A stretch of DNA of 49,966 nucleotides from Anaerolineae bacterium. GTDB lineage: Bacteria; Chloroflexota; Anaerolineae; Aggregatilineales; UBA3940. The stretch is from the NCBI GenBank assembly GCA_016926255.1, contig JAFGOY010000016.1, forward strand, positions 1 to 49,966. The letters are read 5' to 3'. Under the pieces are notes generated by a model. That model was not told the origin of the DNA. It saw only the letters and a list, made by a program, of their open reading frames with translations, and ran no database searches. Of this stretch, positions 1 to 49,966 are shown one piece after another (position 1 is the first letter of the stretch; each line of letters begins with the position of its first letter). A program made the position numbers and the translations under genes.

Positions 1-1089
1 GATGTGGCATTTTCCCCCGATGGGACTATGCTGGCGACCGAAGGGCGAGATAATTCAGCCAGATTGTGGGATGTAAGCACTGGGGAACTGCTGGATAGAC
101 TCGGGGTATTCTCGGGTGTGATTGGGGTGGCGTTTTCACCGGACGACTACCTGTATGTGGCAGATCAACGATTCAACAATATATTCATGATCGATCCAAT
201 CACTACTGAGACGATCTTGATACTTAATGGATTTCTGGGCATAGTCGACAATGCTGTCTTTTCTCCAAATGGTTCGCTTTTTCTCATTGCAAACTCGAAT
301 CTGGGCGAAGCGGCAATCACATTGATTAGCCTAGACGATGGGCAGGTTGTACTTGAACTGGAAGGATTCACTGAAGAGTCCATCACAAACGCAGACATTT
401 CGCCTGATGGGAATCTCGTTGCTGCTGGTACCACCGATAACGACAACGTTTATATTTGGGAGACCTCGACGGGAGAACTGATCAATACTCTCAAGGGGTA
501 CGGAGCGCCCTGGGTCAAGTTTTCACCAGATGGTGAGTGGCTGGCTTTCAACTCGTCGAGAGAAATCATCACGATCTGGGATATCGACACTCAGCAGCCT
601 GTCATCGAGCTTGATGGGCATACCAATCTAGGCCATTTGGATTTTTCGCCAGATGGTATGACACTCGCGGCGACAACTCTTGAACCTTCGGTCATTCTTA
701 TTGAGTTGCCAGACGGTGAGATCGTCCAGGAATTTGAACAGTCGGATATAATTACCGAACTCGCCTACTCATCTAACGGGGAATTCTTTGCTGTCGGACA
801 AATTGATGGAGCCATTGCTCTTTGGGACGCTGGCACGGGGCAGGTTTTTCGCATGTTGGATGGATACGGAGATACGATCAGTGATTTAGACTTCTCCCCC
901 GATGGTGAACTCCTCGCATCTACTTCTTTTGACGGAACCACTATCATCTGGAACATTACTTCCAAACAACCTGTGAAGACCCTGTCAGGGCATGACAATT
1001 ATGTAGTAAGTGTGGACTTCAACCCGGATGGAATGTTGTTGGCTACAGGATCGGGGGACGGCACGGTTATCCTCTGGCCGGTGCCCTAG
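1..1089 (+). CDS. WD40-repeat beta-propeller protein, 5' end outside window
   Basis: The reading frame is open from base 1 (codons GAT GTG GCA), inside a WD40 blade, so the true start lies upstream and the GTG at 4 is unlikely to be the start. About 361 residues are visible. Blades recur with the signature FSPDG followed by LWD, IWE, IWD, LWD or IWN, for example AFSPDGTMLATEGRD near the start and FNPDGMLLATGSGDGTV at the end. It ends at a TAG shortly after the last LWP blade. WD40 propellers are protein-interaction platforms; no enzymatic domain is visible in this part. The missing N-terminus could carry a kinase, signal peptide or effector domain, as is common in Chloroflexota. Base composition is somewhat AT-richer than the following genes. 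Family assignment is confident, role unknown. Confidence 0.9.
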   Translation, partial: DVAFSPDGTMLATEGRDNSARLWDVSTGELLDRLGVFSGVIGVAFSPDDYLYVADQRFNNIFMIDPITTETILILNGFLGIVDNAVFSPNGSLFLIANSNLGEAAITLISLDDGQVVLELEGFTEESITNADISPDGNLVAAGTTDNDNVYIWETSTGELINTLKGYGAPWVKFSPDGEWLAFNSSREIITIWDIDTQQPVIELDGHTNLGHLDFSPDGMTLAATTLEPSVILIELPDGEIVQEFEQSDIITELAYSSNGEFFAVGQIDGAIALWDAGTGQVFRMLDGYGDTISDLDFSPDGELLASTSFDGTTIIWNITSKQPVKTLSGHDNYVVSVDFNPDGMLLATGSGDGTVILWPVP

Positions 1090-1100
1090 TTAATCCTTCC

Positions 1101-1134
1101 CGAATCGGGTGTGACACTACCTGTCACCGATTCG
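1101..1134 (+). other. hairpin downstream of WD40 gene
   Basis: CGAATCGG and CCGATTCG pair, and GTGACA pairs with TGTCAC inside them, around the loop CTACC, leaving a two-base bulge on the left arm. It sits just after the WD40 stop codon. No T-run follows, so it could be an mRNA-stabilising or Rho-associated 3' end rather than an intrinsic terminator. Confidence 0.45.
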
Positions 1135-1183
1135 CTCTACAGTGTTGGTGTCGATTATTCACATCAGCAAAGGGGAATGAATC

Positions 1184-1615
1184 ATGGGAGCATCTGGCTG
1201 GTCTTATTTTGTGCCTTATCAGGAGGATGTCGCAAAGGCGCTGGAGGAGCTTCGCCAGCAGGAGTTCGAAGCGGGGCGTTACAATCGGCTTGACGAATAC
1301 TGGCCAGAGAAGCGGATGCCTGTGTCCATCGACGAGTTGATGGAATGGAACGAGACCGAGGGAACGCATTCCATCATCGATATCTTCTGGGGTGTGGCCG
1401 ACGAACCGGGCACGGACAATTTCGCTATGGCGACACCACTGTCAGCGGATGAGTTAATGGAATTCTTCGGCACCAAACAGCCTACCCACGAGATGATCGT
1501 CGAGCACGAAGACGAGGTGATGGACTATCGCAATCGATGGGAAGCAACCTATGTGATCGTGTATAAAGACGGTCAGCCGGACGAGATATTCTTTACCGGA
1601 TTCTCCGGCGACTGA
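1184..1615 (+). CDS. hypothetical protein, 143 aa
   Basis: ATG at 1184 is preceded by AGGGGA at a normal distance. The protein is small, acidic and soluble, with no signal peptide, membrane segment or cysteine. It begins MGASGWSYFVPYQ and contains RLDEYWPEKRMP and a conserved-looking C-terminal ATYVIVYKDGQPDEIFFTGFSGD region, which reads like a beta strand-turn-strand. I do not recognise a named domain. It is monocistronic, between the WD40 gene and a convergent SDR gene, with a hairpin terminator following. Real gene on the grounds of ribosome-binding site, codon usage and terminator; function unknown. Confidence 0.75.
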   Translation: MGASGWSYFVPYQEDVAKALEELRQQEFEAGRYNRLDEYWPEKRMPVSIDELMEWNETEGTHSIIDIFWGVADEPGTDNFAMATPLSADELMEFFGTKQPTHEMIVEHEDEVMDYRNRWEATYVIVYKDGQPDEIFFTGFSGD

Positions 1616-1634
1616 CATCTGGCAGGGATAATAC

Positions 1635-1670
1635 ATCACCCCGACTTTGTCTATCTGAGATCGGGGTGAT
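1635..1670. terminator. hairpin terminator between convergent genes
   Basis: ATCACCCCGA (1635-1644) and TCGGGGTGAT (1661-1670) form a perfect 10-bp stem with a 16-nt loop, in the 79-nt gap between the stop of the 143-aa gene and the stop of the convergent SDR gene. T-rich sequence on either side is short, so it may act in both directions but weakly. Confidence 0.6.
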
Positions 1671-1694
1671 TGTGATTCAACGAAACAATGCGAT

Positions 1695-2426
1695 CTAGAA
1701 CGGTGGCTCCGACATCGGGCGCATGCCGATCAGCAGGATGCGTGTCTTGGGCGGCTGGCTCGCCGCGAAGACAATCGCATCGGCGACGCTGTCCGCGTCG
1801 AGCATCTCGTCGAGGTAGGGTGCGCCTTCTTCGCGCCCCGTGCCGATGGCAAAATGCGTCCCGACGCCGCCCGGTGCGATGATCGATACCTTGACGTTCT
1901 TCTCCCGCACCTCGTTGTCGAGCGCCTGGCAGAACCCGACCTGGGCGAACTTGGTCGAGCAGTAGACCGCTTCGCCGCCGAAGCCGAACAGCCCGGCCTG
2001 TGACGACACGGTGATGATCGACCCGCTCTCGCGCTCGACCATTTCGGGCAGGAAGGCGGTCGTACACAGGAAGGTGCTGCGCATGTTGGTGTCCATCATC
2101 CAGTCGTAGTCTTCGATGGTGGTATGCAGCACGTCGGTGTAGCGGCCCACGCCCGCGTTGTTGACCAGGATGTCGATCTGCCCAAATTCGGCGAGGGCGG
2201 CCTTTTTCAGGCTGGCGACCGCCGCTTCGTCGGTGACATCGGTTGGGACCGCCAGCGCCCGCACGCCCAGCGCCTCGACTTCGGCCTTCACCGATAGGAG
2301 ATCATGTTCATTGCGGGCGGCCAGCACGATGTTGACGCCTTCTTTCGCCAGGGCAATCGCCGCCGCGTAGCCGATCCCCCGGCTCGCGCCGGTGACGACG
2401 GCGGTTTTACCTTTCAAGTCAGCCAT
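1695..2426 (-). CDS. SDR-family short-chain dehydrogenase/reductase
   Basis: A 243-aa classical short-chain dehydrogenase/reductase. Near the N-terminus is the Rossmann glycine motif TGASRGIG (about residues 13-20), then NNAG (about 89-92), a catalytic serine in ITVSSQAG (about 141), and YCSTK (about 155-159) supplying the YxxxK catalytic pair. Length is normal for the family. Start ATG at 2426 follows GGAGGAAG. An arginine just after the glycine motif and Arg38-type positioning in AARNE suggest NADP(H) preference; this is inference. Substrate cannot be read; the family includes ketoreductases and sugar or alcohol dehydrogenases. It is transcribed alone, divergent from the downstream propeller lipoprotein gene. 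Confidence 0.92.
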   Translation of the reverse strand: MADLKGKTAVVTGASRGIGYAAAIALAKEGVNIVLAARNEHDLLSVKAEVEALGVRALAVPTDVTDEAAVASLKKAALAEFGQIDILVNNAGVGRYTDVLHTTIEDYDWMMDTNMRSTFLCTTAFLPEMVERESGSIITVSSQAGLFGFGGEAVYCSTKFAQVGFCQALDNEVREKNVKVSIIAPGGVGTHFAIGTGREEGAPYLDEMLDADSVADAIVFAASQPPKTRILLIGMRPMSEPPF

Positions 2427-2583
2427 TTTTCTTCCTCCACTAAAGTGAATAGATTGGTGTATTGTTCAGCAGGTTCGACCCCCGATCCGGGTTTCCGTTG
2501 GGGGCGGTTTAGCGTATGATCGAAACCATCTCTTTGAGTGTACAGATAATCGCAGGGACAGACAATCGACGGGGAGGCTGATC

Positions 2584-3513
2584 ATGAAGAAACGGGTTCG
2601 AGGCATTTGCCCGGTAATCATCCTGCTGATTTTATTGACCGCCTGTGCTGCGGGTGAGAAACCCTACGAGTGTAACTGGGTGACCTACACCGAAGACGAC
2701 GGGCTGGTCGACAACTGGATTGCGTCGATAGCCTTTGAGGAGAGCGGCGCGGTGTGGGTCGGGACGTGGGGCGGGGGGATGTCGCGCTTCGACGGCGTCG
2801 AGAACTGGTTCAATACCACCTCCGGCGAAAACCTGCGCAGCAATTATGTCAAGGCACTGGCGGTAGATCAGGGGGGCGTGGTCTGGTTCGGCACGACGGC
2901 GGGCATTGGCCGCTACGATCCGAACAGCCAGCAGTGGGATCACTATGGCCGGTCGTCGGAGCTATCGGAGATCGTCGTCGGGCCGGATGGGGCGGTCTGG
3001 TTTGCGCAGTGGCTGGGTGAACTGGAAAGCTATGACGGCGCAGAATGGCACAGTCAGGAGCCGGGCGGCCTGCTGATGAGTGTCGATATCGCTGACAATG
3101 GTTCGATCTGGGTAGGGGTACATAATCAGGGTGTCGTCCATATCGATCAGGGCGGGAGCACACGCTACACAAAAGACGACGGCCTGCCGGGGGTGGTCGT
3201 GTACGATGTCGGCGTGGCACCCGATCAGACTGTGTGGGCGGCCACCGATGGCGGCGTGGCGCACTTCGACGGCGAAAAGTGGATAGCCTACACCGATGAT
3301 CTGGTCTACCCGGTCGCCTCGTCGGTGACCTTCACGCCCGACGGGGCGGTCTGGTTCGGGAGCCGGGGCGGTGTATCGCGCTTCGATGGCAAACACTGGA
3401 CGCTCTGGCCGATGGACGACGCCAACCGCGACGACTGGAACACGCCCATCGAAACGGCCCCCGATGGCAGCGTGTGGTTCGGGACGTGGAAGGGGTTGAT
3501 GCATTGTGAGTGA
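2584..3513 (+). CDS. lipoprotein with two-component-regulator-type beta-propeller repeats
   Basis: A 309-aa protein whose N-terminus MKKRVRGIC... has a hydrophobic stretch ending in the lipobox LLTAC (Cys at about residue 21), so it is predicted to be exported and lipid-anchored. The remainder is made of repeats with the pattern G(A/V)VW(F/V)G(T)..G(G)(V/M)SRFDG, about 40 residues apart, typical of the Reg_prop propeller found in periplasmic sensor regions of hybrid histidine kinases. Here the propeller is free-standing, with no kinase fused. ATG at 2584 follows GGGGAGG. Likely a surface binding or sensing protein; ligand unknown. Confidence 0.88.
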   Translation: MKKRVRGICPVIILLILLTACAAGEKPYECNWVTYTEDDGLVDNWIASIAFEESGAVWVGTWGGGMSRFDGVENWFNTTSGENLRSNYVKALAVDQGGVVWFGTTAGIGRYDPNSQQWDHYGRSSELSEIVVGPDGAVWFAQWLGELESYDGAEWHSQEPGGLLMSVDIADNGSIWVGVHNQGVVHIDQGGSTRYTKDDGLPGVVVYDVGVAPDQTVWAATDGGVAHFDGEKWIAYTDDLVYPVASSVTFTPDGAVWFGSRGGVSRFDGKHWTLWPMDDANRDDWNTPIETAPDGSVWFGTWKGLMHCE

Positions 3514-3561
3514 CGATACCTGTCACATTCCCATTGTAGGGTACGGGCACGGGAGGAAAAC

Positions 3562-5574
3562 ATGGGAACCTTTTTGAGCATTGCAGAACTATATGTGGGT
3601 GAAAGTGGTCATAAAAGACGCCGAGATCAGGTTATCACAACACTGAGCGAAGTTGTTGCTAAAGACACGCGTTTCGAAGCGGTCGATAATCCGGCGGATG
3701 CAGACCGCACGATATATATCGGGCCAGCCGACCGCTGGATCGTGGTTGCGGACACCTTTGCATCAAACCGCGATATTGCGCAGATGCTATCGGAGAAATT
3801 TGCCACTTCAGCACTTTCAACCGAAGTAGCAGATAGCGATGTTGCTTTCTATATGCTGTACGAGAATGGAAATCTAATCGATGAGTATAACAGCCGCCCC
3901 GGTATCTATGATGAAGAACCAGAAGAACGTTATGAAGAACTACGTGGTAAGCCAGAGTTGTGGGAACATCTGCTGCTGCCCGATTTCACAACGGATGACC
4001 TGCGTAAAGTCTGGGATTCCCGTCCGCTGTTTGCCGAAGATATTGTCTGGCAGACGGCAAAAATGATTGGCGGCAAGCCCTTCGATCATGAGCCGAATGC
4101 CTGCATCGAGCAATGTGCGCAGTTGTATTTCCGCTACACTGGGCAGCGTCCGCATGAACAAAAGGCAGAAGGCCCACCTAAATTCGAATTGAGCAGCTAT
4201 GGTATGCCCGAAGTAATGTCAGTTGGGGAGACAATGCTTTTACACGTTTCGGCCAATAACCAGGGCGACGCGTCGAAAGGATTGAGTATTGTCGTTCTGG
4301 GAAGTCTAGTCGATCAGGGGTGTGTACAGGCTGTTAAGGCCAGAATCAGCCATTGTGATACTAATCAAGAGTATCAATTCGAATCATTAACCACGCAGAT
4401 TGACGAACGCGAAGCGCAGATCAGGCGGATTTTACTTCCCGATTTCGAAATTCAAGTTGGCAGACCACGTGAAAATCTCACACAGGAAGAATACCACCTG
4501 TTCGGCATGACTGACTTCAGAACAAAACTCCACGAGGCGGTCAGCATCAATCTATCGGTTGAGGCGATCAAACCCGGAAGTGGTGAACTGTATGTGGTAT
4601 TTATTCCTTTCGCCAACCCGGAGTCTGGTCAGGCTGTATACCATACTGAGATGGAAATTTCCTCCACTCCTCGAAAGCCTTTGAAGTACGCCGAAAGAGG
4701 GGAACATTTTGAATCTGCACTGATGCGGGCACTGCGTGATATGGAAAGTGATCGGCAGTTCTTTGTGATGGCGATCTTTTCTGAACCAGCCGAAGTGGTG
4801 AACGAAGACGTAGCTTCGCTAATCGTCAAGTGGCATGAAGCCGTTGGGGGTGACCATCCGCTCATGGCCTCGATCTCGTCCGAAAGGCCGTCACTACCTG
4901 ACGAAAGGGCTGTATTGCCCGAAGAGCTAGCCCAGCTAATTTTGAATGCTGCCTCTTTGAGCGATCGCTGGAAAATCGATCCTGACTTCACGGATACTGA
5001 CCAGGAATTTGGTCCACCGATTGGCTCCGATCATGCTGGATACAGTTTTTATCGGCGAACGTTCTCAGCGGAAAAGAAAACTGCCCCGCATCTTATTCTG
5101 TGGGTCGATACACGGACAATCGACGACAAACTTTTGGAACGCTTGCGGGAATTAATTATCGTTTGGATGGACGATTTCGCACGGAAAGGCTGGCTGCTTC
5201 AGGCATATTGTACAGCATGGAGGGATGCCCCATGGATGATTGAATCAACACCCTACGAATTAGCCTGTGATATTCATGGACAGGTAACTACGACTATCGA
5301 CTGGTGCAGTAGATTCCTGCGGATTGTCTCAGAAAGGATATGGTTAGGGGCGGATCTGCTTGAGCGCATACCGGACCGTGATTTGCTAAAAAATATCGCC
5401 AGTGTTACCGAATTGGGGGATGCAGCCCGTACTGAGTTGAACCTAGGCAGTACTCTCAATCAGCTTGAAGAGGCCTTAGAAAATATCTTGCCAACAGGTG
5501 AGGACTGGGCGGAGGTAAAGAATCAATTACTCAGTGATCACAGCATAATGAGAAGGTTTATGAAGAGGCAGTAA
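3562..5574 (+). CDS. large hypothetical protein, 670 aa
   Basis: ATG at 3562 follows GGGAGG, 48 nt after the propeller lipoprotein stop, so the two may be cotranscribed. No signal peptide or membrane segment is visible, so it is probably cytosolic. The first 200 residues contain VADSDVAFYMLYENG, DEYNSRPGIYD and FAEDIVWQTAKMIGG. I recall this arrangement from uncharacterised bacterial proteins but cannot name it. The middle is a beta-rich region, then a helical C-terminal third with a possible leucine-rich coil (LNQLEEALENIL). Codon use and base composition are more AT-rich than flanking genes, suggesting different history. No catalytic motif recognised. Confidence 0.8.
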   Translation: MGTFLSIAELYVGESGHKRRRDQVITTLSEVVAKDTRFEAVDNPADADRTIYIGPADRWIVVADTFASNRDIAQMLSEKFATSALSTEVADSDVAFYMLYENGNLIDEYNSRPGIYDEEPEERYEELRGKPELWEHLLLPDFTTDDLRKVWDSRPLFAEDIVWQTAKMIGGKPFDHEPNACIEQCAQLYFRYTGQRPHEQKAEGPPKFELSSYGMPEVMSVGETMLLHVSANNQGDASKGLSIVVLGSLVDQGCVQAVKARISHCDTNQEYQFESLTTQIDEREAQIRRILLPDFEIQVGRPRENLTQEEYHLFGMTDFRTKLHEAVSINLSVEAIKPGSGELYVVFIPFANPESGQAVYHTEMEISSTPRKPLKYAERGEHFESALMRALRDMESDRQFFVMAIFSEPAEVVNEDVASLIVKWHEAVGGDHPLMASISSERPSLPDERAVLPEELAQLILNAASLSDRWKIDPDFTDTDQEFGPPIGSDHAGYSFYRRTFSAEKKTAPHLILWVDTRTIDDKLLERLRELIIVWMDDFARKGWLLQAYCTAWRDAPWMIESTPYELACDIHGQVTTTIDWCSRFLRIVSERIWLGADLLERIPDRDLLKNIASVTELGDAARTELNLGSTLNQLEEALENILPTGEDWAEVKNQLLSDHSIMRRFMKRQ

Positions 5575-5583
5575 GAGATCGTA

Positions 5584-5970
5584 TTATCTTATCTGATTCT
5601 CTCGCAGCCTGATCCGATAAACCACCCACACGACGTGGAATGCGGCGAAGATCGCGACGAAGAGCCAGCCTGCCGGGGGCGCATCGCCCATCAGGAGCGT
5701 TATCAGCATCCCGATGATCGCCGAGGCCGACCAGATGATCTTCAAATTGAGCATCCCCCGGAAGGCTTCGACTCCGGCGTTTCGGCCCAGCAGCGATTCG
5801 ACGCCAATCGCCATCAGCGCCGCGCCGACCAGCCGCGCGGTGAAGGGATCGACCGTCTGCCAGCCGAACAAGCGCATGGTCAGCACCGGGGCGATCAGCA
5901 GCGGGATGGCGAACAGGACATCCATCGCAAAATGGACGACGAACCAGCGGCGCAGGCTGTTGGGGATCAT
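5584..5970 (-). CDS. small integral membrane protein, four predicted TM helices
   Basis: A 128-aa protein, start ATG at 5970 after AGGAG. Four hydrophobic segments are visible: about residues 10-30 (VVHFAMDVLFAIPLLIAPVL), 45-60, 75-95 (IIWSASAIIGMLITLLMG) and 98-118 (AGWLFVAIFAAFHVVWVVY). The motif GALMAIGVESLLGRN after the second segment resembles small uncharacterised bacterial membrane proteins of four-helix type. It is convergent with the 670-aa gene (9-nt gap). No function can be assigned. Confidence 0.75.
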   Translation of the reverse strand: MIPNSLRRWFVVHFAMDVLFAIPLLIAPVLTMRLFGWQTVDPFTARLVGAALMAIGVESLLGRNAGVEAFRGMLNLKIIWSASAIIGMLITLLMGDAPPAGWLFVAIFAAFHVVWVVYRIRLRENQIR

Positions 5971-6064
5971 CGATGCTCCTGTCTTTTTTATATCGGGACG
6001 GTTGCTACCTTCCCCGTTTGATTCTACACTGTAGCTGACGAAATTTCAGATCGGGGGGAGTGCA

Positions 6065-6226
6065 ATGGCAAAAGAGAAAATGCAGAAGCTGCCGGACAAG
6101 AAAAAGAAGCCGGTGGAGAAAAAGAAACCGGCGGACAAGAAGAAAAAGCCGGCAACAACGTCAGGGCGTAAGAGCGACCGCAAGCGCAGCGAAAATAAAG
6201 TCGGGCGCAAGCAGAAGCCGGGTTAA
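6065..6226 (+). CDS. 53-aa lysine/proline-rich basic protein
   Basis: ATG at 6065 is preceded by a strong ribosome-binding site (GGGGGAG, about 6054-6060), and the frame ends at TAA 6224-6226. The 53 residues begin MAKEKMQKLPDKKKK. They contain three related runs of lysines followed by proline (DKKKKPVE, KKKPAD, KKKKPATT) and then an Arg/Lys/Ser tail. It has no hydrophobic core and should be disordered and highly positive, like histone-H1-type tails or small nucleic-acid- or ribosome-binding proteins. A clear intrinsic terminator follows 30 nt later, so this is a complete transcription unit. Function is inferred only from composition. Confidence 0.7.
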   Translation: MAKEKMQKLPDKKKKPVEKKKPADKKKKPATTSGRKSDRKRSENKVGRKQKPG

Positions 6227-6256
6227 TAGCCGGGCTGGTTTGATGAGACTTGAGAA

Positions 6257-6284
6257 GCCGGGGATTTCCCCCGGCGTTCTTTTT
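6257..6284 (+). terminator. intrinsic terminator of the lysine-rich small gene
   Basis: GCCGGGG and CCCCGGC pair around a short ATTTC loop and are followed by GTTCTTTTT on the plus strand. It lies between the 53-aa gene and the stop of the convergent PD40 gene. Confidence 0.85.
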
Positions 6285-6291
6285 ATATCTA

Positions 6292-8076
6292 CTATTGAAC
6301 CCAGGCCGGGTCGAGATCGTCACCGGGACTGTCGACGATGATCAGTGTGGCGTCGTCGCAAGTCAGCGCGCTGCTGACCAGGCAGTCGGACGGCACGAGG
6401 TAGAGATCGAAGTCGACGCGCTCGCCCCGGTCGGAGGCGAACATGATGTACTTCCCGTCTGGCGACCATACCGGCTGAATGTCGCTCGACTCGCTCCGGG
6501 TGATCTGAATCACGCTGCCCACGTCGCCGGTCGTGGCGTCGGCGGGCACGAAGGTAATCCACAGATCGTAATCGCCGAATACGTTCGAGATGAAGGCTAA
6601 CTGCGTCCCGTCCGGTGACCAGGCCGGATAGCTGTCGGCGGCGTCGGTGCCGGGCAGGATGGTCGCGCCTTCGCCGGTCGATGTGGCGATCCCGATTGCC
6701 GACTGCATGCCGGGCGAATCGGCGCTGGCGTAGGCGATCCGCGCGCCGTCGGGCGAATAAGTCGGGTCGAGGTCGTAGCGACCGGCGGTGATCGCCGAAA
6801 GGTTGTCCTCGCACGCGCCGGGGGTGGTCATGCAGGAGGTCGCAAACGTCAGCAGGTCGGCCCCGTTGACCGACTCGCGGGAGAAAACGACTCGCTGCCC
6901 GTCGGGCGACCATCCCGGCGAATGGTCGAGGGCGGTGGAGGTCGTCAACTGAATCTGGTTCGAGCCGTCGGCGTTCATCACGAACAGGTCGTCGTCGCCG
7001 TTGCGGTCGGAGACGAAGACGATCCGCGATCCATCCGGCGACCAGGCCGGAGACCGGTCGGCGGCATCGTTGATGGTCAGCGGGGTGACCTCGCCGCTGG
7101 CCCATTCGAAGACGTAGATATCGAAATCGCCGTCCCGGCTGGAAGCAAATGCAATCCGCCCCTGCATGTAAGGGAGCAGGGTGGGGGATGGCTCCGGAGG
7201 CGCGGTCGGCGCGGGGGGTTGGGTGATCGCCGGTGCTGCGACTTCGACCTGCGGTGTTTCCTCCGCTTCCGGTTCGCCGGTCGACGGTGTGGTCAGGTCG
7301 AGGTAATCGGGGACGAACAGCGCGGCGATGATCAGCGCGGTGACGCCCAGCAGGATCAGAACGGCGCGGCTACCCCAGCGCTTGACTTCCGGGCGCGTGG
7401 TTCCCTCCGGGGTCAGGCGGCCTTCCTGCACGGCCTGGAGAAGCTGCTGGGTGACCGGGCCGGGGGCGCGAAGCTGTCCCGCCGACGGGACGGTCGTATC
7501 GCTGACTTCCGCGCCAAGCTCCCTGACCCACTCCGCTTCGACGATCTCGCCCTCGACTGCGTTGTCGACTGCCGCGATGCGTTCCTCGCCCGCTTCCTCG
7601 TCTTCAGGCTCGTCGATGATCGGCGGCAGCCCGCCGGGTGAGGTCTCGAACCAGGGCAGATAATCCTCCGGCCTGGGCGCTCTGATCCCGCTGTCTTTGA
7701 TAGGAGGCACACCGGCCAGCGTATCCCAGTGGGGTGGACTGGCGGGCGGAACAGAGGACGGGCGGTGACGCCGCCGCGAATGTTGCTGGGCGTTCCTGAC
7801 CAGTTCGTCGAGCGACCGCTGGGAGATCGGCTCGAAGCGCCCGCTCTCGACTTCGATCATGGGTTGGACGTCGGGGGCTTCGTCGCCGCGTGCCTGGGCC
7901 TCGATCATCGCCTCGATCATGGCGATGGTTTCGTCGGTCAGCGGCCTCAACTCGCCGGTCGGGGTGATGAAGCGCGGCTCGAACTCTTCTTCCGGCTCGT
8001 CAGAAGGGAGAAGCGGCTCGATTGGCGGTGGCCTTCGACCACGCAGGCTGCGATGTTCGATCCATTCGTCAGACAT
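6292..8076 (-). CDS. TolB-like/PD40 beta-propeller membrane protein
   Basis: A 594-aa protein in three parts. The first ~230 residues are acidic, proline-rich and probably disordered and cytoplasmic. One hydrophobic segment follows (AVLILLGVTALIIAALFVP, about 235-253). After a proline/threonine linker comes an extracytoplasmic propeller of PD40/WD40-like blades from about residue 300 to the end. Blades repeat IAFASSRDGDFDIYV, PAWSPDGSRIVFVSDRNGDDDLFV and similar, as in TolB. No Tol-Pal partners are adjacent, so it is a TolB-fold protein rather than TolB itself. Start ATG at 8076 lacks a strong Shine-Dalgarno. The N-terminal tail could be a target of the kinase encoded elsewhere in the window, but that is speculation. 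Confidence 0.88.
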   Translation of the reverse strand: MSDEWIEHRSLRGRRPPPIEPLLPSDEPEEEFEPRFITPTGELRPLTDETIAMIEAMIEAQARGDEAPDVQPMIEVESGRFEPISQRSLDELVRNAQQHSRRRHRPSSVPPASPPHWDTLAGVPPIKDSGIRAPRPEDYLPWFETSPGGLPPIIDEPEDEEAGEERIAAVDNAVEGEIVEAEWVRELGAEVSDTTVPSAGQLRAPGPVTQQLLQAVQEGRLTPEGTTRPEVKRWGSRAVLILLGVTALIIAALFVPDYLDLTTPSTGEPEAEETPQVEVAAPAITQPPAPTAPPEPSPTLLPYMQGRIAFASSRDGDFDIYVFEWASGEVTPLTINDAADRSPAWSPDGSRIVFVSDRNGDDDLFVMNADGSNQIQLTTSTALDHSPGWSPDGQRVVFSRESVNGADLLTFATSCMTTPGACEDNLSAITAGRYDLDPTYSPDGARIAYASADSPGMQSAIGIATSTGEGATILPGTDAADSYPAWSPDGTQLAFISNVFGDYDLWITFVPADATTGDVGSVIQITRSESSDIQPVWSPDGKYIMFASDRGERVDFDLYLVPSDCLVSSALTCDDATLIIVDSPGDDLDPAWVQ

Positions 8077-8165
8077 GGTTACACTCGGTGCGCTGATGGC
8101 AAATCGGCAATCACTGACTGGTAACTAGTCTACCAGATGACCGGGGCTTGTGCATAGCCACCCTG

Positions 8166-8453
8166 CTACCGGCTCCGCCGAATCTCCCGGATGGTGGTCG
8201 GTGTGCCGAACAGCATTGTTAGTCCGATCAGGAAGCCCAGGTCGTACTGCGGCCCGACGTTGGTTGATTCGTACATCGACACGTTCGCGCCAAACAGATC
8301 GGCCAGCAGGGTGAAGGGAGCCAGCAGCCCGTGCCACATCCCGGTGAAGAACCCGGCGGGCATCTCCGCATCGAACCGCGAATCGGCCCCGGCCAGGCAG
8401 CCGGTAAGCAGCAGGCTAATCAGAATTAATCCCAGGATAAGCGGCTTCTTCAT
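8166..8453 (-). CDS. small lipoprotein, 95 aa
   Basis: The N-terminus MKKPLILGLILISLLLTGC is a classic lipoprotein signal with lipobox LLTGC (Cys19). The rest is short: a hydrophobic region with GMWHGLLAPFTLLADLFG (about 39-56), then YDLGFLIGLTMLFG (about 70-83) and a basic tail EIRRSR. This places it in the membrane with one or two further hydrophobic helices. The GxWHGxxxPxxLxxxLF arrangement looks conserved in small bacterial lipoproteins but I cannot name the family. It lies between the PD40 gene and tRNA-Arg, same strand as both. Confidence 0.8.
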   Translation of the reverse strand: MKKPLILGLILISLLLTGCLAGADSRFDAEMPAGFFTGMWHGLLAPFTLLADLFGANVSMYESTNVGPQYDLGFLIGLTMLFGTPTTIREIRRSR

Positions 8454-8473
8454 CGTCTCGACCCTTTCGTCCT

Positions 8474-8502
8474 ATAAACACAAACGCCCCACGAGGGGGC
8501 GT
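8474..8502 (-). terminator. terminator downstream of tRNA-Arg
   Basis: On the minus strand ACGCCCC and GGGGCGT pair around CTCGT, immediately after the tRNA 3' end, followed by TTGTGTTTAT. It ends the tRNA transcript and also precedes the small lipoprotein gene. Confidence 0.8.
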
Positions 8503-8503
8503 A

Positions 8504-8576
8504 TGCGCCAGACAGGATTCGAACCTGTAGCCTTTGGTTTCGTAGACCAACGCTCTATCCATTGAGCTACTGGCGC
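8504..8576 (-). tRNA. tRNA-Arg(ACG)
   Basis: The minus strand folds into a full cloverleaf: acceptor GCGCCAG/CTGGCGC (7 bp) with discriminator A; D arm starting GCTCAATGGATAGAGC; anticodon stem TTGGT/ACCAA enclosing loop CTACGAA, anticodon ACG; T arm with GGTTCGAATCC. Anticodon ACG is normally deaminated to ICG and reads CGU, CGC and CGA. The 3' CCA is not encoded (TAC follows), so it must be added by a nucleotidyltransferase. Single gene with its own promoter and terminator. Confidence 0.97.
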
Positions 8577-8588
8577 GTCAGTGGGCAC

Positions 8589-8617
8589 AGTATACCGCGC
8601 GCGCTATTTTTGGGCAA
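8589..8617 (-). promoter_or_regulatory. promoter of tRNA-Arg
   Basis: On the minus strand TTGCCC (8612-8617) and TATACT (8589-8594) are separated by exactly 17 bp, placing the start point near 8582, just before the tRNA 5' end at 8576. The -35 box abuts the T-run of the preceding terminator. Confidence 0.75.
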
Positions 8618-8648
8618 AAGAAAATGGACAGGTTTTGGCCTGTCCATT
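8616..8648 (-). terminator. terminator of the DoxX-like gene
   Basis: AATGGACAGG and CCTGTCCATT (8623-8648) form a perfect 10-bp stem with a 6-nt loop, followed on the minus strand by TTCTTTTG. It is 20 nt downstream of the DoxX-like stop. Confidence 0.87.
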
Positions 8649-8668
8649 GGTTGGTTGAAAGTGACTGA

Positions 8669-9289
8669 TTATTTGCCGGGAACGGGGAGAGGTTCAGGCT
8701 CCTCGATGCCCCGCTTCTCGGGGTGCTTCTCTCGTCCCCAGGGCGTGCCGATCAGGGGCAGCAGGAAGTAGTCAAGGCCGAAATAGCCGGATACTTTCCA
8801 GGCCAGGATCAGGGCTACGGCTATGGCGAACAACAGGCCGTTGGTGCTGGCCGATCCGGCCATGATGAAGTTCCAGTTCATGAAGCCGCCAAAGAAGGCA
8901 GCGATGCCGGTGAATGCACCCAGGATCAGCGCGACGCCGATCAGCATTTCGCCGTAAGCGACCAGCTTGGCGAACCAGGTGTATGAACCGGTGTCGAGCA
9001 AAAACTGGATGAAGCTGCGATACCAGTCAAAGGCGATGGTCGGGCGGCCCCCTTCGGGGATGGCAACCGCACCCATCCAGAAGCCTTTCAGGGCTTCGCC
9101 GGTCTGTGTCCAGGCCGGGTTACCGATCTTGTGCAGCGAGGCATCGATCCATTTGTAGCCTACCCACAGGCGCAGGGGCAACCAGAGCAGCCCGGCTTTC
9201 GGGTTGGCAAACAGGGCTTTGGCAAACGGCGGATCGCTGACAACCCGCGACTTTCCGAATACACGATCTGAGAAACTGACTTCTGCCAT
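8669..9289 (-). CDS. DoxX-family membrane protein
   Basis: A 206-aa membrane protein. I place the start at ATG 9289 (MAEVSFSDRVFGK) because GGAGGAGG lies just upstream; the frame stays open 22 codons further up without support. Hydrophobic segments occur at about residues 33-50, 118-138 (VAYGEMLIGVALILGAFTG), 139-160 (IAAFFGGFMNWNFIMAG) and 165-185. LLWLPLRLWVGYKWIDASLHKI, GEMLIGVALILG and the FFGGFMNWNF region match the DoxX/DoxD family, related to the thiosulfate:quinone oxidoreductase small subunit. The native electron donor is unknown for most members. It is monocistronic, ends at a strong terminator, and has a palindrome near its putative start point. Confidence 0.87.
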   Translation of the reverse strand: MAEVSFSDRVFGKSRVVSDPPFAKALFANPKAGLLWLPLRLWVGYKWIDASLHKIGNPAWTQTGEALKGFWMGAVAIPEGGRPTIAFDWYRSFIQFLLDTGSYTWFAKLVAYGEMLIGVALILGAFTGIAAFFGGFMNWNFIMAGSASTNGLLFAIAVALILAWKVSGYFGLDYFLLPLIGTPWGREKHPEKRGIEEPEPLPVPGK

Positions 9290-9387
9290 TAGTAATTTTC
9301 CTCCTCCGCTTGTATCAAGCGGGTTTTTGGGGTCAGCACCGGTGAAGGCGTTCAATATGTTGGGGCGATCTCTCCGGCAGTCTGCCC

Positions 9388-9423
9388 GATAATTAATAAA
9401 TTATCTATATTAAACATATTATA
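9388..9423 (-). promoter_or_regulatory. putative DoxX promoter -10 and overlapping palindrome
   Basis: In a very AT-rich stretch, a TATAAT (minus strand, 9418-9423) lies upstream of the DoxX start. The perfect palindrome GATAATT-AATA-AATTATC (9388-9405) falls where transcription would begin. No good -35 box is seen (TTACTA at 17 bp). The layout fits a repressor operator at +5 to +22 or an activator-dependent promoter. Confidence 0.5.
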
Positions 9424-9497
9424 TACCAGATTTGTCTAATTAGTAAATACATTTCAAGTTTTCTTAGACCTTTTTTATGAATATTTATAATTATTAT

Positions 9498-9516
9498 CCG
9501 GTTTCACCGGTATACT
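9498..9516 (+). promoter_or_regulatory. palindrome and -10 box upstream of the four-Cys genes
   Basis: CCGGT-TTC-ACCGG (9498-9510) is directly followed by TATACT (9511-9516), about 53 nt before the first four-cysteine gene. A -35 match is poor, so the palindrome occupying the spacer may be an activator or repressor site. Confidence 0.45.
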
Positions 9517-9568
9517 CGTTGTTGCATCGTTTTAACGTAAGTATGGGGTTATTGGAACAAGTACGAGA

Positions 9569-9832
9569 ATGAAAAGCCCATGCCAGTTTGTTGGTGATTG
9601 CCCGCTTCATCGGTATTTCGAAGACACTCGCCGGAAATCCTTTATTAGAGTATATTGCGAAAGTGAATATGACTGCTGCCAGGTACGCCAACGCAAGCTG
9701 ATGGGGCTGCCGGTTTCTGATGGGCCAGTACTATCCGGGAGAATACTCGAATCGTACCGCCCCGATCAGCCGGGGCCGTCTGCCAGCACATTCGAATTAC
9801 CGGTAGTTATTGGTTCCTGCTATATCGGGTAA
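9569..9832 (+). CDS. four-cysteine small protein, copy 1 (87 aa)
   Basis: Begins MKSPCQFVGDCPLHRYFED. Conserved cysteines with its neighbour are C5, C11, C30 and a C in the segment before RQRKLMGLPV; an extra adjacent Cys makes CC here. The pattern PCQF-x3-CPL-x2-(F/Y)FE ... FI-x2-YC ... C-x2-R-x-R-x3-GL-x-V is shared with the next gene. It recalls small uncharacterised proteins with a C-x5-C...YC...C arrangement, which could bind a metal or Fe-S cluster. The C-terminal tail (after about residue 65) differs from copy 2. Ribosome-binding site weak; an AT-rich promoter region lies upstream. No signal peptide, so cytosolic. Confidence 0.75.
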   Translation: MKSPCQFVGDCPLHRYFEDTRRKSFIRVYCESEYDCCQVRQRKLMGLPVSDGPVLSGRILESYRPDQPGPSASTFELPVVIGSCYIG

Positions 9833-9884
9833 GTTGATTGTCGATTCTGCTGTATTTACTGATTGTATTGGGAGCTAGACTGAG

Positions 9885-10121
9885 ATGAAAGAACCGTGCC
9901 AGTTTTATGAGGGATGCCCGCTGTTCAAGTTTTTTGAAACCAGCGATCGGGAAGTCTTCATCAAGATTTATTGCAAAGGCGATTTTACCGACTGCGAGCG
10001 TCGTGCCCGCCGGATGGCCGGGTTAGATGTTCCTGAGCGGATGCTGCCCTCCGGCAACATGCTCGAAGCGATTGTTCCCCAGGCGTCAGCCAACGACGAT
10101 ACCGTCCAGATGGTATTTTAG
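9885..10121 (+). CDS. four-cysteine small protein, copy 2 (78 aa)
   Basis: Begins MKEPCQFYEGCPLFKFFET and is a clear paralog of the gene ending 52 nt upstream. It shares C5 and C11, FIKIYC (C30) and DC-x-R-x-ARRMAGLDVPE, then LPSGNMLEA matching LSGRILES of copy 1. The start follows GGGAG. The four shared cysteines plus the basic RRARR patch suggest a small metal-, Fe-S- or nucleic-acid-related module. Function unknown. The pair probably arose by tandem duplication and, because copy 2 has exactly four cysteines, it may be the more typical member. Confidence 0.78.
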   Translation: MKEPCQFYEGCPLFKFFETSDREVFIKIYCKGDFTDCERRARRMAGLDVPERMLPSGNMLEAIVPQASANDDTVQMVF

Positions 10122-10217
10122 GCGCTCACTTTCTGGGGAGCAGGGCTGTTCGCTGCTCGGCCAAAACCGCCGCTCGAATCTGATGATGCCGAGCATCATG
10201 TTTGAGAAGTAGAAGCT

Positions 10218-11243
10218 CTAATAATATTCGACGTTTTCGATTGTCCCATGATTGTCACGGTAATAAGACCAGTGGAACCACACCATTACCAGGGTCACAA
10301 TGTTTACCAGGGGAAAGCCCGCCCACTGCCAGAATGTAAGTGCGTGTGGAACTCTCTTATATAATTCGATAAACGTCGCCAGAGAATCACTGCTTGACAG
10401 CAGATATCTTATAGTTCTTATAGATGTGTGTGGAATTTTCGTATATAGTTCGATGACCGCTGCCAGATAAACACTGTTCAACAGCAGAAACAGACCGGTG
10501 AAGAAGCCCGCGTTTTTGGTCAGGTCCCGGCGTTCAGTTGTCGTCTCTTTGGGCGATGGTGTCCCCGGCAGATACCGTTCAGAAGTACCCCCAAACACAG
10601 CCCCACAGTGCGGACAACTGGCAACTGGCCCTGGCAGTGATTTACCACACCGTCCACACGAATACCCCGCATTGACATATTTCTGCTGCGTTCTGGGTTT
10701 GCGGATATTGACGCGGGTGACGGTTTTCCCATCGCTTGCCAGATACAGCACCTGTGCCAGCGGCCCGCAAAACACCAGGACGATGACAATCCCCCCGTAG
10801 AGATAATACTTCATATAATCTTCAGCCAGCATCAGCACACGAAAGATACTGCTGCCGAGGAAATACAGATTGATCGTCCAGACCAGCGCGACCGCCAGCA
10901 GTACCGACATCAGTGCGAGTGTTACCAGTTGGCCAAAGGATGAGTCTTTACTGAGTTGAATACTCCATGCGATGAGCATTATCAGTAACGTGATCACTAT
11001 CACGATTGAGAGTAACGGTTGGCCCACGAGAACAAGATCGAACAGCCTTCTGATAGGCCCGCGTAACCAGTACAGAATCAGCCCGATGATCAGTCCCACC
11101 GGGACCACAATAATAAAGGTGCCTTTTATGAATGCACCAAGACTTACGCGATTAGATTTTGATCCCCCTCCAAAAATCAAGATTGAAGACAGCAAAACAC
11201 AAACACCGGTGCTTCCTAGCAAAAACTGCCAGATTACGGGCAT
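10218..11243 (-). CDS. multi-pass membrane protein with central zinc ribbon
   Basis: A 341-aa protein; ATG at 11243 follows GGGAGG. Five or so hydrophobic segments fill the first ~180 residues (for example FIIVVPVGLIIGLILYWL and IVIVITLLIMLIAWSI). A cytosolic-looking zinc ribbon follows (CGRCGKSLPGPVASCPHCG, about 200-218, four cysteines in two CxxC knuckles). Two further hydrophobic regions lie at about 250-275 and 310-330. The C-terminal part contains an internal near-repeat, VIELYTKIPHTS and FIELYKRVPHAL. Not a recognised transporter. The zinc ribbon could be structural or bind a partner protein. Confidence 0.75.
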   Translation of the reverse strand: MPVIWQFLLGSTGVCVLLSSILIFGGGSKSNRVSLGAFIKGTFIIVVPVGLIIGLILYWLRGPIRRLFDLVLVGQPLLSIVIVITLLIMLIAWSIQLSKDSSFGQLVTLALMSVLLAVALVWTINLYFLGSSIFRVLMLAEDYMKYYLYGGIVIVLVFCGPLAQVLYLASDGKTVTRVNIRKPRTQQKYVNAGYSCGRCGKSLPGPVASCPHCGAVFGGTSERYLPGTPSPKETTTERRDLTKNAGFFTGLFLLLNSVYLAAVIELYTKIPHTSIRTIRYLLSSSDSLATFIELYKRVPHALTFWQWAGFPLVNIVTLVMVWFHWSYYRDNHGTIENVEYY

Positions 11244-11484
11244 CAGTACCCTCCCATTTTGTTGAAAAAGCCCTGTAGTTACATAAGGATGTGCCTATGT
11301 TTGGTGGGCATCCCCATCTGACCTCGCTCTGCGGCTGGCAGGCTGTGGTACCCAGACTCAACAAGATCAGTGATGTGACATACCGGCAGCGCTTCGTCGT
11401 GTCGTGCTCCCCCCAGAGTCGTCATTCATCACAACTGTAGGTGATTTTTGGGGTAACAGCAAGTGCCGATCGTCTTTCGGTTTA

Positions 11485-11513
11485 TTGACTCATCCTCGCA
11501 GGCATGTTACACT
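11485..11513 (+). promoter_or_regulatory. serS: promoter of the serS T-box transcript
   Basis: TTGACT (11485-11490) and TACACT (11508-11513) are 17 bp apart, a near-consensus sigma-70 promoter. The predicted start point near 11520 is about 27 nt before the base of T-box Stem I. The 11280-11480 interval before it holds nothing else I can identify. Confidence 0.78.
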
Positions 11514-11546
11514 GCCCGCGAATACGAATAACCTAATGACTCTGAC

Positions 11547-11784
11547 GGAGCAAGCTGTAAGCAGGTGGTTTTCAGAGAGGCGCTGACCGGTGTAAAGCGC
11601 CAGCCACGCAAGCAGTGATCCACTCCCGATAGGTCGCCCTGAGGCAATGCAGGGCCGGGTTCGCCCGTTAGCGCGTCGAATGAGGGGGAGCAACGGAGTG
11701 ACAGCGCTGTCACTATCGCTCTCCGAATGAAGGTGGCACCACGAGGAGAACCTCGTCCTGAATATCAGGCGGGGCTTTTTTGTT
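11547..11784 (+). promoter_or_regulatory. T-box riboswitch, serine-specific
   Basis: A complete T-box leader. Stem I base is GGAG (11547-11550) with CTCC (11623-11626). The distal part has the conserved AGAGAGG...GTGTAAAGCGCC pattern. The specifier is TCC (11619-11621), a serine codon, followed by A and the closing stem. The T-box sequence AAGGTGGCACCACG lies at about 11730-11743. Its variable base (C, 11737, in TGGC) would pair with a G discriminator, as tRNA-Ser normally has. The terminator hairpin CCTC..CCTGA/TCAGG..GGGG (11751-11774) is followed by CTTTTTTG. Uncharged tRNA-Ser should stabilise the antiterminator and turn on serS. Confidence 0.93.
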
Positions 11785-11802
11785 TAATGGAGGAGTGTCG
11801 AC

Positions 11803-13107
11803 ATGCTGGACATCAAGATCATTCGTGAAGAACCCGAACGCGTCAAACAGGCGATGCGCGATCTCAACGACGAGGACGCGCTGTCGCGCATCGACCTGAT
11901 CATCGAACTCGACGAGCGCCGCCGGGCGCTGCTGGTCGAGGTGGAGGAGATGCGCGGCCAGAAGAACAAGGCCAGCAAGATCATCGGGCAGACGCGCAAC
12001 CCCGACGAGCGGCAGGCGAAAATCAACGAGATGAAGAGTCTCAACGCCCGGCTCGAAAAGCAGGAGGCCGATCTGCGCGAGGTCGAAGCCTCGCTGGACG
12101 AGGAAATGCTCTGGATACCGAATCTCCCGGCGGAGGATGTGCCGGTCGGCCCGGACGAGGAACACAATATCGTACTGCGCGAGGAAGGCGAGCAGCCCGC
12201 ATTCGATTTCGAGCCGCTACCTCACTGGGAAATCGGCCCGATCCTCGACATCATCGACTTCGAGCGCGGCACCAAGCTCTCCGGCACGCGCTTCTACGTG
12301 TTGAAGGGATTGGGGGCGCGGCTTCAGCGGGCGCTGATCACCTGGATGCTCGACATACACATTTTGGAGCATGGCTACACCGAGATTTATCCGCCTTTCA
12401 TGGTACGCGAGCACTGCGTAGTCGGGACGGGCAACCTGCCCAAGTTCGGAATGAATCTCTACAAAGATCACGAGGAGGATTTCTACTGGGTGCCCACCGC
12501 CGAAGTCCCGGTAACCAACCTGCACCGCGAGGAAATCCTCGATGGAGATGAACTACCAAAGTATTATGTTGCCTATACACCCTGTTTCCGCCGCGAAAAG
12601 ATGAGCGCCGGGCGCGATGTGCGCGGCATCAAGCGCGGGCACCAGTTCGACAAGGTGGAACTGGTCAAGGTCGTCGAGGGCGACCCGGAAGTGTCGGACG
12701 CGGAGCACAAAAAACTGCTGGCCGATGCCGAGGATATCGCCACCCGGCTGGGGCTACCGTATCGAATTGTGCAGATGTGTACCGGCGACCTGTCGTTCGT
12801 CGCCGCCAAGAAATACGACATCGAGGTATGGGCGGCGGGATCGCAGGAATGGCTGGAAGTCTCCTCGGTATCGAACTTCCACGATTTCCAGGCGCGGCGG
12901 ATGAACATGCGCTACCGGCCAGAGCCGGGCGCGCCGACCCGCTACCCGCACACGCTGAACGGATCGGCGCTGGCGCTGCCGCGCGTCATGATCGCCATCC
13001 TGGAGAACTACCAGCAGGCCGACGGCTCGGTGCTGATTCCCGAAGTGCTGCGGCCCTACATGGGCGGCGTCGAGGTGATCCCGGTGCCGGAAGTCGAGGG
13101 CAGTTGA
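11803..13107 (+). CDS. serS: seryl-tRNA synthetase
   Basis: A 434-aa class II aminoacyl-tRNA synthetase that charges tRNA-Ser (and tRNA-Sec where present) with serine. The N-terminal ~110 residues begin MLDIKIIREEPERVK and form the long two-helix coiled-coil arm that contacts the tRNA long variable arm (KNKASKIIGQ turn). The catalytic core follows, with GTGNLPKFG (about 207), the motif 2 region with CFRREKMSAGRDVRGIKRGHQF (split by the loop), QEWLEVSSVSNFHDFQARR, and motif 3 GSALALPRVMIAILE near the C-terminus. Length is standard. Start ATG is 8 nt after GGAGG. Expression is controlled by the T-box directly upstream. Confidence 0.98.
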   Translation: MLDIKIIREEPERVKQAMRDLNDEDALSRIDLIIELDERRRALLVEVEEMRGQKNKASKIIGQTRNPDERQAKINEMKSLNARLEKQEADLREVEASLDEEMLWIPNLPAEDVPVGPDEEHNIVLREEGEQPAFDFEPLPHWEIGPILDIIDFERGTKLSGTRFYVLKGLGARLQRALITWMLDIHILEHGYTEIYPPFMVREHCVVGTGNLPKFGMNLYKDHEEDFYWVPTAEVPVTNLHREEILDGDELPKYYVAYTPCFRREKMSAGRDVRGIKRGHQFDKVELVKVVEGDPEVSDAEHKKLLADAEDIATRLGLPYRIVQMCTGDLSFVAAKKYDIEVWAAGSQEWLEVSSVSNFHDFQARRMNMRYRPEPGAPTRYPHTLNGSALALPRVMIAILENYQQADGSVLIPEVLRPYMGGVEVIPVPEVEGS

Positions 13108-13184
13108 GCCTATCTATAATATTCGCTTCACTCCTTGGCGGATAGGCTGCATCCTCGCCCATTGGGGTCATTGAAGAAACGATC

Positions 13185-13215
13185 AAAAGTGGGTAACTTC
13201 GGGTTACCCACTTTT
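13185..13215. terminator. terminator downstream of serS
   Basis: AAAAGTGGGTAAC and GTTACCCACTTTT form a perfect 13-bp stem with loop TTCGG. The terminal A and T runs make it symmetrical, so it can act on either strand; in context it ends serS. Confidence 0.85.
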
Positions 13216-13240
13216 CATAACACTCGGAGCAGGGATCGCT

Positions 13241-13801
13241 ATGGTAAAAAAATCCAAGACTGAACAGGAAAAGCCGGGCCGCTTTGTCAGGATCGTCACC
13301 GCCATGATCCTGCTGATCGGGCCGCTGCCGCTGATCGGGTATGGGGTCAGCCGCGTCGTCGATGCGGCGGTCGGGCTGGCAGCGGCACGCGAGGCGAGCG
13401 CCGCCCGTGAAACCTGGATGCACATCAACGGGGAAGTTGCCCACTCGGAGATCGTCGAAGAGAAAAGCCTGCTGGGGCCGGGCTACCGGACAGAAGTCGA
13501 ATATGTATATGTGCTTAATGGGGGCGAGTACACGGGATCGCGCATTACCTTCAATGACCAGCCGTTCCGCAAGCGCTCCGAAGCCGAGGCGGTGGTCGAG
13601 GCGTTTGAGGCAGGGGAGTCGATCACTGTTTTCTACGATCCCAACCAGCCTGAGAATGCCGCGCTCAGCCTGAGCGCTCCGGGAGGCACTGTTGCCACGC
13701 TGGTGATGGGGTTGGTGATCACGCTGATATTCATCGTGCCCTACGTGGTGATCCTCTCCCAGGGGCATTTGAAGACTCTGTTTTTGGGTAATGACGAATA
13801 A
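13241..13801 (+). CDS. DUF3592-family membrane protein
   Basis: A 186-aa protein, start ATG 13241 after GGAGCAGGGA. A hydrophobic helix at about residues 15-35 (IVTAMILLIGPLPLIGYG) leads to an extracytoplasmic beta-rich domain. VEYVYVLNGGEYTGSRI and SITVFYDPNQPENAALS are hallmarks of DUF3592. A second helix lies at about 150-172 (VATLVMGLVITLIFIVPYVVI). The domain's biochemical function is unknown; members sit in the envelope. Monocistronic between the serS terminator and azlC. Confidence 0.85.
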   Translation: MVKKSKTEQEKPGRFVRIVTAMILLIGPLPLIGYGVSRVVDAAVGLAAAREASAARETWMHINGEVAHSEIVEEKSLLGPGYRTEVEYVYVLNGGEYTGSRITFNDQPFRKRSEAEAVVEAFEAGESITVFYDPNQPENAALSLSAPGGTVATLVMGLVITLIFIVPYVVILSQGHLKTLFLGNDE

Positions 13802-13907
13802 CGCGGCTGGCATTTTTGCATTCTAACATTCTTCTGATACCGGGTGTCTTCGAAGGTAGTACTATTCCGGGTATAATCGCTGGAATTTACCGCAAGGAGC
13901 AGCGATT

Positions 13908-14648
13908 ATGCCCCCATCGATTTCTACGCGCCGTTCGGAGTTCTTCGCCGGGGCGCGGGCAACCCTTCCATTGATCCTCGGTGCGATTCCCTTCGGCATC
14001 ATTTACGGGGCAGTGGCCGTCGCCAACGGCCTGTCACCTGCCGCTGCGCAGGGAATGTCGCTGTTCGTTTTTGCCGGGTCGGCGCAGTTCATCGCCGCCA
14101 GCCTGGTCGGAGATGGGCTGTCGGTCGGCCTGATCATCCTCACCACTTTCGTCGTCAATTTGCGCCACGCGCTCTATGCTGCTTCGCTCGCCCCGTTCAT
14201 GAAGCACCTCCCGCAGCGCTGGCTGATCCCGCTCGGCTTCTGGCTCACCGACGAAAGCTACGCGGCAACGATTGCCCGCTTCAACGCGCCGGACGACTCG
14301 CCTTACAAGCATTGGTTCTATTTCGGGTCGGCGGCGGCGATGTATACCAACTGGCAGATCTGCACACTGATCGGCATCCTGGTCGGGCAGCAAATCCCCG
14401 ATCCGCAGGGCTGGGGACTCGACTTCGCGATGGTGGTCACATTCATCGGGATCATCATGCCGCTGATCAGGAATCGCCCCGCGCTGGTGTCGGTGATTGT
14501 TGCCGGGGTGGTTTCGGTGCTGGCGAACGGACTGCCCAACAAGCTCGGCCTGATGGTCGCTGCGCTGCTGGGGATTGCGGCGGGGGTGCTCGCCGAGATC
14601 GCCTGGCCGGTGACCGATCCGCTCGTGGCGGTGGAGGAAAACGCATGA
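13908..14648 (+). CDS. azlC: AzlC-family branched-chain amino acid exporter, large subunit
   Basis: A 246-aa multi-pass membrane protein. ATG 13908 follows [26 protein letters not shown] near the N-terminus, [26 protein letters not shown] and WLTDESYA are diagnostic for AzlC/YgaZ. With the small subunit encoded next it forms the exporter for branched-chain amino acids (and in relatives valine, methionine or analogs such as 4-azaleucine). The stop overlaps the start of azlD in ATGA, so translation is coupled. Substrate in this organism is inferred from family only. Confidence 0.93.
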
Positions 14649-14989
14649 GCGATCTCATGACCCGCGAAGTGATCATGATTTTGGGGATGATGCTGGTGAC
14701 CTTCGGCGTGCGCTACCCGGTGCTGGCACTTGTCGGCAAGATCGACCTGCCGGAGGGCGTGTTCCGGGCGCTGCGCTATGTGCCCCCCGCCGTGCTGACC
14801 GCGATCACGGTGCCTGCCCTGTTTATGCCGGATGGGGAGCATGTGTTCATCAGCCATACCAATGCTTATCTTGTCGCCGGGATCGTCGCGGTGATCGTCT
14901 CGTGGAAGACGAAAAGCCTTGTCCTGACGATCCTGATCGGGATGGCGGTGTTCCTCGGCTGGCGTTGGCTGACGGGGCTGATCTGGTAA
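14645..14989 (+). CDS. azlD: AzlD-family exporter small subunit
   Basis: A 114-aa protein with four hydrophobic segments, starting [52 protein letters not shown] and the C-terminal [18 protein letters not shown] are typical of AzlD/YgaH. It overlaps azlC by four bases (ATGA). The pair forms a complete LIV-E-type exporter. The frame is open further upstream inside azlC, but that extension is an overlap artefact. Confidence 0.93.
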
Positions 14990-15128
14990 TCTTGTCCGAC
15001 AATTCACTTCATTCGTTTCGGATAGATAAAGCGACAGGGTGTAAGGCGAATTCCTCCCCGACATTACGCGCAAATCCCGGCTTTTCAGTATACTCAGTAA
15101 AGACCTTTTTCTCATGGGGGAGGATTCT

Positions 15129-15686
15129 ATGGCACGGCCTTTACTGGTGTTCGAAGACCTGGACAAAACCAACTATAAGAAATTGTTCCGACTGTTCGGC
15201 ATCGACTGGTACATGACTTCGATTGGCTGGCTCTGCCTGCCGATCTTCTATGCAGTTGGCGTATTAATTGCTTATTTCTACCATACCGGCGAGCCGATCG
15301 GCGCGCTGCTGTTCAACGGCCTGATCTATGGGCTGCTGCTGATCCTGCTCAACACGTTCCACACCATCGGCCACATTTTTAGCGGTCGGATCACCCGCGC
15401 GCCGATGACGTCGGCGATTGTCACCGCCACCCGCCAGTTGAACTGGTATAATGAAGACCCGAACGCGGTTGGCAAGGGCGTGCATATTATGCGGTCGCTG
15501 GGTGGCCCGCTGATGAACATTGCCACCGGGTTGGCCGCCTACGGCATCGACCGGGTGATTCCCAACATGGCTTTGAGCTTCTTCGCCAGCACAAGCATCC
15601 TGATCGGGGTAGGGGCGCTGCTTCCGATTCCCACCGTCGATGGCTGGGTGATCTGGGGCGAGATCACCGGGCGGCGGAAGCGCTAG
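15129..15686 (+). CDS. M50 (site-2 protease)-like membrane protein, probably inactive
   Basis: A 185-aa membrane protein; ATG 15129 follows GGGGGAGG (an ATG at 15114 overlaps that ribosome-binding site and is rejected). Hydrophobic segments are at about residues 27-50, 60-80, 125-145 and 150-172. The motif NTFHTIGHIFSG (about 80-91) has the spacing of the M50 HExGH zinc site but Thr replaces the catalytic Glu. Later GGPLMNIATG matches the conserved GP-x2-N, and LLPIPTVDGW matches the NLLPIPPLDGG region supplying the third zinc ligand Asp. The fold is thus likely that of site-2 proteases, with loss of the general base. It may bind zinc or a membrane partner without cleaving it. Confidence 0.7.
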   Translation: MARPLLVFEDLDKTNYKKLFRLFGIDWYMTSIGWLCLPIFYAVGVLIAYFYHTGEPIGALLFNGLIYGLLLILLNTFHTIGHIFSGRITRAPMTSAIVTATRQLNWYNEDPNAVGKGVHIMRSLGGPLMNIATGLAAYGIDRVIPNMALSFFASTSILIGVGALLPIPTVDGWVIWGEITGRRKR

Positions 15687-15798
15687 TAACCGGGTAACCA
15701 TCTGCGTGTTTGATCATATTGGATAGCCAGCCTGACAACTGTGCCACCCGCTGCGTTGGAATTGTGCAACGCTGCGAATGCCGAACCTCCGGAGTCAG

Positions 15799-16839
15799 AT
15801 GATGTCGGGAAAGATCAGAAAACAGCTTGGTAATGTGTTGATGCTCGTCCTGCTTTTCCTGGTATTCTTTGGAATGGGCTATCTCGTAGAAAATGCCACC
15901 TTCGTCGTAGAAAACATCCTGATTTGGGTGCTGGCGGGAGTTGCCGTGATTGGCGGTGGTGGTATGCTGGTCAACGCGCTGCGTTCAAGTTTTAATATTG
16001 CCCGCCCACCTGTGATGGATGTCAGCCAGGAAAGTCGCCAATTGCAGCTGACGCAGGGAATAGACTGGCGTGACGAACTGCTGGCAATGGGATTCCAACG
16101 GGCCGGGGAGTATCAGGACCCATCCTATCAACCGGGGACGGGCTGGTGTTTCTTCGATGAGAAACGTCAAATATACGTTGAGATTGTCGAAGTCAAGGGA
16201 TTTTCGATGCTGCAATTTACCTCTGTTTTCGGGGGGAAAAGCGTCATAGAAACCATCCTTTCAACCATGCCGATCCCGGATCGCAATGAGGTTGATAAGA
16301 AGACCTACCGGCTGCAAATCATCCAGGGCGATAATCTTGGAGCTGCCTATCAAGCCCATCTCGCGGCCATGCAGGATTTCACCATCCGATTCAGCGCGCC
16401 GGTTTCGATGCCGCCTTTCGTCGAGGCGATCACCTGGCTGCCCAATACTTACACGGATCGTTATCGCCGCGCAAAGTTCAAACCACACGTCATACAGGGA
16501 CTGGGTTTTGTGGCGTTCTTTAGTGCATTCGCCGTCCTGATAGGGTTAACCAAACGGTACAAGGACCCGACCGATTTGCAATTTGCGCAGGGATTGATCT
16601 TTCTCTCGTTGATCTTTATGATCAGCCCGTTGATTATGCCCCTTCCCAGAAAGTCGACAATTATTTTTGAACTGGGTATGCTGGCAACGATTGGGGTTGC
16701 CTTCAGTTCGCTTGTTTTCGGAGGGTGGGTGAGCCTTGTCTACGGATTGAGCCTCGTCGCGTGTCTTATTTATCTGATGGTATCCAATTCAAAACACTCG
16801 CGGGTTCAATCAACTGTCGGGCAAGAAGAGCAGCCCTGA
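15799..16839 (+). CDS. multi-pass membrane protein of unknown function
   Basis: 346 aa from ATG 15799, chosen because CGGAG sits just upstream; an in-frame ATG at 15778 would contain that site. Two N-terminal helices (VLMLVLLFLVFFGMGYLV and ILIWVLAGVAVIGGGGMLV) precede a ~150-residue soluble domain (about 80-230) with GTGWCFFDEKRQIYVEIVE and LQFTSVFGGKSVIETIL. Three or four more helices (VAFFSAFAVLIGL, GLIFLSLIFMISPLIMP, ELGMLATIGVAFSSLV) follow. The soluble domain reads like an alpha/beta domain comparable to those in other Chloroflexota membrane proteins, but I know no name for it. The stop is 44 nt before the glycosyltransferase start. Confidence 0.75.
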   Translation: MMSGKIRKQLGNVLMLVLLFLVFFGMGYLVENATFVVENILIWVLAGVAVIGGGGMLVNALRSSFNIARPPVMDVSQESRQLQLTQGIDWRDELLAMGFQRAGEYQDPSYQPGTGWCFFDEKRQIYVEIVEVKGFSMLQFTSVFGGKSVIETILSTMPIPDRNEVDKKTYRLQIIQGDNLGAAYQAHLAAMQDFTIRFSAPVSMPPFVEAITWLPNTYTDRYRRAKFKPHVIQGLGFVAFFSAFAVLIGLTKRYKDPTDLQFAQGLIFLSLIFMISPLIMPLPRKSTIIFELGMLATIGVAFSSLVFGGWVSLVYGLSLVACLIYLMVSNSKHSRVQSTVGQEEQP

Positions 16840-16882
16840 CTCGATATGTCGATGATTGTAGGATAGATATCAAGAGTAAAAA

Positions 16883-18316
16883 ATGGACGAACAACCAAGA
16901 GGAATATGGCCCAGGCGGGTCGAGAAAAAAATCAACCCTACCACAGAATTTGTGCAGCGAGGGCTGCGGCCCGGCGATGAGTTCCAGGTCGATCCCATCG
17001 ACGAGAGCCTGATCTTCAAGCCGGTGCAGCGCATCGGAATTTTTGCCGAGGCGTTCCTGCCCAAGATCGACGGGGTGACCAAGACGGCGGTGATGGTGAT
17101 CCGACATCTCCAGCAGAGCGGGCGCGAGGTGATCGTCTTTACACCCGACAACGACGGCAACACGCCGCCGAACATCGGCCCCAGCAAGGTGGTCGCTGTC
17201 CCCGCGATGGAGCTTCCCTTCGTGCCCGAAACGAAGGTCGGCTTTCCGAGCGCGCTGGTCAACGAGCACCTCGACGCGTTTAAGCCCGACCTGATCCAAC
17301 TGTTCAGCCCGGCGATCCTCTCGATGGCCGGGGTGTGGTACGGATCGGCCAACAGCCTGCCGGTGATCGCCAACTATCAATCCGACCTGCCGGGCTATGC
17401 CACCCGCTACGGGATGGACCTGCTGGCAAACCCGATCCGTCACGCGCTGCGGGCGATCCACAATTCCTCGCATCTGACCCTCGCGCCAACCCATACCGTG
17501 ATCCGGCAGCTTCGCGAGTGGGGTTTCGAGCGCCTGCGCCTGTGGGGGCGCGGGATGGACACGCGGCGCTTCAACCCTTCAAAGCGAACGGACGAGATGC
17601 GCCAGCGGATGCTCGACGGGCGTCCCGACGACAGCCTGATCCTGCTCTACGTGGGGCGGATTGCGACAGAGAAGCGGGTCGAATTACTGCACGATGCTGC
17701 AATGGAGGATGGCGTCGCGTTGGTGGTCGTTGGCGATGGCGAAAGACGCAGCGAGATGGAGAGTTATTTCGGCGATAATGCGCATTTCATGGGTTATATG
17801 TTTGGCGACGAACTGGCCGAAGCCTACGCCAGCGCCGATCTGTTTGCCTTTACCGGCACCAACGAAACTTTCGGGCAGGTGGTCACCGAGGCAATGGCCT
17901 CCGGGCTGCCCGTGCTCGTCCCCAACGCGGGCGGGGTGGTCGATCTTGTCTGGGATGGAATGAATGGATTCATCTGTCAGGAGACCTCCGACGACTACAG
18001 GGAGAAGGTCGCCTACCTGCGCGATCATCCCGAAGAACGCGCTCGTATGGGTGAGATGTCGCTGGCCTATGCCCGGCGTATGCCCTGGACGAAGATCATG
18101 GAGATGCTCGAAGGATACTATGCCGAAGCGTGGGATATCAATCAGGAGATGCTCAACCAGCCGCAGTTCCGTCTGCGAAACGCACAGCGCGTCGAGGAGC
18201 GGCAGCAGGTGCGGATGGAACGCCAGCAGGAGAGGCAGGAGCGATGGCAGGAACGGCAGCGTGAAAGACAGACGGTGGAGGAGGGTGGCAAGTCCTCAAA
18301 TGTGGGTGATTCCTGA
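16883..18316 (+). CDS. GT4-family glycosyltransferase
   Basis: 477 aa. After a ~45-residue leader, RIGIFAEAFLPKIDGVTKT starts a GT-B fold as in GDP-mannose- or UDP-sugar-dependent alpha-mannosyl/glucosyltransferases. The acceptor domain contains DLIQLFSPAILSMAG and YQSDLPGYATRYG. The nucleotide-sugar domain has LLYVGRIATEKRVELL (about 255) and FTGTNETFGQVVTEAMASGLP (ExFGxxxxEAMASG, about 325-345). The last ~50 residues are a Gln/Arg/Glu-rich tail (RMERQQERQERWQERQ), likely a charged coiled coil and unusual for the family. Probably works on glycolipids or cell-surface mannosides at the inner face of the membrane. Confidence 0.9.
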   Translation: MDEQPRGIWPRRVEKKINPTTEFVQRGLRPGDEFQVDPIDESLIFKPVQRIGIFAEAFLPKIDGVTKTAVMVIRHLQQSGREVIVFTPDNDGNTPPNIGPSKVVAVPAMELPFVPETKVGFPSALVNEHLDAFKPDLIQLFSPAILSMAGVWYGSANSLPVIANYQSDLPGYATRYGMDLLANPIRHALRAIHNSSHLTLAPTHTVIRQLREWGFERLRLWGRGMDTRRFNPSKRTDEMRQRMLDGRPDDSLILLYVGRIATEKRVELLHDAAMEDGVALVVVGDGERRSEMESYFGDNAHFMGYMFGDELAEAYASADLFAFTGTNETFGQVVTEAMASGLPVLVPNAGGVVDLVWDGMNGFICQETSDDYREKVAYLRDHPEERARMGEMSLAYARRMPWTKIMEMLEGYYAEAWDINQEMLNQPQFRLRNAQRVEERQQVRMERQQERQERWQERQRERQTVEEGGKSSNVGDS

Positions 18317-18354
18317 GGCCACCTCCTGAACTAATCGGAGTGGCTCGAATTCAA

Positions 18355-18594
18355 TTAATTAGCAGAGATATCTCGTCGGGTAGACCAATCTGGTATTCCA
18401 TACCACCATAGTCGCCCTTGATTATCTACCTCTTGATACAACTTAGCCTCAACTACCATATCTGGTTCATACAGAAGTACCCAAAGGCCTTGTTTGAATT
18501 GCTTTGCTACCTCAGCATTTAGGTGTTTGATATTTATCCATACTTTCTCACCATCAGGTGAGAGGGCATTGAAATCCACAGCTACTTTTAGCAC
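18355..18594 (-). CDS. hypothetical protein, 79 aa, second gene of AT-rich pair
   Basis: Starts at GTG 18594, only 8 nt after the stop of the gene upstream, with AGGT as a modest ribosome-binding site. The protein begins VLKVAVDFNALSPDGEKVWI (initiator read as Met) and continues with IKHLNAEVAKQF, LWVLLYEPDMVVEAKL and WWYGIPDWSTR. It looks like a small alpha/beta domain, possibly beta-strand-helix-beta-strands. There is no membrane segment. DNA is much more AT-rich than its surroundings. I do not recognise the family. Confidence 0.65.
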   Translation of the reverse strand: MLKVAVDFNALSPDGEKVWINIKHLNAEVAKQFKQGLWVLLYEPDMVVEAKLYQEVDNQGRLWWYGIPDWSTRRDISAN

Positions 18595-18602
18595 AAGATT
18601 AC

Positions 18603-19118
18603 CTATGATTTGCGCACCGGCTTGCGATCATGCTGGTTGCGCTTTTTTAATTCGTCGTCCCAACACTCCGCTAGTCGGTCTTCGACAACATGCTCTAGAA
18701 ATGCCTCGATGACTTTTTCTAGATCATTGGATATGTCATCAACGGGGTATTCTTTCCCAAGATGTTTCGGTCTGTTGAGGTTATACGTAATGTGGGCCAC
18801 ACCCTTGTTGGCACGCTCACGTGCGTCATCCAGGGCAGGATAGTCTTTTATGAGTGTGTTTAAGTCATGATCTTTTCTCCATTCGACTTCATCACGAACA
18901 AAGTCTTTAATCAAAAGATCATCCCCTTTGGGATCAAGGAAGAAAAAGGCGGCCAGGGCTCTGACATTGATTGCAAACGACTCTGCTATAGCATTGCGTA
19001 TGAATTTGTCCTCGGTACTTTCAAAACGTGGACGTTTAGCCAATTCCCTATACATTTCGATGTGGTACCAGAGCCGCTCAGATTTGTCCTTCAGTTGGCC
19101 TAAATCATTAGTAGCCAT
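18603..19118 (-). CDS. hypothetical helical protein, 171 aa, first gene of AT-rich pair
   Basis: ATG 19118 follows GAGGTGG. The protein is predominantly helical and highly charged: YHIEMYRELAKRPRF, NAIAESFAINVRALAAFFF, DFVRDEVEWRKDH and RERANKGVAHITYNLNRP. The ending is basic, with KKRNQHDRKPVRKS. The pattern of long helices with an R/K...AH.T.NLNR segment resembles HEPN-like or related uncharacterised families, but no RxxxxH ribonuclease motif is clear. Low GC compared with flanking genes suggests a recent arrival. Partner of the 79-aa gene by spacing. Confidence 0.7.
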   Translation of the reverse strand: MATNDLGQLKDKSERLWYHIEMYRELAKRPRFESTEDKFIRNAIAESFAINVRALAAFFFLDPKGDDLLIKDFVRDEVEWRKDHDLNTLIKDYPALDDARERANKGVAHITYNLNRPKHLGKEYPVDDISNDLEKVIEAFLEHVVEDRLAECWDDELKKRNQHDRKPVRKS

Positions 19119-19143
19119 CTTGCCACCTCACTAGAGTAAACGC

Positions 19144-19812
19144 CTAGCCCCCCGCCATCTCCTCCTCGATGTCCGCCGCGAAGCCCGCCACGACTGCCAG
19201 CGCCATCAGCCCCAGCGTCGATAATCCCATGACGTAGAGCAGCGTAATCATGCTTTCGCCATTGAGGAACCCCAGGCCCACAATCGTGATCGTGATCGTT
19301 GCCGCAAACAGCACAATAAACGTGATCAGGAGGATCAGCCAGCTGCGAGCCAGCACCCGCCGCAGGCCAGCGGGCAGCACCCTGCGCCACCATGTCAATG
19401 GCCGGTTGATGCGGGAGGCGGCCAGCGTGGCAAGGATAGCAAGTTCGAAGGATGTGATCCCGCCCCCGGTGAGAAATTCGGCAAGCGATAGGATGAAGAA
19501 GATCAGCGCCCCGCGCTTGCGATGCACAAACCCAATCGACCAGATGATCACGAGTATGCTGAAGAATACGGTCACGATGCCGGTCACAAGCATATTGGGC
19601 AGAATCGACAGCGCCGGCTCCCGCGAACTCTCCCACATTTTTTGCGCGGGGCCAATCGCGTCGATCACCAGGCTTGTGATCGGGACATTGCCCTGCAGGA
19701 TTTCTAATACGCCATGCTGAATACCGATCAGTCCGCAGATCACCCCTATGCTGGTAGCGACAACGCGAGTCGTTCTGTTGAGTATTTGTTCTTCCCCGGT
19801 TTTCATGCTCAT
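19144..19812 (-). CDS. membrane protein, 222 aa
   Basis: The N-terminus has two ATGs, at 19812 and 19806; AGGGG lies about 3 and 9 nt upstream respectively, so 19806 may be the true start. Six hydrophobic segments are apparent: IGVICGLIGIQHGVLEIL, MLVTGIVTVFFSILVIIW, RGALIFFILSLAEFLTGGGITS, FELAILATLAAS, WLILLITFIVLFAATITITIVGL and GLSTLGLMALAVVAGF. A charged C-terminus follows. The IQHGVLEILQGN segment is like small uncharacterised membrane proteins of actinobacteria and Chloroflexota. No transport motif identified. Confidence 0.75.
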   Translation of the reverse strand: MSMKTGEEQILNRTTRVVATSIGVICGLIGIQHGVLEILQGNVPITSLVIDAIGPAQKMWESSREPALSILPNMLVTGIVTVFFSILVIIWSIGFVHRKRGALIFFILSLAEFLTGGGITSFELAILATLAASRINRPLTWWRRVLPAGLRRVLARSWLILLITFIVLFAATITITIVGLGFLNGESMITLLYVMGLSTLGLMALAVVAGFAADIEEEMAGG

Positions 19813-20030
19813 GACCCCTGTGATTCGGTAGATAGAGTGGTACAGTCCTTCAGCATTGTAAACTACAAGTCGGTGCCTGACTAACGATGATTTGTCTAAG
19901 TGGCACAGTCAATCCCTGATACCGCAGCCGGTGAATCGGGTACCTGAGTACCTTGAACGCACCCTCGCCAGCAAGATAGACTCCGCTTGAGTACCCAACG
20001 CCCGATCAAGCAATTTACAGGTAGAGAACA

Positions 20031-20432
20031 ATGGAAGACATGAAGAACAAGCCCGAATCGTACTGGAAGGAACGACTCACCCCGGAGCAGTTCCGCATCA
20101 CGCGGATGAGGGGCACCGAGCGCCCCTTCAGCGGAGAATATGTCACCCAGAAAGGCGACGGCGTCTATCGCTGTGTGGCCTGTGACCATCCCCTGTTTTC
20201 GTCCGATACGAAATTCGAGTCCGGCACCGGCTGGCCCAGCTTCTACGACGTGATCGAGCAGGGCAGCGTCGAGACAAAAACCGATCTCAGTCACCTGATG
20301 GTACGCACCGAAGTACTATGTGCCAACTGCGGCGCGCACCTGGGTCACGTCTTTGACGACGGGCCGAATCCGACCGGGCAGCGCTACTGCATTAACTCAG
20401 TAGCCCTGAAATTTGAGGGTGACGAGAAGTAG
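20031..20432 (+). CDS. msrB: peptide methionine-(R)-S-oxide reductase MsrB
   Basis: A 133-aa enzyme that reduces methionine-R-sulfoxide in proteins back to methionine. Zinc-binding CVAC (about 49-52) and CANC (about 97-100) are present. The hallmark [12 protein letters not shown] (about 65) and the C-terminal catalytic motif [10 protein letters not shown] (Cys about 122) are intact. Length is normal for the free-standing form. Start ATG 20031 follows AGGTAGAG. No adjacent msrA. Electrons usually come from thioredoxin. The 218-nt upstream gap contains GGGTAC/GTACCC repeats that may be regulatory. Confidence 0.97.
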
Positions 20433-20437
20433 CTCTT

Positions 20438-21022
20438 TCAGTCAACCCCCATTCGTGCAGTTACCGCTTGAAGATGGTCCGCCATGTTGCGGACCGTCTT
20501 TAGCCCCAGTTCGTCACTTCTTGCATCATCGACGATAGTGGCCCCGAAGTGCGAAAAGGGTGCGCCATCACTGACCACGATCATATTGTGGATCAGCATC
20601 CAGGTTTGAATACACTTGAGTGTCATCTCCTGCCCGCCGTTGCGAAAACCTCCGCAGGCAATGCCCGCTCCCGGTTTGCCCGTCATTTCGAATCGCTCGT
20701 CACCCGTACGCAGTACCAGCGACCGGTCCATCACAATTTTCAAGGGGCCGGAAAGCAGCCCGAAGTAAACCGGCGAACCAACGATCAGCGCATCGCACCA
20801 GCGCATCGAGTCGACGATCTCGTCCATATCGTCGCCGCCATAGACGCATACACCGGCATCTCTGCACGCCCAGCAGCCATCACAGGGGGTGATATCGCGG
20901 CCTGCAACGGTCAGGTAGCGGGTGGTGACACCCTTCTCCATGAGATGCTCGAGTGCGTGCTGAACCGCGTAAGCGGTGCTTCCGTTTGTGTTCAGGCTGC
21001 CCGATATGCCAAGCACTTTCAT
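20438..21022 (-). CDS. flavodoxin-fold NAD(P)H/FMN reductase, iron-sulfur flavoprotein type
   Basis: 194 aa from ATG 21022, preferred over the ATG at 21028 because TGGAG is 8 nt away. The N-terminus MKVLGISGSLNTNGST is the FMN phosphate-binding loop of the NADPH-dependent FMN reductase family. CDGCWACRDAGVC (about 46-58) is the compact four-cysteine motif of iron-sulfur flavoproteins that binds a [4Fe-4S] cluster. GSPVYFGLLSGPLKIVMDR contacts the flavin. The likely role is low-potential electron transfer or detoxification reduction. It is convergent with msrB (5-nt gap) and divergent from the PAS gene. Confidence 0.9.
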   Translation of the reverse strand: MKVLGISGSLNTNGSTAYAVQHALEHLMEKGVTTRYLTVAGRDITPCDGCWACRDAGVCVYGGDDMDEIVDSMRWCDALIVGSPVYFGLLSGPLKIVMDRSLVLRTGDERFEMTGKPGAGIACGGFRNGGQEMTLKCIQTWMLIHNMIVVSDGAPFSHFGATIVDDARSDELGLKTVRNMADHLQAVTARMGVD

Positions 21023-21160
21023 GACCATGACTCCAGGATGACTACGGTTTCGATAGGTATCGTATTTAAGCGGGCTTTCGCCCGGCTGGCAAGTCTGTGG
21101 GTGATCGCCATGCCGATGCGTTACAATCAGCCGCTATCACAACATGAACCGGAGGGTACG

Positions 21161-21502
21161 ATGGAAGCCAGCAGCCTGTTGAACGCCTTTCCCGGCGCGG
21201 TGACGATCTGCAATACGGAGGGAATCATCCTGGCGATGAACGACAAATCGATCAAAGCGTTTGAGGACGACGGCGGCGCGGATTTGATCGGCCAGAACGT
21301 GCTTGACTGCCACCCCGAACCGGCCCGCTCGAAGCTCGCAGACCTGATCGAGAACGAGCAGGCTAATGTCTACACCATCGAGAAGAAGGGCGTCAAAAAG
21401 CTGATCTATCAGGCGCTCTGGTACGAGGATGGTGTGTTCGCGGGGATTGTCGAAGTGTCGCTGGAAATCCCCTTCGAGATGCCGCATTTCGTGAGAGGTT
21501 AA
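21161..21502 (+). CDS. stand-alone PAS domain protein
   Basis: 113 aa from ATG 21161 after GGAGGG; an upstream in-frame extension to 20549 is antisense to the flavoprotein gene and has no support. The sequence LLNAFPGAVTICNTEGIILAMND ... DLIGQNVLDCHPEPARSKL ... LWYEDGVFAGIVEVSLEI is one complete PAS fold with nothing attached. HPEPARSKL resembles PAS domains that respond to heme or small ligands, although ligand residues cannot be confirmed. Next to a redox flavoprotein gene, it may sense redox or a metabolite and signal through protein contact. Confidence 0.85.
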   Translation: MEASSLLNAFPGAVTICNTEGIILAMNDKSIKAFEDDGGADLIGQNVLDCHPEPARSKLADLIENEQANVYTIEKKGVKKLIYQALWYEDGVFAGIVEVSLEIPFEMPHFVRG

Positions 21503-21520
21503 TTCCCGAACGTACTGGAA

Positions 21521-21552
21521 ACAAAAAGAAGGGCGCGGATTGTCCGCGCCCT
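21521..21552 (-). terminator. terminator of hppA (may also end the PAS gene)
   Basis: GGGCGCGGA and TCCGCGCCC (21531-21552 region) form a 9-bp stem around TTG. On the minus strand it is followed by TTCTTTTTGTTT, a good U-run. On the plus strand only TTCCTGCTTT follows. It is 27 nt beyond the hppA stop. Confidence 0.87.
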
Positions 21553-21578
21553 TCCTGCTTTCAGTTACTCAGAAATAA

Positions 21579-24017
21579 CTAGTCAGCGGCGACGGTTTCG
21601 CCAGCGCTGAACGCTTCAGCAGTCTCGTCATCGACGAGATGGACTTCACGGTCGGAGCGGGAAACCGCCCAGAGAATGGCGGCGATACCGACGACGATGA
21701 TCGCACCGGTGACCCAGTTGATGACGTTGTACTCGACGACAATCGGGGCCATGATCAGGCCGACCATGTTCATCACCTTGAGCATCGGGTTGAGCGCCGG
21801 GCCGGAAGTGTCCTTCAGCGGGTCGCCGACGATGTCGCCGACGATGGAGGCGTCGTGATTGGCGCTGCCCTTGCCACCGTAGTGGCCGTCTTCGACGTAC
21901 TTCTTGGCATTGTCCCACGCGCCGCCAGCGTTCGCCATGAAGATGGCAAGCGAAGCGCCGCTGACGATGATACCGGCCAGGAACGCGCCGAGGCCCTGCT
22001 CCTTGAGCAGCAGGCCGATGACAATCGGGGCGACGACCGCGATCAGGCCCAGCGGGATTAACTCGGTCTGGGCAGCGCGGGTGCTGATGGAAACGGCTTT
22101 CTTGTAGTCAGGACGCTCTTTGCCTTCCCAGACGGCGGGAATGCGCAGTTGGCGGCGAACTTCGGTCATCATCTGCGAAGCGGCGCGGTTGACGGCCTTG
22201 ATCAACAGGCCGCCGAACAACAGCGGCAGGATACCACCAATCAAGAGGCCGACGAACACGGTCGGGTTGGTCAGGTTGACGACTTCTGTAAACACGCCTC
22301 GGTCGGCGGGCCAGACGCGCTTGATATCGGTGAAGAACGCGCCGTAGAGCGACAGTGTCGCGATAACGGCTGAACCAATTGCCACACCCTTGGTGATGGC
22401 CTTGGTGGTGTTCCCGGCGGCGTCGAGTGCGGTCAATATCCGGCGCTGCTCGTCTTCCATCCCGGCGACTTCGCCGATGCCGTTAGCATTGTCGGAGATG
22501 GGGCCGAAGGTGTCCATCGACACGTTGTTGCCGGTGTGTGAGAGCATGCCGACGCCGATCATCGAGACGCCGAACAGGATGTAGGTGAAGGAGTTGTTGG
22601 CAACAGGCTGCATCTCGTAGAGGAAGAAGCCCAGCACCAGCGTCCACATCATGAAGATCAGGCCGTCGATCCAGGACTTTTTACGCACCCACTGGTAGAT
22701 ACCGCCGATGACCGCAGCGGCAATCGCCACGTAGAGCACAATCGGACGGATGGAGTCGGGCAGGCCAACCGAGTAGATCACAATCGAGGAGGCGATGCCG
22801 AGCACGATGACCATCATGGACCACACGCTGGAGAGATAGCCCAGGCTCAAACCTTCAAGGATGACCAGCGCCGGGCCGAAGCGGGTTGCTGCGGCGATGT
22901 GCTGGACGCGCTTGCTTTCCCACGAGGTGGCGAGTGCGGTTAGCGGGTTGAAGGCCACGGCCAGCGCCACGCCGATGGCATTGAGGACGCCCATGCGCAT
23001 GTCGCCAGCGTAGAAGTAAGAAATCAGGAGTGCCGAGGTGATCGTAATCGCGCTCGACAGTTCGTAGCTCTTGAACATCGCGTCTTCTGCGTCGATATTC
23101 TTCCAGAGCGACACTGCATAAGTTCCGATGATCGAGCTGATGACACCCACGCCGCGAATGAGCAGCGGGATGATGATCCAGACCAGTTCCCCGGTGATGG
23201 CATTCAGCGCCAGACCGAGGATCAGGCTGGAGACGACAGTCACCTCGTAGCTTTCGAAGATGTCGGCGGCCATGCCTGCGCAGTCGCCAACATTGTCACC
23301 GACCAGGTCGGCGATGACGGCGGCGTTGCGGGGGTCGTCTTCTTCCATACCGGCCTCGACCTTACCAACCAGGTCGGCGCCGACGTCGGCAGCCTTGGTG
23401 AAGATACCGCCGCCCACGCGCATGAACAGCGCGATCAGCGTACCGCCGAAGCCGAAGCCCAGCAGCACGTCGGGTGAGGCCTCACCGAAGATAATGAAAA
23501 TCAGGGTGCCACCGAGCAGCCCCAGGCCGTCGGTGAGCATACCGGTGATGGTGCCGGAGCGGTAGGCGATCTTCAGGGCCTCGGTGTAGCTGACGCGAGA
23601 AGCTTCAGCCACGCGGACATTGCCCTGTACTGCCATGTTCATACCCAGGAAACCGACTGTTGCCGAGAAGGTAGAACCCATGAAGAAGGCGGCTGCGCGC
23701 GCAATCGCGACGACTGTACGTGCGCGGTCGCCGAACAGTTCCTGGGCTTCCGGTGTTGGCCGGACGAGCGACACGCTCAGGTACATCAGCACGGTGAGGA
23801 CGACGATCAGGATGGCAATGGTTTTGAACTGCGTGCCCAGATAGGCATTCGCGCCGTCCTTGATGTCGCGCCAGACTTCCTGCATCTTTTCCGAGCCTTT
23901 GGGATAGCTCAGAATCTGGCGGGCCAGCAGGCCAGCATAGGCGAGAGCGAGAATGGCGGTGCCGAAAACGGCCCAGACCATCGCGTTCTCAAATGGGGTT
24001 ATGTTCATATACTGCAT
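21579..24017 (-). CDS. hppA: membrane-bound proton-translocating pyrophosphatase, K+-independent type
   Basis: An 812-aa integral membrane enzyme that couples hydrolysis of pyrophosphate to ion pumping. The substrate-binding core DVGADLVGKVEAGMEEDDP is at about 211-229, DNVGDCAGMAADIFESY at 241-257, and the second acidic cluster is near the C-terminus (GDIVGDPLKDTSGPALNP). At about 535-544 GNTTKAITKG has Lys539, and Thr three residues after it, the signature of potassium-independent H+-PPases; potassium-dependent ones have Ala. Longer than usual because of extra hydrophobic sequence at about 395-490. ATG 24017 follows GGGAGA. Proton rather than sodium pumping is inferred. Confidence 0.96.
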   Translation of the reverse strand: MQYMNITPFENAMVWAVFGTAILALAYAGLLARQILSYPKGSEKMQEVWRDIKDGANAYLGTQFKTIAILIVVLTVLMYLSVSLVRPTPEAQELFGDRARTVVAIARAAAFFMGSTFSATVGFLGMNMAVQGNVRVAEASRVSYTEALKIAYRSGTITGMLTDGLGLLGGTLIFIIFGEASPDVLLGFGFGGTLIALFMRVGGGIFTKAADVGADLVGKVEAGMEEDDPRNAAVIADLVGDNVGDCAGMAADIFESYEVTVVSSLILGLALNAITGELVWIIIPLLIRGVGVISSIIGTYAVSLWKNIDAEDAMFKSYELSSAITITSALLISYFYAGDMRMGVLNAIGVALAVAFNPLTALATSWESKRVQHIAAATRFGPALVILEGLSLGYLSSVWSMMVIVLGIASSIVIYSVGLPDSIRPIVLYVAIAAAVIGGIYQWVRKKSWIDGLIFMMWTLVLGFFLYEMQPVANNSFTYILFGVSMIGVGMLSHTGNNVSMDTFGPISDNANGIGEVAGMEDEQRRILTALDAAGNTTKAITKGVAIGSAVIATLSLYGAFFTDIKRVWPADRGVFTEVVNLTNPTVFVGLLIGGILPLLFGGLLIKAVNRAASQMMTEVRRQLRIPAVWEGKERPDYKKAVSISTRAAQTELIPLGLIAVVAPIVIGLLLKEQGLGAFLAGIIVSGASLAIFMANAGGAWDNAKKYVEDGHYGGKGSANHDASIVGDIVGDPLKDTSGPALNPMLKVMNMVGLIMAPIVVEYNVINWVTGAIIVVGIAAILWAVSRSDREVHLVDDETAEAFSAGETVAAD

Positions 24018-24191
24018 ACTTACTTCTCCCTTACGGTATCAGTGAATATAGGATTGAAGAACGATAATGTGATTGGTGATGGCGTGCGGGCCGCACGCTC
24101 CCAACAATCTTTGCTGTCGACGATACTGCCGACGATACTTTCGAGCGTAACACTCGAACAAGCAGACACCTGATGCAAATTTGCTGCCAAT

Positions 24192-24237
24192 AAAAAAGCC
24201 AGCGTCTCCACCATCAAGCCGATAGTTGGACCCTGGC
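24192..24237 (-). terminator. possible attenuator or terminator in the hppA leader
   Basis: On the minus strand GCCAGGGTC and GACGCTGGC pair (one G-G mismatch) around a ~22-nt loop and are followed by TTTTTTA. It lies 175 nt upstream of hppA with no gene between. It could end a transcript from upstream or attenuate hppA. The leader between it and hppA also has a 12-bp near-repeat, GTATCGTCG(G/A)CA. Confidence 0.5.
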
Positions 24238-24239
24238 CC

Positions 24240-24574
24240 CACAAATATAACACAGATTACACATGATGGGTTGCGTATTTGGCCCGTTAGTTCGGCCTTC
24301 GCGTACCCTGGAACAATCGCTTCCCATTGGGATTTATCTATCCATCAGTTACTCTGGTGACAATCGGCAAGCCCTGTGGAAGTGTACTCTACGATTTTCA
24401 CCATCAGCCGCTTATCCACCATCGGATGGGCTGCATCGTTGGCAGTTATACTATGCTTCGATCCGTTCGATCCCCACAGCCTGTGGGGTTTCCTGCCGCC
24501 AGTTCGAAGTCGACCGGTGGCTTCAACCGGGCTATTGTATCTTGCCTGCCGGAAATTGCCAGATTTGGTTAGGA
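24240..24574. other. intergenic stretch, no feature identified
   Basis: Between the hppA leader and the terminator of the PP2C-SUMF1 gene. Frames are open on the plus strand but lack ribosome-binding sites, a recognisable protein or normal codon bias. One TTATCCACC resembles a DnaA box but is isolated. Confidence 0.5.
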
Positions 24575-24612
24575 TTTTGCAACAAAACAGCCACCCTCAA
24601 TGGGTGGCTGTT
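24575..24612 (-). terminator. terminator of the PP2C-SUMF1 gene
   Basis: ACAGCCACC and GGGTGGCTGT pair around a short loop (24587-24612) and are followed by TTTGTTGC on the minus strand, 28 nt beyond the stop codon. Confidence 0.87.
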
Positions 24613-24639
24613 GCATTTATTGATCGATCCGGTTGGTGG

Positions 24640-26973
24640 CTACGGGATCGGGGTAGTTTCCTCAGTCGGTTCTTCGGCGGCGGGCTGCTCCTCATCGGTG
24701 GCAGCGGCGGCGGGCGCTTCCTCTTCGACCGGGGCGGCGGGCGTCTCTGCGCCGTTGACGCTCTGCGCGCAGCGGAACCCCACCCACGATGCGCCGGTAT
24801 CCTCCGGAACGTCGTAGCGATGGCCTGACCGGGCGAACGGCGAAAGCGACTGGAAGCTGCCGCCGCGCACCACGCGGAACGGCTCATCGAAGGGCTGGTC
24901 GCCGATCCGCACCGGGTCGAGAGTGCCCAGGCCCTCGTAGGAGCCGAAATACCAGTCCTGCACCCATTCGCTGGCGTTTCCGGCCATGCCCAGCACACCG
25001 GTCGGACTGAGGTCACGCGCAAAGGCTTCGACCGCGCTCAGACCACCCAACCCGGCGGAGAAGGTGTTGGCGCGGCCTTCCTCGAATTCGTTGCCCCAGG
25101 GATACCAGTACGATGCCCCTGTCGCCGGGTCGTAGCGGGCGGCTTTCTCCCACTCGGCTTCGGTGGGCAGGCGCTTGCCGAGCCAACTACAGTAGGTCGT
25201 CGCCTGTTCGTAGGTCACATAAACTACCGGGTGGCGGGCAAACGCGGCATCGACGAAGAACTCGGTGTTCGAGGGCGGTGTGCAGGTTTCAGACAGCACA
25301 CAGTCGGCGTAGGCTTCGTTGGTCACCTCGGTAATGTCGATATAGAACTCGCGCAGCGTCACGTCCTCGACCGGTTTGGCGTCGGCGAAATATTCTGGAT
25401 AGCAGATCGTATTGTCTTCTGCTTCCTCGATGCAGGCGAGCGTCGCCTCGGTTGCCTCTTCGTCGGTAACCCCGCGTGTGAACGATCCGCCCGGCACGAG
25501 CACCATGTTGGGCGGCGCGGGCGCGGTGGTCGGAACCGGCTCCGCCGTCGGCTCTTCGACGGCAGGAGGTTCTGTTGCCGGGATCGACGTCGGCACGGTG
25601 ATCACCGTCGGTGTGACATCGACCGGGACAACTTCGCCGACCGGGGCTTCATCCCCACCGCCGAACGGAAGCTGCCAGTCGAAGGGATTTGTCAGGAACA
25701 GCACCAGCAGAAGGACGATCACCACCGTCCCTGCGCCGATGGCAGCAAACGTGCCGATGGTCATCCCGCTGCCACGCCGGGGCGTGCGGAGTGATGGCTG
25801 TGAGGGTGGTTGATAAACGCGCGGCTGGTACCCGGCGGGCTGCCCGACCTGTTGAGTCGGTGCCTGGACGGGCACGGGCGGCAGGCCCGTTTCCGGGTCG
25901 ATGGAGTAGCCAGGGGGCACGCTGATCGGTGTGGGTATGGTCACCGCCGCTGGCTGTGTTGGTGGTTCTGGTGGCAGTGGGGCATCCGGCGCGACCGTCT
26001 CGCCCTGGTAGGTCGGCGCGGGCCTGACCTCCGGCTGGTAGGTTGGCGCAGTCTCGGTTTTGACCCCGTTCGCAGGTGCCTCAACACGTTTGGCCCGGAT
26101 GGTCTTGTCGGCCACTTCTTTGGCTTCGGAACGCGATACGGCCATTGTCGGCTGTTCATCGAAGGAAGGGATTCCACCGTCCCAGGTATGGGGCAGGTCG
26201 CTGACCGCCGGTGGCGCGCCGTCTCTAATCAGCGCAGTGATCACCGTAATATTATCTTTGCCGCCCCGGTCGGTGGCTTTCTGAATGAGCATCTCGGCGG
26301 CGTTTCGCGGCGACAGGTTGGCGACAACATTGGCGATCTCGTCATCGTGCATCACGCTGCTCAGGCCGTCGGTGCAGATTACCAGCGCATCGTCAGGCTG
26401 CAGGCGCAGGTCGAAAACGTCGATGTTGATCGTCTCCTCGGTGCCCAGCGTGCGCAGCATCACGTCGCGCCGGGGATGATCTTCGGCCTCTTCCGCCGAT
26501 ATCGCCCCTTCGTCGAGAAGCTGCTGAACGAGCGTGTGGTCGCGGGTCACCCGCTCGACTGCGCCGTCGCGGATCAGGTAGGCGCGGCATCCGCCCACCG
26601 AAGCGACGTGGCATTGTTCGCCGCGAACCGCCGCCGCGACGACCGTCGCTCCCAGCTTGACCAGTTCGGGGCGCTGCTTGGTGTAGGCAAACAGATCGGC
26701 ATTGGCCGCCGATACCGCTTCGCGGAGGCGCAGGCCCAGGTCAGGCTCGTCGCTCGTGTAGTAGGTGTGGATGATCTTCTGCGCCGCGTAGCGGGAGGCC
26801 ATCCGGCCCCGTTCCCCGCCGCCCTGCCCATCGGCGACCACGTACAGGCTCCCCGAAAAACGCCGCGCGGCCTCGTCGGTGGGCTGGTGGATCAGGACGA
26901 AATCTTCGTTGTCATCGGCAAGCCCGGTATCGGTCACTGGCCAGGCTTCCACCGTCATTTTTGAAGGACTCAT
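24640..26973 (-). CDS. PP2C-type Ser/Thr phosphatase fused to extracytoplasmic SUMF1-like domain
   Basis: 777 aa. Residues ~10-250 are a PP2C phosphatase: DDNEDF (21-25 region), VVADGQGGG (45-53), TDGLSS (201-206) and DNITVI (240-245) supply the metal-binding aspartates. A proline-rich linker (250-400) leads to one membrane helix at about 405-428. A second Pro/Thr linker is followed by a SUMF1/FGE-like domain (490-738) with VPGGSFTRG, RLPTEAEWEKAARY, YPWGN, ASEWVQDWY and RVVRGGSF, then an acidic tail. The cysteines used by true formylglycine-generating enzyme after RGGS are missing, so it is more likely a sensor or carbohydrate-binding domain. It would antagonise the Ser/Thr kinase seen elsewhere in the window. 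Confidence 0.93.
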   Translation of the reverse strand: MSPSKMTVEAWPVTDTGLADDNEDFVLIHQPTDEAARRFSGSLYVVADGQGGGERGRMASRYAAQKIIHTYYTSDEPDLGLRLREAVSAANADLFAYTKQRPELVKLGATVVAAAVRGEQCHVASVGGCRAYLIRDGAVERVTRDHTLVQQLLDEGAISAEEAEDHPRRDVMLRTLGTEETINIDVFDLRLQPDDALVICTDGLSSVMHDDEIANVVANLSPRNAAEMLIQKATDRGGKDNITVITALIRDGAPPAVSDLPHTWDGGIPSFDEQPTMAVSRSEAKEVADKTIRAKRVEAPANGVKTETAPTYQPEVRPAPTYQGETVAPDAPLPPEPPTQPAAVTIPTPISVPPGYSIDPETGLPPVPVQAPTQQVGQPAGYQPRVYQPPSQPSLRTPRRGSGMTIGTFAAIGAGTVVIVLLLVLFLTNPFDWQLPFGGGDEAPVGEVVPVDVTPTVITVPTSIPATEPPAVEEPTAEPVPTTAPAPPNMVLVPGGSFTRGVTDEEATEATLACIEEAEDNTICYPEYFADAKPVEDVTLREFYIDITEVTNEAYADCVLSETCTPPSNTEFFVDAAFARHPVVYVTYEQATTYCSWLGKRLPTEAEWEKAARYDPATGASYWYPWGNEFEEGRANTFSAGLGGLSAVEAFARDLSPTGVLGMAGNASEWVQDWYFGSYEGLGTLDPVRIGDQPFDEPFRVVRGGSFQSLSPFARSGHRYDVPEDTGASWVGFRCAQSVNGAETPAAPVEEEAPAAAATDEEQPAAEEPTEETTPIP

Positions 26974-26995
26974 TGATTGCCATCCAAACTATTCG

Positions 26996-27038
26996 CCCTC
27001 ACCCGGTCGACACCAAACGAAATGAGAGGGGGTGAGGG
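26996..27038. repeat. CCCTCACCC inverted repeat
   Basis: CCCTCACCC (26996-27004) and GGGTGAGGG (27030-27038) are perfectly complementary across 25 nt, upstream of the PP2C-SUMF1 start. It resembles the G-rich intergenic palindrome at the end of the window and may belong to a dispersed repeat family. Confidence 0.55.
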
Positions 27039-27154
27039 TCGTTGAACCAGAACTATCGAAAATACCAGTCAATTTCGGTGAGTGTAACCCGATCATACAA
27101 GAGCCAACACATCAATGCTAGATTGTATCAATCGGGCATGGTTAAGCCAAATCG

Positions 27155-27182
27155 ACCGGGGGCCGTTTTGCCGACCCCCGGT
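27155..27182 (-). terminator. GC-rich hairpin after the DUF4349 gene
   Basis: ACCGGGGG and CCCCCGGT pair around a 12-nt loop, 33 nt beyond the DUF4349 stop. The minus-strand continuation CGATTTGG has only a weak T-run, so termination is plausible but not strong. Confidence 0.5.
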
Positions 27183-27214
27183 TGGTGATTTGCGGACTGT
27201 TTGCCTATGATCGC

Positions 27215-28234
27215 CTATTCTTCCCGGTCATCCGGCATCTGTGCGGCGCGGCGTGCCCGCCTGCGGTGGGTGAGCGCGCGGACGCCAAGTACGATCAGGA
27301 CAAAGATGACGATGTACGGGCCGAGAACGAGCACGAGCCAGGTCAGCGCTTCAAGCAGGAAGTGAACCAGCCCCACCTGCGCATCGACCGCCGACTTGAC
27401 CGTCGTATTCAATGTCCAGGGCGCGGGGGTAGGCGTCAGGGTGGGTGTCGGCGTCGGGGTGACGATCTCCGGTTCTTCGAGGTTGACGGCGATTGTCGAG
27501 AAGGCCGACCGCCCTTCCAGGTATTTCATCCGGCCCTTGACCTGTTCGATCTCTTCTTCGATCCGGGAAAGCTCCTGGTTGACTTCCAGCGCTTCCTCGA
27601 CGGTTGTCGCGTCATCGAGGAAGGTGCGCAGCCGGTCGCGGGTCGCTTCGAGGTTCGTCAGCCGCGATTCGAGGTCGACGTACTCCGAGGTGACATCCTG
27701 CCCGGACGAGGTTTCGCTGATCACCTCGATCGCCAGGTCGCCGATGCGGCGCATTGCCGCTTCGAAGTTTTCGGCGCGCACGGCGATGGTGATCGACGCT
27801 GCCTTGCCGACCCCGTACTGCCAGGACTGGCTGCTCAGGACGTAGCCGCCGTTGTCGACCGCGATCTGGGCGATCTGGTCGAGCGCGGCGTCGGAACTCT
27901 GAACGATCAGGTACATATCGCCGCTCTTGATGATCATCCGTTCGTTGCCCTGCTGCGCGTCGGGGATCGTGTACCCGTTCGAGGCGACGGCGCCGGTATC
28001 GGCATCGTCCATCGGTGCCTCGGCGACGAATTCTTCCTCCGCCATCGGCTCTTCAGCATAGTCCCAATCGGCGGATTCTTCGGCGGCGGGTTCCTCGGCA
28101 GCGACATAGCCGGAATCGTCATAGTCTATCGCGGCCTTGGGGGCAGGTGCCGCACACCCGACGGCAATCAGGCCGAGCAGCACGATTGCACTCACGAAAA
28201 CCAACCATCTGTGTTTGCGGGTGACCTTCTTCAC
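27215..28234 (-). CDS. DUF4349 lipoprotein
   Basis: 339 aa beginning at GTG 28234 after GAGGAGGAG. The signal sequence ends in lipobox IAVGC (Cys at about 27). An acidic, Ala/Glu-rich linker (35-95) follows. Residues ~105-270 are DUF4349: MIIKSGDMYLIVQ, NGGYVLSSQSW, ITIAVRAENFEAAM, TSEYVDLESRLTNLEATRDRL and EINQEL-type coiled coil (VNQELSRIEEEIEQVKGRM), ending in FSTIAVNLEEPE. A proline/threonine stretch, a C-terminal membrane helix (ALTWLVLVLGPYIVIFVLIVLG) and a basic cytosolic tail complete it. The domain's function is unknown; the topology implies an envelope-spanning sensor or scaffold. Confidence 0.9.
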   Translation of the reverse strand: MKKVTRKHRWLVFVSAIVLLGLIAVGCAAPAPKAAIDYDDSGYVAAEEPAAEESADWDYAEEPMAEEEFVAEAPMDDADTGAVASNGYTIPDAQQGNERMIIKSGDMYLIVQSSDAALDQIAQIAVDNGGYVLSSQSWQYGVGKAASITIAVRAENFEAAMRRIGDLAIEVISETSSGQDVTSEYVDLESRLTNLEATRDRLRTFLDDATTVEEALEVNQELSRIEEEIEQVKGRMKYLEGRSAFSTIAVNLEEPEIVTPTPTPTLTPTPAPWTLNTTVKSAVDAQVGLVHFLLEALTWLVLVLGPYIVIFVLIVLGVRALTHRRRARRAAQMPDDREE

Positions 28235-28337
28235 ATTCTCCTCCTCTATGTGATCGATCTACTGAATCCATTATAGGGTTTTTTCACGATGGGAAAATCG
28301 CTATAGATATAGACGATGGAGGGGGCAGGGAAGTTCC

Positions 28338-28436
28338 AGCAAGCGACGGAGCATCGAGTTGGCCATCAACGGACTGAATGAAATCGCACAAATCCCATTG
28401 TTCCACGTTGTGAAGCACGATGCTCCGTCACTCGCT
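28338..28436. repeat. MITE-like inverted repeat pair
   Basis: AGCAAGCGACGGAGCATCG (28338-28356) matches the reverse complement of 28418-28436 at 17 of 19 positions, enclosing 61 nt. It lies in the 282-nt gap between the DUF4349 and serine hydrolase genes. It could be a miniature element, a decayed insertion remnant or a large RNA hairpin. No target duplication was identified. Confidence 0.55.
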
Positions 28437-28516
28437 AAGGGTAACACATTTTTACCGGTGATGGAAGGCTTCGAGATTGCCCTACAGGGAATCAATCAAA
28501 GAACCGGTTGTGTCCC

Positions 28517-29638
28517 TCACTCACCCGGCAGTGACGCGATGAAATCGGCCACCAGGTTGAGGTTCTGCTTTTCGAGCTTCCAGGGACGATCACCATGTTC
28601 GCCGAACAGCGGGTCGGCGGTAACGACGACCACCATGTCGAGATCATCCACGATGGCGATCTGCTGCCCGCCGTGTCCCCAGGCGAAGTTGTAGCGATAA
28701 CTGCCTGCGGTATTCGACCACCACTGGTAGCCGTAGCCGATCTCCTTCATGTTGCGGCCTATCCGGTAGTCCCAGGCGTCCTCTGTGTAGGTTTGCAGAG
28801 ATTCTTCTACCCAGTCGGCGGGGACGATTTGCTCTCCCTCGTATACCCCATCGTCGAGATACAGCAAACCGAACTTCGCCATATCGCGGGCGGTGAAATA
28901 CATATCGCCGTGACCGTTGTAGTTACCTTCCCAGTCGGTGATCCACTCGCCAATCTCCACGCCGAGCGGTTCGAAAAGGTGCTCTTGCTCGAAGGACTTG
29001 AGATCGGTATCACAGGCGCGGGCGACGATTATCCCGGCGAGGTGAGCACTCAGGCTGCTGTAGTCGAAATCAGTCCCCGGATCGTAGACGAGGGGGACAT
29101 CGACCAGATTGGATGATTCGAAGCCGTGATACAGCAGCTCGAACATTTCCGCGCTTGATTCCTCCCAGGGGTACCCGGCCCGCATTTGCAGAAGCTCCTG
29201 GATCGTGATCTCGTTTTTCCTCGGATCGTTGATCCGGGCCGCCAGTTCGGGGAAGAATTCCATCATCTTCTGGTCGACACTCGTCAGGCAGCCTTCTTCG
29301 ATGGCGATACCCACCGCCGCCGAGGTGTAGCTTTTTGTCGCCGATTGCAGCCGGTCTTTCTCGTCGATGCCGCCGCCGTGAAAGTAGTCTTCGGCGACCA
29401 GGTAGCCGTTTTTGATGACTAGCAGGCTGCGGATTGTCTCGACTTCGGTGGCGTTGAGATACAACTGCGCCACCAGGTCGGGATCGAGGCCCTGCGCCTC
29501 CGGCGTCGATACTTCCCAGTCGCCGCGTTCCTGCGGTGTATAATCGACTGCGGCGAGTTCCGCCGCCGAAGGGCCGCACCCGGCCAGCACAAACAGGATC
29601 AGGATCGTGCTGGTGATCAATAGTGACTTGAATTTCAT
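28517..29638 (-). CDS. beta-lactamase-fold serine hydrolase lipoprotein
   Basis: 373 aa; ATG 29638 follows AAGGAC. The signal sequence ends at the lipobox VLAGC (Cys about 21). The catalytic motifs of the class C beta-lactamase/esterase family are present: SATKS (SxxK, about 98-102) in RLQSATKSYTSAAVG, a YSS in the YxN position (about 193), and WGHGGQQ near the end (HGG triad-like). PYDLA-type sequence is absent, so it is unlikely to be an antibiotic resistance enzyme; a peptidase or esterase role at the cell surface is more likely. Monocistronic. Confidence 0.9.
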   Translation of the reverse strand: MKFKSLLITSTILILFVLAGCGPSAAELAAVDYTPQERGDWEVSTPEAQGLDPDLVAQLYLNATEVETIRSLLVIKNGYLVAEDYFHGGGIDEKDRLQSATKSYTSAAVGIAIEEGCLTSVDQKMMEFFPELAARINDPRKNEITIQELLQMRAGYPWEESSAEMFELLYHGFESSNLVDVPLVYDPGTDFDYSSLSAHLAGIIVARACDTDLKSFEQEHLFEPLGVEIGEWITDWEGNYNGHGDMYFTARDMAKFGLLYLDDGVYEGEQIVPADWVEESLQTYTEDAWDYRIGRNMKEIGYGYQWWSNTAGSYRYNFAWGHGGQQIAIVDDLDMVVVVTADPLFGEHGDRPWKLEKQNLNLVADFIASLPGE

Positions 29639-29685
29639 TGCTTGTCCTTACTACTCAAACCTACTTCCAGGCGTACCGTATCGGT

Positions 29686-30351
29686 TCAGATCGTCTCAGG
29701 CGCGGCTGCATCCGGGTTGAATCCCTTGGCGATGAACCACACCGCCATCACCATTTCCTGCAAGGCGATTGGAAGCGCAAAAACAAACACCAGATTGTCA
29801 GGCAGCACGCCGAACATGGTCAAAAAGACTTCGAGGACATGCAGGGCCAGGCCGATGAAGCCCCAGACGGTGAGCCAGCGGGGGATGAGCTTGAAGCGGT
29901 AGAGAATCGCGTAGAACATCACCGCCCCGATGGGGAAGATGATCTGCGTCAGGCGGCTGATCCAGTCAGAACTTGCGACCAGGACAGGTCCCAGGGGCTG
30001 CAAGCCATCGGCAGCCTCCCGACTCAGTGCCAGCAGCATGAACCAGCATACTACCGTTGCCAGGTAGGTGAAGCATTCGAGCGCCCCTCGAAAGATCAGG
30101 TAGCCCGCCGCCAGGGTTTCGTCGTGCTTCCTCAAGACCGGGTACCCCACCACCGGAATCATCGACAGAGACAGGCCCATGAGCAGCACAAAGAGCGCAC
30201 CGATGATCAACTGGTTTCCGTTTGCAGCGATATTTGCCAGATCGTCGGGAGATTCGAAGATAGGCGCGGATAAAATGGCACTCAGTACCCCCGCCACCGT
30301 CCCGGTGATATACAGGATTCCCATCATGCTGGCTGCTTTTCTTTTAGACAT
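29686..30351 (-). CDS. DUF4386 family membrane protein
   Basis: 221 aa with six hydrophobic helices. The N-terminus MSKRKAASMMGILYITGTVAGVLS and the later SMIPVVGYPVLRKHDETLAAGYLIFRGAL are characteristic of DUF4386, and PRWLTVWGFIGLALH is the usual C-terminal signature. Members are integral membrane proteins of unknown function, often annotated only by the domain. ATG at 30351 has a weak ribosome-binding site (AAGGAAAA). Confidence 0.9.
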   Translation of the reverse strand: MSKRKAASMMGILYITGTVAGVLSAILSAPIFESPDDLANIAANGNQLIIGALFVLLMGLSLSMIPVVGYPVLRKHDETLAAGYLIFRGALECFTYLATVVCWFMLLALSREAADGLQPLGPVLVASSDWISRLTQIIFPIGAVMFYAILYRFKLIPRWLTVWGFIGLALHVLEVFLTMFGVLPDNLVFVFALPIALQEMVMAVWFIAKGFNPDAAAPETI

Positions 30352-30444
30352 CGTTTTTTCCTTAATTTTTTAAAACCCCCGTTTTTTTTATTATAGGGAT
30401 ATGCTCTACCTCCGAAAGTTTGAACCTGGAGAGGGGTCTGCTGC

Positions 30445-30476
30445 GCAAAAAGAGAGCGACCTTTGCGGTCGCCCTC
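30445..30476 (-). terminator. terminator of the GT-C-like gene
   Basis: GGGCGACC and GGTCGCTC pair around GCAAA on the minus strand and are followed by TCTTTTTG, 23 nt beyond the stop of the gene at 30499. Confidence 0.85.
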
Positions 30477-30498
30477 CTGCAATTTTCTGATGTCCCAA

Positions 30499-32046
30499 TC
30501 ACCCGGCACCAGCCGACGATGCCGCACCCTCTCGCTTCCTGATCCGCCCTCTGACCTGCTCGATCAGCCAGTCGACTCCCAATCCCTGCACCACCGCCAG
30601 CGGCGCGATCAGCCCGATGTAGTAGCGCTGCCAGGGGAGATTGTTGGTCACGAGCAGGATGATCGCCGGGACGATGTACCAGAGCGCGACCAGCAGTCGG
30701 CTGTCCCGGTAATCGCCCTGGGCCAGCGCAATACTGCCCGCTGCCAGCAGCCCGATCAGCAGAATCCCCCAGGCGATGCTGCCCGCGCTGCCGTTCAAAC
30801 CGGCCCGCTGGTAGGTGTCGATCTCCGCCTGGATTTCCTCGAAGTCGGGCCAGTTGGCTGCCTCGTAGTATTCAGTGCGGCCAAAGAACGATTCGGTCAG
30901 CAGCTTGCCGACCCGCTCCCCGAATGAATACATGCCGCCTTCTTTACCCGCCTGGAGGTCCATCAGCCAGCCGCGCTGGTCGATCATGACGAAGATCGGC
31001 TCGTTCAGCTTCACCATTGCGCCGGGCTGGATGATCGGCGGGAGCACCATCGCCGCTATCGCCGCGCTGCGGGCCACCCAGGTCGGCCATCCTTGCGGGA
31101 GGCTGAAGGTAATCAGCAGCAGCCCCGCCCCGCCGATGATCGCCACCCGCGACCACGACCACCAGATCGGCATCAGGACATAGAACACGGCAATCGAGAG
31201 CAGCCCCGCCCCGAACAGCAGCCAGTTCTCGGTGATCGCTTCCCGTGATCCGATCTTCCCGGTGTCCCTCCGGTGCAGGATCGCCGCGATGAAGATGGCG
31301 AGGAAGGCAGCGGCGATGATCACCGCCGAGGTATGCTTGCATGCAGCGGCGAATCCGCTTGCCACCCCCAATCCCACCAGCCACGTGACCTTCTTCCTGC
31401 GCGTGAAGTCTTCTTTTCGCAGGCTTTTGATGATCTGCAGCGCGATCCAGATCACGAGCATCGACGAGAACAGCATCGCCCCTTCCTGCATCGCCCGCCG
31501 TCCGTTGACGAGCACCGCCGGGTTCAGCGTGTAGATCAGACTGGCGACCCAGGCCGCCGGTCGGCTGGCGGTGATCAAGCGGGTAATCAGGAAGACGAGA
31601 ATGATACTCGCCGCCAGCATCAGCGTCGAGGGCACGCGGCTGACGGCCAGCAGGCGATCGCCCGGCAGGGCACCGTCGATGACGTTCATTCTATACTCGT
31701 CGGCATGACGATAGGTATCCCAGTCCCAGGGAGCGTTGAGATCGTCGACCGTCAGCCCGGCGATCTGGCGGGCCAGCCCGACCGTCAGGGGGTGCACCGA
31801 GCCGGTCATGATCCGGTTGAACTGTTCGAGGCTGTTCCAGGAGCGGGGTGGTTCGGGAGGTTGATAGCGCAGCGCGTCGAGATCACCCTCGACGAAGATC
31901 GTCTCGTAGTCACGGCTCATGTAGATCAGCGTCGATTCGTCGCCGTGAAAGGGCACAAGGATCGTCCCGGCGAAGGCGTAGAGACACAGCAGTCCGACAA
32001 ATACCACGTCGAGGATTGTGTTCAGGCGTTTGTTTTTCTTGACCAT
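30499..32046 (-). CDS. GT-C-like (GT39-type) membrane glycosyltransferase
   Basis: 515 aa from ATG 32046 (MVKKNKRLNTILDVV) after GGGGAG; the longer frame upstream overlaps the neighbouring gene and is rejected. About ten hydrophobic helices. After the first helix, VPFHGDESTLIYMSRDYE provides the acidic GDE motif expected in the first periplasmic loop of GT39/ArnT-like enzymes. RLLAVSRVPSTLMLAASIILVFLI and NPAVLVNGRRAMQEGAMLF resemble the family. Such enzymes transfer a sugar from a polyprenyl phosphate on the outside of the membrane. The acceptor is unknown. The gene upstream, for a four-helix membrane protein, is 28 nt away and probably in the same operon. Confidence 0.8.
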   Translation of the reverse strand: MVKKNKRLNTILDVVFVGLLCLYAFAGTILVPFHGDESTLIYMSRDYETIFVEGDLDALRYQPPEPPRSWNSLEQFNRIMTGSVHPLTVGLARQIAGLTVDDLNAPWDWDTYRHADEYRMNVIDGALPGDRLLAVSRVPSTLMLAASIILVFLITRLITASRPAAWVASLIYTLNPAVLVNGRRAMQEGAMLFSSMLVIWIALQIIKSLRKEDFTRRKKVTWLVGLGVASGFAAACKHTSAVIIAAAFLAIFIAAILHRRDTGKIGSREAITENWLLFGAGLLSIAVFYVLMPIWWSWSRVAIIGGAGLLLITFSLPQGWPTWVARSAAIAAMVLPPIIQPGAMVKLNEPIFVMIDQRGWLMDLQAGKEGGMYSFGERVGKLLTESFFGRTEYYEAANWPDFEEIQAEIDTYQRAGLNGSAGSIAWGILLIGLLAAGSIALAQGDYRDSRLLVALWYIVPAIILLVTNNLPWQRYYIGLIAPLAVVQGLGVDWLIEQVRGRIRKREGAASSAGAG

Positions 32047-32074
32047 CCGGTTAAATCTCCCCACCGGTCGATGA

Positions 32075-32515
32075 CTAATGATGTGTGCGCAGATTGAGCC
32101 AGGTCGCTGCGATGAAGAGCAGCGTATAGAACGCCCAGTAAATCCGCCCAATAGACCACATCGGAATCCAGAATAGAACCTGCCAGACTACGTACAGGAT
32201 GACGTAAGGGAAAAACACCGCCGGAAGGATCGGGGCACGCCACTCGATACCCAGCATGCGGTCGACAATAAACCCGAATAGCGCCCAGGCGGTGAACACC
32301 AGCGCCCCCGCCGGGAAAATCGCGGGGACGCCGTCGGCCCGCAGGAGCAGGATCGCCAATACCAGCCCTGGAACGCCCATCGCGTAGACGATCCACCCCC
32401 AGCGCAGTTCGATCTCTGGCCGCCAGTTGCGGGCAGCAAAGTCCCCTACGAGCAGGGCCATCATCAGGATGCCGAAAACGGCGAACACGACACGCAGAGT
32501 TGACTGGTTGAGCAT
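32075..32515 (-). CDS. membrane protein with five to six helices
   Basis: 146 aa from ATG 32515 (MLNQSTLRVVFAVFG); AAAGGA lies upstream. The frame is open a further 59 codons but that part overlaps the divergent gene. Hydrophobic segments: VVFAVFGILMMALLVGDF, WGWIVYAMGVPGLVLAILLL, IFPAGALVFTAWALFGFIV, ILPAVFFPYVILYVVWQVLF and IYWAFYTLLFIAATWL. No recognised motif. Short gap to the GT-C-like gene suggests joint expression. Confidence 0.78.
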   Translation of the reverse strand: MLNQSTLRVVFAVFGILMMALLVGDFAARNWRPEIELRWGWIVYAMGVPGLVLAILLLRADGVPAIFPAGALVFTAWALFGFIVDRMLGIEWRAPILPAVFFPYVILYVVWQVLFWIPMWSIGRIYWAFYTLLFIAATWLNLRTHH

Positions 32516-32573
32516 GGGCGCTATCCTTTGTATACGATCTGTTTGATCAATCCTCAGCGCGGAGGACTGCCTC

Positions 32574-33371
32574 ATGGACGATTTAATTCTACAACAGGCT
32601 GATTGCACACAGGAACCCGGCCCAAACTGGCAGCGCCTGATGACCGGCGGCAGCCGTCTCGACGTGACAGGGGCGGGCTGGCGATTTGTCAACCTGCCGG
32701 TTGGCGAAGGACATTATACCAATGCCCAGATCGACGATTACGAGGGGCTGCGCCGCCGGGATTTTCTGTGGAGGCCGCCGCTGCGATTGACCGTCCGGGC
32801 GCGGTTCTCGCACAACTCCGGCGATCTGACCGGCACGGCGGGGTTCGGCTTCTGGAACGATCCCTTCATGATGACCGGCTGGCGGGTGCCCGCTCTGCCG
32901 CGCGTGCTCTGGTTCTTCTACGCCTCGCCGCCCTCGAATATGAAGCTCGATTTGAGCACGCCCGGCAGCGGCTGGAAAGCCGCCGCGCTCGACGCGATCC
33001 GGCTGCCCTTTTTCCTGCTCGCCCCGACCGCCCCGCTCGCCATCCCGCTGATGAACATCAGGCCGCTGTACCGGGCGCTGTGGCCCATCGGCCAGCGGGC
33101 GATTGGCGTCGGCGAGGCGCTGCTTGATGTCGATATGACTGGCTGGCACACCTACACAATCGAATGGCGCAAAAAACGGGCCAGCTTTTTCGTCGACAGC
33201 CGCCCCGTTCTCGACTGTGCCGCGCCGCGCGGCCCGCTTGGTTTTGTGATGTGGATCGACACCCAATCGCTGATCGCCACACCCTGGGGCCGGTTCAAAT
33301 GGCAGGCGCTCCCCCTCGACCGCGAACAGTGGATGGAAGTCGCCGATCTGCGGATCGACCGGCTGGGTTAA
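32574..33371 (+). CDS. concanavalin-A-like/GH16-like protein without catalytic motif
   Basis: 265 aa; ATG 32574 follows GGAGG. No signal peptide. SRLDVTGAGWRFVNLPV, ARFSHNSGDLTGTAGFGFWN and WHTYTIEWRKKRASFFVD-SRPVLD are the strand patterns of GH16/LamG-type jelly-roll lectins (the latter is the familiar Y-x-I-E-W...FxVDG motif). The catalytic ExDxxE of GH16 is absent, so it is probably a binding protein or structural relative. A hydrophobic middle section (LPFFLLAPTAPLAIPL) is unusual. It ends tail to tail with the lipoprotein gene, sharing the bases TTAA for both stops. Confidence 0.7.
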   Translation: MDDLILQQADCTQEPGPNWQRLMTGGSRLDVTGAGWRFVNLPVGEGHYTNAQIDDYEGLRRRDFLWRPPLRLTVRARFSHNSGDLTGTAGFGFWNDPFMMTGWRVPALPRVLWFFYASPPSNMKLDLSTPGSGWKAAALDAIRLPFFLLAPTAPLAIPLMNIRPLYRALWPIGQRAIGVGEALLDVDMTGWHTYTIEWRKKRASFFVDSRPVLDCAAPRGPLGFVMWIDTQSLIATPWGRFKWQALPLDREQWMEVADLRIDRLG

Positions 33372-33943
33372 TTCAGCGTTTCCATACTTTCGACGATCCC
33401 CTGGTAGATCGGCAGGTTCGTATCGAAAGTCTGTCGCGAATAATCAGAGGCGAAAACCAGGATCGCCTGGTTTTGCTGCATCACCACGCCAATAAACTCG
33501 CCCTCATTGAAATTCTCGTCGTACCCAAAGGCGCAGATCGCGTCGCCGGCGGCGGACTGCAGCGGTCTGGTTTCGTAGGGGATGTCGTAGAGCACATACG
33601 ACAGTTCGGTGATGATGTCTTCGAGTAGCTGTGTCTTGTTCATGCCGGGGGTAAACGTCATCTCCCAGTATTCGGGGGCGGTGGTTTCGTCAAACAGGTA
33701 TATCTCGATATAGCCTTCGCCAGCTATCTCGAATATGTCGAAATTGTCGTAGTCATACCAGCTGATCTCCCAGCCGTTGGGCCGGTAGGTACTGATGTTC
33801 ATGTCCCCATTGTCGTAGCGCAGCCCGCTGCCGGGCACGCCCGCCGATGGCTCTGCGCTGCTGCCCAGGCCGGGAACGCTGCATGCCAGTGTCGATATGA
33901 TCAGGACTGCCAGTGCTACGATCCATATCTTCCGTTTGCTCAC
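33368..33943 (-). CDS. lipoprotein translationally coupled to the Ser/Thr kinase
   Basis: 191 aa starting at GTG 33943, which overlaps the kinase stop in GTGA; GGGAG lies upstream. The frame is open further back but only inside the kinase gene. Signal sequence with lipobox STLAC (Cys about 21). The mature part is small, acidic and aromatic-rich: NGWEISWYDYDNFDIFEIAG, EIYLFDETTAPEYWE and FGYDENFNEGEFIGVVMQQNQAILVFASDY. It resembles small PsbP-like or DUF1795-type lipoproteins only loosely. Coupling to the kinase suggests it may act as accessory sensor or ligand-binding partner. Confidence 0.82.
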   Translation of the reverse strand: MSKRKIWIVALAVLIISTLACSVPGLGSSAEPSAGVPGSGLRYDNGDMNISTYRPNGWEISWYDYDNFDIFEIAGEGYIEIYLFDETTAPEYWEMTFTPGMNKTQLLEDIITELSYVLYDIPYETRPLQSAAGDAICAFGYDENFNEGEFIGVVMQQNQAILVFASDYSRQTFDTNLPIYQGIVESMETLN

Positions 33944-35682
33944 TGTTGATCTCCCTGACTTCTCTGTATCGCATCCCCATCGACGAGCATCCACGAGCCG
34001 TCGGCAGCCAGGGCCACTTCGTACTTTTCCCAGGTCAGGGTTTCGTCGCAGTTGACTGCCTGCATATCCCATTTGCCGCTGGCGATTGCAATGGTGAACT
34101 GCCCGCCGGGTGTAACAACCTGGCCTTCCTCCATTTGATTGAGCGCCCATATCGTGTCATCTGGCGAGGAAACGAAGAATTTGCAGATATTGTAGCTGGT
34201 CTGGTTTTCGAGTGTGAACGTCAGGGCCCTGTCCCGGATCACCCAGCTAAACCAGGGGCCATCGAAAACAACCCCGGCATGAACATCGAGCATGTTGTTG
34301 CCGCAGTCGTCGGCTATATAGTCATATTTACCATAAGGGATATCGGTCAGTGTGTAGGATTCCCCGGTACGGATGACCTCATCTGCGCCAAGCCGGTTGT
34401 CTCCCCATTCGTCGTCGCTGTTCAGTGAAACATACACGGCACAGATCGTCACGCTGCCCTGGTTGACGATCTCCAGCGAGGTCGTTCCCTGATCGACCTC
34501 CGGCGTATCGGTCGGCTGGGGCGGTGACTCCGGCGTCTGGGTCGGAACCGGGGTGGGCGTCGTGTCGAATACCCCCGATGCACCCATGATGAAGAACCCG
34601 CCGACGCAAACTGCCAGCAGGACGAATATCCCGCCGATCACCAGCCCGATGCCGATACTGCACCCGCCGATGGTCACCCGCCTGCCTTTCGGCTGCGGTG
34701 CAACGGCGGCGGTTGGGGGTGGCGTGGCGGGACCTGCCGGGGTATCAACCGGAGGTGGTGTCATAGGAATAGCATCGGTCAATGGGGCGGTCAACCCGGC
34801 GTCGAAGGCCCCGACTGCTTCGCTGCCGCTGGATTCGATCGCCTGCCGCAGCGCCGACGCCAGTTCGCCTGCCGTTTGATAGCGGTTCTCCGGGTCTTTT
34901 GCCATCGCCTGGTTGACCACATGCGCAATCGCCGGAGAAAGCTCCGGCCTGATCATCGAAACGTCGGGCACCGGTTCGTTGACGTGTGCCAGCAGCACGC
35001 TCAGGGGCGTCTCGCCGGAGAAGGGATAGCTGCCGGTGAGCATCTGGAAGAGCGTCACTCCCAGCGCGTAGATGTCCGCCTGGGGCGTCGTCCTGGCGCT
35101 GCTTGCCATCTCCGGAGCCATGTATGCCGGGGTGCCGACGATCCCTGTGCCGGTAAGCTGGATCGTCGATTCGCTGATCTTGGCGATCCCGAAGTCGGCA
35201 AGGTGGGCGTTGCCATGTTCGTCGAGCAGGACATTGCTCGGCTTGAAATCGCGGTGGATCACCCCCTTCGAGTGGGCATGATCCAGCCCTTCGGCGATCT
35301 GCTCGACCATCCGCAGGATTTCGTCGAGCGGCATCGGCCCGGAGGCCATCCGGTCGGCGAGCGTGCCGCCCGACATGTGAGCCATCACGATGTAGGGCCG
35401 CCGGTTGTACTCACCGTAGTCGTAGACCGGGAGAACGCGCGGGTGCTGGAGCTTCGAGATCACCTGCACTTCGCGTTCGAAGCGCTGCATAAAGGTTGCA
35501 TCATGGGTGAAGTTCGGCGGGATGACCTTGATCGCCACCGTCCGCCCGATCGATTTTTGCCGGGCCAGGTAGACGGTCGCCATGCCACCTTTCCCAAGTT
35601 CCCGGATGATCTCGTACTGCCCGATGGTCTGCCCGATCAGTTCATCTTCGTTTGGCTGTGATTGCTCATCGGCCATTTGCAT
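33940..35682 (-). CDS. Hanks-type Ser/Thr protein kinase with duplicated extracellular domain
   Basis: 580 aa from ATG 35682 (a GTG at 35685 and ATG at 35673 are alternatives). The kinase domain covers ~20-285: GKGGMATVYLA, catalytic Lys in AIKVI (about 53), HRDFKPSN (about 144-151), DFG (about 164) and APEM. It is followed by a Pro/Thr linker. A membrane helix lies at about 338-368. The outside part has two similar ~80-residue units (about 402-484 and 487-570). Both carry IV(N/E)..S...IC..(Y/F)VS.., a Trp, G.Y.L/F.I and a second cysteine. A PP2C partner is encoded in the same window, and an FHA histidine kinase is divergent. Confidence 0.95.
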   Translation of the reverse strand: MQMADEQSQPNEDELIGQTIGQYEIIRELGKGGMATVYLARQKSIGRTVAIKVIPPNFTHDATFMQRFEREVQVISKLQHPRVLPVYDYGEYNRRPYIVMAHMSGGTLADRMASGPMPLDEILRMVEQIAEGLDHAHSKGVIHRDFKPSNVLLDEHGNAHLADFGIAKISESTIQLTGTGIVGTPAYMAPEMASSARTTPQADIYALGVTLFQMLTGSYPFSGETPLSVLLAHVNEPVPDVSMIRPELSPAIAHVVNQAMAKDPENRYQTAGELASALRQAIESSGSEAVGAFDAGLTAPLTDAIPMTPPPVDTPAGPATPPPTAAVAPQPKGRRVTIGGCSIGIGLVIGGIFVLLAVCVGGFFIMGASGVFDTTPTPVPTQTPESPPQPTDTPEVDQGTTSLEIVNQGSVTICAVYVSLNSDDEWGDNRLGADEVIRTGESYTLTDIPYGKYDYIADDCGNNMLDVHAGVVFDGPWFSWVIRDRALTFTLENQTSYNICKFFVSSPDDTIWALNQMEEGQVVTPGGQFTIAIASGKWDMQAVNCDETLTWEKYEVALAADGSWMLVDGDAIQRSQGDQQ

Positions 35683-35799
35683 CACCTTTTCCTGGATGTG
35701 GTGGAGATTCCTTCGCGTAACGTTCCTGAGTAGTTTGCATCACACGGCGGCCTGGCGCAAGTGAGAGTGCTGGAGAATCCAGGAAAATGGCTGTGGAAC

Positions 35800-35828
35800 T
35801 TGTCCCCGGTTCAGGCAGGTGCTATAGT
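35800..35828 (+). promoter_or_regulatory. promoter of the FHA histidine kinase gene
   Basis: TTGTCC (35800-35805) and TATAGT (35823-35828) are separated by exactly 17 bp, placing the start point near 35835. This lies inside a possible longer reading frame beginning at 35787 and so supports the ATG at 35886 as the real start. Confidence 0.68.
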
Positions 35829-35885
35829 AAGCAGACCGGGACTACGTATTGCCTTTCAACACGACAGATGGGGAGTAGGTGGAGA

Positions 35886-38354
35886 ATGGCCGGCGATTCA
35901 GATCAACCGCGAAAAACTGTAACCGATCGTCTGACTGCTGAAGACCTCAGGGACATGTCTTTTATCGAGCAGGAGATCACCTTTCGACCGTTTCCGGATG
36001 CCAGACCGCCGGAGGCGAAAAAGGCGATCAACTGGCGGGTGCGCTTCGATCTGGCTACCGATTCCAGCGTCCGCTTTGGCCTCGATATCAACGGTGATGT
36101 CACCCTGGGGCGGGGCGGTGAAACACTCAACACTATCGACCTGTCTCCCTACCGCGCTGACGAATACGGTGTGTCACGTCGGCATGCTATGCTGCGCCCA
36201 TCTTCTACTGCACTCTACCTCGTCGATCTGGGCAGCACCAACGGTACGCTGCGTAACGGCCAGTCGATAGGGGTCAACACGCCGTTTTCGCTCTCGAACG
36301 GCGATACGATTACACTTGGGCGGCTTCAGTTCGTCGTCTGGATCATCGACCGGCCTTCCGGTCGAACCCGTGCGTTGGAGAAAAAGGCCGACCTTGCCGA
36401 TGCGCTGGCGCAGGTTGGTAAGGCGATCACCTCACAGCTCGATCTCGACGCAGTGCTCAATCAGGTCACCGAAGCGGCGATGACGGTCACCGATGCCGGT
36501 GAAACCGGTATCTGGCTGGTCGATGAGGAAACGGGCGAGCTGTTCCTTGAGGCGCAGCACGGGATCGAAGACGAGAAAATCCAGCGCATGCGAATCCCGA
36601 TAAGTGGTGATTCTCTGGCGGCGAAAGTGATCAAGACCGGCAAACCGCTCCGCGCCAGCCGCCAGCCCGGTGAAGCGCAGATCAAAATCAAGACCGGCTA
36701 TCTGGTCGAGGCGCTGCTCTATGTGCCGATCACCCTGGGCGGGGTGACCTTCGGCGTGCTGGCTGCTGCTCACCGGGAGGAGACGGTTGGCTTCAGTGAT
36801 CGCGAACTGCGTCTGCTCGAAGCCATCGCCGATTTCGCCGCGATTGCCATCCAGAATGCACGCACCTACCGCTCGACCGACCAGGCGCTTGCCCGGCGTG
36901 TCGAGGATTTGATGGCCCTCAACGAACTGTCGTTTGCCGTATCGACCTCGCTCGATCTGGACTATATCCACAAGGTGCTGATCGAGAAGCTGCGCGGCTT
37001 GAAAGAGATCGAAAACGCGGTGCTGTGGCTGGTCAATCGAGAGAACGGCAAACTGGAACCCTACAATCAATCCGAACAGATTAGCGAGTTGATCCACCGT
37101 ACCGGTGACCAGATTCCAGATGTTGTCAAAACAGTTGTCGATAAAGAGGCGCCGGTCGTCGCCGGTTTCCTCGATATGGATCAGGCGTTTCAGGAAGCCG
37201 ACGGTCAATCGACTTCCACCGTCAAGGCCAAGTCGCTGGTGGGGCTGCCCTTGCTGGCGAAGGAATCGACCATCGGTGCGCTGGCGCTGATCGCGCGGCG
37301 TGGCGTGATTCAGGATCAGGACCTCGCCCGCTTGCAGGCTTTTGCCAACCCGGTTGCGGTGGCGATTGAGAACGCACGGCTCTATGCCCAGGCCGAATAT
37401 GCCCACGCAACTATCCTTGCCACTGCCGAAACCCTTCCCCAGCCGATGCTGATCCTCGACGACCAGGGCCGGGTGCTGCTTGCCAACCAGTCGGCCAACG
37501 AAATCCTCGAGAAGCATATGTCCCAGCTCTTCGAAGGGATCAGCGAAGGGGTCGGCAGGACAACCGAGATCAAGATCGACAGCAGTACCTACCTGGCGAC
37601 GATTGAACACTCGACGACGGTGGGGACGATTGTGGTGATGCAGGATATTACCTATGTCAAAGAGCTTGAAAAAGAACAGTCCGAGATGGTGCGGGCGCTG
37701 TCGCATGATCTGAAAAGCCCGCTGACGTCGGTCAAGGGTTGGGCGCAGCTCGTCAAGCAGGTTTCTGAGTTGGATGATCGACCGGCGGGGTATGTCGAGC
37801 ATATCATCGATTCTGCCGACCGGATGCTGTCGATGATCTCCTCGCTGCTGACAAGTGCGACGGCCAGCCGGTCGGCCCGGTTTGTGCGTGCGCCATGTGC
37901 TTTAGAAGAAAGCGTAACCAGGGCCATCGCCGACCTGCGCGGCGCGGCGCTTGCCAAGGCAATTTCGGTCGAGATGACCGTCACCGGGATTCCGTACAAG
38001 ATCATCGCCGATTCGAGCCGTCTCTATCATCTGGCGCTTAACCTGGTCGATAACGCGATCAAGTATTCGCCGAAGCATACGACGGTCAACGTTGGCGTGG
38101 CGTATACCAACGCCGGTGTCACATTGTCCGTTGCCGACGAAGGAGAGGGTATTCCGGAGGATGATCTGTCCCGTATTTTCGACCATCACTACCGGAGCGA
38201 GAAGCACTCACACCTGTCGGGGACGGGCGTGGGTCTGACCATCGTCAAGGCGGTTTCTAAGGCCCATGACGGTGACGTGATCGCTGCGAACCGGGCTTCG
38301 GGCGGCGCGATCTTCACTGTGAAGCTGCCCGCCACCCTGCGTTCTGACGAGTAG
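35886..38354 (+). CDS. cytosolic hybrid-domain sensor histidine kinase: FHA-GAF-GAF-PAS-HisKA-HATPase
   Basis: 822 aa. FHA domain at ~55-150 (VTLGRGGET, VSRRHAML, DLGSTNGTLRNG), which binds phosphothreonine. GAF1 ~165-327, GAF2 ~338-500, PAS ~505-590 (ETLPQPMLILDDQGRVLLANQSA). HisKA follows with phosphoacceptor His607 in RALSHDLKSPLTS, then HATPase with N box NLVDNAIKYS (N724), G1 DEGEGIPE and GTGVGLTIVK. No membrane segment is present, so it is soluble. ATG 35886 follows GGGGAG-N10. No response regulator is adjacent. The FHA domain next to a Ser/Thr kinase gene suggests phosphothreonine input. Confidence 0.96.
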   Translation: MAGDSDQPRKTVTDRLTAEDLRDMSFIEQEITFRPFPDARPPEAKKAINWRVRFDLATDSSVRFGLDINGDVTLGRGGETLNTIDLSPYRADEYGVSRRHAMLRPSSTALYLVDLGSTNGTLRNGQSIGVNTPFSLSNGDTITLGRLQFVVWIIDRPSGRTRALEKKADLADALAQVGKAITSQLDLDAVLNQVTEAAMTVTDAGETGIWLVDEETGELFLEAQHGIEDEKIQRMRIPISGDSLAAKVIKTGKPLRASRQPGEAQIKIKTGYLVEALLYVPITLGGVTFGVLAAAHREETVGFSDRELRLLEAIADFAAIAIQNARTYRSTDQALARRVEDLMALNELSFAVSTSLDLDYIHKVLIEKLRGLKEIENAVLWLVNRENGKLEPYNQSEQISELIHRTGDQIPDVVKTVVDKEAPVVAGFLDMDQAFQEADGQSTSTVKAKSLVGLPLLAKESTIGALALIARRGVIQDQDLARLQAFANPVAVAIENARLYAQAEYAHATILATAETLPQPMLILDDQGRVLLANQSANEILEKHMSQLFEGISEGVGRTTEIKIDSSTYLATIEHSTTVGTIVVMQDITYVKELEKEQSEMVRALSHDLKSPLTSVKGWAQLVKQVSELDDRPAGYVEHIIDSADRMLSMISSLLTSATASRSARFVRAPCALEESVTRAIADLRGAALAKAISVEMTVTGIPYKIIADSSRLYHLALNLVDNAIKYSPKHTTVNVGVAYTNAGVTLSVADEGEGIPEDDLSRIFDHHYRSEKHSHLSGTGVGLTIVKAVSKAHDGDVIAANRASGGAIFTVKLPATLRSDE

Positions 38355-38494
38355 CTGCCTTACGATTTTCATACGTTGGGTGATCTACCCTGTTCAGGTA
38401 ATTGAACTGCCGGGCTGAAAGTGATAAACTTTGATCATAGTAGATGCCCGGCTGAGTTTTAGTGGTAGTCAGTTTCGGGGAAAGGGTAAGGTAG

Positions 38495-38629
38495 ATGGTT
38501 ATGTGGACAGCAGCAGGGATACTTATCGCAATATTGTTTGCTTTGATCATGGTGGCTGCGCCTGAGGCTCCAGGTTTACGCGTCAAGCCGGTGCCGGTTC
38601 CTGTTCGTGTAGAAGACGAACGGTATTAA
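38495..38629 (+). CDS. 44-aa single-pass membrane protein
   Basis: ATG 38495 is preceded by GGGTAAGGTAG, and the frame ends at TAA 38627-38629. Residues ~3-20 (MWTAAGILIAILFALIMV) are a hydrophobic helix. Then come AAPEAPGLRV and a proline-valine run KPVPVPVRVEDERY. It is a typical small bacterial membrane protein in shape. A perfect hairpin follows 37 nt later. Position after the FHA histidine kinase gene (141 nt) leaves open whether it is expressed with it. Confidence 0.65.
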   Translation: MVMWTAAGILIAILFALIMVAAPEAPGLRVKPVPVPVRVEDERY

Positions 38630-38665
38630 ACAAATCAAAAATTGTCAGGTACGTCCCTGGTCACC

Positions 38666-38705
38666 GAGAGGGCTGCTTAAAATCGAAAGCAGCCCTCTCG
38701 CATTT
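38666..38705 (+). terminator. hairpin after the 44-aa gene
   Basis: GAGAGGGCTGCTT and AAGCAGCCCTCTC form a 13-bp stem around AAAATCGA, followed by GCATTTCTC. A small T-run is present on the plus strand only, so it serves the plus-strand transcript better than the convergent TPR gene. Confidence 0.7.
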
Positions 38706-38731
38706 CTCGCGGCGTTTCCGCATGTGATTGT

Positions 38732-40660
38732 CTATCTGTCGAGCAGATCTAACCACACATCGGGCACGCTTTCCGGGTCAATATCGGCCCACATAGCGAT
38801 CCACGAAAGGGCTTCTTCCATTTTCTTCTGGGCCAAAAAGAGTTCAATCTGTGTGGTGGCGAGCAGGGCATATTCGGCAAAGTGCAGACGCTCCCGTTTG
38901 AAGAGCGGAGCGAGCCATTCCTGGGCCTCGTCATATTTCTTCTGCTTACCGAGCATTTTGGCCATCGCGCAGCGGGCGTAGAAATAATCAGGGTAGCGTT
39001 CGGCCAGATCACGCCAGACTGCGTCGGCCTCTTCCTGGCGGTCTGATAGTTGCAGTGCCAGCCCACGCTGGTTGAGAAGCTGTCTGGCATCCGGCGCAAT
39101 TGTCAGGGCCTGCTCGACCCACTCAAGGGCCTCCTCTGGTTCATCGTTGTATACGGCATCTACGCTTGCTTGATAATATTCGAGTGCCTCGTCGGGCAGA
39201 TCGGGCTTTTCTGGTTCACCGTGAAGCTCATAAGCCATCATCATGATTTCCCTGGGTTGGCCTTTGATGGTCAGGGTTACTGGCTGGCTGCGATCGATCT
39301 GGCCGTACTGTGTCGCCAGTTGACCGGCCTCCATGCGCTGTGTATCCGTTCCCCGCTGGCCCATGGCGAAATCGGCCAGTCCCGGCGTGTTGACATACTT
39401 CGCAATATTCAAAACGAAATCAATGCCCTCTCCGTCACCCCGATCGAGCAGAATCGGCAGCACGGCTTTGAGTGCTGGAAGCTGGTTGACCAGCTTCTCG
39501 ACTGCCACCCGGATGGATTCTTCGGGGTCTTGCTGCCTTCCTCCTTTGCTGAAAGCCCGCAGCAGGCGTTCGAGCCAGTTCCTTGCCAACCAGTAGTTGA
39601 GCGTAAAATACCACGCGCCGATTTGTTCGCCGGGAGGCATCCTCAGATCGGCGAGGTTATCCCGTGAATGGCTGAAGTGGGGATCGTTTCGCAGCACCGC
39701 CTTCCAGATTTTTCGAGCCTGCTTCTCATTGTCGCAGCGAGCGTAGGCGACGCCGCACTGGTGCCGGGACATGGGATCGAGATAGATGTCGATTTCTTTT
39801 CCGAATAGTTTCTCGGCCCTTTCGTAGATTTCGATCAGCGCCTCGTCGTACCCGGCATAGGCGAAGGTCTCGATCAGCTTGTTGTATTGGTCGGGTTCTG
39901 ATAAGTCTTCCCGGCGCAGTTCGCCGATCTTCAGAGCAGCTTCGTTCTCGCGGCCCAATCGCACCAGGTACTGTCCTTCGCTGCATCGCGCGTGGAAATT
40001 GTCCGGGTATTCGGCCAGCACTTTCTCTGTGATCGACAGCGCCCGCTCCAGGTTGCCCTCCAGAGCGTAAGTCATACTGACATTATTCAGCGGTGGAGCT
40101 TTATACTTGAGACGTTTCGCTGCTTCCTGGGAAAGTACGCGCCCTTCTTTGGACATTCCCATACTGACCAGCATCTGCCCTTCCTCAAAAAGAACCAGGT
40201 CGGCGAGCTCTGCATCCTGTGCCATCGGGTTGTTTTTTAGATTGTCTTCAATAGCTGGCTGGATACTGTCGAGGAGCTGGCGCATCTCCTCGTTCTGTTC
40301 ACCGTGCGGGAAGCGTTCGAGATAAAGTGTTGCGTGGTAAAGTGTCGAGTGAACCATCACCAGTCGAGTCGAGGCGAATACCAGATTGGAGCGATGGCTT
40401 TCTTCGTGGGGTTCCAATTTGCTCAGATCACGGCTTGCATACCAGATGAGGCGATTGTCATTGGTCTTGATGCCCATCTCGAGCAGCAGTTCCCAGGATT
40501 CAACCATATTGGGGCGTTTGCTGATTAGAGTCCATATTTCTTGTGTGGCCGTTTCCAGGTAACCGCTGTCAAGCATATCCCCGATCTCGTCCACCTTGCG
40601 TGCATCGGCTTGAGTGATAGCTCTGGGTTGTCTCCGTTTTTGACCTGATCTTTTCGCCAT
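38732..40660 (-). CDS. tetratricopeptide-repeat protein
   Basis: 642 aa from ATG 40660 (MAKRSGQKRRQPRAI); GGAGTGGGAG precedes it, and the longer frame to 40732 is not supported. After a basic N-terminus, degenerate TPR helices run through the sequence: NVSMTYALEGNLERALSITEKVLAEYP, ALEYYQASVDAVYNDEPEEALEWVEQAL, and RGLALQLSDRQEEADAVWRDLAERYP-type repeats toward the end. No signal sequence, so a cytosolic scaffold. RNWLERLLRAFSKGGRQ in the middle is an insertion. TPR proteins mediate protein-protein contacts; partners unknown. Confidence 0.85.
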   Translation of the reverse strand: MAKRSGQKRRQPRAITQADARKVDEIGDMLDSGYLETATQEIWTLISKRPNMVESWELLLEMGIKTNDNRLIWYASRDLSKLEPHEESHRSNLVFASTRLVMVHSTLYHATLYLERFPHGEQNEEMRQLLDSIQPAIEDNLKNNPMAQDAELADLVLFEEGQMLVSMGMSKEGRVLSQEAAKRLKYKAPPLNNVSMTYALEGNLERALSITEKVLAEYPDNFHARCSEGQYLVRLGRENEAALKIGELRREDLSEPDQYNKLIETFAYAGYDEALIEIYERAEKLFGKEIDIYLDPMSRHQCGVAYARCDNEKQARKIWKAVLRNDPHFSHSRDNLADLRMPPGEQIGAWYFTLNYWLARNWLERLLRAFSKGGRQQDPEESIRVAVEKLVNQLPALKAVLPILLDRGDGEGIDFVLNIAKYVNTPGLADFAMGQRGTDTQRMEAGQLATQYGQIDRSQPVTLTIKGQPREIMMMAYELHGEPEKPDLPDEALEYYQASVDAVYNDEPEEALEWVEQALTIAPDARQLLNQRGLALQLSDRQEEADAVWRDLAERYPDYFYARCAMAKMLGKQKKYDEAQEWLAPLFKRERLHFAEYALLATTQIELFLAQKKMEEALSWIAMWADIDPESVPDVWLDLLDR

Positions 40661-40876
40661 TCTCCCACTCCTTTTTCTGCCAGTAGGGGGTTTGATGTGG
40701 CACAGTTTACCGGAATCAGCGCTGCGTGTCACCAGATTGAATGATGAAGATATTGTTACGATGCTTGCAAAATCTGATAGGGCACCGCTAGAATTCAGGG
40801 TACAAAACGTTCCTTACGGCTGACAGCGAGTATATCGAGACTTCGCTATTGACGGTCGAGAAAAACAATTCATTTA

Positions 40877-42757
40877 ATGCACCGACTGAAGCAGCTCACC
40901 GCTATCCTGCTGATCCTCCTGTTCGGAGTGATGTTCACCGCCTGCCAACCCGAAGAGCCGGTGACGATCACACCATCACCCACCACCGAACCGGTCTCCA
41001 CGCTGATCGGGCAGCTCCAATCTGCCGATGGGCAGGTAGATACCGCCAACCGCCCGCTGATTCTCTGCCGGATCGATCCCGCCGATGGCTCCTGCGTGCT
41101 GCAAGCACCGATGCTGTTTACCAACGCAGATGGAACATTCACCGCCGAAGCGCTCGAAGCGGGCCGCTACACGGTTATCTATGCCTCCGGGCTGTCCGAT
41201 TTCCAGTCAGCCATCCAGACCTGGGCCGGGGAGACACTTTATCCCGGCGACTGGCCCTGGCTGCGTGACGACTTCCTTGCACTCGATCCGGCGGCCCCGC
41301 CCGCCGTACCCCTCCCGGCTGACCTGCACGGCCCCGATGTTCGCTTCGACCGCGCCGCGTATGCGCTCGATACACTGCTGATCGACCAATCGCCGTTCAT
41401 CATTGCCCACACGATTAGCGTCGGTGAGGACGGCTGGACGACCGTCGAGCCGCTGGTGATCGACGTGCCGCCCGGATCGCTCATCTCGGCCTCGATCCCG
41501 GTCATCACCCCCGCCGAGGTTGACCTGGAAGAAGTGCGTGAGCAGGTCGGCGAATTGACGCGCGAGGAAATCCCGCTCCTCGACCGTACCCTGTCCGACC
41601 GGCTTCAGCGGTTCCTCGCTGGTGATGACAGTGCCTACCGGGCCACCGATGTCCACGTGATCGACCTGATGCGCTCAGAGCAGCTTTACGAGATCGGCCA
41701 TGCCTACTTTACGGCGGTCGAGACTTACGAGGATCAGCTTGTGCTATGCGCCGGGTACAACACCGTTGACGTGGTGAGCGGTGACGCGGCGGTCGTCGGT
41801 TGGCTCTACGAGCAGACTGGGGACGTGATCGAGGCCCGCACGGGTTACCGGCTCAACGTGCGCGACGACCCCGGCGTGTGGATCGTGTATGGCGAGCACG
41901 GCGAGCAGTTTTATTCCTACGGGTTCTCGTATTACCGCCGCTGGGATCAGATTCTCCCCGACCCGGTGATCGATCTTGTAGAGGATTTCTACACCGAGGG
42001 CGTTGATTTCGTTGCCCGGAATCTCCACCTGTACCGGGCGGCGGCGTACATGTTCGATGGCGAGATGCTGCACCTTTCCTGGGATACGACCACGCTGTAC
42101 CGGATGCGGCACTGGCTTCCGACCACCGCGCCGTTCGTCCATCTTCCCGATTCGGGCACGGTCGACATCCGGCGCGAGCGGTTTTTTGAGGCGTTCCTCA
42201 ATGGTGATGTATTGATCGATGAGCAGAGCCTCGAAACCTTCCTCGACAGCGACATCGCCGTCAACGGCACCTATATTCCCCGGCCCGATCCGCAGGAAGT
42301 GCGCGACGCGATGCTCATCCCCTATCGATCCGGCCATTATTTCAGCGATCTCGAAGCGGCGATTATTCTCGATGCCACTTATGGCAGCGATGGTCCGCTG
42401 CGGATCACTATCGACTCTAACCTGGAAGCAGGGTTCCTGGTGCCGCGCTACACCAACAACGAAATCCTCGTCGCGCGTGATGAGGTAGCGAACGTGCTGC
42501 TTGGTTACCCCGGTGCATTGAACAGCCGCTGGGCGCACGAGATGGGCCACGTGGTCGATTTTCGTTCAGAGCAGTACGATTTCCGCAGCAGGCCGGAGAG
42601 CGGGAGCCGCTGCGAGCCGGTCAAGTATTTGATGGAGTTCATGTGGTGGGTGCAGCGCTATCCCGGCGACGCGCCCGACTGGGACTGGATGCCGATCAAC
42701 AGCGGGTTGACTCTGGGGCGGCTGCTCAACGAAGAATTCCACAACAGCGGGTGCTGA
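40877..42757 (+). CDS. lipoprotein with zincin-like metallopeptidase motif
   Basis: 626 aa. The signal sequence ends in lipobox MFTAC (Cys about 23), then a proline/threonine linker (TITPSPTTEPV). The first ~80 mature residues have the strand pattern of a carboxypeptidase-regulatory/transthyretin-like fold (DGTFTAEALEAGRYTVIYASG). The C-terminal third has WAHEMGHVVDF (HExxH plus G and D), the zinc-binding motif of zincin peptidases. A third ligand is not obvious. No Shine-Dalgarno is seen upstream of ATG 40877. Probably a secreted, membrane-tethered protease of an undefined family. Confidence 0.75.
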   Translation: MHRLKQLTAILLILLFGVMFTACQPEEPVTITPSPTTEPVSTLIGQLQSADGQVDTANRPLILCRIDPADGSCVLQAPMLFTNADGTFTAEALEAGRYTVIYASGLSDFQSAIQTWAGETLYPGDWPWLRDDFLALDPAAPPAVPLPADLHGPDVRFDRAAYALDTLLIDQSPFIIAHTISVGEDGWTTVEPLVIDVPPGSLISASIPVITPAEVDLEEVREQVGELTREEIPLLDRTLSDRLQRFLAGDDSAYRATDVHVIDLMRSEQLYEIGHAYFTAVETYEDQLVLCAGYNTVDVVSGDAAVVGWLYEQTGDVIEARTGYRLNVRDDPGVWIVYGEHGEQFYSYGFSYYRRWDQILPDPVIDLVEDFYTEGVDFVARNLHLYRAAAYMFDGEMLHLSWDTTTLYRMRHWLPTTAPFVHLPDSGTVDIRRERFFEAFLNGDVLIDEQSLETFLDSDIAVNGTYIPRPDPQEVRDAMLIPYRSGHYFSDLEAAIILDATYGSDGPLRITIDSNLEAGFLVPRYTNNEILVARDEVANVLLGYPGALNSRWAHEMGHVVDFRSEQYDFRSRPESGSRCEPVKYLMEFMWWVQRYPGDAPDWDWMPINSGLTLGRLLNEEFHNSGC

Positions 42758-42805
42758 GTTTCCTTAAGGGGGTGTATAAAGTCACGACCAAGAGCCAGTA
42801 CATGG

Positions 42806-42834
42806 CAGCGCCCCGGACAATCTCCGGGGCGCTG
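42806..42834 (+). terminator. terminator after the zincin lipoprotein gene
   Basis: CAGCGCCCCGGA and TCCGGGGCGCTG form a perfect 12-bp stem around CAATC, followed by TTGCGAG. The T-run is short, but the stem is strong and sits between convergent genes, so it may function in both directions. Confidence 0.7.
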
Positions 42835-42867
42835 TTGCGAGAAAAATGTAACGCGCCTGTCGGCACA

Positions 42868-43209
42868 CTAGGCGGTGAACTGCTTGAGCGCCTCAAGTGC
42901 CTCGGTGCCGTAGACGACCGAGGGGCCGCCGCCCATTACGATGGCAACGCCAATCGCTTCGGTAATCTCTTCACGAGAAGCACCGGCCTTCAGTGCGTCA
43001 TGGACATGGAAGGCGATGCAGCCGTTGCAGCGAACGGTGATGGCGATTGACAGGGCGATCAATTCCTTGACCTTGGAACTAAGCGCACCTTCATCGGAGC
43101 CAGCGTGGTGAAGCTGCTGGAACGCACCCATAACGTCCGGGATATCCTGGCCCAGTTCGCCCATCATCTTGGTTACGGTCTTGTAAATTTCGGGATAATT
43201 CTTTCCCAT
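42868..43209 (-). CDS. carboxymuconolactone decarboxylase/AhpD-like protein
   Basis: 113 aa from ATG 43209 (MGKNYPEIYKTVTKM) after GGAGG; the open frame continues 42 codons up but would place translated codons through the operator sites. The AhpD-type motif LIALSIAITVRCNGCIAFHVHDALKAGAS has the CxxC (CNGC) and His needed for alkylhydroperoxidase-type thiol redox chemistry. EEITEAIGVAIVMGG follows. Length is that of the small single-domain form. It probably reduces peroxides or acts in thiol redox. Two CRP-like palindromes are upstream. Confidence 0.93.
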   Translation of the reverse strand: MGKNYPEIYKTVTKMMGELGQDIPDVMGAFQQLHHAGSDEGALSSKVKELIALSIAITVRCNGCIAFHVHDALKAGASREEITEAIGVAIVMGGGPSVVYGTEALEALKQFTA

Positions 43210-43304
43210 CGAATTGTATTCCTCCACAATAATATATTTGTCGACGGTGGGGTTGATGTCCATTGGCTTGCCTGATAGGTGTCCCACTGCGAGTCTGGAA
43301 TGGT

Positions 43305-43343
43305 TGTGATTTATTTCACAATTGTATTGTGACAAATTTCACA
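43305..43343 (-). promoter_or_regulatory. two CRP/FNR-family-type operator palindromes
   Basis: TGTGA-TTTATT-TCACA (43305-43320) and TGTGA-CAAATT-TCACA (43328-43343) both match the CRP consensus TGTGA-N6-TCACA at every specified base. Centres are 23 bp apart, roughly two DNA turns. They lie 96-134 nt upstream of the AhpD-like start. A CRP/FNR-family protein most likely binds here. Confidence 0.8.
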
Positions 43344-43427
43344 ATAAAAAGCAAGGGAAAATCAAAAATGGGTGCAAACAAAGGAAAATTGGGCAAATCC
43401 GTTTGTTGTTAGATAGCGATAATCCGG

Positions 43428-44069
43428 CTACCCCTGATCGATGCCCAGCCGCCGCGCAACAGCCCGATCCGCCAGTTTGTAGACCTTCTGATCGGGAATG
43501 AACAGCAAATCAGTCTCGCGTGAATATTTGGACTGCTCGCGCACGAAGGCGCTGATGTCCTCGATCTGGACGATCCATTCCCCGGCGAAGTGCTGTAGCG
43601 TATCACCTCGCAGCCCTAACTGGATCGTCTTGCGTTTGAGCGTCATCCCGTGCGGATCGTGGTCGGGGTCCCACTGCACGCGTACCTCGGAAGCATCGAC
43701 CGCTGCCTGCCACGCCTCGCGGCTGGTATACTGCTTCTCGTCGAAGAGGCTGGGTACGGCCCCGGCGAGCAGTTCGTCGAAGGCGCTGCGCTTGATCCAG
43801 ATCGCCAGAATAGATTCCTGGTCTTTTTTTGTCGCCCACCCGGAGCGGTGCATCGTCCATAAGAAACCGGGCTTGATCCAGCTCATCCGCTCGAAGCTGA
43901 ACCCCGGCCCGCCTAACTGCTTGTGTTCGGCGGCGTGGCGGCCAATTGCCGGGCGGTATGCCTGATAGACGACTACCGTCTCAGTGTCGAACTGTGCCAT
44001 GATCACCCGGCCCTGTTCCGGCCAGGTCGGGGCGGCATCAATATAGGGCTTCAGTTTGAGTTGTTTCAC
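43428..44069 (-). CDS. DUF4291 family protein
   Basis: 213 aa from a GTG at 44069 with no good Shine-Dalgarno. The core QGRVIMAQFDTETVVVYQAYRPAIGRHA, GPGFSFERMSWIKPGFLWTMHRSGWA and RVQWDPDHDPHGMTLKRKTIQLGLRGD are the signature of DUF4291, a family found across bacteria and eukaryotes with unknown biochemical role. Length is normal. The upstream gene ends 27 nt away, so the two may share an mRNA. Confidence 0.93.
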   Translation of the reverse strand: MKQLKLKPYIDAAPTWPEQGRVIMAQFDTETVVVYQAYRPAIGRHAAEHKQLGGPGFSFERMSWIKPGFLWTMHRSGWATKKDQESILAIWIKRSAFDELLAGAVPSLFDEKQYTSREAWQAAVDASEVRVQWDPDHDPHGMTLKRKTIQLGLRGDTLQHFAGEWIVQIEDISAFVREQSKYSRETDLLFIPDQKVYKLADRAVARRLGIDQG

Positions 44070-44096
44070 AGTATGTCGATTCTATGGGAGGTTCGC

Positions 44097-44567
44097 TCAG
44101 GGAACTGGCGGCGCGTCGAACTCATCCGCCAGCTTCTCGATCCAGGCGTTCGCCACTTCTCCGACTGCCGAGACGCTCAGTTTGAATTCATCGAGACTGA
44201 TATCGACGATGGGGCGCTTTGTCTCCACGCTGATTACGTCCCGTTCCATGTCGATCTCTTCGGCGGCGACGATGGCGAAGTAGGCCATGCCGGTCTGCGG
44301 TTCGTCGCTCATATCGAGCAGGTGATAGTAGAGCGGCAGGATTGTCCCGCTTTCCGGGTCGGGGAGCAGGTTGATGAACGCCTTGAAGATTACCAGGTTG
44401 TGGTCGGGCAGCACGACGACGTGGATGCCGATACTGCCATATTGAATGCGGGCACGGCCATTTGCGTCGAGTTTGACGTGCCCCTCGGTGGTTTTTCCGA
44501 GGTAGGTGTCGATATCCTTGATCCCTTTTTCGATGCTGCGATGTTGGGCGCGTAAGTGTAATAGCAT
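44097..44567 (-). CDS. CesT/YbjN-like small protein, 156 aa
   Basis: ATG 44567 follows AAAAGGAG. It begins MLLHLRAQHRSIEKGIKDI and contains YLGKTTEGHVKLDANGRARIQYGS, VVVLPDHNLVIFKAFINLLP, LPLYYHLLDMSDEPQTGMAYFAIV and RPIVDISLDEFKLSVSAVGEVANAW. The alternation of strands and the C-terminal helix resemble CesT/YbjN-type chaperone folds, but this is a weak visual match only. Cytosolic. Probably the first gene of a pair with the DUF4291 gene. Confidence 0.7.
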   Translation of the reverse strand: MLLHLRAQHRSIEKGIKDIDTYLGKTTEGHVKLDANGRARIQYGSIGIHVVVLPDHNLVIFKAFINLLPDPESGTILPLYYHLLDMSDEPQTGMAYFAIVAAEEIDMERDVISVETKRPIVDISLDEFKLSVSAVGEVANAWIEKLADEFDAPPVP

Positions 44568-44726
44568 GGCACAATCTCCTTTTTACCAGAGTGGTCTGGC
44601 CCGATTGTATAACCCCATTCGATGGATAGCAATAGCCAGCAGGCAGGGTGATAGGCTTTATGACGCCTGGGTTTCAGACTTCCTGTTCTGCTGTCACTAT
44701 TTCTGGCTGCTGTTTTACAAAGAGAG

Positions 44727-44747
44727 GGGCGACCACAAGGGTCGCCC
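44727..44747 (-). terminator. hairpin downstream of the MFS gene
   Basis: GGGCGACC and GGTCGCCC pair around CTTGT on the minus strand and are followed by CTCTCTTTGT. It lies 91 nt beyond the MFS stop. Another hairpin with ATAAAGCC/GGCTTTAT arms (44804-44834) lies closer to the stop. Confidence 0.65.
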
Positions 44748-44837
44748 GGAGTCACTTGAGCCTTGCACTTCAGCGCCAGGAATACGCTCAGCCTATGAGA
44801 ATGATAAAGCCTGGCAGGATGATCAGGGCTTTATCCC

Positions 44838-46229
44838 TCACCTGACCGGTTCAAGGATCGTATCGCCAGTATCCATGACAACCACCTCCGGTGCATGATC
44901 GTGATCGGGTAGATCGTCTTCCACGTGGCGCAGAGCTGGTAACAGATAGCCACTCGCACTCAGCAAACTTCCGATCACCCCGGTGCAGATGAACATCAAT
45001 CCCATGCCTGCGCCCGGCCCGATCCCGACCAGCCCGCCGAACAGTGGGGCCAGCCTGCCGCCGGACACCAGTGCCGGTTCGAAGACGCGATCTGCCAGCG
45101 GCCCGGAGATCAGGTAGCCGACCGGCACGGCAAACTGTCCCAGCCAGCTTCGCGCCGAAAAGACGCGCCCCTGCACATCGGGCGGTATTTTTGACTGCCA
45201 GATGGCATCTGAACCACTGACCAGTATCGGGATGAACAGGGCGGCCATGAATCCCCCTGCGGCCCACATCACGGCACTTCGGCCCAGGCCGAGCGTGATG
45301 TCGCCCAGTAGGAAGCTCACTGCCAGCCCACCCAGCACCAGGTGTATTTTGCGTTTTGGCCCGCCCCATACGCTCATCAGCACCGCACCGACCACGCCGC
45401 CGATGCCCATCGCGCTCTGCACGGCGGCGAGGGCTGTCTCGCTGCCGCCTGAACGCGCCAGCACCATCGGCGAGAGGATGCTGAAGTAGGTCAGCGCTGC
45501 CAGCCCGTTGATCGCCATCCACAGCAGAGTCAGCCACAGCAGGCCGCGCCGCTGTAGCAGATAGCCAAACCCGAATCGAATCTCGTCGGTGAAGGAATGG
45601 GATTCGCCATCGTCGGTTCGGGGCGTCGACGGTATGGCGATGAGCGCCAGCCCGCCAACCGCGATCAGGAAGGTGATCACGTCGATGATCATGATCCCCC
45701 GCAGGCTGATCAGCGGCAGCAGCGCTGCGGTAATAGCCGGGGCGACCACTGCCGAACCGTGCTGGGAAAACGAGCGCATCCCGCTGGCCCGCCCGTAGTG
45801 GGTTTTGGGTACCAGCAGGCTGATCACTGCCATCCCTGCACTGGCCTGGAATGCGTTGAATCCACCGATCAGAATCTCGCCGACGTACACGTGCCAGATT
45901 TCCAACCTGCCTGTTGAGTACAGAACGATATAAACCACCGTCACCAGCACCGATGCCAGGTCGCTGACGATCAGGATCAGGCGGCGGTCGAAGCGGTCGG
46001 TGATCACGCCCGCAAAAGGCGTGACGATCAGAAACAGAATCCAGCCGGAGAACATGAACAGCGTGACGGTAGTTGCCTTGCCACTGTCCTCCCACATCCA
46101 GACGAGCAGGGCGAAATGCGTCATCGTCGTGCCGACCATCGACGCCATCTGCCCCAGCCACATCACCAGATAAGCCCGGAACCCGGTCGGGCGTTCGAAT
46201 TTAAGTTTGAAGTTCAATTTATCGATCAT
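44838..46229 (-). CDS. MFS transporter
   Basis: 463 aa with about twelve hydrophobic helices. FRAYLVMWLGQMASMVGTTM at the start, GVITDRFDRRLILIVSDLAS (loop 2-3 MFS motif GxxxDRxxRR) and ISGPLADRVFEP in the C-terminal half place it in the major facilitator superfamily, in the multidrug-type or MFS_3 group found in Actinobacteria and Chloroflexota. Substrate unknown. ATG 46229 follows GGAAAG. It has no adjacent regulator. It lies between two terminators, so it is monocistronic. Confidence 0.93.
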   Translation of the reverse strand: MIDKLNFKLKFERPTGFRAYLVMWLGQMASMVGTTMTHFALLVWMWEDSGKATTVTLFMFSGWILFLIVTPFAGVITDRFDRRLILIVSDLASVLVTVVYIVLYSTGRLEIWHVYVGEILIGGFNAFQASAGMAVISLLVPKTHYGRASGMRSFSQHGSAVVAPAITAALLPLISLRGIMIIDVITFLIAVGGLALIAIPSTPRTDDGESHSFTDEIRFGFGYLLQRRGLLWLTLLWMAINGLAALTYFSILSPMVLARSGGSETALAAVQSAMGIGGVVGAVLMSVWGGPKRKIHLVLGGLAVSFLLGDITLGLGRSAVMWAAGGFMAALFIPILVSGSDAIWQSKIPPDVQGRVFSARSWLGQFAVPVGYLISGPLADRVFEPALVSGGRLAPLFGGLVGIGPGAGMGLMFICTGVIGSLLSASGYLLPALRHVEDDLPDHDHAPEVVVMDTGDTILEPVR

Positions 46230-46260
46230 GATTTCTACTTTCCGTTAAAGCGTATGAAAC

Positions 46261-46295
46261 AAAAAAAGCCACAGGCGAGTAGTGCGCCTGTGGCT
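46261..46295 (-). terminator. terminator of the glycan operon
   Basis: AGCCACAGGCG and CGCCTGTGGCT form a perfect 11-bp stem around a 7-nt loop and are followed by TTTTTTT on the minus strand. It ends the three-gene operon whose last stop is at 46462. Confidence 0.93.
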
Positions 46296-46461
46296 GAAAG
46301 AACCGTGTGTGTATTACTTACATCAACACTTACACAAAATAGGGCGCACCTTACCTATCAAGAGTGCGACCGCTGTAATGTTTAACCGGATGTCGTGTCG
46401 ATGTATAAACATGCGGCGATGATAACCTGCTGCGCCGGGGATTGTCAAAAAGAACCGCTGT

Positions 46462-48120
46462 TCACCACTCGACAATCGGGAACGTCTCGCGGATGGACTC
46501 GTTTACATATCCCGACCTGATCCGGCCATAAGGATCATACTGCGCCTGCCGGTTGGGGGTGGCGAACTCGTCGGGCAGCGTCTCGACGATCACCAGCCGC
46601 CCCGAATCCTCCCGCGTGATCACGATGAGATCGTCCCAGCCGTACACGTGTTCATCTGCCCACGTTTCGTCGTAGTCGATCCCGTCGGCGGTTACTTCCC
46701 ACCTGCCGAGCGTGTTGTCGTTGGGCACGATGGCCGTTGCCCGGTCGCCGTAGAAGGTCCGCACAGCGAACTGGAAGCTGAACCCGGAGGTAAATGGCGC
46801 TTCGGGCAGGGCGGTGTTCTCGACGTAAATGAACAGCGTGCCCTCCTCGACATCCGGCGCAAGGTGCGCCAGCGAGCGCATGAAATTGGCGGTGTTTTCC
46901 CACGTGCCCCGGTAGTGATTGGTGATCAATTTCTGCTGGCTGCCGGTCATCGCCACGCCGTAGATTGTCACCACCGCCAGTACGATTCCCCGCACCGCCC
47001 GCCGCCAGCGCTGATCGGTGAACGCCAGCCCGATCAGCCAGATCAGGCTGGCCAGCAGCACTGCTTCGCCGGGCAGGGCGATGAAATGTGTGCGGAAGGT
47101 CGAACGCGCCTCGACGGTCGGCAGGAAAGCGGCGAAGCCCAGCACGGCGGCGATCAGCCCGCCGCCCGCCCACGCGCCGAAGCGTAGAAAATCGGTGCGG
47201 CTGAGCTGGCTTTCTGTGCCATCCTCGACCAGCCGCAGGCCGAGGATCATCGTGAGTAATGCCAGTGCCGCCGGGAAAAGCGTCTCCCGCACCTGGCTGA
47301 AATCGAGCAGCAGCAGTTTTTTGTAGGGGAAGCAGACCTGTGCCACGGTTGCCCCGATCATCCGCCGGGGGGAGAAGTCGGCGACAAGGCCGCTGCCGTA
47401 AGTCGAACCACCGATGCCGAGCATCGGCAGCACATAAACCAGCGACGCACCCAGCACGACGATCACCCACAGCGCCAGCGTGATCCAGCGCCGCCGGTTG
47501 AAATCCCGCTGCGAGAGAAAGACGATCACCGGGATGCCGAGAAGCAAAGGCAGTGATGCCTCACGTACAAAGGCAGCGATCACTTCCAGCAGCAGGCTGG
47601 CGATCAGCAGTATGATGTGCCGACGCCCTTTTTCAACCTTCGTCGCCGCAGTGTGGACGACCAGCGCCAGCAGTGTGGCTATCAGGCTGAGATTGCTGCC
47701 GGGGCCGTACATCAACGTGAGCAGTGGGAAGTGATCCTCGATAGCAAACACGAGGCTCAACGCACCACAGGTAAACGCAAAGCCGGGCCGCTCCGGCTCG
47801 ATCAGCCAGACGAGCAGATACAGCAAAAAGGCACTCGATATTCTGATGGTGAGCGCCAGCACATACCAGGGGAAGGGGTGCGCTTTGAAGATCGGCTGGA
47901 AGACCTGCATCAGCACGAACGAGAGCGGTCGATTGGCGAAGCGCAGCGTGCCGGTCGTCGCTGCCCGATAGTAGTGCATCCAGTCATCGATGCCCAGGTT
48001 GTTCCCGTAATCGACCAGCGTGAACACCACCAGCCCGACGGCGATCAGTGCCAGAGCTGCCAGCAGATGTTGATATCTACTTTTAGGGTGTTCGGTATGG
48101 TGAGTGTTTTCCTGAGACAT
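46462..48120 (-). CDS. GT-C-like multi-pass membrane protein, last gene of glycan operon
   Basis: 552 aa. About ten or eleven helices follow a charged N-terminus. After the first helix (LLAALALIAVGLVVFTLV) the loop NNLGIDDWMHYYR contains a DD pair where GT-C enzymes have their catalytic acidic residues. The last ~130 residues form an extracytoplasmic domain with GTLFIYVENTALPEAPF and SGRLVIVETLPDEFATP. A glycosyltransferase or polymer-assembly role is likely but not proven. Its start is 3 nt from the sulfotransferase stop. Confidence 0.82.
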   Translation of the reverse strand: MSQENTHHTEHPKSRYQHLLAALALIAVGLVVFTLVDYGNNLGIDDWMHYYRAATTGTLRFANRPLSFVLMQVFQPIFKAHPFPWYVLALTIRISSAFLLYLLVWLIEPERPGFAFTCGALSLVFAIEDHFPLLTLMYGPGSNLSLIATLLALVVHTAATKVEKGRRHIILLIASLLLEVIAAFVREASLPLLLGIPVIVFLSQRDFNRRRWITLALWVIVVLGASLVYVLPMLGIGGSTYGSGLVADFSPRRMIGATVAQVCFPYKKLLLLDFSQVRETLFPAALALLTMILGLRLVEDGTESQLSRTDFLRFGAWAGGGLIAAVLGFAAFLPTVEARSTFRTHFIALPGEAVLLASLIWLIGLAFTDQRWRRAVRGIVLAVVTIYGVAMTGSQQKLITNHYRGTWENTANFMRSLAHLAPDVEEGTLFIYVENTALPEAPFTSGFSFQFAVRTFYGDRATAIVPNDNTLGRWEVTADGIDYDETWADEHVYGWDDLIVITREDSGRLVIVETLPDEFATPNRQAQYDPYGRIRSGYVNESIRETFPIVEW

Positions 48121-48123
48121 TGA

Positions 48124-48873
48124 TTAACCTGTCCGTTCCCACTCCGTCAGGTCGATTCCCATCCGTTCGGCCAGCCGTGCGTTTGGCTTCGCGAATTTCC
48201 CGATCAGCATTTGTTCCAGATCAGGGGTGAGCGTCTCCGATCCCTTCTGCCCGGCGTTGATCACCTGTCCCCACGACGGCGGGTTGAAGGAGGAGCCAAC
48301 GCCGAGGAATCGATAGATCGAGTCGAGCGCTTCCGGCGAGGCGATCAGCCTTTCGTGCAGAAATATCCCGATCTGCTCACGTGGGAAGAATTGCTCGTAC
48401 ATCTCGATCTGCTCGATATACAGACCGCGTTTCACATAGGCAAACGGCGAGACGGACGTTTGATAGTCGCCGCGCCGGGAGTCTTCTTCGCGGAATGCCT
48501 CGCCGATTGGCCGTGTCTCCAGCCCATTGCGTACGCTGAACCAGTAATTCGACACCGCCCGCTCGACAGGCTCGCGCAGCAGGAAGATGATCCGCGCCTG
48601 GGGAAAGTGGTCGGCGATGCGCCGCGCCGCTTTCTCTGATTCGCAGTAGCTGGTGGATTTTTCGCCGCGCAGATCGGGTGATACCGCCGGGTCGAAGAAC
48701 TGCTCCAGGTAGGCGTCGATCCCCTGCGCGTAGAGATCGTCGAGCAGGAAGAACTTCGGCTCAGGCCGGATCGGTTTTGCCATTTCGATTTGCGGGTGCT
48801 CGTGGAGCAGGTGATACAGATAGGTAGTCGCCGAACGCTGTGCGCCGACGACGAAGAAGTGTTCAGTCGTCAA
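48124..48873 (-). CDS. PAPS-dependent sulfotransferase
   Basis: 249 aa. The 5'-phosphosulfate loop VVGAQRSATTYLYHLLHEHP (about 8-27), then RIIFLLREPVERAVSNYW (about 94-111), the 3'-phosphate-binding RxPxxRxxS motif of the heparan-type sulfotransferase family, show that it transfers sulfate from PAPS to a hydroxyl or amine, most likely on a carbohydrate. No signal peptide, so cytosolic. It overlaps the GT2 gene by 11 nt and is 3 nt from the next gene, so the three are coupled. Confidence 0.93.
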   Translation of the reverse strand: MTTEHFFVVGAQRSATTYLYHLLHEHPQIEMAKPIRPEPKFFLLDDLYAQGIDAYLEQFFDPAVSPDLRGEKSTSYCESEKAARRIADHFPQARIIFLLREPVERAVSNYWFSVRNGLETRPIGEAFREEDSRRGDYQTSVSPFAYVKRGLYIEQIEMYEQFFPREQIGIFLHERLIASPEALDSIYRFLGVGSSFNPPSWGQVINAGQKGSETLTPDLEQMLIGKFAKPNARLAERMGIDLTEWERTG

Positions 48874-49795
48874 CCTTAATAACCTCTCTCACATGATAGA
48901 TTTGCGACGAAGTGCTTTCATTCAACAACCGTACGATGTACTCGCCGAGCATCCCCAGGATCAACAGACTGATCCCGTTGAAAAATGATAGCAGCACGAT
49001 CAGCGATGTCCAGCCGGAGACCTGTATGTCTCCGAGCAGTCGCCTGACGAAGAAGTACAGCCCCAGCAAAAAACTGAACCCGGCGACGATCATCCCGATC
49101 GCGTTGACCATTCGCAGCGGCCAGGCCGAATAGTTGAACAGGATGCGCATCACCAGCCGGGCGATCCTGAAGAAGGTGTACTGGCTGGTACCGACTTCGC
49201 GTTCGCGGTGTTCGACCAGCGCGTTGGCCGGATTCGCCGCGAACATGATCGACAGCCCGGTGATGTAGGGTTGACTCGTCCGGTAGCCAACAATCCGGTC
49301 TACGACGTCGCGGCGCATCAGCCGGTAGTTGGTCAATGTGATATCCGCCGGACACTTGAAAATATGCGTGTTGACCATCCCAATCAACCGGCTGCCGAGC
49401 CGCCGTACCGACGAGTGTTTCTTCGATTTGAAGCGACCGTATACCACGTCGTGGCCTTCGGCGGCTTTTGCCACCAGGTGGACAATCTCCTCCGGCGGGT
49501 TTTGCAGGTCGTCGTCGAGCGTAATCGCCCAATCGCCGGTGGCGTTTTCAAGCCCGCAGTAAACTGCCGTGTGCTGCCCGTAATTCCGCAGCAGGTTCAC
49601 CGCGACGATGTTCGGGTTTTCGGCGGCGCTGGCTCTGACCACGTCCCAACTTTTGTCGCGACTGCCATCGTTGACCAGGATGATCTCGTAAGGCCAGCCC
49701 TGCCCCTCGAAAAAAGCGGCGACCCGCCGGGTTGTCTCCTCGACAATCGGCTCGCTGTTATAAACCGGTATCACCACGCTGTATTTGTCTGCCAT
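48863..49795 (-). CDS. GT2 glycosyltransferase, polyprenyl-phosphate sugar type
   Basis: 310 aa. The N-terminal GT-A domain has YSVVIPVYNSEPIVEE, ILVNDGSRDKSWDV, LRNYGQHTAVYCGLENA and TLDDDLQNPPEEI (the metal-binding DDD). The C-terminus has two membrane helices (about 230-255 and 265-290). This is the DPM1/ArnC/GtrB arrangement of enzymes that load a sugar onto dolichyl- or undecaprenyl phosphate on the inner face. The lipid-linked sugar is then flipped and used by a GT-C enzyme, which fits the neighbour at 46462-48120. ATG 49795 has a distant AGGGGA. Confidence 0.95.
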   Translation of the reverse strand: MADKYSVVIPVYNSEPIVEETTRRVAAFFEGQGWPYEIILVNDGSRDKSWDVVRASAAENPNIVAVNLLRNYGQHTAVYCGLENATGDWAITLDDDLQNPPEEIVHLVAKAAEGHDVVYGRFKSKKHSSVRRLGSRLIGMVNTHIFKCPADITLTNYRLMRRDVVDRIVGYRTSQPYITGLSIMFAANPANALVEHREREVGTSQYTFFRIARLVMRILFNYSAWPLRMVNAIGMIVAGFSFLLGLYFFVRRLLGDIQVSGWTSLIVLLSFFNGISLLILGMLGEYIVRLLNESTSSQIYHVREVIKVDD

Positions 49796-49850
49796 GCTTT
49801 CGTCTGTCCCCTGGCGTTTTGCTTTCCCCGCCCCCCAAGAAAAATTTACT

Positions 49851-49887
49851 CCCTCCCCCTTGAGGGGGAGGGTTGGGGTGGGGGTGA
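49851..49887. repeat. G-rich palindromic intergenic repeat with G-quadruplex motif
   Basis: CCCTCCCCC-TTGA-GGGGGAGGG (49851-49872) is a perfect 9-bp hairpin, followed by TTGGGGTGGGGGT. The four G-tracts on the plus strand satisfy the G3+N1-7 quadruplex rule. It lies upstream of the GT2 gene. The same type of sequence is widely seen as a dispersed bacterial repeat. Confidence 0.7.
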
Positions 49888-49966
49888 AAACGGTGCTGTC
49901 TGCTGTTTTGTCCCCGAGAATTACCGCACCGTCGATATGCCCAGTCGAGGCCGGGCGCTGCTCAAA

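Follow-up and report, generated by a model that had tools for sequence, protein, structure and literature searches.

A transmembrane PP2C-FGE receptor of Anaerolineae with an eroding active site and a probable pseudophosphatase role

The receptor gene and its neighbours

The gene described here lies in the window, the whole stretch of 49,966 nucleotides that was analysed, which belongs to an Anaerolineae genome of 4.6 Mb in 82 contigs (96% complete) with ~30 FGE matches. It is a single open reading frame on the reverse strand (24640-26973) that starts with ATG, has no internal stops, and encodes 777 aa. The features of the locus are:

24640..26973 (-), PP2C-like/transmembrane/FGE-fold receptor, 777 aa, from the open reading frame, Pfam and full-length orthologs
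26224..26952 (-), PP2C-fold cytoplasmic domain, ~residues 8-250, with D48, D202 and D240 present, the third-metal Asp changed to G128 and the Arg of R..N.D missing
26587..26592 (-), codons 128-129, GGA TGC (Gly-Cys) in place of the Asp-Ser of GDSR in PP2Cs, from codon reading
25765..26208 (-), proline-rich cytoplasmic linker, probably disordered, ~residues 256-403, from low pLDDT and weaker constraint
25690..25758 (-), transmembrane helix, ~residues 406-428, from hydrophobicity and model
24766..25512 (-), FGE/SUMF1-like outside domain, residues 488-736, with six Cys C-terminal to the helix, from Pfam and alignment
24847..24864 (-), GGSFQS, where Ser stands in place of the first FGE cysteine and the second cysteine is missing just after, from alignment to solved FGEs
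24586..24612 (no strand), hairpin of 11 pairs ~28 bases past the receptor stop, between the receptor and H+-PPase genes, a possible but weakly indicated transcription end (terminator-like sites, 4 found against 3.6 expected)
21579..24017 (-), membrane H+-pyrophosphatase (H+-PPase), a recurrent neighbour downstream of the receptor, from Pfam and synteny
33940..35685 (-), transmembrane Ser/Thr kinase whose outside beta region has two repeats (Pfam Pkinase, 187 bits)

Pfam places FGE-sulfatase at residues 488-736 of the 777-aa protein (160 bits) and PP2C at its N-terminal end (52 bits, best stretch 23-147; PP2C_2, 48.6 bits, 40-218). The only hydrophobic helix peaks at residues 409-427, with three Lys/Arg and no acids before it and three acids and no Lys/Arg after it, a charge pattern that fits a cytoplasmic PP2C and an external FGE domain. 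Pfam and the one helix in a single reading frame thus bear out the domain order PP2C-TM-SUMF1 that had been read from the sequence. The outside part matches the formylglycine-generating enzyme (SUMF1) family, and in alignments RVVRGGSFQSLSPFA takes the place of GGSY-x-C...SYC in solved FGEs; unlike in those enzymes, both cysteines, which we take to be the catalytic pair, are missing. An active FGE was therefore ruled out, and the outside domain is probably a binding domain, in agreement with the sequence-only reading. Directly C-terminal of the PP2C domain, Thr276 (26146-26148) does not vary among the six orthologs, although the rest of the linker is loosely constrained; it is a possible phosphorylation or FHA-binding site.

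A comparison of the outside domain with lectin-type variants of diversity-generating retroelements (DGRs) had also been proposed. No near copy (template repeat) of the 3' part of the FGE region is found in the 96% complete window genome, and other matches to this part, at most ~90 bases long, fit paralogous FGE genes or chance; a DGR-diversified FGE/lectin protein was rejected on the missing template copy. A lone reverse-transcriptase fragment is seen at a contig edge (G000:C52:105-503).

The H+-PPase gene lies downstream of the receptor in the window and in two related genomes, G001 and G008, and on the contig bearing the FGE tail in a third, G005. No H+-PPase match of that kind is found at E <= 1e-60 in G006 and G003, and G002 has the H+-PPase without the receptor. 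Because the 622-base gap between the two genes in the window holds the hairpin, a receptor/H+-PPase operon is not claimed.

The kinase at 33940-35685 has intact VAIK, HRD and DFG motifs, and its outside domain has no solved relative. Orthologs of this kinase follow the H+-PPase in G001 and G008, with 65-68% identity in the kinase domain and 32-33% in the outside part, and these same kinases are the best matches of the window kinase's outside domain in those genomes. No such kinase is seen on the readable flanks of the receptor in G006 and G005. The link between receptor and kinase suggested by the sequence-only reading gains support from two genera, the kinase ortholog lying next to the receptor gene in G001 and G008, which are of one genus and are counted once; the linkage is seen in these two genera only, and in the window the kinase lies 7 kb away on the other side. 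Back to back with this transmembrane Ser/Thr kinase, 35787-38354 encodes an FHA-GAF-histidine kinase, and at this pair phosphothreonine signalling could meet two-component signalling.

The PP2C-FGE fusion in related genomes

Orthologs of the receptor are found in six of nine genomes of the window's family, namely the window genome, G001, G008, G006, G005 and G003. The sample is six proteins, all from metagenome-assembled genomes where the record is named, and the window genome is represented by a single assembly. The G001 ortholog is full-length (54% identity over residues 1-776), and the fusion is uninterrupted in the window, G001 and G008. The G006 halves lie on two contigs that have exactly 99 bases of the gene in common, and in G003 the contig end falls inside it. 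In G005, the PP2C half runs off its contig and another contig starts with the FGE tail followed by the H+-PPase, from which we infer one gene. Since orthologs have the same domain order, shared by three relatives (G001, G008 and G006), a frame error joining two genes, against which the sequence-only reading had cautioned, is ruled out. In G001, the immediate upstream neighbour of the receptor gene (L133, 4730-8164) encodes a large NTPase-like protein with a further FGE domain at its end.

Among 130 PP2C-bearing open reading frames of the fetched loci, PP2C and FGE share a frame in the receptor gene only. A scan of contigs with the single receptor sequence gave no match, and the same scan with the ortholog alignment recovered the ortholog records. 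In overlapping draws of 61, 396 and 400 genomes from the order, class and phylum, no listed frame outside the family has both halves, and a widespread PP2C-FGE fusion was therefore rejected; the two larger draws used E <= 1e-45 and 1e-42, with few candidates scored per genome and the best matches listed, so that a diverged fusion would be missed. FGE is absent from all 34 PP2C frames read, 20 distinct ones from the class (one of 21 rows being a duplicate) and 14 from the phylum, and a plasmid tblastn with the receptor gave 594 matching records, none of which covers 80% of the query. Within the Chloroflexota draws, FGE as the outside part of a PP2C looks restricted to the window's family.

A PP2C with a helix and some other outside tail is common in the sampled Chloroflexota, so a phosphatase that bears an outside domain is nothing out of the ordinary in these genomes, and it is the FGE tail that looks special. 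The domain-architecture search proposed earlier thus divides the original impression: the FGE tail on a PP2C looks confined to the family in these draws, but a phosphatase with an outside domain is not unusual in itself. These relatives resemble the receptor in PP2C, single helix and outside region, and they differ in having canonical metal sites (34/34 distinct frames, with or without tails) and no FGE. By eye, without a family search, some of the tails resemble Ig-like, FHA-bearing or beta-propeller domains. Proteins of ~800 residues with PP2C, a helix and long, perhaps beta-propeller outside parts (L237-L248, phylum Chloroflexota) are frequent in one large-genome family (f78).

Active site, fold and selection of the PP2C domain

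In the six-ortholog alignment, read by codons, the canonical PP2C motifs VADG, CSDG and GKDN appear as VASS, CSNT and IKQG in G001 and as IASG, CSNT and IKQG in G008, the three core metal Asp being changed to Ser, Asn and Gln. The last core Asp (GKDN) is Glu in G005 (GKEN) and His in G003 (GKHN), either of which could still hold a metal. The window protein retains D24, D48, D202 and D240 and has lost the third-metal Asp (VGGCR in place of VGDSR), the Asp that the other five orthologs keep, and every metal Asp is present in G006. A metal-binding Asp is thus lost or changed in five of the six orthologs, and, because the states differ between lineages, at least four separate changes are counted in the alignment. 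The phosphate-binding Arg of R..N.D is missing in 6/6 orthologs and found in 140 of the 148 other PP2Cs that were readable here (6 more were unreadable); six of the eight exceptions have an Arg one residue further off. Loss of the Arg would be a shared first step of the decay.

Elsewhere these positions are nearly constant. Among 118 distinct PP2C domains, six of them from the receptor family, the Asp is kept in 116 at DG, 116 at GDSR, 116 at SDG and 114 at DN, and outside the receptor family one of 112 departs at a metal Asp (L097, Asn at GDSR). The 23 other PP2Cs of the nine family genomes, a set that overlaps in part with the 118, have the core three Asp in 23/23 and the GDSR Asp in 21/23, and canonical metal sites are found in 20/20 distinct near relatives from the class and in 14/14 frames from the phylum. 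By Fisher's test, with relatedness ignored, changes at any of the four Asp positions (5/6 receptors against 2/23 other PP2Cs) give p = 0.001 and changes at the core three (4/6 against 0/23) p = 0.0006. In a tree that used 12 of these 23 PP2Cs, the six orthologs are grouped (100/99), and inside the group only G001 with G008 is resolved.

Overall, the domain remains close to the Stp1/PstP/tPphA type of PP2C/PPM Ser/Thr phosphatases. AlphaFold2 predicts the G001 domain with a pLDDT of 87.7, and VIA-align superposes this model on tPphA with Z 31.8 and an rmsd of 1.5 over 231 residues; for the window PP2C model, Foldseek gives PstP and tPphA as top matches. The PP2C part alone was used from the full-length model because its FGE half is poorly modelled (mean pLDDT 57.6 overall). 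The receptors depart from this type by the FGE outside domain, by the missing Arg and the loss of metal Asp among the orthologs, and by scores for NCBIfam NF033484 (Stp1/IreP PP2C) of 205.4 bits in the window and 160 in G001, below the curated cut-off of 230.

Between G001 and G008, dN/dS is 0.062 for the dead PP2C domain (bootstrap 95% 0.039-0.100; 85% identity, dS 1.3), compared with 0.079 (0.045-0.126) for a live PP2C pair, 0.058 for the FGE domain and 0.058 for the H+-PPase; the cytoplasmic linker is looser (0.176), and all these ratios are rough because dS is 1.1 to 1.9, near saturation. The dead domain has no stops or frame breaks and, in this one comparison, is under purifying selection as strict as that on live PP2C. 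The flap (segment 141-178) is invariant at 25/38 positions in the receptor family, against 70/217 elsewhere in the domain. A live PP2C control group is equally conserved there (27/38, against 81/199 elsewhere), which points to ordinary constraint and not to a special role, and flap conservation was dropped as special evidence; of the two hand-picked live control groups (7 and 6 rows), a clear flap effect is seen in the first only.

Phosphoprotein binding and alternative readings

The loss of catalytic residues by which a pseudophosphatase is recognised is full in G001 and G008 and partial in the window. 'Phosphatase' would thus name a fold in this receptor, although activity in some members is conceivable, given the core Asp of the window protein and all metal Asp of G006. 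A working phosphatase closing a kinase/phosphatase cycle, as the sequence-only reading had envisaged, is not supported, since the catalytic site is partly degraded in the window and wholly in G001 and G008. Instead, the receptor is probably a transmembrane (pseudo)phosphatase that binds a phosphoprotein and hydrolyses it hardly or no longer. The outside FGE-fold domain, being non-enzymatic, would bind a ligand, and the helix and the long proline-rich linker would connect it to the cytoplasmic PP2C fold. That fold may be seen as an enzyme in the course of dying, with the clamp Arg presumably lost first across the family and different metal ligands later in separate lineages. As fold and flap are retained, the domain probably still binds a phosphorylated partner. 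The likeliest partner would be the activation loop of the transmembrane kinase linked to it, or one of that kinase's substrates, which might be held or shielded and not dephosphorylated. A phosphate-trapping role has been suggested for pseudophosphatases (PMC5106787).

The proteins of G001 and G008 are predicted to be fully inactive, pure pseudophosphatases, and the window protein, with its core metal ligands, to be a very slow enzyme or a natural substrate trap. In PPM1B, D151E, a change of the third-metal Asp, is reported to leave no detectable hydrolysis while phosphopeptide binding remains (PMC13142519, preprint). By alignment with tPphA and its variants, GGCR is taken to remove the counterpart of this Asp, and because that change in PPM1B stops hydrolysis and not binding, a trap or slow phosphatase is the best guess for the window.

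A slow but working PP2C, gated by the FGE sensor and lowered in rate by the loss of the Arg and the third metal, is a doubtful alternative for the family. It would fit the metal ligands kept in the window (D48, D202, D240) and in G006 (all), and Arg13 of tPphA is described as assisting substrate binding, its variants being strongly weakened yet retaining reduced activity on phosphopeptides, so that diminished activity is what its authors expect of such homologs (PMC3375153). The requirement for a third metal in bacterial PP2Cs is presented as debated in a survey (PMC12088040). However, the PPM1B result speaks against it, as does the strict retention of the gene in G001 and G008, where the core metal ligands are gone.

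The family genomes also hold two groups of kinase-TM-FGE receptors, type A (678-696 aa) and type B (788-872 aa), the latter extended at the C-terminus. Catalytic residues are kept in all five type A proteins read. Type B is present in 7/9 genomes, one per genome where found, and is degenerate in five: L034 (G000:C35), L023 (G007:C210), L251 (G001:C473), L253 (G008:C27) and L254 (G005:C646). G000 and G007 lack the HRD Asp, the ATP Lys has given way to Arg in G001 and G008 and to Thr in G007, and the catalytic Asn is lost in all five; G002 and G003 are canonical. Degenerate kinases thus make up 5/7 of type B against 0/6 of type A with the window kinase (p = 0.02, relatedness ignored), in a set of 12 kinase+FGE frames plus the window kinase that leaves out L061 and L259 (canonical by eye) and the fragment L263. 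For G001 against G008, dN/dS is 0.054 in the type B kinase domain and 0.056 in type A. Where both FGE receptors are present (five genomes), both are changed in G000, G001, G005 and G008 and PP2C alone in G003, which, in a small and related sample, suggests a joint drift into pseudoenzymes. It could be speculated, tentatively and with the odds against it, that the family signals through a pair of pseudophosphatase-TM-FGE and pseudokinase-TM-FGE receptors whose sites decayed in parallel, passing on the sensing of a ligand by phosphoprotein binding and receptor pairing in place of phosphotransfer, and that the intact transmembrane kinase serves as their effector.

A changed chemistry, such as another metal or phosphoester, is very improbable: His, Glu or Gln in place of Asp could suit another metal, and the dead site of PHLPP2 is reported to hold one zinc (PMC12002173), but the lineages differ at the same place and share no common new site. 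Equally remote, and already disfavoured, is a PP2C relic on its way to loss beside an FGE domain and anchor that alone matter, since the several lineages with lost catalytic residues and the receptor-less H+-PPase of G002 are outweighed by the well-folded model, the unbroken frame, and a dN/dS as low as that of live PP2C at 85% identity and dS 1.3.

The preferred reading, a receptor that binds phosphoprotein, has its nearest parallel in eukaryotes, where PP2C pseudophosphatases are described, so the receptor family would be a bacterial case. Among the eukaryotic proteins, TAB1 acts on TAK1. TAB1 and PHLPP2 likewise keep the PP2C fold with metal ligands lost, and for PHLPP2 a substrate-binding or membrane-scaffolding role has been proposed (PMC12002173); the receptor differs from them in being bacterial and single-pass with an FGE domain, and in showing the loss at several stages among close relatives. 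Literature searches, at the level of listings, returned no bacterial PP2C pseudophosphatase and no PP2C-FGE fusion. A 2025 survey of bacterial PP2Cs counts 119 other domain types, with FGE/SUMF1 unmentioned in its main text (PMC12088040), and FGE is likewise unmentioned in the available text of a bacterial pseudokinase review (PMC12599244). The close orthologs would represent different degrees of catalytic decay, the mildest with every metal ligand in place and the most advanced without any core ligand, in one steadily selected receptor with a parallel on the kinase side, making the transition from enzyme to binding receptor amenable to experiment on a few small bacterial domains. For this family, the annotation 'PP2C phosphatase' appears unsafe.

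Finally, kinase-TM-SUMF1 receptors (types A and B of the family, and ToxD by its PDB title) share with the receptor a cytoplasmic signalling domain, a helix and an FGE-fold outside part, the receptor having a PP2C in place of the kinase. In a Bdellovibrio MAG (L061, 5905-8423), a gene for PP2C alone overlaps with the beginning of a gene for a kinase-TM-FGE protein, an operon pairing of PP2C and FGE receptor.

Follow-up and report, generated by a model that had tools for sequence, protein, structure and literature searches.

A predicted receptor-type Ser/Thr kinase of an Anaerolineae bacterium with an uncatalogued ectodomain of two two-cysteine units from a wider module family

The membrane Ser/Thr kinase gene described here raises the question of what kind of domain the kinase carries beyond its membrane helix, and what that domain does. 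The gene lies in a window of 49,966 nucleotides, the whole stretch of Anaerolineae DNA that was analysed, where it occupies 33940-35685 on the minus strand and encodes 581 aa from a GTG start at 35685. Note that an ATG three codons in is also workable as an alternative start. Specifically, the product begins with a cytoplasmic protein kinase domain (residues 24-270; 34876-35616, minus strand; Pfam Pkinase, 4.2e-55), in which the catalytic motifs VAIK, HRDFKPSN and DFG are all intact. One transmembrane helix is predicted from hydropathy in the region of residues ~341-370 (34576-34665, minus strand), the most hydrophobic 21-residue stretch beginning at residue 346 with a mean of 2.7. A Pro/Thr-rich linker, read directly from the sequence (residues ~373-400; 34486-34569, minus strand), is presumably located outside the membrane. 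The remaining part consists of two two-Cys beta-sandwich domains delimited by alignment, a family HMM and AlphaFold2, namely unit 1 (residues 401-484; 34234-34485, minus strand) and unit 2 (residues 485-570; 33976-34233, minus strand). The gene product probably belongs to the receptor-type Ser/Thr kinases that cross the membrane once, and within these to the PknB group.

A sequence-only reading of this locus had proposed two tandem two-Cys units at residues 402-484 and 487-570, and the duplication was borne out with the borders given above. The two units, ~80 residues each, gave a local alignment score of 89 (BLOSUM62, gap 11/1), whereas 5000 shuffled versions of unit 2 scored 25.7 on average (SD 4.8) and 59 at most. 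Their cysteines occupy matching positions, and the family HMM hits each unit separately. The N, C, W-G, G, D, C framework of the two-Cys family is complete in unit 1, and unit 2 has WA for WG. Structure prediction by AlphaFold2 likewise modelled the tandem as two separate six-strand beta-sandwiches and not as one single domain (mean pLDDT 94), with a pTM of 0.62, indicating that the relative orientation of the two units is not fixed in the model. Unit 1 modelled alone reached a pLDDT of 97 and a pTM of 0.86. Among the matches listed by VIA-align, the top one was the luminal domain of HGSNAT (Z 9.1, rmsd 2.0, 82 residues), followed by the VHL beta domain (Z 8.6 to 7.9, rmsd 2.2-2.3 over 76-78 residues), although Z values of 8-9 are barely higher than those that common arrangements give. 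The best Foldseek match of a single unit was an uncharacterised Eubacterium rectale protein with an E value of only 2e-3 (TM 0.65), so that the fold match may reflect a mere common arrangement, and a viral fold library gave no match below E 1e-3 for the unit. With this reservation, the predicted beta-sandwich of the unit is similar to the VHL beta domain (PF01847) and the HGSNAT luminal domain across nearly its whole length. However, VHL has an elongin-binding alpha domain that the kinase units do not have, and the likeness to HGSNAT is one of fold comparison only.

No match covering the kinase units was obtained in Pfam, NCBIfam or the PDB sequences. The Pfam search found no model for the units and no single unit above any Pfam cut-off, and PDB sequence searches with the ectodomain region and with profiles as queries gave nothing significant. 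PHROGs likewise gave nothing convincing for the unit, and a literature search, in which the domain was not found described, returned unrelated papers and general reviews, such as those on kinases with PASTA domains. The unit represents a genuine domain family for which the libraries checked (Pfam 2025 and NCBIfam 2026) have no entry.

We next consider the cysteine pair. Across 108 distinct units in which both positions could be aligned, 90 had both cysteines, 18 had neither and none had a single one, which argues for a disulfide within each unit. The co-occurrence is associated with a Fisher p of 7e-21, a value inflated by the relatedness of the units. On a tree built without the two cysteine columns, each column required nine parsimony changes, and wherever independent pairs could be drawn from well-supported branches, three in all, the two cysteines changed together (sign test, p 0.25). 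Note that this tree comprises 77 columns and is poorly resolved, and that three pairs are too few to reach significance. Paralogues in one genome also differ as pairs, with both cysteines in L073 and neither in L070. An intra-unit disulfide is the best explanation of the all-or-none cysteines, and the disulfide suggested for each unit by the sequence-only reading is supported, at the level of sequence, by this co-occurrence.

More distant relatives of the unit were found as short stand-alone proteins in other Chloroflexota classes, a Beijerinckiaceae genome and Eremiobacterota. They keep the N...W...G...D framework and have a different cysteine pair, of which one member precedes the YD motif and the other lies in the final strand. 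Comparison of these relatives with the two-Cys units by hhalign gave a probability of 98.8 and an E value of 5.9e-17 over 68 columns. A tblastn search from one of them reached records of Nostoc, Sulfitobacter and Shinella that are either labelled hypothetical or carry no annotation, and five stand-alone relatives scanned against Pfam and NCBIfam returned no model. The stand-alone hypothetical proteins of other Chloroflexota classes, Pseudomonadota, Nostoc and Eremiobacterota are thus homologous to the unit and share its framework, but they are not fused to other domains and use another cysteine pair. Relatives lacking the cysteines or having the alternative pair extend to Pseudomonadota and other phyla, those outside Chloroflexota being known from scattered matches. 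In the Beijerinckiaceae MAG, two distinct stand-alone relatives are adjacent (L092, 3848-4258 on the plus strand and 4373-4873 on the minus strand), one of them with the alternative cysteine pair.

When the ectodomain was used as query, four further carriers emerged in the window's genome, with up to five copies each: lipoprotein-like proteins of 544 aa (five copies) and 573 aa (four copies), and a 377-aa protein and a clostripain-family protein with one copy each. Only one of the 33 kinase-domain matches in this genome carries the unit. The unit was present in 19 of 60 relatives searched, and at the scale of the phylum 18 of 400 genomes, including the window's own, matched a 34-row unit profile. 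Its Pfam partner domains are matrixin, trypsin-like protease with or without PDZ, clostripain, class A penicillin-binding protein, and a zinc ribbon with a marginal SH3. The carriers other than the kinase look secreted or membrane-bound (lipoproteins, matrixins, clostripain, trypsin-like proteases and the penicillin-binding protein), their lipoprotein signals having been taken by eye from the sequence and not with a prediction tool. In three proteins (L039, 1060-1956; L041, 217-1104; L014, 3533-4663; all on the minus strand) the unit is followed by Cys-rich CGDGxC repeats of a different kind. The unit family is a general module of predicted extracytoplasmic character and not specific to kinases. 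Since most copies sit on non-kinase proteins, 'sensor' describes a possible role in this kinase and does not define the family. The earlier proposal of a new sensor domain family therefore holds as to a family without a Pfam or NCBIfam model, but not as to a kinase-specific sensor.

Eight relatives from the same family were sampled, and six of them have a kinase with a C-terminal pair of units; the assemblies of the remaining two are 65% and 75% complete. The catalytic motifs are intact in all seven orthologous kinases. Identity to the window among the orthologues is 56-73% for the kinase domains and only 20-48% for the units, and an ectodomain with a binding role would be expected to diverge faster in this way. 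The convergent neighbour of the kinase (32574-33371, plus strand), which has a sub-threshold glycosyl hydrolase 16 match only, is common to the window and the four relatives G007, G008, G001 and G002, supporting the orthology of the kinases. Directly downstream of the kinase and overlapping its end is a lipoprotein-like ORF (33368-34150, minus strand) with a LACS box, which lacks the unit and is matched by neither Pfam nor NCBIfam. A two-unit lipoprotein takes its place directly downstream of the kinase in G002 and G003. On the other side, a gene for an FHA-GAF-GAF-PAS-histidine kinase (35787-38354, plus strand) is divergent and back to back with the Ser/Thr kinase gene.

The general view of bacterial Ser/Thr kinases of the receptor type is that dimerisation, driven by the ectodomain, switches them. 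We consider it probable, with moderate confidence, that the present protein is such a receptor kinase, whose disulfide-pinned VHL-beta/HGSNAT-like pair outside the membrane binds a partner, with dimerisation driving the signalling. The part of the kinase predicted to lie outside would then consist of the Pro/Thr linker and two disulfide-pinned beta-sandwich copies. Members of the unit family would serve Anaerolineae-type Chloroflexota as extracytoplasmic modules that probably mediate adhesion or bind ligands, and that are either built into many surface proteins or secreted alongside them. The likely partner of the pair in the kinase is a protein of the envelope or the extracellular space, or a glycan, and partner binding would favour dimerisation or clustering and thereby trans-autophosphorylation.

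The units might instead be divergent copies of a named domain, that is, VHL, a CarboxypepD_reg/CnaB-like domain or ATS3, which we regard as very unlikely. The VHL candidate was prompted by the similarity of the unit fold to VHL beta. A VHL-domain protein in a bacterium is the subject of one paper (PMC9002001). VHL homology was rejected on sequence, however, as no VHL match was found in 34 scanned units or in the window's genome and profile comparison with VHL gave a probability of ~1%; a human VHL beta stretch used as query matched PDB VHL chains over the full length with E 6e-64. CarboxypepD_reg/CnaB-like scores on Cys-less relatives were sub-threshold, the best being 29.5 bits against a cut-off of 32.3. 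The whole-protein ATS3 score (PF06232; plant embryo-specific protein) of the five-copy paralogue (L012, 4449-6080, plus strand) exceeds the cut-off (42.5 versus 27 bits), but none of its stretches passes individually, the alignment takes in only 32 of the 125 profile positions, and single units reach E 0.05 at best. Every single unit is below all Pfam cut-offs.

Two further alternatives concern the function of the tandem. PknB / Stk1 PASTA kinases (NCBIfam NF033483) share with the window kinase a cytoplasmic kinase domain, one transmembrane helix and then repeated small domains. NF033483 scored 325.3 bits over the kinase-to-membrane part, below its 450-bit cut-off, and the outside part of those kinases consists of PASTA repeats whereas that of the window kinase has two predicted two-Cys beta-sandwich units. 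As stated in the earlier reading, the units are not PASTA; no PASTA match (PF03793) occurs in the window kinase or anywhere in its genome, whereas nine of 14 control genomes were positive. The unit could be imagined as a PASTA-like wall sensor that binds cell-wall material and replaces PASTA in the kinase and the penicillin-binding protein. Consistent with this, the window's genome has kinase-domain matches and no PASTA match, and a class A penicillin-binding protein of an Anaerolineales MAG (L084, 3-3821, plus strand, ended by the contig edge) carries three C-terminal unit copies. However, that protein was seen just once among the carriers, which are mostly proteases and lipoproteins without an evident wall link, and we find such a sensor improbable. 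We give equally little credence to the related idea that an unnamed VHL-like beta-sandwich family, common to receptor kinase and penicillin-binding protein, reads a cell-envelope cue in Anaerolineae as PASTA does elsewhere. Somewhat less remote, but still unlikely, is that the tandem is a stalk or a set of homotypic surface-adhesion modules without sensing, anchoring the kinase and perhaps pairing with unit-bearing lipoproteins. The small lipoproteins with the same tandem beside the kinase in G002 and G003 favour it, as does the grouping of kinase unit 2 (window, G007 and G002) with unit 2 of the G002 lipoprotein (SH-aLRT 89). Against it, the gene next to the window's kinase lacks the unit, and rapid unit divergence is unusual for a pure spacer, though compatible with adhesion. 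The units may also be only rigid spacers.

The protein is best described as a receptor Ser/Thr kinase whose ectodomain is uncatalogued and comes from a wider module family, for which the label of a kinase sensor domain is too narrow. The all-or-none cysteine pair, together with the alternative pair in the relatives, would nicely illustrate how a disulfide can be gained and lost while the fold stays the same. With a recurrent extracytoplasmic domain of this kind defined, segments of numerous hypothetical proteins, proteases and kinases could be annotated, both in Chloroflexota and outside the phylum. Orphan receptor kinases are many in such bacteria, and one of them would gain a concrete, expressible ectodomain for ligand hunting.
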